A stretch of DNA of 64,000 nt, taken from contig OZ024884.1 in the NCBI GenBank assembly GCA_964017185.1, forward strand, positions 16,506,548-16,570,547, given 5' to 3'. A model generated the notes under the pieces. The model was not told the DNA's origin and did not search any database. It worked only from the letters and a program-made list of their open reading frames with translations. The position numbers and the translations under genes are program-made. Below, in pieces: positions 1-64,000 of the stretch; within the stretch, counting starts at the first letter, position 1; each line of letters opens with the position of its first letter. This DNA comes from Rugalucina vietnamica (lineage: Eukaryota > Mollusca > Bivalvia > Lucinida > Lucinidae).

Positions 1-124
1 TTTACAAATAGTTTACATATTTTTTACAATTTACAATAATCAGATGTTTAACCCGCATAGCAAAAAGGTGTGTACTAAGTTAAAGTTTACATATGTTTGA
101 GAAGTAACAAAGTACATATCCATT

Positions 125-355
125 GAGCTGCACAGCGAGAAAACCAATCTTAAAGGTTTTTGACCAGGTCCGACATTAACTAGTCTGTACAGTCACAGAA
201 GAAACTAGAATCTTGAAATTTTTGGTATATGTAGATGAGGAATTATACTATCCTTTTAGCAAAAACAAAGGCGCTGATCAGCTGTGCAGTAACTGCACAG
301 CTGATCTGCGCCTTTGTTTTCGCATAGGCAAAATTCCCCGGTCTTGATGTGGCTC
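125..355 (+). mobile_element. Family A MITE, copy 1
   Basis: About 230 bp with degenerate GAGCTG/GGCTC ends and a central hairpin GGCGCTGATCAGCTGTGCAG / inverted copy. It belongs to the GTGCAG stem subfamily. Confidence 0.8.
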
Positions 356-498
356 CTTTGGTAGCAGACAAATGCTCTTCTTGATCCAGATGAAGACAAA
401 GAATGGACTATGGTGATACCTTGAGGGAGGAAGCAAGGAGGTTAACATGTGAAATTTTATTGTTTTGTTTTTTTTTCCAATATACATATTTCCCATCT

Positions 499-730
499 GA
501 GCCATGACGCGAGAAAAACTGTCTTCGGGGTTTCCGACCAGGTCTGACACAAACCGGCTAGTACAGACACAGAAGAAGGCTGGAAACTTGGAGAAGAAAA
601 GGGATTATACTATCCACCTGGCTAAAACAAAGGCGTTGATCAGCTGTACAGCTGTGTACAGCTGATCTGTGCACAGCTAATCTGCATCTTTGTTTACGCA
701 CATGCAAAAGTCTAGTTTTCTTATGATGCA
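499..730 (+). mobile_element. Family A MITE, copy 2
   Basis: Starts GAGCCATGACGCGAGAAAA and has the CCAGGTCTGACACAAACCGG block. The hairpin core is duplicated (GTACAGCTGTGTACAG). Confidence 0.8.
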
Positions 731-985
731 ATTGGTTGATTATTGGACCAATCAACCATTTGATATGGCATTAAGAATTTATAAACTAGTCATTTGAGGA
801 AATGGCATTTAGACTAAGCATTATTACCTTACTTTTGAAGACATGGCATACAGACAAATGTCTGAAATGGCATTAGAGAAAATGATTTTTGAGATGAAAA
901 AGTAATGTAGTGCACCCTTTTCAAAATCAGTGCAACTCTACAGAGCAGATGTTACTTGCTGCACATGCTTAGATAATAACAACAA

Positions 986-1226
986 TATGAGCCGCCTCAT
1001 GGGAAAACCAACAATGTGGTTTCCGAACAGGTCCGACACAAACCGACCTGTACAGTCACAGGAAAGAGCTAGAAGCTTGAAATTTTGGAGTGAAGTAGAG
1101 AAGGAATTGTACTATCCGAGTAGCGAAAACAAAGGCGCTGATCAGCTTCGCGGTTACCGCGAAGCTGATCTGCGCCTTTGTTTTCGCCTATGCAGATTGC
1201 TGATTTTCCCATGAGGCGGCTCATAT
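986..1226 (+). mobile_element. Family A MITE, copy 3 (reference-quality)
   Basis: Near-perfect terminal inverted repeats TATGAGCCGCCTCATGGGAA / its inverse, and a perfect central hairpin CAGCTTCGCGGTTACCGCGA.... This copy defines the family: terminal repeats, asymmetrical left arm with GTCCGACACAAACC and GTACTATCC, hairpin, short right arm. No coding capacity. Confidence 0.9.
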
Positions 1227-1278
1227 AATTCCTCTTCCTTAGATACCGTAAGACTCCCAAACTTTCAGGCTTATACTC

Positions 1279-1335
1279 ATCATGAAAACTTGCCCATGCA
1301 ATATACAGATTTCAGAGATCTATTTGACTTTGAAA
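1279..1335 (-). mobile_element. Family B MITE end fragment
   Basis: CATCATGAAAACTTGCCCAT plus GCAATATACAGATTTC only. Confidence 0.6.
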
Positions 1336-1374
1336 ATGTTGAAAAATTTTATATGACTTCAGCTTTTATACTTT

Positions 1375-1505
1375 ATTTATTTATTTTTCATTCATTTATT
1401 TATTTATTTATTGATTTATTTATTTAATTTATTTATCTATTTAATTATTTAATTATTTATTTATTTATTTACTTATTTATTTAATTTATTTATTTATTTA
1501 ATTTA
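1375..1505. repeat. (ATTT)n microsatellite
   Basis: Imperfect ATTT/ATTTA repeats, followed at 1506-1670 by homopolymer-rich sequence including a G run (1648-1656). No gene is seen in 1227-1840. Confidence 0.8.
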
Positions 1506-1840
1506 CATACACCACTATATGTCACCTTTTTTTTAAAAAAAAAAACACAAAAAAACTGGCTTTTTATTTCTTGATGCATTTTTTTAATTTGTTTTAATTT
1601 TTTCCCTTTATTATTATTATTTTTATTTTTTATTGGGTGTATGTGGGGGGGGGGGGGTAGGTAGGAGGTGAATATTTACAGTATTTACAGTGCTGATTGG
1701 TATTGCAGCTGTCCTCATATATAATAAACCTGTCTGATAATATTCTCACCAACAGCAGTATAATAATGAAAGGTGTAATTGTTCTAATGGTTTGAGTACC
1801 ACACAGAATGTAATTTAAGTCATGTAAAGAGAAAACCTGT

Positions 1841-1965
1841 AGGGGAATTTTACTATCTGTGTATCGAAAACAAAGACGCTGATCAGCTTCGCAGTTACTA
1901 CAAAGCTGATCTGCGCCTTTGTTTTCGCATATACAGATTGATGGTTTTCCCATGTGGCAGCTCAT
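1841..1965 (+). mobile_element. Family A MITE, copy 4 (5'-truncated)
   Basis: Only the TACTATC box, hairpin and right terminus (CATGTGGCAGCTCAT) remain. Confidence 0.75.
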
Positions 1966-1984
1966 TGATTTCAACTGATTTTGT

Positions 1985-2150
1985 TCTTTCTCGTGGTGGA
2001 AAGCGCAGTGGCCTACTGATAGACCGTCAAACTCTAAATCAAGAGCTCCTGGGTATGAACCACACAGGTGCCCTGTGTCCTCGAGCAAGACATATTAACT
2101 CCCCATAATACAGCTTAATACCCTCAATACAAACAATTAAACAAACAAAT
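1985..2150 (+). mobile_element. tRNA-derived SINE (type 1)
   Basis: Degenerate A box (GTGGAAAGCGCAGTGG) and B box (GGGTATGAACC), GAGCAAGACATATTAACTCC body and (AAAC)n tail. Confidence 0.65.
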
Positions 2151-2279
2151 CTTCTCAGCTGGTTGTCCCTGGATAACAAGTGTGGAATAGAAGGTCAAAA
2201 TGTGGTTATAAATAGCAATGCATCTACCACACTGGTTAACCAGAGAGCCGTTGTGACCAACACAGATGAAATCAATATG

Positions 2280-2925
2280 CAATAAGAGCTGTCGCAGGAC
2301 AGCGTAGCTGGCCTGACTTGTGCTTTGCCACTAAATTTATCAAAATCTATGACCCATGACCTTGACCTCAAGGTCGCTCAGGTGGGTCGTAAAAGCATAA
2401 AATTTCAGACCAATATCTACAAACATGCAAAGTATCAACTTGATCTATCAACATGTTCAAGAGATATAGACTTCTAATAACTTTAACGAAAAACTTCAAC
2501 AAAAAATTTCTAAATCTGTGACCTTGACCTCACTGTCACCCAGGGTGGGTCATGATGGTACTGCATAAAACTTCAGACCAATATCTACCAACATGCAAAG
2601 TATCAACTTGATCCATCAACATGTTCAAGAGATATAGACTTCTAAATACTTTAATGAAAAACTTTAACATAAAATTTCTAAGTCTGTGACCTTGACCTCA
2701 AGGTCACCCAGGATGGGTCATGATGGTACTGCATAAAACTTCAGACCAATATCTACCAATATGCAAAGTATCAACTTGATACATCTACATGTTCTAGACT
2801 TCTAAAAACTTTAACCGAAAGTGTGACGCGGACGCGGACGTACATGTAAACGTAAACACGGACGACCGAGGTGACAACTATACAATAGCTCTGTTCACTT
2901 CGTGCAGGCGAGCTAAAAATAGGTA
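2280..2925 (+). mobile_element. Family C non-autonomous element with tandem units, intact copy
   Basis: Ends AATAAGAGCTGTCGCAGGAC ... CTTCGTGCAGGCGAGCTAAA share an imperfect inverted AGCTCGCCTG core. Inside are about three units of about 165 bp, each with TGACCTTGACCTCAAGGTCA and ACTTCAGACCAATATCTA. It preserves GGACGACCGAGGTGACAA, the unoccupied form of the site filled in the copy at 19184. Confidence 0.75.
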
Positions 2926-2998
2926 ACAAATATCTGTCTGGGAACAACTTTCCAGGGATAATTGTTGTTCCCACTCAGCTATTTGTATACTACAGTCA

Positions 2999-3240
2999 TA
3001 TGAGCCTTCCCATGAGAAAACCAACAATTTGGGTTTCTGACCAGGTTCGACACAAACTGGCCTGTACAGTCAAAGAAGCAGGTTAGAAGCTTGTAATTTC
3101 AGAGTTAAGAAGAAGAGAGATTGTACTATCCGTGTTGCCAAAACAAAGGCGCTGATCAGCTGTGCAGTTACTGCACAGCTGATCTGCACCTTTGTTTTCG
3201 CATATGCAGACTGCTGTTTTTCTTGTGCAGCAGCTCATAT
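2999..3240 (+). mobile_element. Family A MITE, copy 5
   Basis: Full length, starting 67 bp downstream of the neurabin exon 5 donor. GTGCAG hairpin subfamily. Confidence 0.85.
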
Positions 3241-3307
3241 ATAAATTTCATCCCTGTTGGTTGTCTTCAGTCGCAATTGTGGTCTCTTGATAACCAGTGT
3301 ACCATAC

Positions 3308-3440
3308 CTTTAACAAGTTCAACGGGAAACACGTCCATTCTCTCGATACGTTTTTCTAGTTCATACTCGGCGGACGCAGCAACAGGGTTGACATCGTCGT
3401 TCCTTCTGTCATAGTCTTCCGTAGAATGCGTCATGAATAC
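3308..3440 (-). CDS. PPP1R9A: Neurabin exon 5 (133 bp, conserved pre-PDZ block)
   Basis: The acceptor is TGTTCTAG|GTATTC and the donor AAAG|GTATGG. It reads [17 protein letters not shown], then [20 protein letters not shown] and FPVELVK, very close to the spinophilin sequence that leads into the PDZ domain. This block is the strongest single identification of the gene. Its acceptor and first 13 bases are the template of the adjoining 50-bp minisatellite. Confidence 0.93.
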
Positions 3441-6400
3441 CTAGAACACATGGATTTTGAAGATGAACTACATACATGCGTCATGAATACCTAGAACACA
3501 TGGATTTTGAAGATGAACTACATACATGCGTCATGAATACCTAGAACACATGGATTTTGAAGATGAACTACATACATGCGTCATGAATACCTAGAACACA
3601 TGGATTTTGAAGATGAACTACATACATGCGTCATGAATACCTAGAACACATGGATTTTGAAGATGAACTACATACATGCGTCATGAATACCTAGAACACA
3701 TGAATTTTGAAGATGAACTACATACATGCGTCATGAATACCTAGAACACATGGATTTTGAAGATGAACTACATACATGCGTCATGAATACCTAGAACACA
3801 TGAATTTTGAAGATGAACTACATACATGCGTCATGAATACCTAGAACACATGGATTTTGAAGATGAACTACATACATGCGTCATGAATACCTAGAACACA
3901 TGGATTTTGAAGATGAACTACATACATGCGTCATGAATACCTAGAACACATGGATTTTGAAGATGAACTACATACATGCGTCATGAATACCTAGAACACA
4001 TGGATTTTGAAGATGAACTACATACATGCGTCATGAATACCTAGAACACATGAATTTTGAAGATGAACTACATACATGCGTCATGAATACCTAGAACACA
4101 TGGATTTTGAAGATGAACTACATACATGCGTCATGAATACCTAGAACACATGAATTTTGAAGATGAACTACATACATGCGTCATGAATACCTAGAACACA
4201 TGGATTTTGAAGATGAACTACATACATGCGTCATGAATACCTAGAACACATGGATTTTGAAGATGAACTACATACATGCGTCATGAATACCTAGAACACA
4301 TGGATTTTGAAGATGAACTACATACATGCGTCATGAATACCTAGAACACATGAATTTTGAAGATGAACTACATACATGCGTCATGAATACCTAGAACACA
4401 TGGATGTTGAAGATGAACTACATACATGCGTCATGAATACCTAGAACACATGAATTTTGAAGATGAACTACATACATGCGTCATGAATACCTAGAACACA
4501 TGGATTTTGAAGATGAACTACATACATGCGTCATGAATACCTAGAACACATGGATTTTGAAGATGAACTACATACATGCGTCATGAATACCTAGAACACA
4601 TGGATTTTGAAGATGAACTACATACATGCGTCATGAATACCTAGAACACATGGATTTTGAAGATGAACTACATACATGCGTCATGAATACCTAGAACACA
4701 TGAATTTTGAAGATGAACTACATACATGCGTCATGAATACCTAGAACACATGGATTTTGAAGATGAACTACATACATGCGTCATGAATACCTAGAACACA
4801 TGGATTTTGAAGATGAACTACATACATGCGTCATGAATACCTAGAACACATGAATTTTGAAGATGAACTACATACATGCGTCATGAATACCTAGAACACA
4901 TGGATTTTGAAGATGAACTACATACATGCGTCATGAATACCTAGAACACATGAATTTTGAAGATGAACTACATACATGCATCATGAATACCTAGAACACA
5001 TGGATTTTGAAAATGAACTACATACATGTGTCACTCATGAATACCTAGAACACATGGATTTTGAAGATGAACTACATACGTAGGTGGTCCAAAAAGTTTG
5101 TTTGTTCGTTCGTTTGAATTGATGCTTTATGTACCAGTTAACAGTTATGGTCATGTCGGGACATTGCCTCCATTTTATGGGACTTCTACCAATATTACGA
5201 TGTCATGACACCAACAATGTGCTTGTAAATATAACCACCCAACTAAGCCAATACGGCTTATATTTCCTTTTTTTTTTATTTCTTTTTTTATTTTTTTTTT
5301 TATTCAGTTTTACGTCCCTTTCAAGATTATTTCAGCTCATATGAGACAGGCCAATCGGTAGGTGGGGCAAAAACGGGAGAACCCCGAGAAAAACCACCTG
5401 GCACACCCGCAAGCAGAACTTGACTTGTCTCACATGTGACCAGTGCGGGGCTCGAACCCACACCAGACACAGCAGTGAGATGATAAAGTGATTAAGAAAC
5501 AGCGCTCAACCCCTCGGCCACGGGGGCCGCAACTTATATTTATGGATGACTTGAACCATACAAGACTCAGATCTTCTCAGTGGTTTACCAGTATTCTGAT
5601 AGTCATGCAGTCAGTAGTTAATAAGCTTTGCCTGGAGGCACAAGCAGCCCTTCTATTTCTCTAGGCCCCAATGGGCAGGGGCACATCCAAGAAGTAATGT
5701 GAATGCATCTACATTTTAGTAGCCTTTGAAAATATACTCATTTAATTTGGCATGTTTTTGCATTTGTGTATATACATGTACAATAATTAGGAGTAATATG
5801 AGCCGCCTCGTGGGAAAACCAACAATGTGGTTTCCGAACAGGTCCGACACAAACCAACCTGTACAAGCACAGACAAGAGCTAGAAGCTTGAAATTTCAGA
5901 TTTAAGTAGGAAAGAAATTGTACTATCCGAGTAGCAAAAACAAAGGCGTTGATCTGCGCCTTTGTTTTCGCCTATGCGGATTGTTGGTTTCCCCATGAGG
6001 CGGCTCATATCATGAAGAAGATTGACGGGTTCAGATTTAAGGATACTTTGATAAGTTTGATTTGTGGACACAAAGTCGACATGGACATCAAATTTGCCAA
6101 AATCTGTAACATTTTGTGCTTGTGTTTTGTTGTCAAATTATAATATAAAAATTTAATTTGCTTCAACTTAGTTTGCTATGGGGTAGCAGTTGCTAATGAT
6201 TCGGTGACAAAAATGCTTTATATAAATTGGTAAACTGTAACTCAATATTGAAATATTTCCTGAAATACGAGTCCTTGCTTAACATTTTTTACGGTTTCTG
6301 GGAAATTTATGAAAATTACAGGAACTTACTTTAATAGGAGATCTGCTAAACTTCACTTGTGATTTTTTCTTGTATTCATAATCATCGTAATCTTCATCAG

Positions 6401-9400
6401 AATCCTCGTCGGTCGTCGACAAGCCGTCAATTTCTGTATATTCTATCGCTATTTCTTCCTCTGTGACAGATTCATCACCTATAAATAGAAACAAAGGGAT
6501 GTAACTGTTTGACAGAATTGTGTGCTAAAACTTGAAACAAAGGGATATAATTCTACACTGCTCATAATATTTAAAGGAACACTGCTCTATTTTCCATATA
6601 TTGAAATATAAAGTGCCCAAACTTTGACCCACATTTAAAGGCATGTTCAAATGATACTGGTTGTCAGCTTGTTCTGTACAATTTGATTAGTGCCTCAAAG
6701 TTTCTGAAAACAGGAAAATTTAAAGCAGGTACTGTTCTGCTAAGGTCCATGGGCTTTTTTTTGCATTTTTTGAATACTGTGAATTTTCACCATTTTTCAA
6801 AAAGTCTGAGCGTTAGAGGACATTTACTTTGAAACCGATCTTCCTGTCAAATTGATTCTGAAATGCATTCTGGCAAATAATGGCAGTGTCTGATTCAAAA
6901 TTTCTTGCAACAGCCATGTTTTCATCATTCTGAAAAAATGCACAATTTTTGCAAAATCAAAACTTTACAAAAATCGCTCACTGGACTTCAGCAGGGGATT
7001 TTCCCTGTCAAATTTTCTAAAGAAAGTTACGTCGAGTCACTGATGAAAAAGTAGCGGTGATCATGCTTTAGCTTATTTAAAAAAAAAAACTTCTTTGCCA
7101 AAGCCAAAGTTTTACAAAAATTAAATGACACATTTCTCCAATCAAATTGCCATTGGATAGATTAAACAAAAGTGTTAATACAAGTGTGGTCTTATCATGT
7201 TTATTACATGACGTTATCCATATCAACATTATAATTATGAAAAGTATATAATAAGTATACAAAGTGTCTATAAAACGGCATGTCTAGTACAGGTCACGGA
7301 CATAAACATGAGTAACGTCAGAAATTTACCGTTAGCAATCTGAATGGCGTGTCTGTTCCTATTAGTCAAATGTATTTATTTCATTCATATTTCTAACGGT
7401 AAATTTCTGACGTCACTGTCATGTTTTACTTTATTTACGCGACCTGTATGTAGTCTAAAGCGGAAGGCAATAGTTTTACTGTGCTAAAGGCATAGTGCTG
7501 AATACTGTAAGTTTGGTAATTTTTGTCTAACCTTTATTTTGCCATTTCCCTATTCCAAAATTATCCAAGCATTTGCAAGCAAGTTAATTTGCCGTGTTAA
7601 ATGCTACAGCATGGCTTTATAGGGAGCGCGGTGGCATAGTGGTAGAGCATCGGACTCCGAATCGAGAGGTCCTGGGTTCAATCCCCACAGGCGGCACCAT
7701 ATTGTGTCCTTGAGCAAGACATATTAACTCCCTACAGTACTGGTTAAACCCTGGAAGCGTTGGCTCTGTTTCGACATGACTGAAAAATTGTTGACTGGGA
7801 TGTTAAGCCTCAACACAAACAAACAAACAATTTACTGGCGCAGACTTGGAATTAAGGAGGAAACGTATCATGAGCATTATTTTGTGAAAATTAAGTTCTC
7901 ATGAAGATTTCCAAACTTACAGTGATACAATAGACTGGCTCCAGTCCTTAAAACATTTTTTTCATAAAGTGTTCAGTGCTAGTCTATTTCAAGTACTTGT
8001 AGCTAATCTACTTCTGATGGCTCAGTTTTAAGGACTGGTCTAAGTAGTATCTCTACAAACCAAGATCCTGGTTGGTAATTAATCACTCCCTGCTGTCAGT
8101 CAAACCTGTACTGACCATTTTATTGCAGTGATTATTTATTTAGCAGGAATCCAATACCCCAGCTGATAAGCACCATAAACCCATTAAGTGTGTATTTCTT
8201 CTGGCCATTCTGTCAGAACAGTGTTTATATTACACACATAGAGCATCAGAGATAAAAATTCTGTGAAATGGATGAAATAACTTTAGGAGCAGCTATTGAA
8301 TATGGACTGCAAAGGAATGGTTACACAAAACTTAGGCCAAATCAAGAGACAATTTTGAAACAAGTTTTGAGTGGAAAAGATGTCTTGTTTTGTTCACCTA
8401 CCGGTAGTGGAAAAAGCTTGATTTTTGAGGTTGCACCATTTGCATTTCACTTAATAAGTGGAATGAAAAGCTGTTGCATTGTTGTGTCTCCTTTAGCTGC
8501 CTTAATGAAATCAAAGGCTCAAGAACTGAGACTTAAAGGAACAGTGGCTGTGTATATACGGGAAATGAAGACAAATCCCACGGACGAGGATGCTCCGTTG
8601 AAAACAGACATTGTAGCTGGCATTCAAAGTGGAAAGTTTGAAATTATCTTTGCCAGTCCAGAAACATTACTGGAGAGTCACAGGGATGTCATGTTACAAA
8701 TATCCAAATCTGGTTTCCTGAAAGCCATTTTCATCGATGAAGCACATTGTATAAAGAAATTGTAAGTATAACAATTGAATGGGCATTTCCATAATTTATC
8801 TAAGTGCCAGTTTTAAATTGAGCCAGGGACTAATTTCTCTCCCGGCGCTACCCCCCCCCCCCCCCCCCCCCATCTGGTGAAGTATTGTCAATATGGCGAA
8901 TCACCAGTAAACCATTCAGATTTAATGGTATTACTTTAAACCATTGATGTCTAAAAATCAAGTGTTCAGCATATTAAAATGGTTTGAGCATTAAAATCAT
9001 GACTTAAAAGCGAACTCAATCTGTCTCACTGATACGATTCTATCGAGTACCCACAATTTACGCTCAAACATAAAAATTGGCGCATCACAAATTCGGAGAA
9101 GGCAAAAAAAAAACCCAAACAATTATGTGCATGTAACTTTGCGCTATTCAAAGCTTTAAAGTTGACAGTTAAATTAATTAGTTTATTTTCTATGTGACCA
9201 AACATAATAATAATAATAATAATAATAATAGAATGCTTAAAAAGAATTGTAAGATGATATCTAAAATTCCCTTAAAAAGATACAGGTAGGCAATGATCAA
9301 GAAAAGCCGCAATTAGAAAGAAATTCCCACTCCAAAAAACGAGGTGGGAAAAACTAAATTGACATTTACAAACAGCTAGTAAGCCTAGTGAGCAGCTATT

Positions 9401-12400
9401 TCCCCAAAGCGGACCACTCAGTTACTCTAACTTAAAAATAAAACTATGAAAAGGTACATAAGGTTCAAACAGCACAAAATTGACTCCAAAACATAAAACA
9501 AATGGAACCACAACAAAAGTGTGTATTACATGATTGTTTTTGTATGTGGATATTCATACTTTAATTTAATTATGTATAATAATAAATGTACATCATATCT
9601 TTTTCAGTGGAAAGCCAGATGTTACTGCAAAGAAAGCAGCATACAGGCCGATGTATGGGTGTCTTGGGGAATTGCGGTCTCTAGCCGGACCTAATGTGCC
9701 TGTTGTTGCCTTGACAGCAACAGCCTCCTTGGAAACACGGAAAATGATAATGAAAGACCTGTGTATGGCTGACAAATCATTTCAACTTGTCGTTGATCCA
9801 AATAAAACAAATATTAAATATTGGGTATTTGAAACGGGGAGAGGACGGGAGGACATTTGTGATGACTTCGACTGGCTAGTGGATCTCATTAAGAGAAAAG
9901 GAAAAGAAACACCACGAATGCTTGTGTTCTTCCGGAAAATTGACCATATTTCTGATGTGTTCGAACACTTAGCTACATCTCTTGGTGAGCAAGCATATGT
10001 GAATTTTACACCTGAAGGACCTAACGATGATAGAAACAGGCTGTTTGATATGTATCATCTCAAAACAGATGAAGAAGTCAAGGAGACAGTCTCTGCATCT
10101 TACCAGGACCCTGAGGGTGTGACAAGAGTGGTGCTTTGCTCAACATCTTTCAGCATGGGACTCGACGTTAAGGGAGTTAATTCTGTAGTGCACTATGGGT
10201 CATCAAATGACCTAGATGATTATATTCAAGAGTCTGGTCGTGCTGGACGTCATCCTGATGAACAATGCCATGCAATAATAATCAAATACAAACGTTGTCT
10301 GTCCAGCAAAAACATTGCCACAGGTATGAAAGAGTACATTAATTCAAAGACATGTAGACGAAAGATTCTTCTGAAGCCTTTTACAACAACAGATTTAACA
10401 CAATTCCCTGGTAATAATTTACATGATTGCTGTGACATATGTACATTAATGTGCAGGTGCCAGTGCCAATGCGCCTATGAAAGCTGTGAATGTGCAACAT
10501 TATGTTCTTCTCCTGAATCAGATGTTTTTAGCAGCATGATGAACCACCTCAAATATGGAGTTTCTGATACTGATGTTGACTCCAGTTCATCAGATGAAAG
10601 TGATTTTGAAGGTCATATTGCACGGAAGCCTCAGGTTTTGACATACTCCACTGATGAAGACTAACATTATTAAGTGAGAATAGCTTTAAAAGTAAATGAA
10701 ACAGTCTTTTATGGGCCATGGCTTGAAATGCTTTGATTCTTAATTACATCGACTCAACCTTTGTATGTGCTTTTACTGCCTTGAATAAAATTGCATGATC
10801 TACATGTCTTTAATCGTTGTCATTTCAAAATTTTTGTAAAAATTAAGTAAACAATTACAATGCAATGTTTCGTGCTTACACCTATAACTGCTATAGTAAA
10901 ATGCACTCTGTGCAACTAGGCATTAATTTAATAAAATCTAGGAAATACATGTATATGCTTAACCACTGCACCAGTCCGCTCCACTTAAGAAATATCATGT
11001 GAAATTCTAGATCAGAGAAGACAGAAACACTGACTTCATATGCGCCGTATCATGGGAAAACCAACAATGTGGTTTTGAATAGGTCCGATACAATTCGGTC
11101 TGTGTAGTCACAGAAGATAGCTGGAAGCTAGAAATTTGGTTTTAAAAAGTGGGGGAATTGTACTATCTGTGTAGCGAAAACAAAGGCGCTGATCAGCTTC
11201 GCAATCACAATGCATATGATCTGCCCCTTTGTTTTCACATATGCAAAATGTTGGTTTTCTGATTGCGCCTTTTCCTGATCTTTGCCTACTTGTAACTTTT
11301 TTTTTCTCATGACACGGCTTACATATTTTGACACTCTGTTTGCTGATTCTTCAAATTATGTCTGATGGGACATGGCGCTTAGTATCTTATCGACAAATGA
11401 AAAATTAAGCATGCAATCTTACCTTTTAATCAATGCAAAATTTAGATCACCTCGTTATGTTTGAATAGTCACATTCTATGAGATATTTTATGTAAACTTA
11501 TTGTTTCATGTACACTTTGTACATTAAAAGAATCACATGACAATATACCAAATGACGCACTAAAGAGTTCTTCTCTAATCAGCTACTGGTAGTCCAAAGC
11601 ATAATTCCAGTCAACTATCTTTTGAATCAACTATTCTTAAACACTATTTATAAGTCTTAAATGTCCTCACATCCTAAGTTCAGTTTGACGGTTTGAAGCG
11701 CATTTTTCAAGCACTATCATACAGAACAAGCACAATGCCAAACTCATAATGAGTAATCATAGAAATGTTTCTTTGAGATTTTGGTCATGCTCCTTCCCAA
11801 CCAGTCTCTGAAATCCTCCATGTCCATATCTCGTAACTGGTTTGCGTCTATCGTTCGGAATGCAGAGTGAGCTCTACCAGGGATGGTGGCAAATACCTGT
11901 CTTGTCGTGAATTGTCTCACCAAGGCATATATGTCCCCTGATACATCCGCAAACGTGTGTTTGCCAGAAGGCCTGATCACTTTGGAGGTGTTGTCATAAT
12001 TTTTCAGGATACTTTCTGTTTTCATGGCACTGCGACTTACTCTTGAAATTGTTTTCTGTGTGAATACTCCCCTATAACTGTGGGCTTCTTCTTTAAATGT
12101 TTTGTTGCAGTGCTCGATGTCTAAGTCGTTAGGATGATTGCTGTCACTTTTCCCCCTATGATTAACCACCCGGTTCCAGATGAGTCTGTGTGCAAGCCTT
12201 TCACTGAGCAGCACCTTAGATTGTAAAATGGTTTCAAGCATACCATATGCATACTTTGTGCATTTGAAACGTTTATAGTACAGATACATGATTGAGTCAA
12301 GACGTAACATCCGTTCTCCATCTCCAAGCTTGATTGCATCATCATGGTCCAATTTCAATAACCCTAAAGTTAAAGCAGTCTTTGAATAATTAAGGATGTA

Positions 12401-15400
12401 GTCACTATTATCATCTAGCTTATTTGTACTCCTTTTCCCTTTTACATATTTCTTAATTTGGGTCACTGTTTCTGGTTTACAGGCAGAAGTTTCCTCATGG
12501 TTTCTTAATGAGCTGATCAGTTTGTATTTCTTACCACATTTCTGACATACAATATCATCATTGGACTGGTAACCAGACTCAGGGATTGTCGGTAGATCCG
12601 TGTCGGTGAATGAATGGACAACACGTGTAGCTTCTGACATAATGTATTCCAGCATTTGTTTGCTGTCACCTATATCTCCATCATATGTGTTCTGTTTGGG
12701 CGTTCCGTCCAGTGAATCAATACCAAAGTGTTTCATTGCTGCATTTACTATATAAGCTTTAGTAAACTTATCAACAAGTTCTGAACTGGCATAGTAATTG
12801 CTGGCTGGATCTTTTGACACATTCTTTGCATTTATCGTGTTTCTGGCTGCATAAAGGGTCCCTGTATCTTTGGACGATGCGGTACTATACAGAACTTTCC
12901 ATATAACCTGGAATTTGAGACAAACAATGTAAAATTGATTGTATTTATATTTTATTTATCTCTAGTAACAAAGCCATAAACAGACCTGTACATAATTTTA
13001 TTCAGTTTGCTTTTTCAGACAGTACCGGTCTAATTTGCATATATTTAGTCATGGCTGCAGGTTTAAGTCACAGGCTATGACATTTTCAATAAAATGGCTC
13101 ATCCATGAAAATTAACTGTTATTATAGTATGCATATACTAAAATTTGTTAATACATAAGTATGTGCATATTTCACAACTGAACACATAATATCTTTGTGA
13201 AGATGAGATTCTAAAGAGCTGATGATTTTGAGCTGAATTTACATTATGATCAGAAAATGTATCAGTAATGTGCATAAGTTACAGGTACCTGTAGAAACTC
13301 TGCCTGATTGTGGAACTCTTCCATTTTTGGCACCAAACCTTCCAATCTCTTAGATGGAGTTCGACCATTCCGCTTTGCCGACTGAGCCTGTTTGTGGCGC
13401 TCAAACGTTAAGTAATCGCCTCCACTGAGTATTTTCACTGGCTTTTTCTGCCAGTCGTCGTCCTCACTTGTCCCGGGAACATACTTATGTATAAAGGTAC
13501 AAATGTCTGTCATGTCCTCATTAAACTGTTCGTTCTTCTGAAGAACGCCCATATTAACCTGAAACATAAGATTTCATAATTACCAGTATATTAATGTATT
13601 GTGTGGTACAGATTATACATGTATACATATAATCTTAAGTAAATCTTCAAATCAGTAAGTGATGCATAAACCATGCAGGATGTGATCAGATGGTATGTTG
13701 CTTAAGGATATAAAACATTTTATGTGCCAAAAATAAATGAGTATGAAAATTCAAATGCTAATAGTAATACGTTTTAGAAGTCAAAAATCGATGAAATTTT
13801 CCAGTTTGAATAATAAAACTAATAATTTATAACTAAATGGCATTCTAACATTTATGAGCAACATTAATTTCAGTCACATTGAGCATGAAAATAGTTTTTG
13901 TAAACCCACACAAACTTTTACAACAAGCTAAACAATTACTTAAGCCTAAGTTTGCACATATCAAAATATGCTATTTTTGCATGTGTCTGACATTCCATCT
14001 AGTTGGTTGCCTGCTTTAGATAAATTTAACTTCTAACAATGCATAGAGCGTCTTGTACCTACCCTTTGAGACTTCTTGGTGGTGTCTTTCATATTCTTGT
14101 GTTCAATGTGTTTTGGCAAAACAACTTTGAATTGCGCAAAACAAGGCAATAGTTCAGTGATCTGAGTGGCGACAATGAAGGCGAATTCTTGAATCAACTG
14201 TGTCTGTTCGAGATGACCGGGCACAAGTTCCTTGAACTGTACTGTTTCAATGTTGTCCTTTGGTTTGGAGTCATCCAAGTGGTTTCCAGATACCCGATTT
14301 TTATAGGCGCATATTTGGAACATGTGTTGATCCTTGTTTTGGTTGGTAAGCGTCATTTGGCGAACTTTCGTCCTCATATCTACATTGTCGCCAACAAAGT
14401 AGAATCCTGGATGCATTGTGGATTTGTGTCTTTCAAGTTCAACCTCCGCGTCTGCCTGTTCAAACATGATGGTGGCTGCTGTCAACACATCATCGCCCAC
14501 GATGTCAGATTCCCTTTGAAGTGCTTCAATCTTGTCATACATCTGTTTTTCTATTTGGGTGTCCTCTTGAACAGCTGCTGACCATTGCTGCAAATCATTT
14601 GCCCAGGAACTGCTGAAGTCGTCTGCCATGGAAAGGGTAGCCATATATCCAAGACAGTCATTTGTAACACTGAGACGTCGAAATACTGATTTCTTTGCGC
14701 CACCTATTAGCAGTATTAAACTATTCAGCCGTTGAATGACATTCATATGGCTGTTGTATAATGATACCAACTTACAGGCTGCACTGACCAGAGCCGGAGT
14801 TATTGACTGTTCAGTTTTTCTTGTGTTTCTATTCATCTGTTTTCTGTTGGTTGCTGCACTGACCAGAAACTTCCAAAACACAGGGGCCCTCTTCTCAAAT
14901 TCACTTGACAGAACATTCCAAGACACTGATGATAGATTTTCTTCAGTTTTTGAACTCAGAACTGGGAACTGGTTTTGACTGCATAAACCCTTTATTTCAG
15001 TCTGTATTTTCTCAGCAAAAGTGTCTTCTACTGTTTCCCTCCATTCTTCATTCATAAGGTCACAGAACTCTTTGAGTCTCCCATTTAACAAGTGCCGTAT
15101 CAAACTGGTCTGATAGGTAGATGCATCAAAACTTTCTGTGACATTTCCAGTTGTTATCAGTACCTAAAATTGAAGACAAAACACAGGTTAATCCATGATG
15201 TTGGTTAAAATACTGATCAAAAAGGCAACCTGCACATTTCTAACTTTATTCCCAATTTGCTGACCAGCAGTTCCTGCTCAAAGTATGGACACTTAGTTGT
15301 GGTAAAATGGTTGTGTACCATAAATAGTTGAATAGAACATTTAACTATAACAAATGAAATAAAGATGTCTTAGCATGACTCAAGGGCTGAACCAGTTCCA

Positions 15401-18400
15401 AATGTTGTTGTTGTTTTTTTCTCTGCAATTTTATTACATAGGTTATAAGAGCAAACAATGCAGACTCAGATGAGATGCTGCAACTGCGCTTTTTTAACCT
15501 CCTGAAAATAGCATTTGAGCAGTCGCGTCAGAAAACCAACAATTTGGGTTTCCAACCAGGTCCGACAAAGACCTGCCTGTACTGTCACAGAAAAACGCTA
15601 GAATCTTGAAACTTTGGAAATAAGTACATGTAGCAGAGTAATAGAACTATCCGTGTAGCGAACACAAAGGTGTTGCGCAGCCGGTCTGCGTCTTTGTTTT
15701 CGCATATGGGAATTGTTGGTTTTCTTATGCGGCAGCTCATTTATAACATGCATGATGTGAGCCTAAATAAAGATCTATTGTTGACCGAAAAAGGCTATTT
15801 CAGGTGAAAATGTATTACCATATACTACGCAATTTTAACTAAACTGGCCTTCGAAGCAATAGCTTCAAATTTTGTCTAAAAATCTAGAAAAGTTTATTCT
15901 CAGAATACACAGTCATATAGAATGGATGTTCAGTCTGTGCACCAGTGGCGCCGGTATTCACTCTTGTGCAGAACAAAGTAGAGCAGAGTTTCTCTTGATA
16001 TGACTTTTATGATACACATCAGCTCTATTCAAGAGCAAATGCTTATCATTGCCTACTTTTACCATTATGCATTTATGTATTATCTGGCACAGTTGCACTG
16101 TCTGACCATTAACCTCTCCTTGTCGTGTGTTAGGCATTTGATATGATCTTAGTAGGCTGGAAAATGAAAGTAATTGTTGAAATAAGATCAAATAGTTGAA
16201 TGTTAGTTTTTTCCACAATTTGACCTACTGGAAATGTTATGAGAGTATACAAGCCAAGACACAAGAAAACTGGACTTCGGGATTTCAGACCAGGTCTGAT
16301 AGAAACTTGCCTGTACAGTTGCAAAAGTAGCCAGAACCTAAAAACTTTGCATATAAGTAGCAGAAGAATTGTAATATCCTAGTAGCAAAAATAAAGGCTC
16401 TGATCAGCTGTGCAGTACTGCACAACTGTTCTGTGCAGGCAAAACCCCGATTTTCTCATGACATGGCTCAGTTTATTTCCATACCTTTGTTTTAGCATGT
16501 TTATCATGGTCCACCTCCATTGATTCTGCTGCTGAACCGAAACGACCATGGTCGGTCTTGCTCTCCTTGTTGTCTGGTACTGGGAAAACATTTTCGAAAG
16601 GAAGTCTCTTTTTGCTGGTTTTACCATGTGTTTTTTTCAAGGATTCTATTGTTTTTTCATAATTTGCCTTGTGTCTGTGGACATTTATCTGTAGTGTAAG
16701 AAGACTTCGGTGACAGTTTCTGCACAGACTATCCGCATGTAGTAGTGGGGAAATTTCAATTGAGAGAAGTTTTTCAACTAAAGCACATGCCTCAGATTTC
16801 TTTTCATTTTTGAACAATCTTACGCGATAGCTGTCTTTTTCTTCTCTTTTGCCACACAAAATACACAATCGTTTTTTTGTTGTTGGAGTATACTGTATGT
16901 TAATATATTCTTTAGTGGGTGTACAACTCAATGCTGCCATCATGCTTTATGACAACAGTTCCAGTGATCATGTTTAAAACAGATATATACAATAATAATT
17001 TGCCAACACTAAATCCCTATTATATATTCAGAAAATATCACTGGTACTAAGTATTATCACAATTATCACAATTTCAGAACTGTAGCCAAATTTCATAATT
17101 TTATCCACAGCCACTATCAGAACATTTCTTTCCCTGTATCCTGAGGTTTTACTACACAAAACTTTCCATTGATAAGGAATTAAGTGCAACATGTGTATTC
17201 TACCATTCACTTCCAAACCGTTATGTAAACATCCATGCTGAGAGAGGATCATTAAGTGGTCAGTGGGCATCAGATAAAAGTCCATTAAAAACAAATAAAT
17301 GTCAATCAAATCTGGCAAACCTTGGAAGATAAAATGCGAGTTAGACCAGTCTGAAACATCTGATTAGAAGAAGATAGCATTTGTTGATATATGAAGGAAT
17401 TTCACTATAAATGATTATGCATTATTTTAATTATCTTTTTTTTTCAAAACAACCATGTTTCAGACTGTGGCCAGTCTATGATACAAGAGCTTGATTATAT
17501 AGAACTACTTGCCTATGACATAGTCGGGTGGTAATAGCTTGGTGTGACCTGGGTACGCGGGTGGCGGCGGCAGTGAGTCATGCATGAGCAGGTTAAGGTG
17601 GCCTAGAGAAAGGAAAGGATAAGGGTACACTCGTTATCCAGAGACAACAAACGCGACTGAGAACGAACAACTGGAATGCTGATAAAAATTAAAATGGGTC
17701 TTCCCATGAAAAAAAAAAAACAAAATACAGGTAAAATGAGCCTACATCATGAGCAAACCAACAATGTGGTTTCCTAACAGGTCCGACACAAACCGAGCTG
17801 TACAAGCACAGAAGAAGACTAAGAGGGTGGTAATTTTTGATTTTAGAAAGTAGAGGAATTGTAGTATCCATGTAGCAAAAACAAAGGAGCAGGTCAGCTT
17901 CGCAGTAGTAGCAAAAACAAAGGCGCAGATCAGCTTCGCAGTTACTGCGAAGCTGATCTGCACCTTTGTTTTCGCATATGCAAAATGTTGGTTTACTTAT
18001 GATGCGGCTCAGGTAATAAATACCTGTCGGGCAACAACTTTCCACAGATCATAATCCAATCAGTAAAAAGTTGTTGCCACACAGGTATTTGAATACCAGT
18101 GAGTCTTGTACTCATTTCATCTGTGTTGATTTTCTCAGGCGTGGTTACATGTTATCTCTGGTTGACCAGTGTGAAGGAAAACTAATCACATCAGGAAAAC
18201 ATGTCCGTGAAACGTATACCCCCTTAAACCCCACTTTTATATAGCAAAACAGGGGTTTGCACAGGGGTATACCTAATTTTCTTATTTTTGATCCAAAACA
18301 TAAATTGAAATTCTCAATTTTTACAGCTGAAAATATTCTCTGTATATTGCATGGACATGTTTTCGTAATGAAAATCATACACGGGAGACAATACCTTGGT

Positions 18401-21400
18401 TATATTGTACTATATATGGCTAAATTATGTGTGATGAAAAGATCTGTGATAATCCAAAGGCAAAAGCATAAAGCCTGTTTTCCGAATACATAGAATAGGT
18501 TTGTGAAATAATTATGCTCTAAGATGTAGCTGATCACATATGAGCCACTACGCAAGAAAACCGGTCTTCGGGGTTTCCGACCGGTTCTGACACAAATCTG
18601 CCTGTACAGTCACAAATGAAAAATAGAATCTTGAAATTTTGGGAGGGGTAGAAGAGGAATTGTACTATCCAAGTAGCGAAAACAAAGGCGCTGATCAGCT
18701 GTGCAATTACAATCAGTAACTGCACAGCTGATCAGCCCCTTTGTTTTCCCCGATGCAAAAACCTGGTTTTCTCATGACACGGCTCATATACTAGTGTTGG
18801 ATTCAATCAGAAATCTTATTACAGTTTAACTTATGATGTAGTTGAAAAATCACCATTATACCCTCCTGAATTCAACTAATTTTGAATTCTTGGACAATAT
18901 ATTTCTAGGATCTGACTACAGTGTGCGTGTATATACTATACCTGATGACGGCTGTTCCGGCTGTTCATGTCCGTCCCCATCCTCTCGCTCAGGTAAACTA
19001 GGAAGACTGTTCGGCAAGTCATTCTCGATCAGCACCGCCTTACGCGATCTAGAAGTAAAACATACAAATTTTTGTATTGGCATAATTTTAAGTTAAAAAA
19101 AATAAAGGGAATTTCAGACACTGAGTCACTACATGTGCGGATATGAGTAAAAAAAAACTCAGATATTTGTTCAGTTGCAAAACAAATAAGAGCTGTCGCA
19201 GGACAGCGTAGCTCGCCTGACTTGTGCTTTGCCACTACATCTGTTAAAATCTATGACCCATGACCTTGACCTCAAGGTCACTCAGGTGGGTCATGATGGT
19301 ACAACATAAAACTTCAGACCAATGCAAAGTATCAACTTGATCAATCTACATGTTCAAGAGATATAGACTTAAAAACACATTAACCAAAACTTAAACACAA
19401 AACTTCCAAGTCTGTGACCCTGACCTCAAGGTCATCCAGGTGAGTTGTGATGTACAGCATAAAACCTGAGACCAATATCTATCAACATGCAAGTATCAAC
19501 TTTATCCATCAACATGTTCAAGAGATTAAGACTTAAACCAAAAAATTTAACACAAAATTTTTAAGTCTGTGACCTTGAACTCAAGGTCACCCAGGGTAGG
19601 TCATGATGGTACTGCATAAAACTTCAGACCAATATCTACCAACATGCAACGTATCAACTCGATCAATCAACATGGTCAAGAGATGTAGACTTACAAAAAC
19701 TTAAATCAAAACCTTAAACACAAAATTTCTAAGTCTGTGACCTTGCTCAAGGTCACCGAGAGTGGGTCATGATGGTACTGCATAAAACTTCAGACCAATA
19801 TCTAGCAACATGCAAAGTATCAACTCAATCCATCAATATGGTCAAGAGATATAGACTTACAAAAACTTTAACCAAAAACTTAAACACAAAATTTCTAAGT
19901 CCGTGACCTTGACCTCAAGGTCACCCAGGGTGGATCATGATGGTACTGCGTAAAACTACAGACCAATATCTAGCAACATGCAAAGTATCAACTCAATACA
20001 TCAATATGGTCAAGAGATATAGACTTACAAAAACTTTAACCAAAAACTTAAACATAAAATTTCTAAATCCGTGACCTTGACCTCAAGGTCACCCAGGGTG
20101 GGTCATGATGGTACTGCGTAAAACTTCAGACCAATATCTAGCAACATGCAAAGTATCAAGTCAATCCATCAACATGGTCAAGAGATATAGACTTACAAAA
20201 ACTTTAACCAAAAACTTATTAAAACACAAAATTTCTAAGTCCGTGACGTCACCCAGGGTGGGTCATGATGGTACTGCGTAAAACTTCAGACCAATATCTA
20301 GCAACATGCAAAGTATCAACTTGATCCATCAACATGGTCAAGAGATATAGACTTATAAAAAACTTTAACCGAAAGTGTGACGCGGACGCAGACGTAAACG
20401 TACACGTAAACGTAAACGGAGAGGACCGAGGTCCCGGCGGTGGCACTCTTAAAATTTTTTTGACCCCATGCTCGTTCCACGTTTTTGAAAACACCCCCCT
20501 TATGTCGCAAAAACAAGGACTTCCTGGAGCATTTTTACCCCCCTTTCATCGCAAAAACAAGGACTAACTGCTGTAAAAATACCCCCTTTCGCGCGAAAAC
20601 AAGGATATTTGACAGATTTTATACCCCTTTTATCGCAAAAACAAGGACAGCTTTCTGTCAAAATAACCCCCTTTTCAGAAAAACAAGGATATTGTACATA
20701 ATTATTACCCCCTTATATCGCAAAAACAAGGACAACCTGCTGTCAAAATACCCCCTTTTTTGGCAAAATCACGACATTGTACAAAGTTATCACCCCCTTT
20801 TATCGTAAAAACAAGGACAACCTACTGTCAAAATACCCCCCTTTTTTTTCGAAAACCAGGACATTGTACAAAATTATCACCCCCTTTTATCCAACCAACT
20901 AGTAAAGTCAAACCCACCCACCCCACCCACCAACTCCGTGATTGACCAACTTTTGAACCATCCAAATTCATGTGCGAAATTGCTATTTTAACTCTACATC
21001 TTTACCAAGCTCGTGCTGCCCCGGTGGGCAACTGCAGTATGCACACCTAACTGCCCCAATTTCACTTATGAAGCTACAGTCAGGGCAATTTCGGCAGGCC
21101 CCACGCCGATTGCCCCGACAATCGACGTCCATTTTAGGCCTAAAAAAAAAATAGCCGTGTTTCCGCTAACGGTCTGAAAAAAAATAGGGTAGGTAGGTAG
21201 GAAAATCTTTTTATTTTTATTTTATTTTTTACGCGAAAAAATCCAGGGTAGGTAGGTAAATGTAATTTTTTATACGCAGTTTTTATCGAAAAAGGTCAAA
21301 ATTGTCAATGCCTTGCAAAGGTATGAGGTCTACGTTCTTCAGCCATGTGAACCCATTAATAAAAAAGACTGGCCACATATTTTATAAGTGTAACGGGATA

Positions 21401-24400
21401 GTCTCCCTTGTAGAATACGTTGGTGCAACGTATTAGCGGCATATTAGCGGGTAGTAATATGCAAATTAGAAACTCGAAACTTTGTGATTAGAGTAAGTGT
21501 TAGGTATATAGCGCAGTAAACCACCCTTGGTGGATGAGCATGCTTTTCCACCGACGGGGTTTCTGTGGCTTGGCTCGGCTGTTCGTTACATTTGGTGGCA
21601 GCGGTGGGATGATGACAACTGCCAGAACGGAGTTGCCTTGCCCATGTAGTCCCCAGGCCAAGACTCGGGGCGAGTCTTCTCGGAGGGGGAAGTAATGTAA
21701 CGGGATAGTCTCCCTTGTAGAATACGTTGGTGCAACGTATTAGCGGCATATTAGCGGGTAGTAATATGCAAATTAGAAACTCGAAACTTTGTGATTAGAG
21801 TAAGTGTTAGGTATATAGCGCAGTAAACCACCCTTGGTGGATGAGCATGCTTTTCCACCGACGGGGTTTCTGTGGCTTGGCTCGGCTGTTCATTACATTT
21901 AGCGGTGGGATGGTGGCCTAGTGGTAGAGCCTCAGACGCTGAACTGTAAAGTACTATGTTTGAATCCCACCAGCACTGGGTCTTGTCCTTCAGAAAGAAA
22001 CCTCTCCCATATGCATCCCAACATGACCTAAATAAAGTTGACTACGATGTAAAACCCCAATACAAACAATTTAGGGGATGATAACCTAGCATATTTCACA
22101 CAACAATACTCTTATTACATGCAACTTAGCAGGAACGGCCATTAATGACAAACTAATAAGAAATAAACAACTTTATTTTCAAAACGAAATCTGAAGAACA
22201 CAACCCATCAACATATAAATTTCGATAGAAAGACTACTCACGAATTAAAAACTATAACTGTAACTGCATATCTGTTCCGGGTCACCTCGGCCCATTGTGC
22301 AACTGCAACTGAACCAACGAAAATGCCAAATGCAGGGACTCCCTCTATCAGGGACTACTGAATCTGAAACTGGTGACACGCCAAATGACATAATTTCACC
22401 AGGGGTTTGGATGGGGGAGTATTTAGTCCCTAGAACGCACAGCTGAATTAGTAATTCATAAAAACTATCTGAAAGCAACACCTGTTTATTCCGAATGTAT
22501 TATCCTCCAGCCGCTAGGAGCGCCTCGGCTATCCCAGAGTTACGGTATGATTACCATCACAAGTCTCCGGTGATAGAACCACACTACCCGCCACTAATCA
22601 TCATCTTAACATATTTACACTACTCTATCATTGAGGTCATTTTATTTATTTTTTATATTTTATCATGTGGGGGAGGTGGGGAAGGGGTCGGAGAGAAGCC
22701 AGTGTTCGCCTTATAAATGAGTGAGCGCAAATCAAGGTAGCTACTGGTACCATTTTTAACGTCTTTGAGGCCCTCCCAGGGGTTTTGGGGATTCAGGGAG
22801 AAGGGCTATTTATTTTCAGGGATTTGGGGAGAATGGTCATTTATTTTCAGGGATATGGGGAGAAATTGGGGTTTTAGGGAGCAGGGAGCGGGGGGCTGAG
22901 GAAAAACATTTTAGGGAGCTGGGGAGAAAGGTCATTTTTCTTTCAGGGAGCAGGGAGCAAAGACCCCCACCCCCCTGGGGAGGCCTCGTCTTTGGTATGA
23001 CGTGGCCTGGTATCGAACCCACAGCCTCCCGCTTCTGAAGCGGACCCTCTAACCATTACGCTATCGGGACCGGTATATCATATTGCAGAAAGACAGGTAA
23101 AACCCAGATGAGAAAAGTTTGTTTAATTAAGAACACTTTGAAGTGTTGTGACATGCCTTCGGTATATTAACTTTTAGAACAAGACTTTTCTAATTCACAG
23201 TGGAATAAACTCCTGAATAGCTCAGTTAACTCGTATGCCAGTTGAAGACGCATGAAGCCAGTGTGTGTGCGTGTGTGTACCCCGGGGTGTGTACAGTTTT
23301 TATCCGTAAGTCACTATTTACAGCACAGTCTCCAGCCTCGTCACGGTATGTCCTTGTGAGCAGTTTGTCCTGGAAAATTGTCATGGGGCCTCGGTTTAGT
23401 CTCAATACGAATGACTGGAGAAACCCGTGATCGTATATGCGACCCCTAAATGACTTCTACATGACACCAAATTCTACGTCATTTCGATGGAGCTTCGCTA
23501 AATAATCGGGGGGAATTCTACGATACAACAGAATAGACGCTGAAACTATCAGAGACGTGTCTGAAAAACCAACAAAACCCACGACACGAAATGCTTGGGT
23601 CGGGCTACAGAAAATGCTGGGTCGGATGTCGTAACTTTTATTTTTTTTTTTTATTTTAACCATAAAAATAGCAGAGTCGGCGGTTGAGACAGGGTCGGTC
23701 GGGTTAGTGGAAACACAGCTATTATTTTTTTACGCCTTAGTAAGTTTTGGAGCCGAGAAAAAATCCGACACAAGATGGAATATCCCCATTGATTGGTTGA
23801 TTTTATATGCATCTCATCATTTATTTGTTGATTTTAAAAATCATTGTCCAATAGAAAAACGTTTTATAAAATTTGACTGGTTTGGTTTCCACAAAAAAAT
23901 TACGGAAAGTCCTCCCGTTCCCGTAAGCGTAAACGAAAACACCATTTCTGTGGGAAATGCGGAGGGGCGGAATTAAAATACCCCTTAACGCGGAGGGGCG
24001 GAATTTAAGTACCCCTAACGCGGAATTAGAATCAGATAAAAACACCCCCTTTCCATCGAAAAATGCGGCGAGAGATTTTAAACACCCCTAAACGCGGAAA
24101 TACAGTGAAATGAAAAACACCCCTAAATATGGAAAACGAGGAACCCGATCTGAAATTACCCCCCTTTTTCCCGAAAACGCGGTCCGCGTTTTGACCTCAA
24201 AAGTACCCCCTTTTCCGCGATTTTTGGAACAAGCATGGTCCCAAAAAAATTCAAGAGTGACACCACCGGGACCGAGGTGACTACAATAGCTCTATGCACT
24301 TCGTGCAGGCCAGCTAAAAACACTACACAAAATGATAGCTGAAACGAAAATGAGACAACAACAGATTTTGATCATTTTTATTTTATTATTGATCAGCGCC

Positions 24401-27400
24401 TTTGTTTTCGCTGCGCCATTAGTACCATTCCTCCTCTACTTATATCCAAAATTTCAAGGTTCTAGCTTTCTTTAGTGTCAGACCTGGTCGGAAACCCCGA
24501 AACCGTATTTTCTCACTTCGCAGCTCAAATAATATGTGACATCAGGAAAACATGAACATGAAATGTATACCCCTCTAACCCATTTTTTCTAGAAAAACTG
24601 GGGTTTGCAGGGGTATACCTACTTTCCTTATTTTTTATCCAAAACATAGATTATGGGTACTCGTTTGAACATAACGTGTACCCACAATCAATGTTTCGGG
24701 CAAAATTATTAAAAATATCAAAATTTTTCCATTGAAATTTTCAGTTTTTACAGCTGAAAAAATTCTCTGTAAATTATTACACGGGCGTGCTTTCGTAATG
24801 ACCCATTTACTCCTACCTTTTTTTCCTTAAATAATCAAAACATTTCTTTTTACGACGCTCCCTGATCCTTTCTAAAGTTTTCTTTGTAGGTTTATCAATT
24901 AAGAAAAGTTGCATTCTCTTAGAATCCGATTCTCCCTTCATAACTCACATTTTTACCTCCCTTTTAAAGGGCACTAACTCCAATGGAAATACGTTTTTGC
25001 TTTATTATCTCCCTTTGATGAACATTTACTATAATAGACTGTTGTTTTGGGTTTTTTTCCCTCTCTCTAAATCCAAGCTCTCACAGATTGTGCATGTAGA
25101 GCCTGATCAGAATTGAAGATATACAGATCTACGAAAGCCATTAAATGATAGTAATATATATTCTCAGTATAAAAGGTATTCGCATCCAAATAAATTTTGA
25201 ATTTAACTTATTCCTTTAAATTGCAATCTATTTATTTCTTTAATAAAAATTAAGCGGAGAATTTTCAGATATTAGTAACTTTTAATCCATTCCGGCTTTT
25301 ACGAAACATATAGCAGCAACTTTTTTCATCGCTCATTACATAACAGACTTAACAGAAATACCCTATTTCATCATATGAGCCGCAACGCGAGCAAACCCGT
25401 CTTCGGGGTTTCCGACAAGGTCTGACACAAACCGGACTGTGCAGCTACAGAAGATGGCTAGAGACTAGAAATTTTGGATTTAGAAAGTAGAGGAATTGTA
25501 CTATCCATTTAGCGAAAACAATAGTGCTGACCAGCTTCACAGTTACAACGAAGCTGGTCTGCGCCTATGTTTTTCGCCTCGGCGAAAATCTGGTTTTCTC
25601 ATGATGTGGCTCAAATTGAAATACCGTAAAGTTTCCACAATTTAGACAATGAATATAATACTACATGTATTTCTAACAAAAAAATATTGCCGTAACCGAG
25701 AACATTGCCCATGAGAAAAGGTAAACCTTAGAAATAGATCGAAATGTTCCAAAATGATCTGGTTTGGCACTGTTTACTCAAAATTATGTCCGAAAACTTT
25801 GAATCATTACCAAAGTTTGGAAAAACCATTAATGCTTGTTTATTATGACGGTGCTAATTTTCTGTAAATTATGAGGTGCATCAGATGTACAAGTCAATCA
25901 ATTTTTTTATCAGAACTTTAATGATTCAGAGTTGAATTTTTTAGCAAGAAGAGTAGCAACTTCATATTTTGAAACATTTTGGTACAAAAACTTGAAAAAT
26001 CAGTCTTATGCAATATAGCTCATTTTAAAGAGACCAGAGAACATTAACATCAGGAAAACATGTCAGTGAATTATACCCAACTTACTAGGCTATGCAGGGG
26101 TATACCTCTTTTTCTTATTTTTGCTCCAAAACATAGATTGTGGGTACTCGTTAGAACCGCCTTACCGAGGCGGTTCTAACTTGTACTCACAATCTATGTT
26201 TTGAGCAAAAATATTAAAAATATCAAAATTTTTCCGATGGAATTTTCAAATTTTACACCTGAATAAAATCTCTGTATATTGCATGGGCAAGTTTTCGTAA
26301 TGTCTGCATGCTCCTGGAAAGTGCAGTTCAATCACATTTTTGAGATCTGTTAAAGATAACAGAGCTTTATTACTTCCTCTGTTTTAAAAGAACATTTCTG
26401 CTATCTCTAATTCTTGTGATAGATCACATTCCAAACATGCAACCAAACCATGTTTTTGGTTGAAATTTAAAAAGTACAATACTCCGAATATACTATATTC
26501 GCTATCCAACTTTATTTTTTTTTTAACATTTTTGCATTTTTTTTAAAGTTTTTAAGTTGATTAAAGTTGCAAGAATGTCATGAAATGGGCCGAGTCATTA
26601 GAAAACCAGATTTTTGCCTATAGATGTGAAAACAAAGGCGCAGATCAGCTGTGCTGTAACTGCACAGCTGATCAGCGCCTTTGTTTTGGCCACTCAGATA
26701 GTACAATTTCTCTTCTTCCTAAATCCGAAATTTCCAGCCTCCAACCATCTTCTGAGACTGTACAGGCAGTTTTATGTCAGACCTGGAAACCCTGAAGACC
26801 AATTTTCTCACGTTGTGGCTCAAATGAAAGCTGATAGCCTTGAGTCTCGCAAGATGTTTTATTTAAACCTTAAATGTGTTATGCTCATTTGGTGACATAA
26901 TTTGCATCATGTAAGTTGTAAACCCTAGGGCTACGCATTTTCTTTTCTTTATTTTTCTTTCTATTTTTCATGTTTCTTTCATGTCCCTGTTACACCTCTT
27001 TATAACACAGTTCGTTACAACATGTTTTTGGATATAACACTGATCACTGTTGGATCCCAAAATGGTTATTTTATACTATGTCTGTACATTTTACTCCCGT
27101 ATAATTCCAACTTTACTAATTTCCTACATTCTGATTGGTTGTTTGGAAGACTTTACACTTCGATAAAAGCAATGCGTAAGAATACTCGGTTTTCACTTTA
27201 AAAACGGCGCGACGTTACGTGATAACGTGACGTTTCTTCAAAGAAACGTTGACGTCATCAAATCTAAACGTCATAAAAACAATGGATGAACGCGTTTGAG
27301 GCGAATATGAATATTTTGCAATTTTTATTAACAAGGACGCTTTTTCTTATACAGAACATCGTACGGTAAGTGTTTTAATCTTCGTGTTGCGTGTTGAATT

Positions 27401-30400
27401 TTGACGTTCGAAATTCTAAAGTCTGTTCCAAGGCCAAGTTCAAAATCGACATGCCTTTCTATCGGTCGGGACGGCAATATTTTCTCCCAAAAGAACAATT
27501 TTGAATGAAGACGATATGTTTTAAGTCTCCCGCTTTTACAGTCTGCCTACAGCAAGCCAGTGATAGCTTCTATTTATTGAGGGAAGTGAGTTTTCTGCTT
27601 TTGAAATTTTCAAGATGGCTGTCGCATGAAGATCCGTTTTGCTCTATTTTCCTTCCGCTGGCTAAAAAAATTTAAAGCAATGTAGACAAATACAGTGTAA
27701 TGAGACAAAGTTGGAATTATAAGGAATGAATTATTATTTTTGTTGATTTTATCGATGTGTAAACTCAGGCGAATCACTCACAAACTTTTTCATAAAGCCC
27801 TTCGGGCTTTATTTAGTTTGTGAGTGATTCGCCTGAGTTTACACATCGATAAAATCAACAAAAATAAAATTCATTCCTATAGTAACACGGATTGGATAGC
27901 TAACACGCAAATTGGCTTGGATCCCAGCAAAAGTGTTATAAAGAGGTTGAGGTGTATTTACATTCATTGTCAATAGCTATGGTCATGTTGGGACGGTCAG
28001 ATATCCTACCCACACTAACCCTGGGCAAGTACTCAAGAGGCAGATTACCAGTACTAAATGCACATTTTCTCACCACTAACAAAATTTAATGCTCTTCTTG
28101 ATTAGCAAAAGAGGAAGATAATCCAAAGAATTGAAATTTTCTATAACTAATTCAAGACTTAAAAGGCTAAAAGCACTTAAAGATGCAATAAAAAATTATG
28201 CTAAAATCCAAGATATTCCATTGCAAGATATTCCATAAAAAACAAAACAATTTTGGAATACGATAAACATAATTCTTAGTTTGTATCAAACTATCAGTAC
28301 CAATGCACATGCATTTAGTCTTCTATGATGCAATTTGAGCAGCTTCATGAGAAAATAGATTTCTGCACGGTGCGAAAACAAAGACGCAGATCAGCTGTGC
28401 AGTAACTGCACAGCTGATTAGCACCTTTGTTTTTGCTATGCAGATAGTACAATAAAAATCAATGCCTCTTGAATCCTAAATGACAAGCTTTTGGCCTTCT
28501 TTTGTGGCTGTACAGGCCAATTTGCGTCAGACTTGGTTGTAAAACCCTCAGACCGAAATTCTCATGACAGGGCTCATTTGTTATGACGGATGCAGCTGCT
28601 TATAAATCTTGATGTACAAAAAAAAAAGAAAGAAAGAAAAGAAAGCCTTCTTTTAGCACCTGAATGATGTACACCATTATAAATCTCTCTCATCAGGATA
28701 ACAACATGTCCATAACGTACATGTAACCTCTTTGAACCCCACTTTTATTAAGCAAAACTGGGGTATGGAGGGGTATACCTATTTTTCTTATTTTTGCTCC
28801 ATAACATAGATTGTGGGTACTCATTCGAACCGCCTCGCACGTGTACCCACAATGTTTTAAGCAAAACAAAAATATGTTTCTTTTTTTTCCTAATAAAAAA
28901 TCTGTATATTGCATGGACAAGTTTTCGTAATGATTGTTGGGGTCCAAGCCAATAGCTTATTTCTGTGTTACTTAGCTATCCGTGTTATGACGAGAGAAAA
29001 ATGTATAGCTAAAGAAAAAGAGGTCTTTTAAAAATGACCATTTTGGGTACACCAATGATCAGTGCTATATCCTTAATCACGCTTTAATGAAGCATGCTCT
29101 GAAGAGGTTTTGGTGTATGAAAAGCTACAAATATAGGTTGGTGTATGTATATAAATATCTATATTGCAATCAAATGCAAAAGCACTGCCTCTGACCAATA
29201 AATATTAAAATTTTGATATATACAGGTCAACCTCATTATAATGCTATCTTTGGGGTCCATGAAAACAGACTGTGTTATAAGTGAACTGTGTTATAATGAG
29301 GTTATTTACAATAGACATATAGCAAAATAATTAATTTGGGAGCCATGACATGGCCGTGTTATATTGAAAACCGTACTATAGTGAGGCGCATTATAATGAG
29401 GCTGAACTGTATAATATTGTTTTTGTTTTGTTCTCTTGTAATCCATGGGAGTGTACAAAATAAAATAAGTGCCTTCTTTACAATCAGATTTGTTTCCCTT
29501 TACAGTAAGCTGGCAATGTATCCTAAAAGACAATACTATAACAGCCAATAACCATTTACTTCAATGATTCCCTCCCAACATGACTGAAAAAAATTGACTG
29601 GGACGTAAGTCATATAAACCAAACCAAACTTTAATGAAGATGGCAGAACTTTTGAAATGTTCAAATGACAAAGAATGATTTTTGTATGTTACAAAAATTA
29701 AGCATGTGATCCTTTTCCTTTTGGCCAATGTCTTTGACAAAGAAACATTCTAAGTAAGTAAAGTAAGTAACTTCTTTGAGACCCATTTGGTTATATCCAA
29801 TCATCCATGGGGCCCTCAAATAAATCCACATTCTTCACATTATAAAGTACCATTGCCATTATTATAATAACTTATCTTGGTTGGTTGAGTAATTGTTTAA
29901 CCTCCCAATCAACAATTTTTCGAGAAAACCAACAATCTGCACATCCAAAACCAAAGGCGCAAATCAGCTTCACACACAGTATCTGCAAAGCTGATCAGCG
30001 CCTTTGTTTTCGCTACACGGATAGAACAATTCTTCTACTTTCTAAATCCAAAATTTCCAGCCTTAAGCCATCTTCTGTGACTGTACTGGCCGCTTTGTGT
30101 CAGACCTGGTCGGAAACCACATTGTTGGTTTTCTCATTAGGTGGCTCAATTGCATCTATCTTACCCAACTCGCTGTAAAGGCTCCACGTCTTCGGAGTCA
30201 CTAGTTTCACCCATTTCGTCATCATGAAATAACTGGATGCCTCCATCTTTGTGATGTCGCATTGGCACTGGTGGAATGTCGGCCTCAGAGGGCTGTACAG
30301 ATGCTACCGACACATCAGCTTGTAGTACTGGCTTGATCGGGTGTGGGACATTGTTATCTGTGACCTCAGGGTGTGGGATACTGTTTTCAGTCACCCCCGG

Positions 30401-32614
30401 GTAAGGAGCCGGAGGCGGTGGTTCGGTCGGCATGGGTGGACGGTACTTCGGTGGAGAACCTCTTGTTTTGGGGGGAGGGGGAGGGTGGTCCACAGGAGGT
30501 GACGGGGCAGTTCTTCTCGGGACAGGCACAGGGGGTGGGGATTTGGACATTGTCTGACTCCCGGGGAATTTCCTGGGAGCCGTTGGTGGAACGTCTGGGG
30601 CCACATGGTGCTGGGCAGTGGCTGGAATGGGTCTCTGGGGTTGGGGTGGCCCTTGAAATGTGGAATGTGAAATTCTAGATAAAATCTCAGTTTTGTCTGG
30701 TTCATGTTCATTAGGAACACTTGCTACACTATCAACCATTCCTGCCTTTATTTCTATACTTGTTTCACTTTTAATTGTTTCTTCCTTTTCAGAGTTTGAA
30801 CTTTCAAAACCAACAGGGCTTTTTGCATAGTTACTAGAATTTATTTCATTTTCACTTGTTCTTTCTAGCCCATCTCCAGCATGCATTGTTTCACTTGTGT
30901 CAGGAAGTCCACTTGTTTCTGGACTTTTTGATCGTTCTGGCGATTTCGATAAATTTTCGAAAGACTCTTTTCTAAAACTACTCACACTTGTATCTGATAT
31001 GCTTCCTAATTTTGAAATATCCCCCACTTTGTCCTCTAAATAATCCGAAGTTCGTGAATATCGTTGATTGCGGTAACGAGCCCAGCTTCGTAACTGAGAC
31101 TGAGGCTCTGCTGATTGCACTTTAGAGTCCGATTTACTCATAATTTGCTCAGTTACAGGTTCTTTTGTTTCGGTAGAATGCGATGTAATGTCAGAAGTAG
31201 TCATTTCTCTATCGGGAGACAGTTGTTTTGATTTCGAGTCCGTATCGTCAGGCGACCCAGAAATCATTTGTAGATATGCGTCTGCTCTGTCATGTGCTGC
31301 TTGAATCTCTTCCTTACTCAATCTCTTACCCGGCACACTCGTTAAAATCTTACTAGGCGCTTTCTGACGATATGTAACAACTGGTTTTTTAGTTTCCTCA
31401 TGTCCATTTGGCCTTGACCTTTCACTGCTTGGTTTTGAATATTCATTTGACAGTGACCTTGACCTTGAGTTAAGTACTTCTGCAGACGATGATAAGTTCC
31501 TATCGAATCCTGAGTGCCCTTGTGAATGATATGATTTTCTCGGCTGGTAAGCAGACGTCACAGATAAATCCTCCGTGACCGAGCCATTCGTCATGCTTAA
31601 GTCAGGCTGACTGAACACAGAGTTTTCTAACGTTTGATTGGTAGTATCAGTTTCCATGGTTTCCTCAAGCTGAGAGGAAGATTGTGACAAGTTTGTTCTA
31701 TTTTTAGGAGCACCATATTTGTCTAACTTACTAATTTCCGACAAAACATCCTCATTTTGTCTTCGTTTCCATAGCAACCCACCTGGGGTGCTACTGACAG
31801 ATGATATCACAGATTTTGGAATACTAGGTTCGGAATATGCCGGACGTAAATCAGGTTTACGGCCAGGAATTGGAGGTCTTTGATCGGCTCTTGATCGCCG
31901 ACTTGTCGCTGTGGGAGGTTTAGATGATACAACAGACTCCTTTATGTCTGTCACTGATTTGTACCTCTTTTGTGCCTCAGGATGCCTCGCGTCTTCTGAA
32001 GGTGTCCGTTTAATACCTTCCGGTGACCTGGCCGTTAATCGATCTGGCGACAGCACGGGAGAAGTACCGCCACTGACAGGCGATGGTCGTCGTAATCGTT
32101 CCCTCTCCTGTTGCATCTTTGACTCTTCCTCGAGACGTGCGAATAAGGCACGAGTATAGTTAAACCGCTGTACATGGCTTGTAGGTTCTGCCATGCTCTT
32201 CGTGTTACCAGCCGGAGGTGGGGATGTTGGCGGCGGAGGTGTGTCCCGGGGTACAGGGGGAGGGGACGAAACTGGCTCTTGCGGAAGTCTACGCTTCGAC
32301 ACAGGCGGGGGACTAATCACAGGCGGTGCATAATGATGGTACGATGTATGTGCTTTGATTGGCTGAAACTTATTCTCATCAGTCCCATTATGTGGTTGAA
32401 ACATTTCTTTGATTCTATTGACCTTTGAACCTTGGTGCATCTTTGATAAATTGTCTGGATTGTAAACGGCAGGAAAATCCGGGTATGTATTTTCGTCAAC
32501 TGAATCAGGAGACAGAGGTTCTGTAGGGGAAATTACCCCCTCAAGTTCGTGTATACTGCCACTGCGATGTTTACTCGCTATCAATACTTCAGACCTGGGG
32601 TTTCTACGAGACAT
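3308..32614 (-). CDS. PPP1R9A: Neurabin/spinophilin-type PP1- and actin-binding scaffold, 5' part of gene
   Basis: The coding exons are 32614-30165, 19048-18942, 17602-17513, 6478-6330 and 3440-3308, giving 976 residues plus one base. Every junction keeps phase (2, 1, 1, 0, then 1 at the open end). Seen: an N-terminal [10 protein letters not shown] segment (64-73) like the neurabin VxRIKxMF motif, a long Pro/Ser-rich disordered stretch, an acidic segment (905-918), a PP1-docking-like QVKF (923-926), then SPIKVF and [10 protein letters not shown]...SAEYELEKR, which matches the conserved spinophilin block just before the PDZ domain. Known of the family: these proteins anchor protein phosphatase 1 on F-actin at synapses and cell junctions. 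PDZ and coiled-coil exons must lie left of base 1. Invertebrates generally have one gene for the neurabin-1/2 pair, so the symbol is approximate. Intron 3 holds an entire transposon and intron 4 a minisatellite made from its own splice acceptor. Confidence 0.9.
3428..5080. repeat. 33-copy, 50-bp minisatellite built from a neurabin splice acceptor
   Basis: The unit begins GCGTCATGAATACCTAGAAC and is nearly identical throughout. The commonest variant is TGGATTTT/TGAATTTT, arranged G5 A G A G4 A G A G3 A G A G4 A G2 A G A G2, which suggests multi-unit duplications. On the minus strand each unit contains TGTTCTAG|GTATTCATGACGC, the exact acceptor and first 13 bases of exon 5. The last two units are slightly diverged. 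Confidence 0.95.
5284..5530 (-). mobile_element. tRNA-derived SINE (type 2), reverse
   Basis: B-box inverse GGGGCTCGAACCC and A-box inverse near 5505-5530; body contains ACCACCTGGCACACCC and CATATGAGACAGGCCAAT. A second SINE family with a different body and tail from type 1. Confidence 0.75.
5797..6010 (+). mobile_element. Family A MITE, copy 6
   Basis: Excellent termini (TATGAGCCGCCTCGTGGGAA...CCCATGAGGCGGCTCATA), but the hairpin has collapsed to CAAAGGCGTTGATCTGCGCC, as expected from hairpin excision. Confidence 0.87.
6330..6478 (-). CDS. PPP1R9A: Neurabin exon 4 (149 bp; acidic stretch and PP1-docking motif)
   Basis: The acceptor is ATTTATAG| and the donor AAA|GTAAGT. It encodes [18 protein letters not shown]..., an Asp/Glu/Tyr-rich run, then [14 protein letters not shown]. 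Mammalian spinophilin has RKIHFSTAPIQVF at this place. QVKF is the equivalent of the RVxF phosphatase-1 docking motif, with Gln where Arg/Lys is usual; lysines lie two and more residues upstream. Confidence 0.88.
7284..7454. mobile_element. Short inverted-repeat element (about 170 bp)
   Basis: TAACGTCAGAAATTTACCGT and its exact inverse near 7393-7415, extended by ACAGGTC/GACCTGT and AACATGA/TCATGTT arms. Confidence 0.75.
7622..7832 (+). mobile_element. tRNA-derived SINE (type 1), best copy
   Basis: A box TGGCATAGTGGTAGAGC, B box GGGTTCAATCCC, body TTGAGCAAGACATATTAACT, 3' domain TTGACTGGGATGTTAAGCC and an (AAAC)n tail. It sits in neurabin intron 3, 99 bp outside the transposon. Confidence 0.82.
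7923..7930. repeat. Left target-site duplication TGATACAA
   Basis: This directly abuts the left terminus TAGACTGGC and is identical to the 8 bp after the right terminus at 17479-17486. Confidence 0.92.
7931..8043 (+). repeat. Left terminal foldback of the transposon
   Basis: The outer segment GACTGGCTCCAGTCCTTAAA recurs inverted as TTTAAGGACTGGTC near 8028-8041. The first 14 bases after TA are themselves a near-perfect palindrome (GACTGG-CT-CCAGTC). The right end has the same architecture, which suggests transposase binding sites (inference). Confidence 0.75.
8268..10664 (+). CDS. RecQ-family DEAH-box DNA helicase encoded by the transposon
   Basis: Exons 8268-8761 and 9608-10664 (donor ATT|GTAAGT, acceptor TTTCAG|TGG) join in frame to 516 aa. 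An ATP-driven 3'-5' DNA unwinding role is expected from the family. Seen: motif 0 (LRPNQ, 22-26), Walker A SPTGSGKS with K49, DEAH at 157-160 (IDEAHC), motif III ALTATAS (199-205), motif V MGLDVK (348-353), motif [10 protein letters not shown] (372-379), and a RecQ-type zinc-binding region (CRRK at 414, CCDIC at 439-443). This is followed by an unusual run of Cys pairs (CRCQCQC...CECATLC) and a Ser/Asp tail. No HRDC or winged-helix extension is evident, so it is shorter than BLM or WRN. The junction residues KKFGKP restore the usual DEAHCxxxxG block. It lies convergent with the DUF6589 gene inside shared terminal repeats, so I infer a transposition accessory rather than a host repair gene. Confidence 0.92.
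8818..8930 (+). mobile_element. LINE 3'-end fragment in the helicase intron
   Basis: GGGACTAATTTCTC, a poly-C run, CTGGTGAA and CACCAGTAAACCATTCAGAT match, in order, the 3' UTR of the LINE at 52818-52900. It is therefore a severely 5'-truncated copy of the same LINE family that landed in the intron, later expanded at the C tract (8850-8870). Confidence 0.65.
8931..9607 (+). other. Rest of the helicase intron
   Basis: AT-rich intron sequence with an (ATA)n run near 9206-9230. No ORF or repeat of note was seen. It ends in the acceptor ATCTTTTTCAG. Confidence 0.6.
10784..10789 (+). terminator. Poly(A) signal AATAAA of the helicase gene
   Basis: A canonical AATAAA lies 120 bp after the helicase stop and well before the convergent DUF6589 gene. 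Confidence 0.6.
11039..11324 (+). mobile_element. Family A MITE, copy 7 (inside the transposon)
   Basis: Lies between the convergent helicase and DUF6589 genes. The right arm carries about 50 extra bases before its CTCATGACACGG terminus. Confidence 0.75.
11744..12907 (-). CDS. DUF6589 gene exon 4 (C-terminal half)
   Basis: This exon encodes 387 residues from [10 protein letters not shown] to the stop, with acceptor ATTCCAG|. It has the C2HC finger, the acidic GDGERML block and the DLDIEHCNK block with the third candidate acidic residue, and is open throughout. Confidence 0.9.
   Translation of the reverse strand, partial: VIWKVLYSTASSKDTGTLYAARNTINAKNVSKDPASNYYASSELVDKFTKAYIVNAAMKHFGIDSLDGTPKQNTYDGDIGDSKQMLEYIMSEATRVVHSFTDTDLPTIPESGYQSNDDIVCQKCGKKYKLISSLRNHEETSACKPETVTQIKKYVKGKRSTNKLDDNSDYILNYSKTALTLGLLKLDHDDAIKLGDGERMLRLDSIMYLYYKRFKCTKYAYGMLETILQSKVLLSERLAHRLIWNRVVNHRGKSDSNHPNDLDIEHCNKTFKEEAHSYRGVFTQKTISRVSRSAMKTESILKNYDNTSKVIRPSGKHTFADVSGDIYALVRQFTTRQVFATIPGRAHSAFRTIDANQLRDMDMEDFRDWLGRSMTKISKKHFYDYSL
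11744..16943 (-). CDS. DUF6589-domain protein, candidate transposase
   Basis: Exons 16943-16485, 15163-14063, 13558-13289 and 12907-11744 are all phase 0 with consensus GT/AG sites and give 997 aa. Seen: an N-terminal zinc-binding module (CILCG...CRNCHRS, about 33-78), a helical middle, [11 protein letters not shown] (D412), [10 protein letters not shown] (D568), [20 protein letters not shown], then [19 protein letters not shown], a C2HC finger (C731, C734, H747, C753), [10 protein letters not shown], and [14 protein letters not shown] (E875). These blocks match what I recall of DUF6589 proteins of fungi, cnidarians and molluscs (identification from memory). The spaced D, D and E resemble an RNase H-fold transposase triad; that is inference. 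Upstream sequence (16944-17478) shows no clear TATA box. The gene reads in the same direction as the host neurabin gene. Confidence 0.88.
13289..13558 (-). CDS. DUF6589 gene exon 3
   Basis: This exon encodes 90 residues, [10 protein letters not shown]... to ...NQAEFLQ, with acceptor TTTCAG| and donor CTACAG|GTACCT. It contains the GGDYLTFER block with the second candidate catalytic Asp. Confidence 0.88.
14063..15163 (-). CDS. DUF6589 gene exon 2
   Basis: This exon encodes 367 residues between acceptor CAATTTTAG| and donor CAAAGG|GTAGGT. It starts [15 protein letters not shown], so the TTG further in is not a start codon. It carries the first candidate catalytic Asp (VGDNVD). Several plus-strand frames opposite it are shadows. 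Confidence 0.88.
15516..15740 (+). mobile_element. Family A MITE, copy 8 (intron 1 of DUF6589 gene)
   Basis: Full-length but degenerate; the hairpin is reduced to a short remnant (TGTTGCGCAGCCGGTCTGCG). Confidence 0.75.
16253..16470 (+). mobile_element. Family A MITE, copy 9 (abuts DUF6589 exon 1 donor)
   Basis: Degenerate copy with CAGACCAGGTCTGATAGAAA and a CAGCTGTGCAGTACTGCACA hairpin; ends 14 bp from the 5' splice site at 16484. Confidence 0.78.
16485..16943 (-). CDS. DUF6589 gene exon 1 (zinc-binding N terminus)
   Basis: This exon encodes 153 residues from [10 protein letters not shown] to HAKTK, with donor ACAAAG|GTATGG. The CxxC (ILCGK) and CxxCH pairs spaced about 40 residues apart resemble a ZAD/BED-like DNA-binding module. 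A family A MITE starts 14 bp after the donor. Confidence 0.85.
17341..17478 (-). repeat. Right terminal foldback of the transposon
   Basis: The inner TTAGACCAGTCTGAAACATC (17341-17360) recurs inverted in ATGTTTCAGACTGTGGCCAG at the outer end. It mirrors the left end in order and orientation. Confidence 0.75.
17479..17486. repeat. Right target-site duplication TGATACAA
   Basis: This is an identical partner of 7923-7930, located 26 bp inside neurabin intron 3 from the exon 3 donor. Confidence 0.92.
17513..17602 (-). CDS. PPP1R9A: Neurabin exon 3 (90 bp) with a GC 5' splice site
   Basis: The acceptor is TTCTCTAG| at 17603 and the donor is ATAG|GCAAGT, a GC-AG intron. It reads [20 protein letters not shown] then KLLPPDYVI in the phase required by exons 2 and 4. 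The nearby GT (GCAA|GTAG) would put a stop in exon 4, so the GC donor is preferred. The transposon's target duplication ends 26 bp downstream of this donor. Confidence 0.8.
   Translation of the reverse strand, partial: ATLTCSCMTHCRRHPRTQVTPSYYHPTMS
17737..18012 (+). mobile_element. Family A MITE, copy 10
   Basis: Full-length, with the AGTAGCAAAAACAAAGGCGC segment tandemly duplicated before the hairpin. Lies in neurabin intron 2. Confidence 0.82.
18188..18370 (+). mobile_element. Family B MITE, copy 1 (no hairpin)
   Basis: CATCAGGAAAACATGTCCGT ... GCATGGACATGTTTTCGTAA with the GGGGTATACCTA box; the central GAACCGCCTCGG hairpin is missing. Confidence 0.8.
18539..18788 (+). mobile_element. Family A MITE, copy 11
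   Basis: TATGAGCCACTACGCAAGAA...GACACGGCTCATA, with a hairpin loop expanded by a small inverted segment. Neurabin intron 2. Confidence 0.83.
18942..19048 (-). CDS. PPP1R9A: Neurabin exon 2 (107 bp)
   Basis: The exon lies between acceptor CTTCTAG| and donor CATCAG|GTATAG. In the phase left by exon 1 it reads [21 protein letters not shown]..., acidic and Pro-rich, ending in one spare base. The other two frames hit stops, and phase matches on both sides, which is the main support. Confidence 0.82.
19184..20432 (+). mobile_element. Family C element, left part (interrupted copy)
   Basis: Starts ATAAGAGCTGTCGCAGGACA and holds about seven tandem units with CTTGACCTCAAGGTCACCCA. It is broken at GACCGAGGT by the 3.8-kb element; the remainder is at 24271-24320. 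Confidence 0.8.
20489..20890 (+). repeat. Left subterminal array of the 3.8-kb element
   Basis: About seven imperfect 50-60-bp units, each CCCCCTTTTATCGCAAAAAC then AAGGACA and a variable spacer. Confidence 0.8.
21389..21897 (+). mobile_element. Miniature LTR retroelement (TRIM-like), fossil
   Basis: Two nearly identical 202-bp direct repeats (21389-21590, 21696-21897) with TGTAACGGG...TTACA ends flank a 105-bp interior that starts with TGGTGGCAGCGGTGGG, a primer-binding-site-like motif, and ends in a purine-rich GGAGGGGGAAG tract. It has no coding region and depended on other elements. The close match of the two repeats suggests a recent insertion. Confidence 0.8.
21899..22072 (+). mobile_element. 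tRNA-derived SINE (type 1)
   Basis: GGTGGCCTAGTGGTAGAGCC and GTTTGAATCCCACC boxes, ending CCCCAATACAAACAA. It lies directly after the miniature LTR element. Confidence 0.7.
22790..22965 (+). repeat. Degenerate G-rich minisatellite
   Basis: Five or so units of about 40 bp such as TCAGGGATTTGGGGAGAA with GGTCATTTATTTT, diverged. It lies inside element A1. Confidence 0.65.
22985..23072 (-). pseudogene. tRNA-like sequence (SINE head or tRNA pseudogene)
   Basis: On the minus strand it reads GCGTAATGGTTAGAGGGTCC ... GTGGGTTCGATACC with a 7-base loop TTCAGAA. The acceptor stem does not pair, so a working tRNA is unlikely. Confidence 0.5.
23960..24235 (-). repeat. Right subterminal array of the 3.8-kb element
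   Basis: Shorter units with ACACCCC(C)T and AACGCGG or GGAAAACGAGG; on the minus strand they resemble the left array. Confidence 0.65.
24271..24320 (+). mobile_element. Family C element, right end
   Basis: ACCGAGGTGACTACAATAGC ... CTTCGTGCAGGCCAGCTAAA, the same terminus as at 2868-2920. Confidence 0.8.
24388..24529 (-). mobile_element. Family A MITE, copy 12 (half)
   Basis: Reverse copy containing only half a hairpin, AGTACCATTCCTCCTCTACT and GTCAGACCTGGTCGGAAACC. Confidence 0.75.
24539..24800 (+). mobile_element. Family B MITE, copy 2
   Basis: Terminal inverted repeats ATCAGGAAAACATG / CGTGCTTTCGTAATGA, GGGGTATACCTA box and half of the central hairpin (GGGTACTCGTTTGAAC). Confidence 0.8.
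25374..25614 (+). mobile_element. Family A MITE, copy 13
   Basis: Complete copy with TATGAGCCGCAACGCGAGCA and a decayed hairpin. Confidence 0.82.
25615..26046 (-). other. Neurabin intron 1 stretch without features
   Basis: AT-rich; no ORF, repeat family or splice-flanked exon seen. Confidence 0.6.
26047..26302 (+). mobile_element. Family B MITE, copy 3 (reference-quality)
   Basis: Central perfect hairpin GTTAGAACCGCCTTACCGAG... flanked by inverted ACATAGATTGTGGGTAC arms; termini as copy 1. No coding capacity. Confidence 0.85.
26586..26824 (-). mobile_element. Family A MITE, copy 14
   Basis: Complete reverse copy with a perfect GTGCAG-type hairpin (CAGCTGTGCTGTAACTGCAC). Confidence 0.83.
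27110..27722. mobile_element. Element with TATAATTCCAACTTT ends
   Basis: TATAATTCCAACTTTACT at the left and AAAGTTGGAATTATA at the right form terminal inverted repeats. The interior contains CG-rich ACGTTACGTGATAACGTGAC-type sequence and no ORF. Confidence 0.6.
27727..27882. repeat. Perfect long palindrome
   Basis: Arms of about 60 bp, including TTTTATCGATGTGTAAACTC and AGGCGAATCACTCACAAACT, with their inverses; loop AAAGCCCTTCGGGCTTT is itself a hairpin. Confidence 0.9.
28336..28576 (-). mobile_element. Family A MITE, copy 15
   Basis: Complete reverse copy with hairpin CAGCTGTGCAGTAACTGCAC. Confidence 0.82.
28691..28932 (+). mobile_element. Family B MITE, copy 4
   Basis: Complete, with half of the GAACCGCCTCG hairpin lost. 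Confidence 0.8.
29224..29412. mobile_element. pogo/Tc1-mariner-type MITE
   Basis: CAGGTCAACCTCATTATAAT ... ATTATAATGAGGCTGAACTG with flanking TA. About 188 bp, non-coding. Confidence 0.75.
29566..29632 (+). mobile_element. SINE (type 1) 3' tail fragment
   Basis: TGACTGAAAAAAATTGACTG and GGACGTAAGTC followed by (AAACC)n. Confidence 0.55.
29918..30149 (-). mobile_element. Family A MITE, copy 16 (abuts neurabin exon 1 donor)
   Basis: Reverse copy with an intact right part (CTCATTAGGTGGCTCA) that ends 15 bp from the exon 1 splice donor. Confidence 0.82.
30165..32614 (-). CDS. PPP1R9A: Neurabin exon 1 (coding start, 816 codons + 2 nt)
   Basis: This large first coding exon starts [10 protein letters not shown]. 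It contains the actin-binding-like [13 protein letters not shown]-rich tracts near both ends, a short basic/coiled patch ([10 protein letters not shown], about 165-175) and Ser/Thr-rich disorder throughout. The donor is TTGG|GTAAGA at 30164. A family A MITE begins only about 15 bp past it. The ATG follows an in-frame stop-rich leader and is the first good start in this exon. Two proline-rich plus-strand frames opposite it are shadows. Confidence 0.92.
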
Positions 32615-32932
32615 AATGAATTATTTGAAAATGTACTCCAGATAAGAAACTTTCAACACATTCTTTTTTTCCTTGTTAAATTTTATAAAATGTTCCCTTT
32701 CCTCTTTTTTGGTTTTTGATATTTCAAGGCATCTTGTGTGAAAATTTAATCCAGATGGAATTTTTAGGACAGCACAGAAACACACAAAAATTCCAAAGAT
32801 TATGTACACCAGATATAGGTCACTTCCCCACGTTGACGGACGTCACTGTCCAAGGATTCCTTCCGTAGTTACAGGCTACATTTCTCTTGGTTTCTGTGGT
32901 GTACGTCAGGGGTCATCCATCTTTTTAAAGCC
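32615..32932 (-). promoter_or_regulatory. Probable 5' UTR of the neurabin gene with a short upstream ORF
   Basis: A splice acceptor (TTTTCAG|GGC) sits at 32933, so this stretch may be the UTR part of the first coding exon, with an upstream non-coding exon further right. Twelve bases in lies a five-codon upstream ORF (ATGGATGACCCCTGA). This is inferred from sequence only; no promoter element was recognised. Confidence 0.4.
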
Positions 32933-33358
32933 CTGAAAACAGAAAAAAAGATGGTAAATAAACTATGGTCAAAAAATCAATTTGATATGGATTTATAGAT
33001 CACCAAAGTTGTCTATATTACCAGGAACTTTTGGCCATTGGGCAGTCTACGTAGAACTGTTTATTATTGTTTTATGTTCAAGGTTGACAAATGAGATCAT
33101 GTTGGTGTGGTCAGTAATCCTTTCTCACCATACATGCATTTTTAGTAATTTTAAAGACAACCAAGAATGAGACAGCCCCTTTAAAAAGAAAATTTAGTCA
33201 TTTGATGAAAAAGCCCACCGTAAGGATTTTTCTTTGTATATATATAAAAAAAAAGTTTAATAATGCATTAAATTAAGCCCCCCCCTCCCCCTCCCCAAGA
33301 AACCAAGAAAATAAAAAAAGAAACAGAGCAGACATTCGATAGAGCCTATTAATTCAGA

Positions 33359-33598
33359 TATGAGCCTGTGCATGAGAAAACCAACAATTTGCATAGGCGA
33401 AAACAAAGCCGCAGATCAGCTTCGCGGTGACCGCGAAGCTGATCAGCGCCTTTGTTTTCGCTACACGGATAGTACAATCACTCTTCTACTTAAATGCAAA
33501 ATTTCAAGCCTCTAACCATCTTCTGTGACTGTACAGGTCAGTTTGTGTCAGACCTGGTCGAAACCCAAATTGTTGGTTTTCTCATGCACAGGCTCATA
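33359..33598 (-). mobile_element. Family A MITE, copy 17
   Basis: Nearly perfect reverse copy with TATGAGCCTGTGCATGAGAA termini and a CTTCGCGGTGACCGCGAAG hairpin. Confidence 0.88.
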
Positions 33599-33765
33599 TT
33601 AGGCTGCACAAAGCGCATGAACATAGCGTTTCCTCAAAATACAATATGAGAGTTCAGGAGAAAAATTGCCTTGTTCATAATTATGCACACCACAAAAAAA
33701 AAAGCAAAGACACAGATCCGTCACAGCATAATAAAGTGTGAAGCTGATTACAGCCTTTGCTCTGC

Positions 33766-34045
33766 CATTACGAAAACATGCCCATGCAATATTCAGAGAT
33801 TTTTAAAGTTGTAAAAAATGAAAATTTTCAGTAGAAAAATTTGGATATTTTTCTTATTTTTGCTCAAAACATAGATTGTGGGTACACGTTAGAACCGCCT
33901 CGCCGAGGCAGTTCTAACGAGTACCCACAATCTATGTTTTGGAGCAAAAATAAGAAAAATAGATATACCCCTGCATACCCCAGTTTTGCTATATAACAGT
34001 GGGGTTCAAGGGGGTATACATTACACGGGCATGTTTTCATGATGT
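33766..34045 (-). mobile_element. Family B MITE, copy 5
   Basis: Reverse copy with a perfect hairpin AGAACCGCCTCGCCGAGGCA and both termini. Confidence 0.86.
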
Positions 34046-34809
34046 TAATTCCTCTCCACAGGCTCCTAGCCATCCATAAGGATGTGTTAGAAGTATAGAC
34101 AGATTTTCCCAAAAACATCTTAAACAGCTGGTCCAGCTCTGGAAAATCAATTAAAGAGTCTTCCAGGAAATCTTCTGGTCATTAAATCAGTCTAACTGTA
34201 AAATTTCTATTATTTTTTGTTCTCTTAGGAATATAATAAGAAACAGTTTGCACTCTATTCACTGCTAGAAACAGTTTTTTTTTGTTGTTGTTTTTTGTTG
34301 TTGTTGTTGTTGTTTTTTTCTCATGATACATGATAAATAAGTTTTTGACAAAATTAGGGTACAGGTGAATGATCAAAGCTTACATAATGCATAATTATGT
34401 GCATGATGTTACACAGTTTGAATGTGTTATGCACTAGTTATTTACTACTACAACCCCCCCACTCCCCTCAACACAAACACAAGAAAGAGTCATATGGCTC
34501 AAGCATGCTCTGGGATGCATAATATTACATGAACAACCAAAGTGCTAATCAGTCTGTTTTGTAGCAGCCCAGTCCTTAATTTTCCCTACCTTACACTGTA
34601 TACTGAACACTGATCAATTCTTTTTGTCACCTCAAGTCTCAAATGTTTAATATAACACTGCAGTTTTAGCCTGAAGGGCTAGTAAAAAGAAAGAAGAAAA
34701 CAGCAATTAAATTGACCCCTGGTGTTGTTTGACATCTTCTTCCTTGTTTAAAGTTGTCAAATTGATTGTCAGAGTATGAAATTACCTATTTTTATGACCA
34801 GGGCTAACT

Positions 34810-35387
34810 AGAATTGTCAGAGGATCTGACTATAGCCCCGCTTCTGAGCTTTTTTCCAGTGTGAGAAAAACAATAACAGGTAACAATCCCAAGCTAGATC
34901 TTGTTAATGTTGATGCACGTAAAAAAAGATTGGTAAGATTCTGTCAATTCGTTCTCAAGATATTGAGCGGAAATGAAATTCTGACGTCAATCAAGGGCCG
35001 TAACTCCCTCAAAATTGAAAAATAACGGGCAACAAACCCAAGCTAGACATTGTCAATGTTGATGTGCATACAAAATTTGGCCTGATTCTGTCAATTCGTT
35101 CACAAGATATTGAGCGGAAACGAAATTCTGACGTCAATCAAGGGCCGTAACTCCATCACAATTTTGCAAAAAATGACGGGTTACAATCCCAAGCTAGGTC
35201 TTGTCAATGTTAATGTGTATGCAAAATTTGGTCAGATTCTGTCAAGCCATTCTCAAGATAATGAACGGAAACAAAAATGTCGGAAGGACGGAAGAACAGA
35301 ATAACGGAAGGACAGAACGACGGAAGGACGGGGTGAATCCAGTATAGCCCCCACTTTTTCAAAGCGGGGCTATAAAAAATTGTCTAC
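34810..35387 (+). mobile_element. Non-autonomous element with tandem units, GCCCCGCTT ends
   Basis: CTATAGCCCCGCTT and AAGCGGGGCTATA ends; three units of about 135 bp with AATCAAGGGCCGTAACTCC; CGGAAGGACGG repeats before the right end. Confidence 0.75.
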
Positions 35388-35435
35388 ACACTTATAAACT
35401 TCGACTGAGCCTCCTCTTTAAATAAAGTCATTTAA

Positions 35436-35460
35436 ATATTATTATTATTATTATTATTAC

Positions 35461-35508
<48 letters not shown>

Positions 35509-35510
35509 CA
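35436..35510 (+). repeat. (ATT)n microsatellite
   Basis: Nearly pure ATT repeats. Confidence 0.9.
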
Positions 35511-35807
35511 AACTCTGCAACCAGCAAAGCAAAGCCAGGAGAAGACAAGGTAAAATGCAAGCTACAATATGTGAGTTAAGGCTCACAATCTGCATACTAC
35601 AATGTACAAGATGAACAAAATTAATGCAATTTTCTTCTTAGAGCCAATTCAATTTAACAGCATACTAGGGGCATGGAATGGGGCCCTGTAAAACTGATGT
35701 AAGCCCTCCAGTAATGTCTTTACTGACCATTCCAAGGCGGTTCTGATGTGATTTATTTTTACATCATCTGCTTATTCTGTCTATATATACTTCTCAGTTT
35801 TTTTTTT

Positions 35808-35994
35808 TGTATTGAGGCTTAACGTCCCAGTCAACGATTTTTCAGTCGGGACGGAGCCAACACTTCCTGGCTTAACCAGTACTATAGGGAGTTAATGTGC
35901 TCAAGGACACAACACGATGACGACTGTGGAGATCAAACTCAGGACCTCTCGATTCGGAGTCCGACGCTCTTCCACTACGCCACAGTGCTCCCTT
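35808..35994 (-). mobile_element. tRNA-derived SINE (type 1), reverse
   Basis: Inverse of TTGACTGGGACGTTAAGCCT and of the tRNA-like head ending in GTAGTGGAAGAGCGTCGG. Confidence 0.8.
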
Positions 35995-36074
35995 ACTTCT
36001 CAGTTGTAATCCAGTTGTTCAAAATTAACGACATTGTTAGTAACGATTTGTGACAATTTCAAACATGAATATTA

Positions 36075-36172
36075 CAAATACACTGGCATTTTTGTTGATA
36101 AAATGTGAGAATCCTTTGCAATGCAATGCAAAGGATTCTCACATTTTATCAACAAACGGTAACAGTGTATTT
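36075..36172. repeat. Perfect palindrome
   Basis: TTTGTTGATAAAATGTGAGA plus ATCCTTTGCA and exact inverse, extended by CAAATACACTG/CAGTGTATTTG. Confidence 0.88.
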
Positions 36173-36380
36173 GCTTTTGAAGTCGATATATAGTTAACAA
36201 AAGGTCTTAACGACAGCATTAAGCTAACAAAGTTTTGAACTGGGCCCTGGTGTTTGGGTTGAGATTTTGAATTTCATTGTATCAATTCCTAACCGTAGTC
36301 ATCCTTTGCTTAAAAGCGCAACTTATACTAACCAAAAAAACACCTGCCTGAATAAGTGCAAAACGTTAAAAATTATCATT

Positions 36381-36593
36381 CGAGCCACATCATGGGAAAA
36401 CCAGATTTTTGCCTATGCGAAAACAAAGGCAGAAGCTGTGAAGCTGATCAGCCCCTATGTTTTCGCTAAACGGATAGTACACTTTCTCCTGTATTCAAGA
36501 TTCTACCTTTCTTCTGTGTCTCACTGTATAGACTGGTTTATGTCGGACCTTGTCGGAAACCCTGAAGACCGGTTTTCTCGCATCGCGGCTCAT
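36381..36593 (-). mobile_element. Family A MITE, copy 18
   Basis: Reverse copy with a shortened hairpin (AGAAGCTGTGAAGCTGATCA). Confidence 0.8.
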
Positions 36594-37015
36594 TTGTGCC
36601 TGGTCAAAAAAGAAACCTGTACTCCTTCAGCTCATGAGTTTAGGCCTTCGACAAAAACTATGGATCCAAATTTTGGTGAAGTGGGCACTGAAAACTAAAC
36701 AGGTCGGAGATATTAATCTGTGTAAAAGTGTAACGATCTGAACAATTTTAGTTTTTACTAGTAATTGTAGTAATAATCATGCAGTCTTTTCACAAAGCTT
36801 TTTTTCTTTATGCTCCATAATTCAACACAATATGAGCATTCATCTAGAATTAAACAGTTTACATCAAAATAAGTTTCAAGTGAAAATATACAACATGCAC
36901 ACGCAAAAAAAAATAAACATCATGCAAATCCTTTTCATGAGGTAGAAGTGTAGTAAACTGAACAGTGACAATTTATACTGACAAAACTTTCCTGATAATG
37001 TAGTGGGGAGAGGAT

Positions 37016-37292
37016 ATCATGCAAACATGTCCGTGTAATGTATACCCCCTTGAACCCCACTTTTATATAACAAAACTGGGGTATGCAGGGGTATACCTAT
37101 TTTTCTTATTTTTGCTCAAAACATAGATTGTGGGTACACGTTAGAACCGCCTCAACCGAGGCGGTTCTAACGAGTACCCACAGTCTATGTTTTGGTGCAA
37201 AAATAAGAAAAACATCAAAATTTTTCTTATGAAATTTTCAATTTTTTCAGGTGAAAAAAATCTGTATATTGCATGGGCGTGTTTTCGTAATG
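37016..37292 (+). mobile_element. Family B MITE, copy 6
   Basis: Complete, with perfect hairpin GAACCGCCTCAACCGAGGCG. Confidence 0.86.
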
Positions 37293-37849
37293 GAGATGGG
37301 GGGGGGGGGGTGTGACTCAGAAACCACAATTATCTTATTAGTTTCCCTTAAAATTGAATACGGATCACCTGTGATAACAAGAAAAGAAAACTGCAGGTTT
37401 AATATCCTTCATGATAAATTAATGATCCCATGGGAAAATCCATCCTCTACAAAAGACTCCAGGAGGAAAATACATGTAATTCGAGGAATTCGTATTCTAC
37501 TTTCCACGTTTGTTGTATCTGGATGAACGGTGTGCTTTGTGGGCAACAAATAACCATAGTGCTGATTGGAGTGCCGATTGGAGTGCATATTTGCAACGTG
37601 TGATCTGCATTTTTGTTGTTTGCATAGGCATTAGGTAAATTTCCTATGTAAGGTCTTAATATCAAGACTTACGCAAATGACCGCCATGACCTTATAAGAA
37701 CATGTTTACACACAGTAGCTAAGCTTGTAAAGATTGTTTATTTTAAAACCTTTAAACTGTCCAAATATTATTTTCGCTAAATTAATTGGCATTTGAAGAC
37801 AGAAGCTTGATCATACCCCTACACCCTTTCTACAATTCACAGAAAACTT

Positions 37850-38092
37850 GATCCAGGTATCGTTATATGTCCCAGTCAACAATTTTTTCGGTCTAGTTGA
37901 GAATGAACCAACTCTTCCTCTAGTACATGTACTATGGAAGACGTGTGTTCCTAATGGTCTCGTCACACATAAGCGAAAATCTCTTGACATGTTTGATTTA
38001 CTGCTTTACATTCCTTTCACCAGCTAAAGTCCTGACATGACCATGGCTGTTGACTAGGACATAAAACATTAAATCAAACAAACAAGAATTCC
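37850..38092. mobile_element. Two SINE (type 1) tail fragments, opposite orientation
   Basis: GTCCCAGTCAACAATTTTTTC (reverse) and GTTGACTAGGACATAAAACA with CAAACAAACAAG (forward). Confidence 0.5.
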
Positions 38093-38360
38093 TTTTCCCA
38101 GTAAAACATATGTCTCCGTCGAGGGATTTTCATTTACGTGTGACAAGGCCTCAAAAGAGCAACTTGGTGGTAATGATATTCAATGCTATTGAGATGAACA
38201 TTAAAAATAGGCCACTACACACCAAAAGGAAACCTTTGTCACACTGGTTAGATTATTTTTCCACCAGGACTATTTTTATGTATACCATATTCGACAATGA
38301 GATCTTCACTTTAAAAGGAAGTGAATTTAAATGGCATATTATCAAGTAACAATTCAATAA

Positions 38361-38599
38361 ATGAGCCGCCTCATGGAAAACCAACAATCTGCATAGGCGA
38401 AAACAAAGGCGCAGATCAGCTTCGCGGCAACCGCGAAGCTGATCAGCGCCTTTGTTTTCGCTACTCGGATAGTACAATGCCTCTTCTACTTAAATCCGAA
38501 ATTTCAAGCTTCTAGCCTGCTTCTGTAGCTGTACAGGCCGGTTTGTGTCAGACCTGTTCGGACACCACATTGTTCCGTTTTTCCACGAGGTGGCTCAAA
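38361..38599 (-). mobile_element. Family A MITE, copy 19
   Basis: Reverse copy with a perfect CTTCGCGGCAACCGCGAAG hairpin; one of the youngest-looking. Confidence 0.88.
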
Positions 38600-38931
38600 T
38601 GATAGAGTAATAATACCCAGCAATATATACCTGTATATATGCTTATCGCGACAACTGTATCGTATATAAATCTTTGATCAAAGCGAAATTCGTGTCAGTA
38701 TAAAACTGAATGAAGAAACAAGATCAAGTGCTTGATCATAAGTGTCAAGATAAAATTTTGATTTTAAATATTTAACATCAGAAAAGACAGAAATATGTAA
38801 GCTGTTTAGCATCCACAGCCCCAGGAGGCTGGGAACCAGTAGCCCCGGTTTCCACTTTCAGTCCTCACCTTGTGGTGGAAATACACAGGTTTTGTATTAT
38901 GTAGGCACAATGGCTTTTGACTTTTGTCCAG

Positions 38932-39419
38932 TAAACTTTTGCTAAAATCCCCAGACTGCTGTTTTCCTTACAGTCTGGGGATTTTAGCAAAAGTTTAGGC
39001 CAAAAATAAAAATTTGTTTGTTTGCCCTCTCCCTACCTACTCACCCAAAAAGGGGCCTACTCAAAAAATTTTATTGCCCTTTCTCAGCTTTCTGCAGATT
39101 TTTTTTTTAATTTTTCTGTCAAGATAAATTGTTTTCCTTAGAAAGTAATGTGTTTTCATTTAAACCATGACCCTACTCACCAATTGGATATTTTGTTCTT
39201 AACTTCTTATGTTCAAGCACTACAAAACATAAAATGCAACTGTAATTGTGAGTAACTTTGACAAAATTGTAGCTAATTCCTTTGACCAAAAATAACGCAA
39301 AAATACAAGATTTCATAAAAATAAAAAATAAGCCTACCTACCTACCCAGCTTTTAGACAGGGTAGGGAGAGGGCAAACAGAAATAATTTTAAATGTGGCC
39401 TTACTGGACAAAAGTCAAA
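38932..39419. mobile_element. Foldback element split by element A2
   Basis: GACTTTTGTCCAGTAA and CTTTTGCTAAAATCCCCAGA have exact inverses. The right arm is interrupted between TTA and TTACTGG by the 403-bp A2 insertion. Confidence 0.85.
38998..39400. mobile_element. GGCC-type element A2
   Basis: GGCCAAAAATAAAAATTTGT ... TTTTAAATGTGGCC with GCCCTCTCCCTACC near both ends; TSD TTA. Inserted in a palindromic element. Confidence 0.78.
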
Positions 39420-39555
39420 GTCTCCACTATTCCCCGGGCCTGTGTGTGTGTATGGCCTAGATATATTGTCAAACAAGCTTGTTACATCCGGCAATAACAA
39501 CATAATATGACATGCAGTGATGCGGTAAAAATCATAAAACTGTTGTCAGAATAAA

Positions 39556-39799
39556 ATGAGCCGCATCATGAGAAAACGGGATTTTTGCCAATGCAAAAAC
39601 AAAGGCGCAGATCAGCTCTGCAGTAACTGTAAAGCTGATCAGCGTCTTTGTTTTCGCAACACAGACAGTACTATTCCTCTTCTACATGTATTTAAACTCG
39701 AAATTTCAAGCTTCTTTCCTTCTTCTGTGGGTGCAGGTGATTTTGTGTCAGACCTGGTTGGAAACCTCCAAGACCGGTTTTCTCACATCACGGCTCAAA
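39556..39799 (-). mobile_element. Family A MITE, copy 20
   Basis: Reverse, complete; hairpin arms have begun to diverge. Confidence 0.83.
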
Positions 39800-39999
39800 T
39801 TGTCTAATATTCTTCCTAGTTATTTTGTCAACATAAAGATACAGTGAAAACGGTCATCAAATGCAGCACTATGAAAATAAATAATTCAAAATTTTTCAGA
39901 ATTCACACAAGCCATTTGCAGATATTTTAACTAGTCTTATTTTTCCATAGAATTCTTAATTATTCCAAGTGTGCCTTCTGTCAATGTTACGTATAATAG

Positions 40000-40275
40000 G
40001 CCTAGATGGCTTGGTGGTTAAGCCATGGTGGTGGAATGCAAACCAGGGGTCATGAGTTTGAACAACGGGCTTCTCTCATCTTTTGGTCTTTACTGTCCAT
40101 TCCAATTTTCAGTCATGTTGACATGTCGTCAAACATCAATCAATCAAAACGGAGCAATGGCTTCCTGGGATATGGGGAGCTAAAAATGTCTAGCTCAATT
40201 AATTAAAGCCACACCAGCACCAGTGGGATTCAAACTTCAACCTTCCAATAAAGAGTCTGTTCAACTGACCACTTG
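40000..40275. mobile_element. Two degenerate tRNA-headed SINE fragments
   Basis: A forward head (GGCTTGGTGGTTAAGCC, GAGTTTGAACAA) with (AATC)n tail, then a reverse piece ending GTGGGATTCAAAC...CTTGGCTATCC. Confidence 0.5.
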
Positions 40276-41412
40276 GCTATCCTCCCCCCCCCCCCCCGAC
40301 CCCCCCCCCCCCCCCCACCCTGGCTACTCCCTACTTTCAACTGAATTTTTTTACTTTTTTAACTTTAAAATCCCTGCTTATTGCATGGGCCTGTTTTCGT
40401 AATGCAATGACAAAAACTACAAAGAGTCCCCTTTCATTATGAGTCTGGAATCAATTTTCCGATAATAAAATCCCACCAAAGTGAGCCTAATTCGGCATTA
40501 AAACATTCCAAGACAATGGGAATCGTTCACACTCGATAGACTGTTTCAACCCCATTGATTTTTCTGTCAGAAAATACAAAACGTTTCTTTACGACTTTCT
40601 GTTCAACATCAGTGAAGGGCAAAGATCATTGTTTCATGCCTTTTAAATGAGTTATGGCCTGAACAAATTATGCACTAGTCATTTGTAATAGTGGGGACTT
40701 AGACTATTGGTCCAGCAAATCCCTGCTAAAAGCCCCACCCTGCTGGGACTGCTCGTTGGTAAAACCACTGCTATTTTCCCCCGCAGCCTGCTATCTTTTC
40801 ATTTTACAGCCCTTTTTGCCTACAGATATAAAGCAAACCCTGGTATTTCCCCGCACTGCCTTGGCAAAACTGGTCAAAGCCCCGCTCATTTCCATGGCTA
40901 TCCCGGGCCTGGGGGCAGGGGCCGTGGTTACAAATGACTAATGCATTAGCGTTTCAAGTTTTCTCACCCATCAGACATGTCTGAGATATTTCTGTACAAT
41001 TTTAGCTGTCTCAAAATGTGAAACATTTCTGTATTTAGCTAATAGAAATGTACACCTCATGCTTACTTCCATTATCCATATAAGGAAGTGATGAGCTAAG
41101 TGTCAAATGTCAGAGACAAAAATAGCCTTGCAGGTGTTAATTTCAGGAAGATATAAAGAGTAATAATTGAAGTCTGAGGTGCTCATGAATAAAATCTAAA
41201 AAAAATAATTTTGCAGGGAATTTTGTGAATAAATCGAAATGCTGATTAAATATTATATTTTTGTAAGGTGAGTGCAGTTACAAAATTATTTTTTATTTTT
41301 TTCACTGGTTAATTTGCATATTTTTATGTCCAAACAAAATGGCTGCCCGAACTGAACTTGAAGCCTATTCAGACTCAAAATGTTTCGAAAGGTGGGTGAG
41401 AAAAATAATCAA
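40276..41412. other. Intergenic stretch with poly-C tract
   Basis: A C-run interval at 40283-40316 is followed by sequence with CCCGCTCATTTCCATGGC-type C-rich units (40700-40920) and no credible gene. Confidence 0.55.
40366..40405 (+). mobile_element. Family B MITE end fragment
   Basis: TTGCATGGGCCTGTTTTCGT with adjoining AAAATCCCTG only. Confidence 0.6.
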
Positions 41413-41556
41413 TGATGGTGTTGAAGCCTCAACAAAGAAATCTCAGGCTCGTTTTCAGATTATTCGAGTCTCGTCCTTGGCAGTGCCTCGGATGAGACTT
41501 GAATAATCTGAAAACTCGCCTGAGATTTCCTTGTCTCTGCATCAACCCCATCATAG
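41413..41556. repeat. Long imperfect palindrome
   Basis: AAATCTCAGGCTCGTTTTCA, GATTATTCGAGTCTCGTCC and inverses around a short loop. Confidence 0.82.
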
Positions 41557-41690
41557 AATCTTTTAATCTGACCATGCTTAATATTTTACCCCTTGCCTAC
41601 ACTAAATTCTAAAGCAGTTTTTGAGGAATTTTCTAGATTTCGCTGCTCAACCATTTTTGCTTCCCTGTCCGATTAAATGCCCATTTGGTC

Positions 41691-41928
41691 ACCCCTGTGG
41701 CCAAGTGATTAAGAGTCCTGATTTCATGAGTAATGCGCTATATCATTCCGATCATCTCACCATTGTGTCTGGTGTGGGTTGAAGCACCACACGCTGCACA
41801 TGAGTTAAACCAAGTTCTGCTTGTGGGTGTGTTTTTTCTCTGAGTTCTCATATTTTCACCCCACCTACTTACTGATTGGCCCATCTCATATGACATGAAG
41901 TAATCTTAAAAGTGAATGAAAAAAAATC
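41691..41928 (+). mobile_element. tRNA-derived SINE (type 2)
   Basis: Starts CCCCTGTGGCCAAGTGATTA; ends GGCCCATCTCATATGACATG ... AAAAGTGAATGAA, matching 5284-5530 in inverse. Confidence 0.75.
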
Positions 41929-41979
41929 AAAATATCAATTTGATACATTATCAAATCACTTTTTGATGAATGAAAAAAT

Positions 41980-42081
41980 ACATGCGCGGATCCAGAGGGG
42001 GGGACCGGGGTCCGGACCCCCCTGGAATTTCAAAATTTTACCTAAAAAAAGGTAATTTCGGGATTTTGGGGGGGTTGGACC
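41980..42081. mobile_element. Left part of CATGCGCGGATCC element
   Basis: Terminus CATGCGCGGATCCAGA, matched by TCTGGATCCGCGCATG at 46231-46246. The element was split by the hAT-like insertion. It is rich in GGGGGTCCGGACCCCC-type sequence. Confidence 0.78.
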
Positions 42082-42461
42082 CAGGGTTCGAAAAACCCGG
42101 GTATTAAACCATAAAACCCAACCCAGTGGGTTTCTGCGGGTAAACCCGTATACCCACTGGGTAGCGGGTAGTGACCAGTATTAGAAATTTTATGATCTTT
42201 ATATCTAATGATGATACTCGAGTATTGAGCAAGGTATTAAGGCATTTTAGAAATGAATGTACAAGTAACAAAACATTTGAATTTATCTCATTTGAATAAG
42301 TTTGTGTGAAGCAATCCCAAATGAAAAAAGAGTCAATAAGCAATGCTTATTAAATACCCCCCGCAGGGTAATTGTTTACCATAAAAATTATTTAAGCAAT
42401 ATAATTTCTTCATGCAAATGTCCAATGGGTGTACATCATGTAGGTATGATATATAGAGGAT

Positions 42462-42612
42462 ATTTGCTTTTTTGAGGTGAATACCAAATATATTTCATCG
42501 AGTGAGTTGAAAACATCAGAATTTTCACGAGTGCGCAGCACGAGTGAAAATTTTTATGTTTTCAACTCACAAGATGAAATATATTTGGTATTCACCGAAA
42601 AAAAGCAAATTT
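42462..42612. repeat. Long palindrome inside the hAT-like element
   Basis: GGTGAATACCAAATATATTT and TTGAAAACATCAGAATTTTC with inverses; loop ACGAGTGCGCAGCACG. Confidence 0.85.
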
Positions 42613-43009
42613 TCTTTTTATTTTATACAATACACGGGCATTTTCCAATTCACAAGGCAGGCGGTGAAAATGCAAAAACCAAAAATTTTTGAAAACACAA
42701 ATAATTTTGGTACCACATTGTTCCTTACGTTCTAACTAAGAAAATGAATACCCACACTTTATGTTTTCGTTCATAAATAACGGAGTTATAGGCGTTTGAA
42801 TTTCTGAAGTGAGGCACATTTAATGACGTCAAGTAAATGGAAACGTCAGAAGAAATCCAAAATCTACAGTGAAGATATAGGCTGATATCAGTCACTAGTG
42901 ACTTTTGATATCAGTGAGATTTGATATCAGTGAAATTTCATATCAATGAAAATACCAATTTTATCAAGTTTTGATATACATTGGGTTTCACTGTAAAGTA
43001 TAAAATAAC

Positions 43010-43818
43010 AAATTGTTCCATCAAAAACAATTAAGAAAAATTGTGTAAGTTCTCATAGCTGTCATTTTGTCAAAATTTATTTTTTCGCAATAAAATTTCT
43101 TCATGCAAATGTCCAGTGAGTGTATATTATTTAGGCACGATATCAAATTGTTCCATTACAAACTGTGGTAGGAGTTGATCGGCCCGTGAAAGCCCTTACC
43201 TGTAAAAAAACTAAGAAAAATTGTCTAAGTTCTCATAGCTGTAATTTTGTCAAAATTTATTTTTTCACAATAAAATTTCTTCATGCAAATGTCCAAGGCG
43301 TGTACATCATGTAGGCATGACATCAAATTGTTCCATCAAAAACTGTGGTAGGAGTTGATCGGCCCGTGAAAGCCCTTACCTGTAAAAAAAATAAGAAAAA
43401 TTGCCTGCTGTCATTTTGTCAAAAATTATTTTTTCGCAATAACATTTCTTCACGCAAATGTCCAATGGGTGTACTTCATGTAGGCATGATATCAAATTGT
43501 TCCATCAAAAACTGTGGTAGGAGTTGATCGGCCCGTAAATGCACTATCTTCACTGTATACAAAAGCCATCAAGAACTATAAAGGGAAGTAACTCAAAAGG
43601 GACTGGCCCCTAGCCCTTAATTTTTGCATGCACATATTTGCCCCATAAATAAGCAGATGCCTGCAAAGTTTCATTAAATTCCATCAATGGGTCTTCAAGA
43701 TATTAAAGAAACAAAACGTTACGGACGGACGGACGGACGCACGCACGCACAGACGGACGGACGGACAACGTGAAAACAGTATACCCCCCTTAAAACTTCG
43801 TTTTGGCGGGGGGTATAA
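43010..43818 (+). mobile_element. Tandem-unit element ending in GGACGG repeats
   Basis: Three to four units of about 165 bp (GTGGTAGGAGTTGATCGGCC, CTTCATGCAAATGTCCA), then (ACGG)n and AAACTTCGTTTTGGCGGGGG. Confidence 0.7.
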
Positions 43819-43919
43819 AGAACAATCAGCTATTTAACCAAGCTGGCAAGATTGCATTAGGGGTGTTTGATGATTAGACAGAATTGAAAAGATACAGAGG
43901 TTTTAACTTCTCATTGAGT

Positions 43920-45446
43920 TTTTAGCTCACCTGAGCCGTCAGGCTCACAAGGTGAGCTTATATAGTATACCCATGCTCCGTCGTCCGTCCATCCGTCCGT
44001 CCGTCCGTCGTCCACAATTTTCAAAGATCTTCTACTCTGAAACAGCTTGGCCAATCAAAGCCAAATTTTACATGAAGCATCTATGGGAAGGGGGAACCAA
44101 TGTGTATATAAATAATCCAGGTCACATGACCAAGATGGCCGCCATGCCCATATATGGTAAAAACCCTTCAAAAATCTTCTTCTCCGAAACCACTGGACCG
44201 ATTTCAACCAAACTTGGCATGAAGCATTAATGGCTCAAGCACTACAATGTGTATATAAATCATGACCCTATGATGACCTTGACCTATTTTACGGCAAGGT
44301 CAACATAGGTCGCGAATGCATTTGAATGGGAAAAATTGTTAAATTGTCATTTAAAGGAAAAATCTTGCAGAAAATGAGCAGTAGGACTGAATATTAATGA
44401 TTCTGAAAAAAAATTGGGCACCAGGGGCTCATCCGCCCCCACCCCTGGCAATATACATGTATATCTCCATAATATTCAAACATCTTCTCCTCTGAAACCG
44501 CTTGGCCAATCAAAGCGAAATTTTATGTGAAGCATCAATAGGAAGGGGTAACAAATATGTATATAAAAAATCCAGGTCACATGACCAAGATGGCCGCCAT
44601 GCCCATATATGGTAAAAACCGTTCAAAAATCTTCTTCTCCAGAACCGGTTGACCGATTTCAACGAAACTTGGCACGAAGCATCAATGGCTCAAGCACTAC
44701 AATGTATATATAAATCATGACCCTGTGATGACCTTGACCTATTTTACGGGAAGGTCAACATAGGTCACCAATGCATTTGAATGGGGAAAACTTTTAAAAT
44801 GTCATTTAAAGTGAAAGTCTTGCAGGAAATGGGCAGTAGGACTGGATATTAATGATTCTGAAAAAAATTGGACCCCAGGGGCTCATGTGCCCCCACCCCG
44901 GGGCAATATACATGTATATTTCCATAATATTCAAACGTCTTCTCCTCTGAAACCGCTTGGCCAAACAAAGCCAAATTTTAAGTGAAGCATCTATAGAATG
45001 GGAGAATCAATGTGTATATAAATAATCTAGGTCACATGACCAAGATGGCCACCATGCCCATATATGGTAAAAACCCATCAAAAATCATCTTCTCTGAAAC
45101 CAATAGACTGATTTCAAGGAAACTTGGCGTGAGGCATCGATGGCTAAAGTACTCCAATGTATATATAAATCATGACCCTGTGATGACCTTGACCAAGTTT
45201 ATGGCAAGGTCAACATGGGTTGCCTGTGCATCTGAATTGGGAAAACTGTTAAAATGTCATTTGAAGGAAAAAGCCAACAGGAAATTGGCAAATGGACAGA
45301 ATATTGAAGATTCTGAAAAAAGAAAATGGCCCAAGGGCTTATCTGCCCCTGCACTGGAGTTAAATACCATAATATTCAAACATGTTTATTGGTATATGCA
45401 GCTGATCTCAGGTGAGCGTTTACAGGACCATTGGTCCTCTGGTTTT
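43920..45446 (+). mobile_element. GCTCACCTGA-ended tandem-unit element
   Basis: Ends AGCTCACCTGAGC and CTCAGGTGAGC; three units of about 460 bp, each with AATCAAAGCCAAATTTTA, CACATGACCAAGATGGCCGC and ATGACCTTGACC. The short frames inside are not genes. Confidence 0.8.
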
Positions 45447-46166
45447 ATTTGTTGTTGTTACTAAATGGCTGATCGACATGCACAGAAGAAAGACTTGGTC
45501 TGTGACAGACTTATGATAAGAGAATGGTGAAATATATTTCTACTTATGATAAGAGAATGGTGAAATATATTTCTACTGCAATAAAAATAATCAGATAAAT
45601 CTAGCTAAGTCACATTTTACCTATAATTCATCATTTAACTACCATGCCAGATGTCGTGACATAAATTTAGAACAAACATACCAAACAATTAGTTAACACC
45701 TCATTTTAGCAGTGCCTAAATAGGTGTCATATGGGGTATTGTTATAGAAGTGTTATCAACACTTCCTAGAGCAATAATTAGGTGAAAACACAAACAAAGG
45801 ATTAAAGCAATTGTCTATTAAATGTGAGAGACTGATTGATGACATACTTTCATTGCTAGCTTTCATTGAAGTACAGTTCTAAAACTATCATTAGCTCCTG
45901 CTAATATTCAAAATTGATGGTGTCATGGAATCTTAATATAAAGTACACATTAGTAGTAAATTTTACTTAAGTGTATGTTTTTAAAGAAAAAACAAATAAT
46001 ATTTTTTGTCTGTCAAATTACTGTAAAATACACAAATGTGAACATCAAAAATAGTGAGTACCCACTAAGTACCCACTTTTTCAAAATAAGGCTTAAAGCC
46101 CAACCCGGGTTTACCCGGGTAAAACCCATGGGTAAACCCGGGGAGAGATGGGCACTTCGAACCCTG

Positions 46167-46246
46167 GTTGGACCCCCCTCGTCTGTGACAAAAAATTACC
46201 ATTTTCGTTGGACCCCCTCTCGTGAAAATTTCTGGATCCGCGCATG
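46167..46246. mobile_element. Right part of CATGCGCGGATCC element
   Basis: Completes the element begun at 41980; ends TCTGGATCCGCGCATG. Confidence 0.78.
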
Positions 46247-46268
46247 AAATATATCAAATTTTCAAAAC

Positions 46269-46506
46269 CTTTTCATGAGAAAACCGGATTTTTGCATCAT
46301 ATATGTGAAAACAAAGGTGCAGATCAGCTGTGCAGTAACACACAGCTGATCAGCCACTTTGTTTTCGCTACTTGGATAGTACAATTCCTCCCCTACCTAT
46401 TTGCAAAATTTCAAGCCGCTAGCCTGCTTCTGTGACTGTACAGGCCAGTTTGTGTAGGACCTGGTTGGAAACCCAGAAGACCGGTTTTCTCGCATCACAG
46501 CTCATT
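46269..46506 (-). mobile_element. Family A MITE, copy 21
   Basis: Reverse copy with hairpin CAGCTGTGCAGTAACACACA, starting some 20 bp right of the CATGCGCGGATCC element. Confidence 0.8.
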
Positions 46507-46700
46507 TGACTTTTACCCTTTGGCTGTACCCTCCAAGTTCCAACAAAGGTTCCAACCATCTGCAATATTTAGAACTGACTCTCAGTTCTACATATGCTCT
46601 CTTGCTCATTGCATGAAAAAGGCAAGTTTGAGCACTGAATGGCTAAAAATTCACATTTAGACTAGTTTTTTCTCATTTTCACACATTTTGTCTGGGTCAA

Positions 46701-46913
46701 ATGAGTCATGACACAAGAAAACCGTCCTTCTGGATTTCCAACCAGGTCTGACACAAACCGGCCTGCGCAGCTGAAACTTGAAATTTTCAGATTTAGGAAG
46801 AAGAGTAATTGTACTATCCAAGGCGATGATCAGCTGTGCAATTACTGCACAGCTGATCTGTGCCTTTCTTTTTGCATGGGCAATAATCCTGTTTTCTCAA
46901 GACGCGACTCATA
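46701..46913 (+). mobile_element. Family A MITE, copy 22
   Basis: Forward copy ATGAGTCATGACACAAGAAA...GACGCGACTCAT; the left arm has a deletion. Confidence 0.8.
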
Positions 46914-47337
46914 TATAGACTACCAGCTATTAACAAATTAATGACAGGTATGTGTAAAATTTATTATTATATAACTATAAATAGACTGTATTTCAGACAA
47001 TGCTTTCAACCCATTGCATATTTTGTCATATTCAATGAGCTGGGGTTTTTCCCATTAAATATATGTTGCTAAATTTAGAACACTGTATCTATCATTAAGG
47101 AAATGTACATTGATTGATGTCTTGCAGTCCTGCTGATGAATTACAGATGATATTTTCTACTGTTTAATTTATTTATATTAGGACTTTATGTCCCAACTTT
47201 TTTTAGTCATGCTGGGACTTTATGCAAGCTGTTGAAAACATTCCATTTTCAAAACAATCCATTTTCAAATGAAAAATATTTTTTTTCTGCTCATTCTTTT
47301 TAAAAGTTTTGTATTAAAAGAAAGTGTTATACAATAA

Positions 47338-47484
47338 AACAATTGTTGACTATTGAGTCATTAAATATGATGTGATATCCAACAGAGACTACCAATATTG
47401 ACCTCGGCTTCGCCTCGGTCAATATTGGTAGTCTCTGTTGGATATCACATCATATTCAATGACTCAATAGTCAATAATTGTATA
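47338..47484. repeat. Near-perfect 66-bp-arm palindrome
   Basis: AATTGTTGACTATTGAGTCA, GATGTGATATCCAACAGAGA and inverses; loop CTCGGCTTCGCCTCGG. Confidence 0.9.
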
Positions 47485-48394
47485 ATATCAAATCAACTAA
47501 CTTTGTGCAATGTATGAGCTGTGTCACAAAAAAAAAAAATAATGTTTGGCCAGCTAGTAAGTCATCATGCTCAGACCCAATTAAATTGTGGTCTGTAATA
47601 ATTTTTGAATGCAAATTTATAAGATATTAACACACTCTAAAGAAGCGATGAAAAATAGTGCTAGCACAGACACTACACTGCATCAGTTGTTAAAAACATA
47701 GCTTTTGAAGGACAAAAAGCTGGTTTTCTTGTGACCTGGTTTCTTTACCTTTTTTTTTTGAGCCTCCATGAAAAAAAAGTCATAAGGGATAACAAATATT
47801 GGGATCACAGATAGATAGATGACTGAAAAATCTGGAGATTAGTATCTATAGATGTGAAGCTTCACCGAACAGCTGAGAAGCTCCGCACCTTCTGTTTCAC
47901 ATGCATAGTGAAAGGCTGTTTTTTTTTTCTTATCACAAAATATGTATGTAAGGTGTAGGAAGTACACACCTGAACTTCCTGAAGGAAAAATGTCAAAAAT
48001 CTGTTTCAAAATTTTATAGGACAAAATTTAAGTGTGAATGAATATGATGCATGTTTTTGAACTAACATAATTCATCAAAAATCTTAAATCTGCATCTGAC
48101 AACAGTATGTAATAAATATAATAAGCCTTCCCCATAAAAAAACTGCTTTTAATTTTTTGCATATGCATATTTGCATTAGGTGAAGTTAAAATCATTGTTA
48201 TTCTTCTTACAGTGGTCGAAATTAGAATTTTTCCTCACTAGCCCGAACCCTTATTTCTTTAATCATTTGACAAAATTTTCCTATAGATAATGGGTTTAAC
48301 CGAGAAAAACTACTAGCCCGACAACCCTTTGGCTCGTTTTGGGCTATCGGGCTAATGCTAATTTCGATCACTGTTCTTATTATCACTATTTATT

Positions 48395-48605
48395 TTATTT
48401 TATTCAAGTTTTACATCCCTTTCAAAATTATTTCAGTCCATATGAGATGGGCCAACCTATGACTAAGGTGGAGTAGAAAACTGGAGAACCCCTGAGAAAA
48501 ACCACCTGGCACACCCACAAGCAGAACTTGACTGGTCTCGCATGTGCCCCCAAGGGGCTCGTAACTGCACCAGACACAGCGCTGAGATGATTTAATAAAA
48601 AGCGT
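48395..48605 (-). mobile_element. tRNA-derived SINE (type 2), reverse
   Basis: CCATATGAGATGGGCCAACC, AAAACCACCTGGCACACCCA and AGCAGAACTTGAC in the same order as the copy at 5284. Confidence 0.75.
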
Positions 48606-49033
48606 AATAGAAATCATCACTCGGGAGCCGCTCAAAATCGTTGCTCAGAGTTACGTTTATATGTTTTAACAAAGATGTTATGTGAACCCTTCCTCAAGGT
48701 ATAACATAGCAGTCCTTTGTGGTTGTACAACCATCTTTTTCGTCTGACCTGTCTGGATATTATATAAAAATAACTGGAAAAAATGTTTTCTCAAGGTTTG
48801 AATCTTAATTCTTATGCAACGGAAACACGGAGAGCATGTTTGGGGTGAAGTTGGATGGCGCAAATACCTCTAAAAATTCCAATAAAATTTCATTCTTATT
48901 AACACACACTATAACTGCTTATAACGGCAAGTCTAAATTTAAAAAAAAAAAGTTATCGCAATGTAAGTATTCTGACCTAAATGTAAAATATTTTGCATCA
49001 TTGTCATTGAGACCTGGTTTACATACAGATACT

Positions 49034-50300
49034 AAAGCCCCCATCTCACTGGAATGCTACAAATGGAGACTAGTTCGTGACTATTACACCACAAAGATTA
49101 ATGACATAAACACAATTTTCATGTTGCAGTCTCATTACATGGACATTTATGCAACAAATTCGCGAATATCGGTCTAATATTGAAAATATATCTCGCGATT
49201 TTCGTGAGACATTCATAAGAGTGTCTCACAACGTTCCCACGAATGTAGCTTTAGTTTTCATTTTCATTCGTACGACAGTCGCGAGACATTCAAGAGAGTT
49301 TTCCCTGGCAGACAAAAATGTGCATTTTGACCCCTTTTTGCCTCCGATGACCGCTAAAACCAGAGGGGACAGTGATGTCCCCCAAAATTCTCAAATATTT
49401 CTATTTCCTGAAGTAAATGTCCCCCAATTTCTCAATAATGTTGTCAAAATGTCCCTGAGATGCTGCCAGTAGCAGGACACTGGTCCCCTAATTTCAAACT
49501 CCAAGGGAAAACCCTGAGAGTGTCTCATGACATCTGTATGAATGTTACTTAGTTTTGTTTTCTTGCCAGATAGTAGGCAGGTGTTTGCATGTTTTCTCAG
49601 GCTTAAAAAAAAAAATGTTATGTTTCCGATTTCCCGACCGACTGGTCAAAATCTGCGCCGACTGCAACTTTTTTAGCGCTCAGAAAAAAAAAAAAAAAAA
49701 AGTCGGCGACCGACCCTGTTCAACGATTCCGGTTTTTATCAAAAGTCAAAACCATTTCGTTACGAGAATTTGTCCGCGCCGATTTTCGGATATTTTCGGT
49801 CTTTAACAATTACGATCAAGAACAACAACATGGCTACTGTGTAGTGTGTTGACACGACCAAGCACATTAGTCGCCATTTATTTCGACAAATGTAGCCACA
49901 TACCTGCTTCAAATGTAATAAAAGCCTTGCGGCACAATGTCCCGTTATTCCTGTTATACGAAGACGGCCATCCTCGGTGTAAAGGTTTTCGATTTGGAGT
50001 CAAATGTGCGGTAAGAAGAAAGTCCGGTCAAAAAAAAAAAAAATACCTACCGATCCCGATTTTCCAAGGAAAAAAAAAAAAAAAAAAAAAGCCTACCTAC
50101 CGACCCTATGCTAAATTTATGATGAAATCGGAAACATAACATTTTTTTTTTTAGGCCTCAAGACTGTTGCGCAACTGTCGTATGACATTTGTATGAGTGT
50201 CACGAAATTTTTGCATAAATTTGCCAAAACTTCGCTGCGACAGGTTCGTGACACTCGCATGAAGGTTGTATGACTGTCGCATGACATTTCTGCGGACAGC
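49034..50300 (-). mobile_element. Family D palindrome-rich element, interrupted copy
   Basis: CCCCATCTCACTGGAATGC start and ATTGAAAATATATCTCGCGA match the inverse of 52567-52300. Two insertions follow: a block with TTTTCCCT/AGGGAAAA ends (49298-49517) and element A3. The right terminus is not found. Confidence 0.7.
49600..50157. mobile_element. GGCC-type element A3
   Basis: Terminal repeats GGCTTAAAAAAAAAAATGTT / inverted GGCCTAAAAAAAAAAATGTT plus ATGTTTCCGATTTC, about 35 bp; TSD TCA (49597-49599, 50158-50160). It contains CCTACCTACCGACCC. Inserted in a family D element. Confidence 0.8.
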
Positions 50301-51516
50301 AATGGTATGGGTGCGCATGTGCACGAGTTTTTTCATGCTTCCTGTTTACAGGGGTGTTTGTTTTGGACTATATTCTAAATTTAGCCACCCATCCACACCT
50401 AAGGTGATGATCAGAAATTGATCAAGTCAGTAACAAAGATAGAAAACAAACGGTTTACTGTCTATGTCATCAAACATTATCATTCACACCCATGTCTTTA
50501 TTGTCAGCTATTTTCTGTAATGACCGAGGTTTTCCAATGTCTGATGAAATATGACATCTTCAGAAATGGTGATGAGGATGATAACAAAGGTTTACAATAG
50601 GGCAGATCGGCAAGGTACTCTTCCGTGAAAAGAAATCAATATCGGCCCCCTTTCCCGCTATTTTCTTCATTCGGTGGAGGTGGTAACCTCGGTCATTATC
50701 GCTATGCGTTTACTACTTTCAGACGCTAATAAAATCATAATATGACCAAAATATTACGCATTCCTTACTTTGGAATAAATCATATCCGGAAATCTAATAG
50801 AATATGCAATGTTTTAATAAAAAAATTACATTTAAATTCCATATTTTGCGCTCCAAATTTGGTTAGGCATAGCGATAAACACCGAGTAATGTACCTCCAC
50901 CGAATGGACAAACTTACCTGTATGACGTCATACCGGCATGCCCTATTCTCCCAGTCACAAAAAAGTGAACCCCAACTTTGAAGGCAGATAATGCTTTGTG
51001 CCAGGCTACATCATTCAAATACAGTAGGGTGTCATGCTGCAGGACTTTGAAAGTAACATGATTTTGCTTAAATAGCAATATTTCTGCAGATAAGTACCGC
51101 AAGAGGACATGATTTTAATGTTCGCTAGACAGAACACATCCCCCACCCACTGGGTTTTGACAGTTCACATGAACTTCCGGTTTGAACTTGTCAGTCAACT
51201 TCTGTGAGAAAAATCCTTTCAGACGTGTAACTACAGATGCTTTCATCACTGTTGCCTAACCAAGGTCTTCTACTACCTGAAACTTATATCCGACACCATT
51301 CTTATACCAACAATGCACGTAAATAACGACTTCTAACACTCAAAAACTGGACCCACCTTTTTTTGTTGCACTACACCGCCATTTTTGTTTCGTGACCTCT
51401 GCACTTTGATAACCCGGATCGCGTCTAAAAATAGATTAAGTTTTCCTTAAAGGGGATGTTTCGTCTTTTTTTTTTTTTTTTTTTTTTTCTTTTTTTTTTT
51501 TTCTTTCTAACGTGCG
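50301..51516. other. Intergenic stretch without recognised gene
   Basis: Short frames only; a T-rich tract at 51463-51505 precedes the AACAT array. No splice-flanked conserved block seen. Confidence 0.5.
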
Positions 51517-51605
51517 CACATAACATAACATAACATAACATAACATAACATAACATAACATAACATAACATAACATAACATAACATAACATAACATAACA
51601 TAACA
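51517..51605 (+). repeat. (AACAT)n microsatellite, left of LINE
   Basis: About 17 perfect pentamer copies immediately before the truncated LINE. Confidence 0.95.
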
Positions 51606-52885
51606 CCCCAGATGTGAAAGAAGCAGCTTATAAAGGACTGGTGCGGCCGGTCTTGGAATATGGAAGCTCAGTTTGGGACCCTCACACTCATGTCCTCCAG
51701 GAAGAACTGGAAAAGGTCCAAAATCGTGAGGCAAGGTTTGTGACGGGAAATTATGTTTTTGAAACTGGGAGCATGACTGGCATTTTAGGTCAACTGAAAT
51801 GGGAATCTCTTAAGAAAAGGAGGAAGGATAGTAGACTTAAGCTAGTATCTCACTGGCATGCGAATTCCTCGCGACTGTTACGCGAATTTAGTCGCGGCAC
51901 TTTCGCACGACATTCGTGCGAGTGTCGTGAGAATTTTCACGTGTGGCGAACTAGTCGCGAACTGGTCGCGAAGGTTTTAAACATGTTTAAAAATTGGAGG
52001 CGAATTTTTTTCCCAAAATATTTCGCAAGAAGACTGTCGCGCGACTGTCGTGCGACTGTCGTGCGACGTTCGTGCGACGTTCGTGCGAATGTCGCGAACC
52101 TGTCGCCGCGAAATTTTGGCGAATTTACAATGCGAAATTTTCGCGACACTCGTACGAATGTCGTGCTAGTGTCGCACGACAGTCGCGCGACAGTCTTGAG
52201 ACAACATGCGAAAAACTCGCGATTATCTGGCGAGAAAATAAAACTTAGCGACATTCATATGAATGACGTGAATGTCGCGCGACTGTCGTACGAATTAAAA
52301 TGAAAATAAGATACATACGCGGGAAAGTCGTGAGACTCTCTCACGAATGTCGCGCGACTGTCGTGCGACAGTCGCGCGACTATCGCGCGATAGTCGTGAG
52401 ATATATTTTCAAAATTAGACCGAAATTCACGAATTTGTCGCATAAATGTCTATTCAATGAGACTGCAACATGAAAGTTTTGTTTATATCGTTAATCTTTG
52501 TCGCGTAATAGTCGCGAACTATTCGCGAACTAGTCTCCGGTTGTCGCATCCCAGTGAGATAGGGGCTTTATATTGCTATACAAAGGTCTAAAGGGTAAAG
52601 CCAGAATACCCACAGATGACCTTATCCCAAAGAATAGGCGTTGTAGAAATCAACACTCTTTGGCTTTTCAGATACCTTCAGCTAGCAAAGAAGCGTACAA
52701 AAGTAGTTTCTTTCCACAGACTATCAGGGACTGGAATGACCTCCCTGATTCACTTATCTCCTCTGCTGAAATGTCTGATGACTGTGTATCCAAGTTCGCT
52801 TCACTCGTGCGTTCAAGGGACTAATTTCTCCCCCATCCGAACCCCCTGGTGAAATAATGTCAGTTGGCATGTCACCAGTAAACTA
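51606..52885 (+). mobile_element. CR1/Jockey-type LINE 3' end, 5'-truncated and interrupted
   Basis: 51614-51842 encodes the end of a reverse transcriptase (YKGLVRPVLEYGSSVWDPHT, then KVQNREARFV). 52571-52824 encodes its C terminus (SFFPQTIRDWNDLPDSL...). Between them is family D 51838-52570. The 3' UTR ends ATTCAGATTCAGATTCAGA next to (AACAT)n. Confidence 0.82.
51838..52570 (+). mobile_element. Family D palindrome-rich element, complete copy in a LINE
   Basis: Terminal TATCTCACTGGCATGCGA and inverted TATCTCACTGGGATGCGA. The interior is packed with GTCGCGCGAC / GTCGTGCGAC palindromes. It splits the LINE's coding sequence. Confidence 0.82.
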
Positions 52886-52903
52886 TTCAGATTCAGATTC
52901 AGA

Positions 52904-53067
52904 CAACATAACATAACATAACATAACGTAACGTAACGTAACGTAACGTTACGTAACGTAACGTAACGTAACGTAACGTAACGTAACGTAACGTAACGTA
53001 ACATAACATAACATAACATAACATAACATAACATAACATAACATAACATAACATAACATAACATAAC
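52904..53067 (+). repeat. (AACAT)n with internal (AACGT)n block, right of LINE
   Basis: A few AACAT, then about 15 AACGT units (52925-53000), then about 13 AACAT. All differences are the same A/G change at one CpG-forming position. Confidence 0.93.
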
Positions 53068-53486
53068 CTTGGATTAGTAAGTTTCACAACTTCGTCTCTC
53101 ACTAATGAGAAAGACCATCATTATTTCTTTTTTTACGTTTGTGTGTGTTGTTGAGTTCCTTGATGGGTCGGTTGCAAGTCATTGTCATGGAATCAGCTGG
53201 TGGCCCATTGGTATTGGCTTTGCGTTACATAGCATAGCATAGCATAGGCCTACTAAAACACGTACATCTTATAATATGTGTATTATGGCTTTGTCTATCG
53301 TCAGTAAAGCTTCTGACATTGTCTGACATATTGGTGATGAACCTCATAGTCCCTACGTACGAGTAGGGGCAGCATTTTATCATCTATTACACACTGGAGA
53401 TAAACATAACGCCAGGGAACATGTCGTCGGTTTAGCTCTAAATTTATCACCCATTCCGAGACAGAAACACAACGTACGACTAGGTA

Positions 53487-53810
53487 CCCGGGGGCGGGGG
53501 GGGGTTTACCCCCATATTAAGGCAGTACGGGGGTATGTAACGCCCTAAATCCCCCTTTTTAGTTTTCTTTGTAGCTCTGAAAGCACCAACCCAGTTTTCA
53601 GTTCGATCATCCCTTTTTCTGAATGCACCCGTTTTTCCAATTCGATCAGCTCTTAAGGCACAACCTTTACAGTTCTATCAGATCTAAAGGCACAACTTTT
53701 ACAGTTCTATCAGCCCTGAAAGCACCCACTTTTTAAGTTTGTCCAGCTCTGTAAGCCCCCGGCGGCACATATATACCAATTTTCTATGTGAGTACCCCCC
53801 CCCCTCCGGT
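53487..53810. mobile_element. Possible element with G-run/C-run ends and short tandem units
   Basis: GTACCCGGGGGCGGGG at the left and GTACCCCCCCCCCTCCGG at the right; about 45-bp units with TTTACAGTTCTATCAG inside. Weak case. Confidence 0.4.
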
Positions 53811-53811
53811 T

Positions 53812-53864
53812 ATTGCACAGCTGATCTGCGTCTTTGTTTTCGCATATGCAAATTGTTGGTTATC
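53812..53864 (+). mobile_element. Family A MITE fragment, copy 23
   Basis: Only the right half of the hairpin (GCACAGCTGATCTGCGTCTT) and AAATTGTTGGTTATCC survive. Confidence 0.65.
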
Positions 53865-54322
53865 CAATTATTGTTAGTCACAGAGGATTGTGGCCGCGTA
53901 TAATCGATATAAGCTCTGTTCGTTCATTTCTTTACTGCCCGTTCCAAGTCGGTTCTGATTCTGTCTACCTTTCTGTTGTACTTATCACCTTTGTATTTAG
54001 TTGATGTTAGCCGGATGACTACCTTGTTGGGAAAGAGCTAGTAACATTTTTTTATGTTTTGTGCGGTACTGCCTTTCCCGCCTGGTTTCTGGGTTGTGGT
54101 TTCGGTAAATGGTTGTACAATCTCTGCACCTGCTCTTACTTTCCATTCTTTGTAATTTCTCAAACATAATTTCTAAATGACAAACGTTATCAAATGAAGA
54201 CATATGGCAGGCATTCAGTCAACTTGTCCCCCTAACTACGAACGATAACCCCTCGCTCACTCTACAGCCCAGGGCTCCTCGTCTCGTGCACACAGGCGCA
54301 CATGTAATTATTAATGAATTTC

Positions 54323-54570
54323 ACATCAAGAAAACATGTCCGTGAATTGCATACCCCCGTAAACCCGACTTTTATATAGAAAAACTGGGGTTTGCAGTAT
54401 TCCTATTTTTGCTCCAAAACATAGATTGTAAGCGAGGCGGTTCTAACGTGTACCCACAATCTATGTTTTGAGCAAAAATAAGAAAAATATCAAAATTTTT
54501 CTACGTAAAATGTTCATTTTTTTACAACTTAAAAATCTCTGTATATTGCATAGGAACGTTTTCGTATTTT
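54323..54570 (+). mobile_element. Family B MITE, copy 7
   Basis: ACATCAAGAAAACATGTCCG start, with the left hairpin arm deleted. Confidence 0.8.
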
Positions 54571-54706
54571 AATCATGAACAATTGGTTGTGGCTAAGGTA
54601 TGGCTTTTCTCTATGGCGGCCATTGAGTTCGTTTTTAATTCAAAGATTAGAAACAGGAAATAATTGTACAAAATCTTGTCATACACCTAGTAACCTCATT
54701 GAAGCT

Positions 54707-54967
54707 CATTACAAAATTTGCCCATGCAATATACAGAGATGTTTTTCAGCTGTAAAAAATTAAAATTTCATTGAAAAAATGTTTTTAATGTTTTTGCTCA
54801 AAACATTGATTATGGGTACACGTTAGAAACGCCTCGGCTAGGCGGTTCTAATGAGTACCCACAATCTATGTTTTGTATCAAAAATAAGAAAAAATAGGTA
54901 TACCACTGTATACCCCAGTTTTACTATATAAAAGTGGGGTATAAGGGAGTATACATTTCCTGATGTT
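54707..54967 (-). mobile_element. Family B MITE, copy 8
   Basis: Reverse copy with hairpin GAAACGCCTCGGCTAGGCGG; lies only about 140 bp from copy 7. Confidence 0.82.
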
Positions 54968-55400
54968 ATTATAAATGTATGTTTAATCTAGAACATTTGA
55001 TCGCAAGCAAAATGATTTGCACTATGAAGCGATTCCAGAAAAAAATCAGTCATCATGCTATTAAGTTGCTGAATTGGGATCTTCTCTGATCTCATTCTTT
55101 TTAGTAGAAAATGAAGTGCAGTAGCAAAGTTGTGAAAATTCAGCATTCCATACTTGTCAAAAATGTACTTTTTGTGAACTTAATATACCATAAAAGTGGT
55201 ATCTTAGCTTCACACTCAGCTACATGTAAACGATTTTCGAACATGGTCAATTCTGGGTAAACAAATAGAAGCGAGTGACACATTTTTATCTTTATTCATT
55301 GAACACTGTTTGTCAAACATGGTGTACGAGTAATAAATATAATGTAACTTGCAAAGTACAAATGGACATGAGCATAACATCATAACACAGCTATCACCTT

Positions 55401-55675
55401 CATCAGGAAAACATGTTCGTGTAATATATACTCCCTTAAACCCCACTTTTATAAAGAGAAACTGGAGTATGCAGTGGTGTACCTATTTTTCTTTCTTTTG
55501 CTCCAAAACATAGATTGTTGGTACTCGTTAGAACCGCCTCGGTGAGGCGGTTCTAACGTGTACCCACAATCTATGTTTTGAGCAAAAATACGAAAAATAT
55601 ACATAAAAATTCATTGAAAATTTTTCAATTTTTACAACCTTAGAAAAATCTGTATATAACATGGGCATGTTTGCT
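55401..55675 (+). mobile_element. Family B MITE, copy 9
   Basis: Complete, with perfect hairpin AGAACCGCCTCGGTGAGGCG. Confidence 0.84.
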
Positions 55676-55923
55676 TACCAGCCCCGGGTGTTAAAGTTAT
55701 GCATAGCTCGGAGGATTTAGCATCCTAGCAAACAAAAACAGACCAAAAGTATTGGCACTAAATACTGGTAAACATCGTGCTTATTACTAAAATCTACCAG
55801 ATCAAACAATAAAACTGGATTAGAAGGGTTAACATTGGCCATAGACGAGATCTATGGATCTAAAGCCAACCTCTACCAGCAGTCCAATCATGAACATAAA
55901 ATACACGGTAAGTAAAGTTTCAT

Positions 55924-55978
<55 letters not shown>

Positions 55979-56985
55979 GCATCCCAAATGCATGTGACTT
56001 CTCTAGTGACTTAACCACTATATATAGCTACGAAAAGAATGCTTCTAAATCTGATAATAATTATTAGTTAAAAGGAACACATAACTATATTTTAATTGCA
56101 CATATATGTAAGACACAAACAATTTTTCATATATCACAAAACCAGAAAAGTACAAGATGGCATCCAAGATGGCAGGCAAAGGTACATGTTTATTACATGC
56201 TCGTATGTACAATTACTAACTATTTCATGAAAATCTCTGTCTCTCTCTCTTTCTCTCTCTCGCTCTCTGGAATGAAATCTGCGGTATGAATCACAAACAC
56301 TTTATGCACATATATAATTACAAACAACTAAAAGGGTGGCATTCAATAATAATAACTAAAATACAGTGCAATATTACACTAAAGTAATGAATGGTTGAGG
56401 TCTTCATGCCTCTATAGAAATAGTGACTGTATAGAATGAAGATTAAATAAAGAATAGCAAAAATGACAATGTGGCACAAGTAGTATTAAGGCAACCATAA
56501 TATTTTTGGAAAGCCGGTATTCTATCTAGTTCTAAAAAGAATATCTTTAGTGATATATTTTGTTATAGAATCAAATACTACGTACATTAGTTTTGGCATC
56601 GCCATCATGACTCACAAGTGCGTGCGATGTTGTCACATGTACATTTGAAGCATGAATTCAAATACCACTAATTGAAAAAAGAACAGCTTAGAAACAATCA
56701 TCATTTTTCTTCTTCCAGTATGATTATCTATCTCAAACATTCCTTCAATCCGAAAGCATTACAAGGTAGAGGCTGACAATAAAACACAATTTTGATATTA
56801 TAGCACCGTTTGTTCGTGATCATAAACACGTGTTCAAACACTGAGCCACTGATGTATACATTTAGAGATGTGGTTAGTTTGTCTTCAGTCATCTGAATGT
56901 CATGGATGTTTAAAATACAAACTGTTATCTATCACTTGCTATATAATGAAGTTTTCGACCTCCATTAGTTGAATAACTTCCTTTT
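55676..56985. other. 3' flank of the mucin gene
   Basis: Contains the poly(A)-linked tRNA-like fragment at 55924 and a (CT)n tract near 56240. No further exon in phase was found. Confidence 0.5.
55924..56030 (-). mobile_element. Poly(A)-linked tRNA-like fragment
   Basis: A run of about 43 A followed by inverse B box (GGATCGAACCCGCATCCC) and A box (GTGACTTAACCACTATA). Confidence 0.5.
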
Positions 56986-57512
56986 TCAGATGCTGCTGAG
57001 CTCATACTGTTTCTTTGACTCAAAACTATCCCTGCAGAATTAAGCACATTTGTAAATAATGTATACAGGTCATTGCAGGATAATTTTGTATGTTCTGAGC
57101 AAAACCAGTGTTATTTAAACATTTATCCGGGGTTCCCAAAAGTGTGCTTATTTATTTATTTACTTTTTATACATGTAAATTCAAACAAACCATTTTTCTT
57201 TTCACCTTTAGAAATATTTTGCTTAGATGGTCTTCCGTTTCACTGTAAGATACTCTTGGACACGTAAATCACACTTTATGCTTTACTTATTTACATAATA
57301 AAGCTATCAGTACAAGAAAAGTGTCACAGTTTCATGAAATAAAAATGACCTACCCTCTATTATACTTGAAACACATGAACACAATGATGAAGAACAGTAT
57401 AAGAATTATTGGTATCATAACACCTAACATGACTTTTCTCTGATGTAGTTTGCTCGCCTCCGAGTTTTCACAATGGTCTCCGCTGTATATATCATCGTCA
57501 TCTGAGTTACAC
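56986..57512 (-). CDS. Mucin gene exons 6 and 7 (57512-57354, 57031-56986): last EGF cysteines, TM helix, tail
   Basis: Exon 6 encodes CNSDDDDIYSGDHCENSEAS, then KLHQRK and the hydrophobic helix VMLGVMIPIILILFFIIVF. Exon 7, read in phase, adds GDSFESKKQYELSSI and a stop. Another open frame in exon 7 would need a different phase and is not favoured. Confidence 0.75.
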
Positions 57513-59228
57513 CTTAAACGATAAAACAAACGTGATATGTTAAACGCTAAGTACATATAATAAAGAGTTTCTTTTTCTTTCTTTTAGTTTATTTGTTTGT
57601 TCCTGTTAGTAGAATAACTAGTGATGATTTCAATTACGATGAATAAAGTTTCATTAAAATATTTTATTTTTCTTTTGTGTCGACCATGGAGAGAAATGGA
57701 CCACATTAATTCATATATTCAAAGACAACAATGCCATTTTTTTTCAAATTGATTAAAAGCAAAAATTAACGTTAGACGGATATGCTACGGTCTTGAAGCC
57801 GAAAAGGGCGACTCCTCACTCTTGCGATGATTCAATGAGCCATGGTTTAATGAAAACTGTAAAAGTCGGAATGTCATTGTAAAAGCCTTGACCAGAAGTA
57901 CCTGCATTCCGCTTTTGCAGTTCCTGATGTATCAACTGTCACGTGACAAACACCATGATCACCACAATCTAAATCCTCACATAAATGTACACATTTTCTT
58001 CTGGTAGAGTCACAACTGTATGCACTTGGACAGATATAGTTGGCTTTGCATATGTCTTTATAAGGTTTGAGAACTGAAAATGTAATCGAAATAAAAACGG
58101 TATCAGCTGGACACATCGAGTTGAAATAAAAACAAAATCCTATCGTTTATCGTTTTGACGACAGTCATACAGATGGATTCTGATAGCTGGACAATTGACT
58201 ATAAGAACAAACAATACTGTCCGAAATTATTAAAATATTACGATGTACGAATATTTGTGTATATATACGTATTATCATCTATAGAACACACATCACTGAA
58301 CCGGCAACATTTTTACCGTGGCGCGAGAATAGTGGTTGCGGAGGATAATAAAACACTTTCATCTTTAAAACGCCATTATATTCATGAGGAAAAGGGAACT
58401 ACAGAGCACGTACATTGATGTAAGTAAAGTAAACGCTAAACTTACGGTTTGCAAAATTGGCTTCGGCTACATCTGAGTTGTTGATATGAAGGTTCGATTT
58501 TTTAAAAGGTTGCAAAAATGATGTAAAACTGAAATTATTTGCCTGATCTGCGAACAACACTAGTTTGACTTCAACATCTGACGATGATCTGAAAATAAAG
58601 TGAAGAAATAAACACAAAATAGGCAATAACTGTGACATCTCTTAATTTAGCTTGAAATCGATTGGCATCTATCTTAAGGATGCTATGAACGGACAGAGAG
58701 GCATTCAACACATTGTTATAATACTTTTTGGTTAGCTCTTTTAAAGCAAAAAGGGAAACAATGATGTTTAAAAGATAATTTGTTGAATATAAGTAGACAG
58801 TAAATATTGTTGACTTTCGGTAAGGTATTATCTACAAACTGGCTTGATTGCATGAACATGGTGATAAGAAACATAGAAAGTAGGTAGTAGAAAGAAGAGG
58901 AAAAAGTAGTAGTATTTGTTGAATATAAGTAGACAGCAAATATTGTTGACTTTCGGTAAGGTATTAACTACGAAGGACGATTTAGCTGCCCTCTTGGATG
59001 CCATCCTGGATAAAACTGATAGTTGCGTAAAATATTTACTCACATGCATTTAACATTTTCGGCCTCAATGACTGTATCTAATCCTAAACTATGTGGTCTG
59101 CCGTCAAACTAGAAGATAAGATAAAATAAACAAAAGAAAATACAAACTGGCTTGATTGCATGAACATGGTGATAAGAAACATAGAAAGTAGGTAGTAGAA
59201 AAAATACCCGTAATAGAAGAAGAGGAAA

Positions 59229-59317
<89 letters not shown>

Positions 59318-59374
59318 CAAGATGATGATAATAATGGTGATGACGATGATGATTAAGAAGAAGAAGAAGAAGAA

Positions 59375-59428
<54 letters not shown>

Positions 59429-61826
59429 ATGTTTTATATTTTAATTTTAAGTCATTTTCGAAGCCCATATGGCAACAGATTCAACCCAAATGTGGCATAA
59501 AACGCCTAATTCATTCTTGGAAGTGTAGATAAGGCAGTTACCTTGGTCCAGTCCTGTTGTGAACAGTTGGAGTTACCTTGCAGTAGAAGTGTAACTGTCA
59601 GCTCATCTGTTGTTGCAATGTCTGAAATTGACGAAATGCGACCACAATATATCAGGTCTAGGAAAAGTCGATTTCGGGCTTTTATAGCGTAATCGTGCTT
59701 TTATAGCCCGATGTAGCTATAAAACCGGATATCAACTTTTCTCGGACCTGATTATAGAGCAGGACCGAAGTAGGTGGGGAGGGGGAGAACGACGTCTAAG
59801 TAATGCATAAAATATTATTTTTCGTTTAGATAATTTATTTGATAATAAAGATTACGTAATGAATAATTATTTACAGATATAAAAAACTATTGAAGATAAA
59901 ATTATGAAATCACTGAACCATGAAATAAATGTCACCGTGATCAGCCTATATACATTTAAGTAAAAAACACCGAGTTACGAAATAAAGGCCGAGATGACCT
60001 ATATTTACATCTAGATATTTGGAGGAAAATCATTCTTTATAGTGACCTACATGACTTGGATCAAAATGAGGTACGTCATGAGGAAACCGGATTATTGCAT
60101 ATGCGAATACAAAGGCGCAGATCAGCTACCAGGAACTGTACACATTTTTCACTACACAGATGGTAAAATCCTCCCTCTTCTTCTTATATCCGAAATTTTA
60201 AGCTGCTAGACTTCTTCTTTGATTGTACAGGCCGGATTGTGTAGTACCTAATCGGAAGCCCTAAACCCGGACTCACTTTGCTGCTCACTAAAAATACCAC
60301 CACCTACCTGTTCTCAAATCTTTGGTTCCGTATTTTGTTGACGGTGGTGTGTCTGTTGTGGTTGATAGCAGCTTAACAGTTATAGGAGCTTGTGTACTTT
60401 TTGCACCGTTTGTTTGCATTGCTTTCCGTTTAGTTGTTGTAGTTGCTTTAGTTGTTGACGTCAGTTTAGTTGTTGGTTTCGTTGTTATTGTCGGCTTATT
60501 TGTTGTCGGCTTTGTTGTTGTTGTTGTTGTTGTTGTTGTCGGCTTAGTTGTTGTTGTTGTCGGCTTAGTTGTTGTTGTTGTCGGCCTTATTGTTGTTGTC
60601 GTTTTAGTTGTTTTTGTTGTTGTCGGTGTAGTTGTTGTTTTTGTTGTTGTCGGTTTAGTTGTTGTTCTTGTTGTTGTCGGTTTAGTTGTTGTTCTTGTTG
60701 TTGTCGGTTTAGCTGTTGTTCTTGCTGTTGTCGGTTTAGTTGTTGTTCTTGTTGTTGTAGGTTTAGTTGTTGTTCTTGTTGTTGTCGGTTTAGTTATTGT
60801 TCTTGCTTGAGTAGGTGTTAACATCGGCTTAGCTGTTGTTGTCGTTTTAGATGTTCCTTTTGCTGTTGTTGTTGATTTTGACGTTCTTGTTGCTTTAGTT
60901 TTTATTGATCCTTTAGTTGTTGTTATCGCTTTAGTGGGCGTTACCCCTGGAAACATAGTCGGTTGGGTGGTGGTAGCTGACCATGTAACCGGTCTCGGTT
61001 GGGCGGTTGGTGTTTGCCCTGAAACCAATCCCGGTTGGGCGGTTGGTGTTTGCCCTGAAACCAATCCCGGTTGGGCGGTTGGTGTTTGCCCTGAAACCAA
61101 TCCCGGTTGGGCGGTTGGTGTCGTCCATGAAACCAATTCCGGCTGGGCGGTTGGTGTATTCCCTGAAATCAATCCCGGCTGGGCCGTTGGTGTATTCCCT
61201 GAAACCAATCCCGGTTGTGCGATTGGTGTATTTCCTGAGACCAATCCCGGCTGGGCGGTTGGTATATTTCCTGAAACCAATCCCGGCTGGGCGGTTGGTG
61301 TATTCCCTGAAACCAATCGCGGCTGAGCCGTTGGTGTATTCCCTGAAACCAATCCAGGTTGTGCGGTTGGTGTATTCCCTGAAACCAATCCCGGCTGGGC
61401 AGTTGGTGCATAGCCTGAAACCAATCCAGGTTGTGTGGTTGGTGTATTCCCTGAAACCAATCCCGGTTGTGCGGTTGGTGTATAGCCTGAAACCAATCCC
61501 GGTTGGGTGGTTGGTGTATTCCCTGAAACCAATCCCGGTTGTGCGGTTGGTGTATAGCCTGAAACCAATCCCGGTTGGGCGGTTGGTGTATTCCCTGAAA
61601 CCAATCCGGTTGTGCGGTTGGTATATAGCCTGAAACCAATCCAGGTTGGGCGGTTGGTGTATTCCCTGAAACCAATCCCGGCTGGGCGGTCAGTGTATAG
61701 CCTGAAATCAATCCAGGCTGGGCGGTTGGTGTATTCCCTGAAACCATTCCCGGTGTAGGTGTTGGTGCGTCCGTAAAGTTCTACTGACAACACTAAAATG
61801 ATCACTACTGGTGGAAATTGCATCAT
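56986..61826 (-). CDS. Mucin-like single-pass membrane protein with EGF domain
   Basis: Seven exons (61826-60308, 59621-59542, 59108-59044, 58588-58446, 58073-57902, 57512-57354, 57031-56986) join in phase to 727 aa. Seen: a signal peptide (MMQFPPVVIILVLSVELYG), 12-residue repeats TPTAQPGLVSGN (to about 255), a Thr/Lys/Pro-rich mucin stalk (about 260-490), a 95-residue globular stretch (508-602) placed where SEA domains usually sit but without a visible GSVVV cleavage motif, a Cys-rich EGF-like domain (about 611-674, CEDLDCGDHGVC...CRC...C), a transmembrane helix (687-708) and a short tail ending YELSSI. Likely a heavily O-glycosylated surface mucin; the exact function is unknown. A splice acceptor 11 bp before the ATG implies an upstream non-coding exon. 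The first few repeats are read in a different frame from the rest. Confidence 0.85.
57902..58588 (-). CDS. Mucin gene exons 4 and 5 (58588-58446, 58073-57902)
   Basis: Exon 4 reads SSSDVEVKLVLFADQANNFS... to ANFAN; exon 5 holds LKPYKDICKANYICPSAYSC... and most of the EGF-like domain. Phases 2, 1 and 2 match their neighbours. Confidence 0.82.
59044..59621 (-). CDS. Mucin gene exons 2 and 3 (59621-59542, 59108-59044)
   Basis: Exon 2 reads D-IATTDELTVTLLLQGN... to DWTK; exon 3 reads FDGRPHSLGLDTVIEAENVKC. Both have consensus splice sites and matching phases. They are separated by an intron full of trinucleotide repeats. The fold is not recognised. Confidence 0.8.
59236..59430 (-). repeat. Compound trinucleotide repeats in mucin intron 2
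   Basis: (GTA)n, (GCA)n about 17 units, then (GAT/GAA)n about 30 units on the plus strand. The flanking 60-90-bp segments also occur at 58780-58912 and 58916-59235 as local duplications. Confidence 0.9.
59657..59752. repeat. Inverted repeat in mucin intron 1
   Basis: AGGTCTAGGAAAAGTCGATT...GGGCTTTTATAGC and inverse; a small foldback element. Confidence 0.65.
60066..60289 (-). mobile_element. Family A MITE, copy 24 (abuts mucin exon 1 donor)
   Basis: Degenerate reverse copy with CAAAGGCGCAGATCAGCT, TTGATTGTACAGGCCGG and CGGACTCACTTTGCTGCTCA; ends 17 bp from the donor at 60307. Confidence 0.72.
60308..61826 (-). CDS. Mucin gene exon 1 (signal peptide, repeats, Thr-rich stalk)
   Basis: This is an open frame of 506 codons plus one base, with donor GAACAG|GTAGGT. 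It contains about twenty 36-bp repeats (60990-61770), often alternating GNTPTAQ and GYTPT(A/T)Q to form 72-bp pairs, then TTTRTTTKPT-type runs. Long frames on the plus strand (Val-rich, GWAVGV-type) are shadows of this repeat. Confidence 0.88.
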
Positions 61827-61836
61827 GTTCAGTGAA

Positions 61837-62537
61837 TCTAGAAAAGAAGTTGAAATTTATTAAGTTTGATGGGAAATACCCTACAATGACATATTTTCTT
61901 GCCGGGATCTTAAGGAACTGCAAAATTAAAACTCAATCACAAGAAAATGTTTTAATACCACTGTGACAATTAACTTAGTTTTGAATAGGGATTTTTGTAT
62001 TGGCAACGGTCGTAAAAATTGATAAATTCGATTTTTAACGGCACATGAAAGTTTGATCTTACTGAAGCAAATACCTGCTGACGATCTTAAGTGATGATTG
62101 CAAAATGCTTGAAAATGTTGCAGGAAATTAATTACCTCCCTTCCATGACTCATTTTTAGAAAATATTGCTGTTCAGTTTCTTATTAAGTTCTGGCTTGAT
62201 ACTAGTAATCCGCATGTTCAGTATACGAAGCACTGCAGTGCCCACTGTGACATAGAAAATGAATTTGGGGGCAAATTCCTGCCCGTTGACTTCTTGTTTA
62301 GTCTGACGACTCAGCCGTCTAAATGGTTTTAGTTAATCAATTTGAAGCCTGCATGACTTCCATCCATTGAAAAAAAAATATGATGATGTCCGTTTTTAGA
62401 CTTTGATTATTGGAACTCCTTATCTGATTGGTTGATGAGGCCATGAGAGCTATGAGGGGTAATATTTTTAACATACTTAATAGCAAAAATATCAGAAATA
62501 CACGATTTCTTATGTTATGGGTGTTGTTTTATATGAA
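61837..62537. other. 5' flank of the mucin gene
   Basis: The acceptor TTTTCTAG| at 61838 implies an untranslated exon further right; it was not located. Confidence 0.5.
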
Positions 62538-63037
62538 ACAGCAGTCACACATTAGCGTATAAGTGAAACGCGCACCGGGCGTGCTGAAAAAATTGCAAAA
62601 TTTCACATACGCTAGACGCACGTCGGAGACACGTTCAAAACGGGTTACAAATACGTAAGGTACGCTTAGTGTACGTCCGGTGTGCGTCCCTGTACGTTGC
62701 TAAAATCGGGGTTTGGGATCAAAAATTAAACATGCTTAAAATTCTCTAGAAGCTCGGCGTGTCCCGGGCGTGTGACTTATACGTTTCGAATAAGTTCTAC
62801 GCGCTTTACAGGCACATTGAATACGCTTCGAACGCGTTTGGCGCACGTTTTGGGCACGCGCTACATGCGCGTTACAATTTTATGAGATACTGCTTCAGTA
62901 GCGTATCCCAAGCTGTGCGCCTATAGTGCGTGCCGCTAGCGTGTCTGGGACGTAACACAAACTGGCGTACTCAAAAACTTTGAGATTTTTATACGTCCGG
63001 CACACGCCTCAGTCACGCGCTAATGTGTGACTGCTAA
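62538..63037. mobile_element. 500-bp CG-rich element with AGCAGTCACACATTAGCG ends
   Basis: AGCAGTCACACATTAGCG at the left and CGCTAATGTGTGACTGCT at the right are exact inverses. The interior is dense in ACGCGC / GTGCGT / TACGT motifs. No ORF. Confidence 0.8.
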
Positions 63038-64000
63038 AGCGAGTTAAAGGTACAGATTAATTTTTATAAGCGTGTTGAAATTTTTCATACGCCCGGCGTG
63101 CGTTTGGGTTACACGGGTTTACTGAAGGGTGTCTCTTGACAATTGACTAATATGCACTGACTGAATTAATTTATTCAATGTAAATTTCCCGGTAGATTTT
63201 TTTGTTTACTGGTGTTTTACAATAATTCATGCTTTCACATTCACATACTATAATGAATAGAACTAGAACATATGCAGCTCAACAAATAACATTAGACAAA
63301 TGGATATTTTGTTCTCGACAATGAATCGAACTTTTTTTCTTTTGAAACGAAATTTTGTAAGTAAAGGATAAACAAACCAAGCATACTCTGAAATGAATAT
63401 TATCCTTTCAAATATCCTTCAAAATTCAAAATAGCCATTCATAAACATACAACCATTTCAAACTCGGCTTTAGAATATATGCCGTTAAGTGAACCATTAT
63501 TTTAGCAACCCTCGTATTTATATGTTGTGAAGCTGTTCTTTGAAATATATTAAATGGGTGTGATATAATTAAAGCATCTTATGATTCTCTTATCCTTTGT
63601 TAAAACTTGTATTTTGCAACAGAGACCGTTATCGTTTTCAAAGCATGAATTATATCCTAAGGAACAGGAAATTTTATATGCAAATTTTTCATTGTACTTA
63701 GCAACGATCTCAAAACTTTATTATAATCGTTAAGAAACTGTCAAGTGTTATCAGTACTGTTAAACCTTAAGTAATTTGCTGAAAGAATTATTAAGGAAAT
63801 TACTCCCAATTATCATGGCCTTATGATTACAACACTTTGAATCCGCTTCTTCTGTTTCAGAGCTTTCTTTCGCACGGCTAACAAACCTTTAAATGCGTAA
63901 CCGCCGGTTAAGAAAGAAAATCCGATTCACGCCTTTCCGGTTGCGCATATGAAGACCAAGAAAAGGTAAACAAAACATACACTACTAGGATCGATTGATG
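63038..64000. other. Right-hand end of the window, no gene seen
   Basis: AT-rich sequence with only short frames. The last 130 bp is more balanced in composition and could touch a neighbouring exon or promoter, but nothing is recognised. Confidence 0.45.

Follow-up and report, generated by a model that had tools for sequence, protein, structure and literature searches.

AcademH elements are reportedly DNA transposons of animals and fungi, and the nuclease of AcademX is XPG-like. Helitrons have neither terminal inverted repeats (TIRs) nor target-site duplications (TSDs) and encode an HUH nuclease and a Pif1-like helicase, while hAT elements have a hAT transposase domain and as a rule an 8-bp TSD. 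The sections of PMC10045372 that concern Academ describe AcademH as carrying a helicase, with TSDs of 9 or 10 bp, and AcademX as the lineage with a nuclease, with TSDs of 3 or 4 bp; they also suggest a connection between the length of the target cut and whether the accessory enzyme is a helicase or a nuclease. A RecQ helicase in Academ has already been published, according to the relevant extract of PMC3627910. KolobokH encodes a RecQ helicase as well; Kolobok TSDs are TTAA-specific and 4 bp long, and the portion of PMC9587614 dealing with KolobokH reports it only from fungi. Fungal DEAD and Helicase_C domains have been attributed to AcademH, KolobokH or Helitron (PMC10799480).

The element, its copies and its target sites

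The window, which is the whole 64,000-nucleotide stretch of Rugalucina vietnamica DNA analysed here, contains an element with two convergent, spliceable genes, one for a RecQ-like helicase (+ strand) and one for a DUF6589 protein (− strand). The features are as follows.

7923..7930, no strand: left TSD TGATACAA, 8 bp, identical to 17479-17486
7931..17478, no strand: whole transposon, probably AcademH-type, 9548 bp, delimited by TIRs and three further copies
7931..7946, + strand: left TIR TAGACTGGCTCCAGTC, inverted-repeat match to the right end, with end matches in the genome
8268..8761, + strand: helicase exon 1, Walker A and DEAH box, DEAD domain (Pfam DEAD 3.2e-16, 59.9 bits)
9608..10664, + strand: helicase exon 2 with stop, Helicase_C (Pfam 8.6e-13, 48.9 bits) and a Cys-rich, RecQ-zinc-like tail (by eye)
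11744..12907, − strand: DUF6589 gene exon D with stop (gene model), PF20231 at 83.5 bits, motif E875, C2H2-like finger under cut-off
13289..13558, − strand: DUF6589 gene exon C, motif D568, PF20231 at 26.4 bits, under the cut-off of 27
14063..15163, − strand: DUF6589 gene exon B (open frame, splice sites), motif D412, present in 11/11 places read
16485..16943, − strand: DUF6589 gene exon A (open frame, splice site), start codon and CxxC...CxxC zinc-finger-like N-terminus (by eye)
17463..17478, − strand: right TIR GACTGTGGCCAGTCTA, inverted repeat, the same end in the C4, C10 and C13 copies
17479..17486, no strand: right TSD TGATACAA, 8 bp, matching the left one

The two ends match in inverted orientation at 14 of 16 bases and the TSD is perfect, as the original prediction had it; the two complete, convergent, intron-bearing genes without stops that it described are likewise confirmed as predicted GT-AG models, open throughout. 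A search for tRNA genes yielded none.

Three further copies of the 403-aa frame of exon D lie in the host genome, stop-free and 99–100% identical, and over the exons compared the further copies are 99–100% identical at the protein level. Both ends are present in the C10 copy, together with a 9-bp TSD, AGTGCAATA, read from its flanking sequence. With at most one mismatch, the 16-base end has 962 matches in the host genome (495 + 467), against 27 (14 + 13) for a reversed control, and there are 16 MITE places with exact ends against none in the control. TSDs were read for 13 of these 16: exactly 9 bp in eight, exactly 8 bp in two, 9 bp with one mismatch in two and none in one. When eight looser pairs, with mismatches in one or both ends, are included, the 21 MITEs comprise 12 with exactly 9 bp, two with exactly 8 bp, four with 9 bp and one mismatch, and three with no TSD. 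No 10-bp TSD was seen among the 21 MITEs, the C10 copy and the window copy. The predicted 8-bp TSD therefore holds for the window copy but not for its family, in which 9 bp is commonest. Together, the further copies, ends, MITEs and TSDs support the earlier view of the element as a DNA transposon; it is complete and recently mobile.

The checks proposed had included a search for other segments with the same ends, which succeeded as described, and a search for loci lacking the element, which succeeded in part. For the window copy, nothing beyond its own two flanks matched well, and no clean empty site emerged. For a MITE in L002, which lies inside a dispersed repeat, empty relatives of that repeat contain a single copy of a sequence closely resembling the target. 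The weaker matches to the flanks of the window copy are themselves a dispersed repeat, mostly ending at the TSD.

TSD length and sequence also bear on assignment to KolobokH, that is, on the possibility that the RecQ helicase here is carried by a Kolobok transposon. The helicase is of the kind described for that group (PMC9587614, in the portion cited), but TSDs of 8–9 bp and varied sequence in a mollusc do not agree with TTAA-specific 4-bp TSDs in a group which that portion reports from fungi alone. The TSDs refute this reading, to which we assign a negligible probability.

The two genes and their pairing

The predicted helicase has 516 aa in two exons separated by a GT-AG intron. Pfam was run on the open frames around the exons of both genes. 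Against NCBIfam, exon 1 matched recQ (7.1e-24) and recQ_fam (5e-22) and exon 2 matched recQ_fam (4.2e-25), all below the NCBI whole-protein cut-offs; among structures, exon 2 matched RecQ, RECQ1 and WRN, from 3e-13. The RecQ motifs, read by eye, are complete. By the models and structures matched, the helicase is of the RecQ type, as reported in Academ.

The predicted DUF6589 protein has 997 aa and four exons (16943-16485, 15163-14063, 13558-13289 and 12907-11744) joined across GT-AG introns, all in phase 0. Exons A and B gave no Pfam match above a cut-off; the zinc-finger-like N-terminus in exon A perhaps binds DNA. Three acidic motifs recur at distinct places in the genome: D1 (D412) in 11 of 11 places, all from families sharing at least about 42% identity in exon B, D2 (D568) in 16 of 17 and E3 (E875) in 20 of 22. 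As exceptions at E3, L031/L039 carry K and L029 carries D, the D2 position of L029 lying in a gap. On the strength of motif conservation across families and of the occurrence of one Pfam domain in two types of TIR element, we take DUF6589 to be very probably the transposase, in line with the original prediction. Searches of viral contigs for relatives of exon D returned pattern matches, none of them confirmed.

A RecQ-like place lies within 20 kb of 31 of the 72 DUF6589 places, where 0.13 pairs would be expected if places were independent, and all 31 pairs are convergent, which supports the proposed partnership of the two genes. In 26 of the 31 pairs, the identities of both proteins to those of the window rise together (rho 0.89, a descriptive value, the copies being related). 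The other 41 of the 72 DUF6589 places lack a helicase place within that distance, and at least 12 of these are places of giant open reading frames (ORFs; see below); conversely, 20 of 51 helicase places lack DUF6589.

This pairing weighs on two further explanations. A RecQ gene and a DUF6589 gene, both belonging to the host, might have come to lie within a non-autonomous hAT-like element, as the 8-bp TSD would allow if the window copy were taken alone. However, the convergent pairing of both genes recurs in diverged families, a TSD of 9 bp is the commonest, and no hAT domain appeared among the Pfam matches with E up to 1 for the six frames scanned. The 9-bp TSDs and the repeated pairing rule this explanation out, and we give it virtually no weight. 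Alternatively, the helicase could be a passenger contributing nothing to transposition, given that many MITEs move without carrying one, although it could act on them in trans. Conservation of the pairing in diverged families (31/31 convergent), the parallel divergence of the two proteins and the complete RecQ motifs instead point to selection for the helicase within the element, and make a passenger rather improbable.

These features suggest a mechanism for the element as a DUF6589 transposon with a helicase partner. The zinc-finger-like N-terminal region of DUF6589 would probably bind the element ends, and its putative D412-D568-E875 catalytic core would excise them and join them across a staggered target cut, usually of 9 bp, repair of which would give the TSD. 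The convergent RecQ-like helicase, as a conserved partner, would probably open the ends or the target DNA, or aid repair.

DUF6589 elements with giant ORFs

The same genome has DUF6589 in giant intronless ORFs of 1604–1664 aa with a nuclease-like tail. The domain scores 43 bits in L058 (cut-off 27) and 24 bits, under the cut-off, in L057; counterparts of the three acidic motifs can be found by eye. In the L057 family the TSD is exactly 3 bp in six of six copies, within the 3 or 4 bp of AcademX. The tail has an EADT...DxD...GxD pattern, read by eye with host XPG pieces also examined. Neither phmmer nor a profile search against the PDB recognized it as XPG, and Pfam did not do so with E values up to 10; hhalign against host XPG, a weak test with one 85-residue host piece, gave no recognition either. 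Three genomic places match XPG (PF00867); all lie more than 20 kb from any listed DUF6589 place and are taken as host genes. Relatives of the giant ORFs in viral contigs and prokaryote genomes were pattern matches, none confirmed.

These elements help to weigh whether DUF6589 with a convergent RecQ forms a superfamily of its own, parallel to Academ and resembling AcademH only in helicase and TSD length. Under that scheme, the same transposase core would have been joined to a helicase on one occasion (staggered cuts of about 9 bp) and to a nuclease-like domain on another (cuts of 3 bp). The insert between acidic motifs 2 and 3 would exchange its C2H2 finger for one of PHD type, which may let some families select their targets by chromatin reading. 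In its favour, the fit with Academ is one of architecture, TSD length and motifs, the literature searched held no link between DUF6589 (PF20231) and Academ, and the TSDs seen are of 8–9 bp, none of 10. Against it, helicase type and TSD length fit AcademH as published (PMC10045372, PMC3627910), and the same genome holds elements that combine DUF6589 with a nuclease-like tail and with TSDs of 3 bp, a length given for AcademX. We regard a separate superfamily as distinctly unlikely.

Comparison with known transposons

The element is in all likelihood an AcademH-type cut-and-paste DNA transposon, with DUF6589 as an Academ-type transposase and the RecQ-like helicase as a conserved partner. On architecture, TSD length and motifs we file it as a new family of AcademH, with which we infer identity from the published description. 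The original prediction had set Academ apart by its partner proteins and shorter TSDs, a distinction not supported in view of AcademH helicases with 9- or 10-bp TSDs (PMC10045372) and RecQ in Academ (PMC3627910), as far as the cited parts of both extend. Because these are published and the commonest TSD of the family is 9 bp, its phrase 'undescribed or little described' fails for the lineage and can apply at most to the particular family and the DUF6589 label.

A transposase role is thereby suggested for a protein family that Pfam lists without a function, so that genes annotated as DUF6589 in animals and fungi may be transposons or their relics. Both TSD classes occur with the same core domain in one genome, which makes the suggested tie between accessory enzyme and cut length (PMC10045372, in the sections cited) testable.

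Like the window element, KolobokH is a DNA transposon with a RecQ helicase; it differs in its transposase family as well as in TSD and, in the portion of PMC9587614 cited, reported hosts. Helitrons share the carriage of a helicase, whereas the window element has TIRs and TSDs. In place of two spliced genes, the AcademX-like elements have one giant intronless ORF, with a nuclease-like tail instead of RecQ and 3-bp TSDs; the L057 family and L058 share DUF6589 with the window element, and TAG...CTA ends are a further feature common to it and the L057 family. The commonest TSD and the absence of a hAT domain from the Pfam matches separate the family from hAT. From AcademH the window copy differs in its 8-bp TSD, and no 10-bp TSD was seen; it agrees in its helicase and TIRs, and the commonest TSD of its family, 9 bp, falls within the 9 or 10 bp given in the cited sections on AcademH.

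Structure of the element and its genes

The original observation of an intact element carrying a helicase gene and a DUF6589 gene was confirmed: the sequence TGATACAA flanks the element on the left and right, both ends are present and the interior holds two convergent genes.

Features of the window element
7931-17478: element with ends TAGACTGGCTCCAGTC and GACTGTGGCCAGTCTA, an inverted repeat matching at 14 of 16 bases
8268-8761 and 9608-10664, + strand: helicase gene, 516 aa, splicing predicted
16943-16485, 15163-14063, 13558-13289 and 12907-11744, - strand: DUF6589 gene (exons A-D), 997 aa, splicing predicted

The helicase protein contains the Walker A motif SPTGSGKS, has a Cys-rich tail and matches the Pfam domains DEAD and Helicase_C. 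NCBIfam RecQ models matched exon 1 (7.1e-24 and 5e-22) and exon 2 (4.2e-25) as single exons, each below NCBI's whole-protein cut-offs, and exon 2 also matches solved structures of RecQ, RECQ1 and WRN helicases (E from 3.1e-13). The DUF6589 gene has only phase 0 introns. In a Pfam scan of the open frames surrounding its exons, the DUF6589 model scored 83.5 bits for exon D and 26.4 bits for exon C, slightly below the cut-off of 27, and exons A and B gave no match above cut-off.

Non-coding parts of the element carry copies of a dispersed repeat (11037-11263, 15512-15740 and 16280-16436) that also matches the window at 985-1208, 29923-30137, 33372-33599 and 38376-38585. Left of the element, at approximately 7620-7700, lies a stretch that by eye resembles a tRNA-derived SINE (GGTGGCATAGTGGTAGAGC...); ARAGORN reported no tRNA, there included.

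Copies and target-site duplications

The window element belongs to a mobile family. Its end, with at most one mismatch, has 495 + 467 matches in the 1.09-Gb host genome, versus 14 + 13 for the reversed control. The exon D frame is present in four copies at 99-100% identity, the window's included, and helicase exon 2 in the same four. Over 4.2 kb, the three other copies share 99.6, 99.5 and 98.9% DNA identity with the window element; their codon differences from it in exons C and D number 2, 2 and 5 (silent) and 1, 1 and 3 (replacing), too few for a selection test. Both ends were read only for the window element and the copy on contig C10, which has at least 466 bases near its right end without similarity to the window element. 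The C4 copy retains its right end, with similarity starting at element base 106 in the stretch read; the C13 copy also has its right end, and its left end was not found at the expected position.

Other segments with the same ends were found, a check proposed originally with 8-bp target-site duplications (TSDs): the flanks of the C10 copy read as a TSD of 9 bp, AGTGCAATA, and exact MITEs with both ends occur at 16 places (194-221 bp; control 0). For two MITEs (C5:50392426 and C13:45633126), the 80 bases shown per end are, by eye, those of the window element or nearly so.

TSDs were scored at 21 places, comprising 11 distinct pairs of ends from loci L001-L020 (at most three mismatches per end, several representing a related subfamily whose end differs slightly) and 10 newly read exact MITE places; three more of the 16 were already within the 11 pairs, so 13 were covered. 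Of all 21, 12 had a TSD of exactly 9 bp and two of exactly 8 bp, four had 9 bp with one mismatch (two scored by script and two, L011 and L012, by eye) and three had none; the corresponding figures for the 13 MITEs with exact ends were 8, 2, 2 and 1. L037, a relative with an internal deletion, shows a 9-bp TSD by eye (GTCTTTAAT). The L002 MITE sits within a dispersed repeat whose MITE-free relatives (in the window and at L015) continue across the insertion point, where a near match to the target stands a single time with small insertions alongside. The proposed search for an empty site gave no clean one for the window copy.

Gene pairing and a giant-ORF sister lineage

The DUF6589 and helicase genes travel together. 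We compiled by hand 72 DUF6589 places from two genome searches (at least 64 and at least 73 rows) and 51 helicase places from 63 rows, the rows dropped from both lists being extra pieces of listed places. Among the matches listed, 31 of the 72 DUF6589 places had a helicase place within 20 kb, convergent in 31/31 cases, with one helicase common to two pairs; the expectation is 0.13 pairs when all places are taken as independent, an assumption that copies of a single element violate. Even families whose proteins share just 25-30% identity with those of the window show the pairing. The partners' identities to the window's proteins correlate positively (rho 0.89 for 26 of the 31 pairs), a purely descriptive value because the other five pairs, from an HMM list, have no identity value and same-family copies were counted separately. 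Counting against the pairing, the matches listed leave 41 of the 72 DUF6589 places and 20 of the 51 helicase places without a partner. A giant-ORF query also matched at least 12 of these 41, a lower bound because that search scored just 29 of 562 candidates. At G000:C6:11686177-11706497, four RecQ-like copies with stops lie approximately 6.5 kb apart, as if in a tandem array.

The giant ORFs are single and intronless (L057, 1662 aa; L058, 1604 aa). DUF6589 scored 43.1 bits in L058, exceeding the cut-off of 27, and 24.2 bits in L057, under it, with 27.5 at the same place in another search. Both share a C-terminal pattern (EEADTK, DIHSxDTDV, GFHAxxGxDxTG) that resembles, by eye only, the XPG/FEN pattern of host pieces (EAEAQCA, DxD, GCD); searches of this nuclease-like tail for XPG/FEN likeness found none. 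In the L057 family, the ends TAGTGGAGTCCC and GGGACTCTACTA were seen in six copies, all six with a TSD of exactly 3 bp; a search for the ends of the L058 element did not find them. Very long open frames in which DUF6589 scores 28-42 bits, at G000:C10:37867040 (3030 aa), C10:53649899 and C11:51722527 (1998 aa), are absent from the giant-ORF matches listed (29 of 562 candidates scored), and may be additional giant-ORF elements or a third kind.

Candidate catalytic motifs and relationship to Academ

Three acidic residues are kept across families: D412 (D1), D568 (D2, in GGDYLTFER) and E875 (E3, in DLDIEHCNK). Among distinct places reached by alignments, D1 was kept in 11/11, D2 in 16/17 and E3 in 20/22 (L021-L050, the best 30 of at least 64 rows, with repeated loci merged and near-identical copies kept as separate places); D1 was read just in families at least approximately 42% identical there, D2 and E3 in distant families too. 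As exceptions, E3 is K in L031/L039, and L029 has D for E3 and a gap at D2. By eye, the giant ORFs have similar motifs (DNxDF, LDMxLY, DHxxExxN). This conservation is consistent with a DDE transposase, and the original assignment of that role to DUF6589 is probably right. Such an enzyme would cut out the ends and join them over a 9-bp stagger, while the helicase might open the ends or target, or help in repair.

Between D2 and E3 lies a zinc-finger insert, C2H2-like in the window family and L050 (under cut-off) and replaced in two other loci.

PHD fingers at the insert position of the DUF6589 protein
L047:1459-2682: PHD finger, 30.6 bits (cut-off 24)
L049:1483-2715: PHD finger, 20.8 bits (below cut-off)

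No mention of DUF6589 was found in the literature searched. The nuclease of AcademX is of the XPG type. The proposal that the lineage was undescribed was not borne out: the literature consulted describes TSDs of 9 or 10 bp for AcademH and of 3 or 4 bp for AcademX, with TSD length seemingly tied to the helicase and the nuclease that they encode (PMC10045372), and names a RecQ helicase in Academ (PMC3627910). By its title in reference lists, AcademH (Kojima 2020) occurs in animals and fungi. Where fungal transposons carry DEAD and Helicase_C domains, these are assigned to AcademH, KolobokH or Helitron (PMC10799480), and KolobokH, which also has RecQ, is placed in fungi only, within a superfamily whose TSD is TTAA (PMC9587614). 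As described in these sources, the two Academ lineages are paralleled by the host genome's two TSD classes, each with its own accessory part. We conclude that the window element is a new family of the AcademH type, AcademH being compared by published description only.
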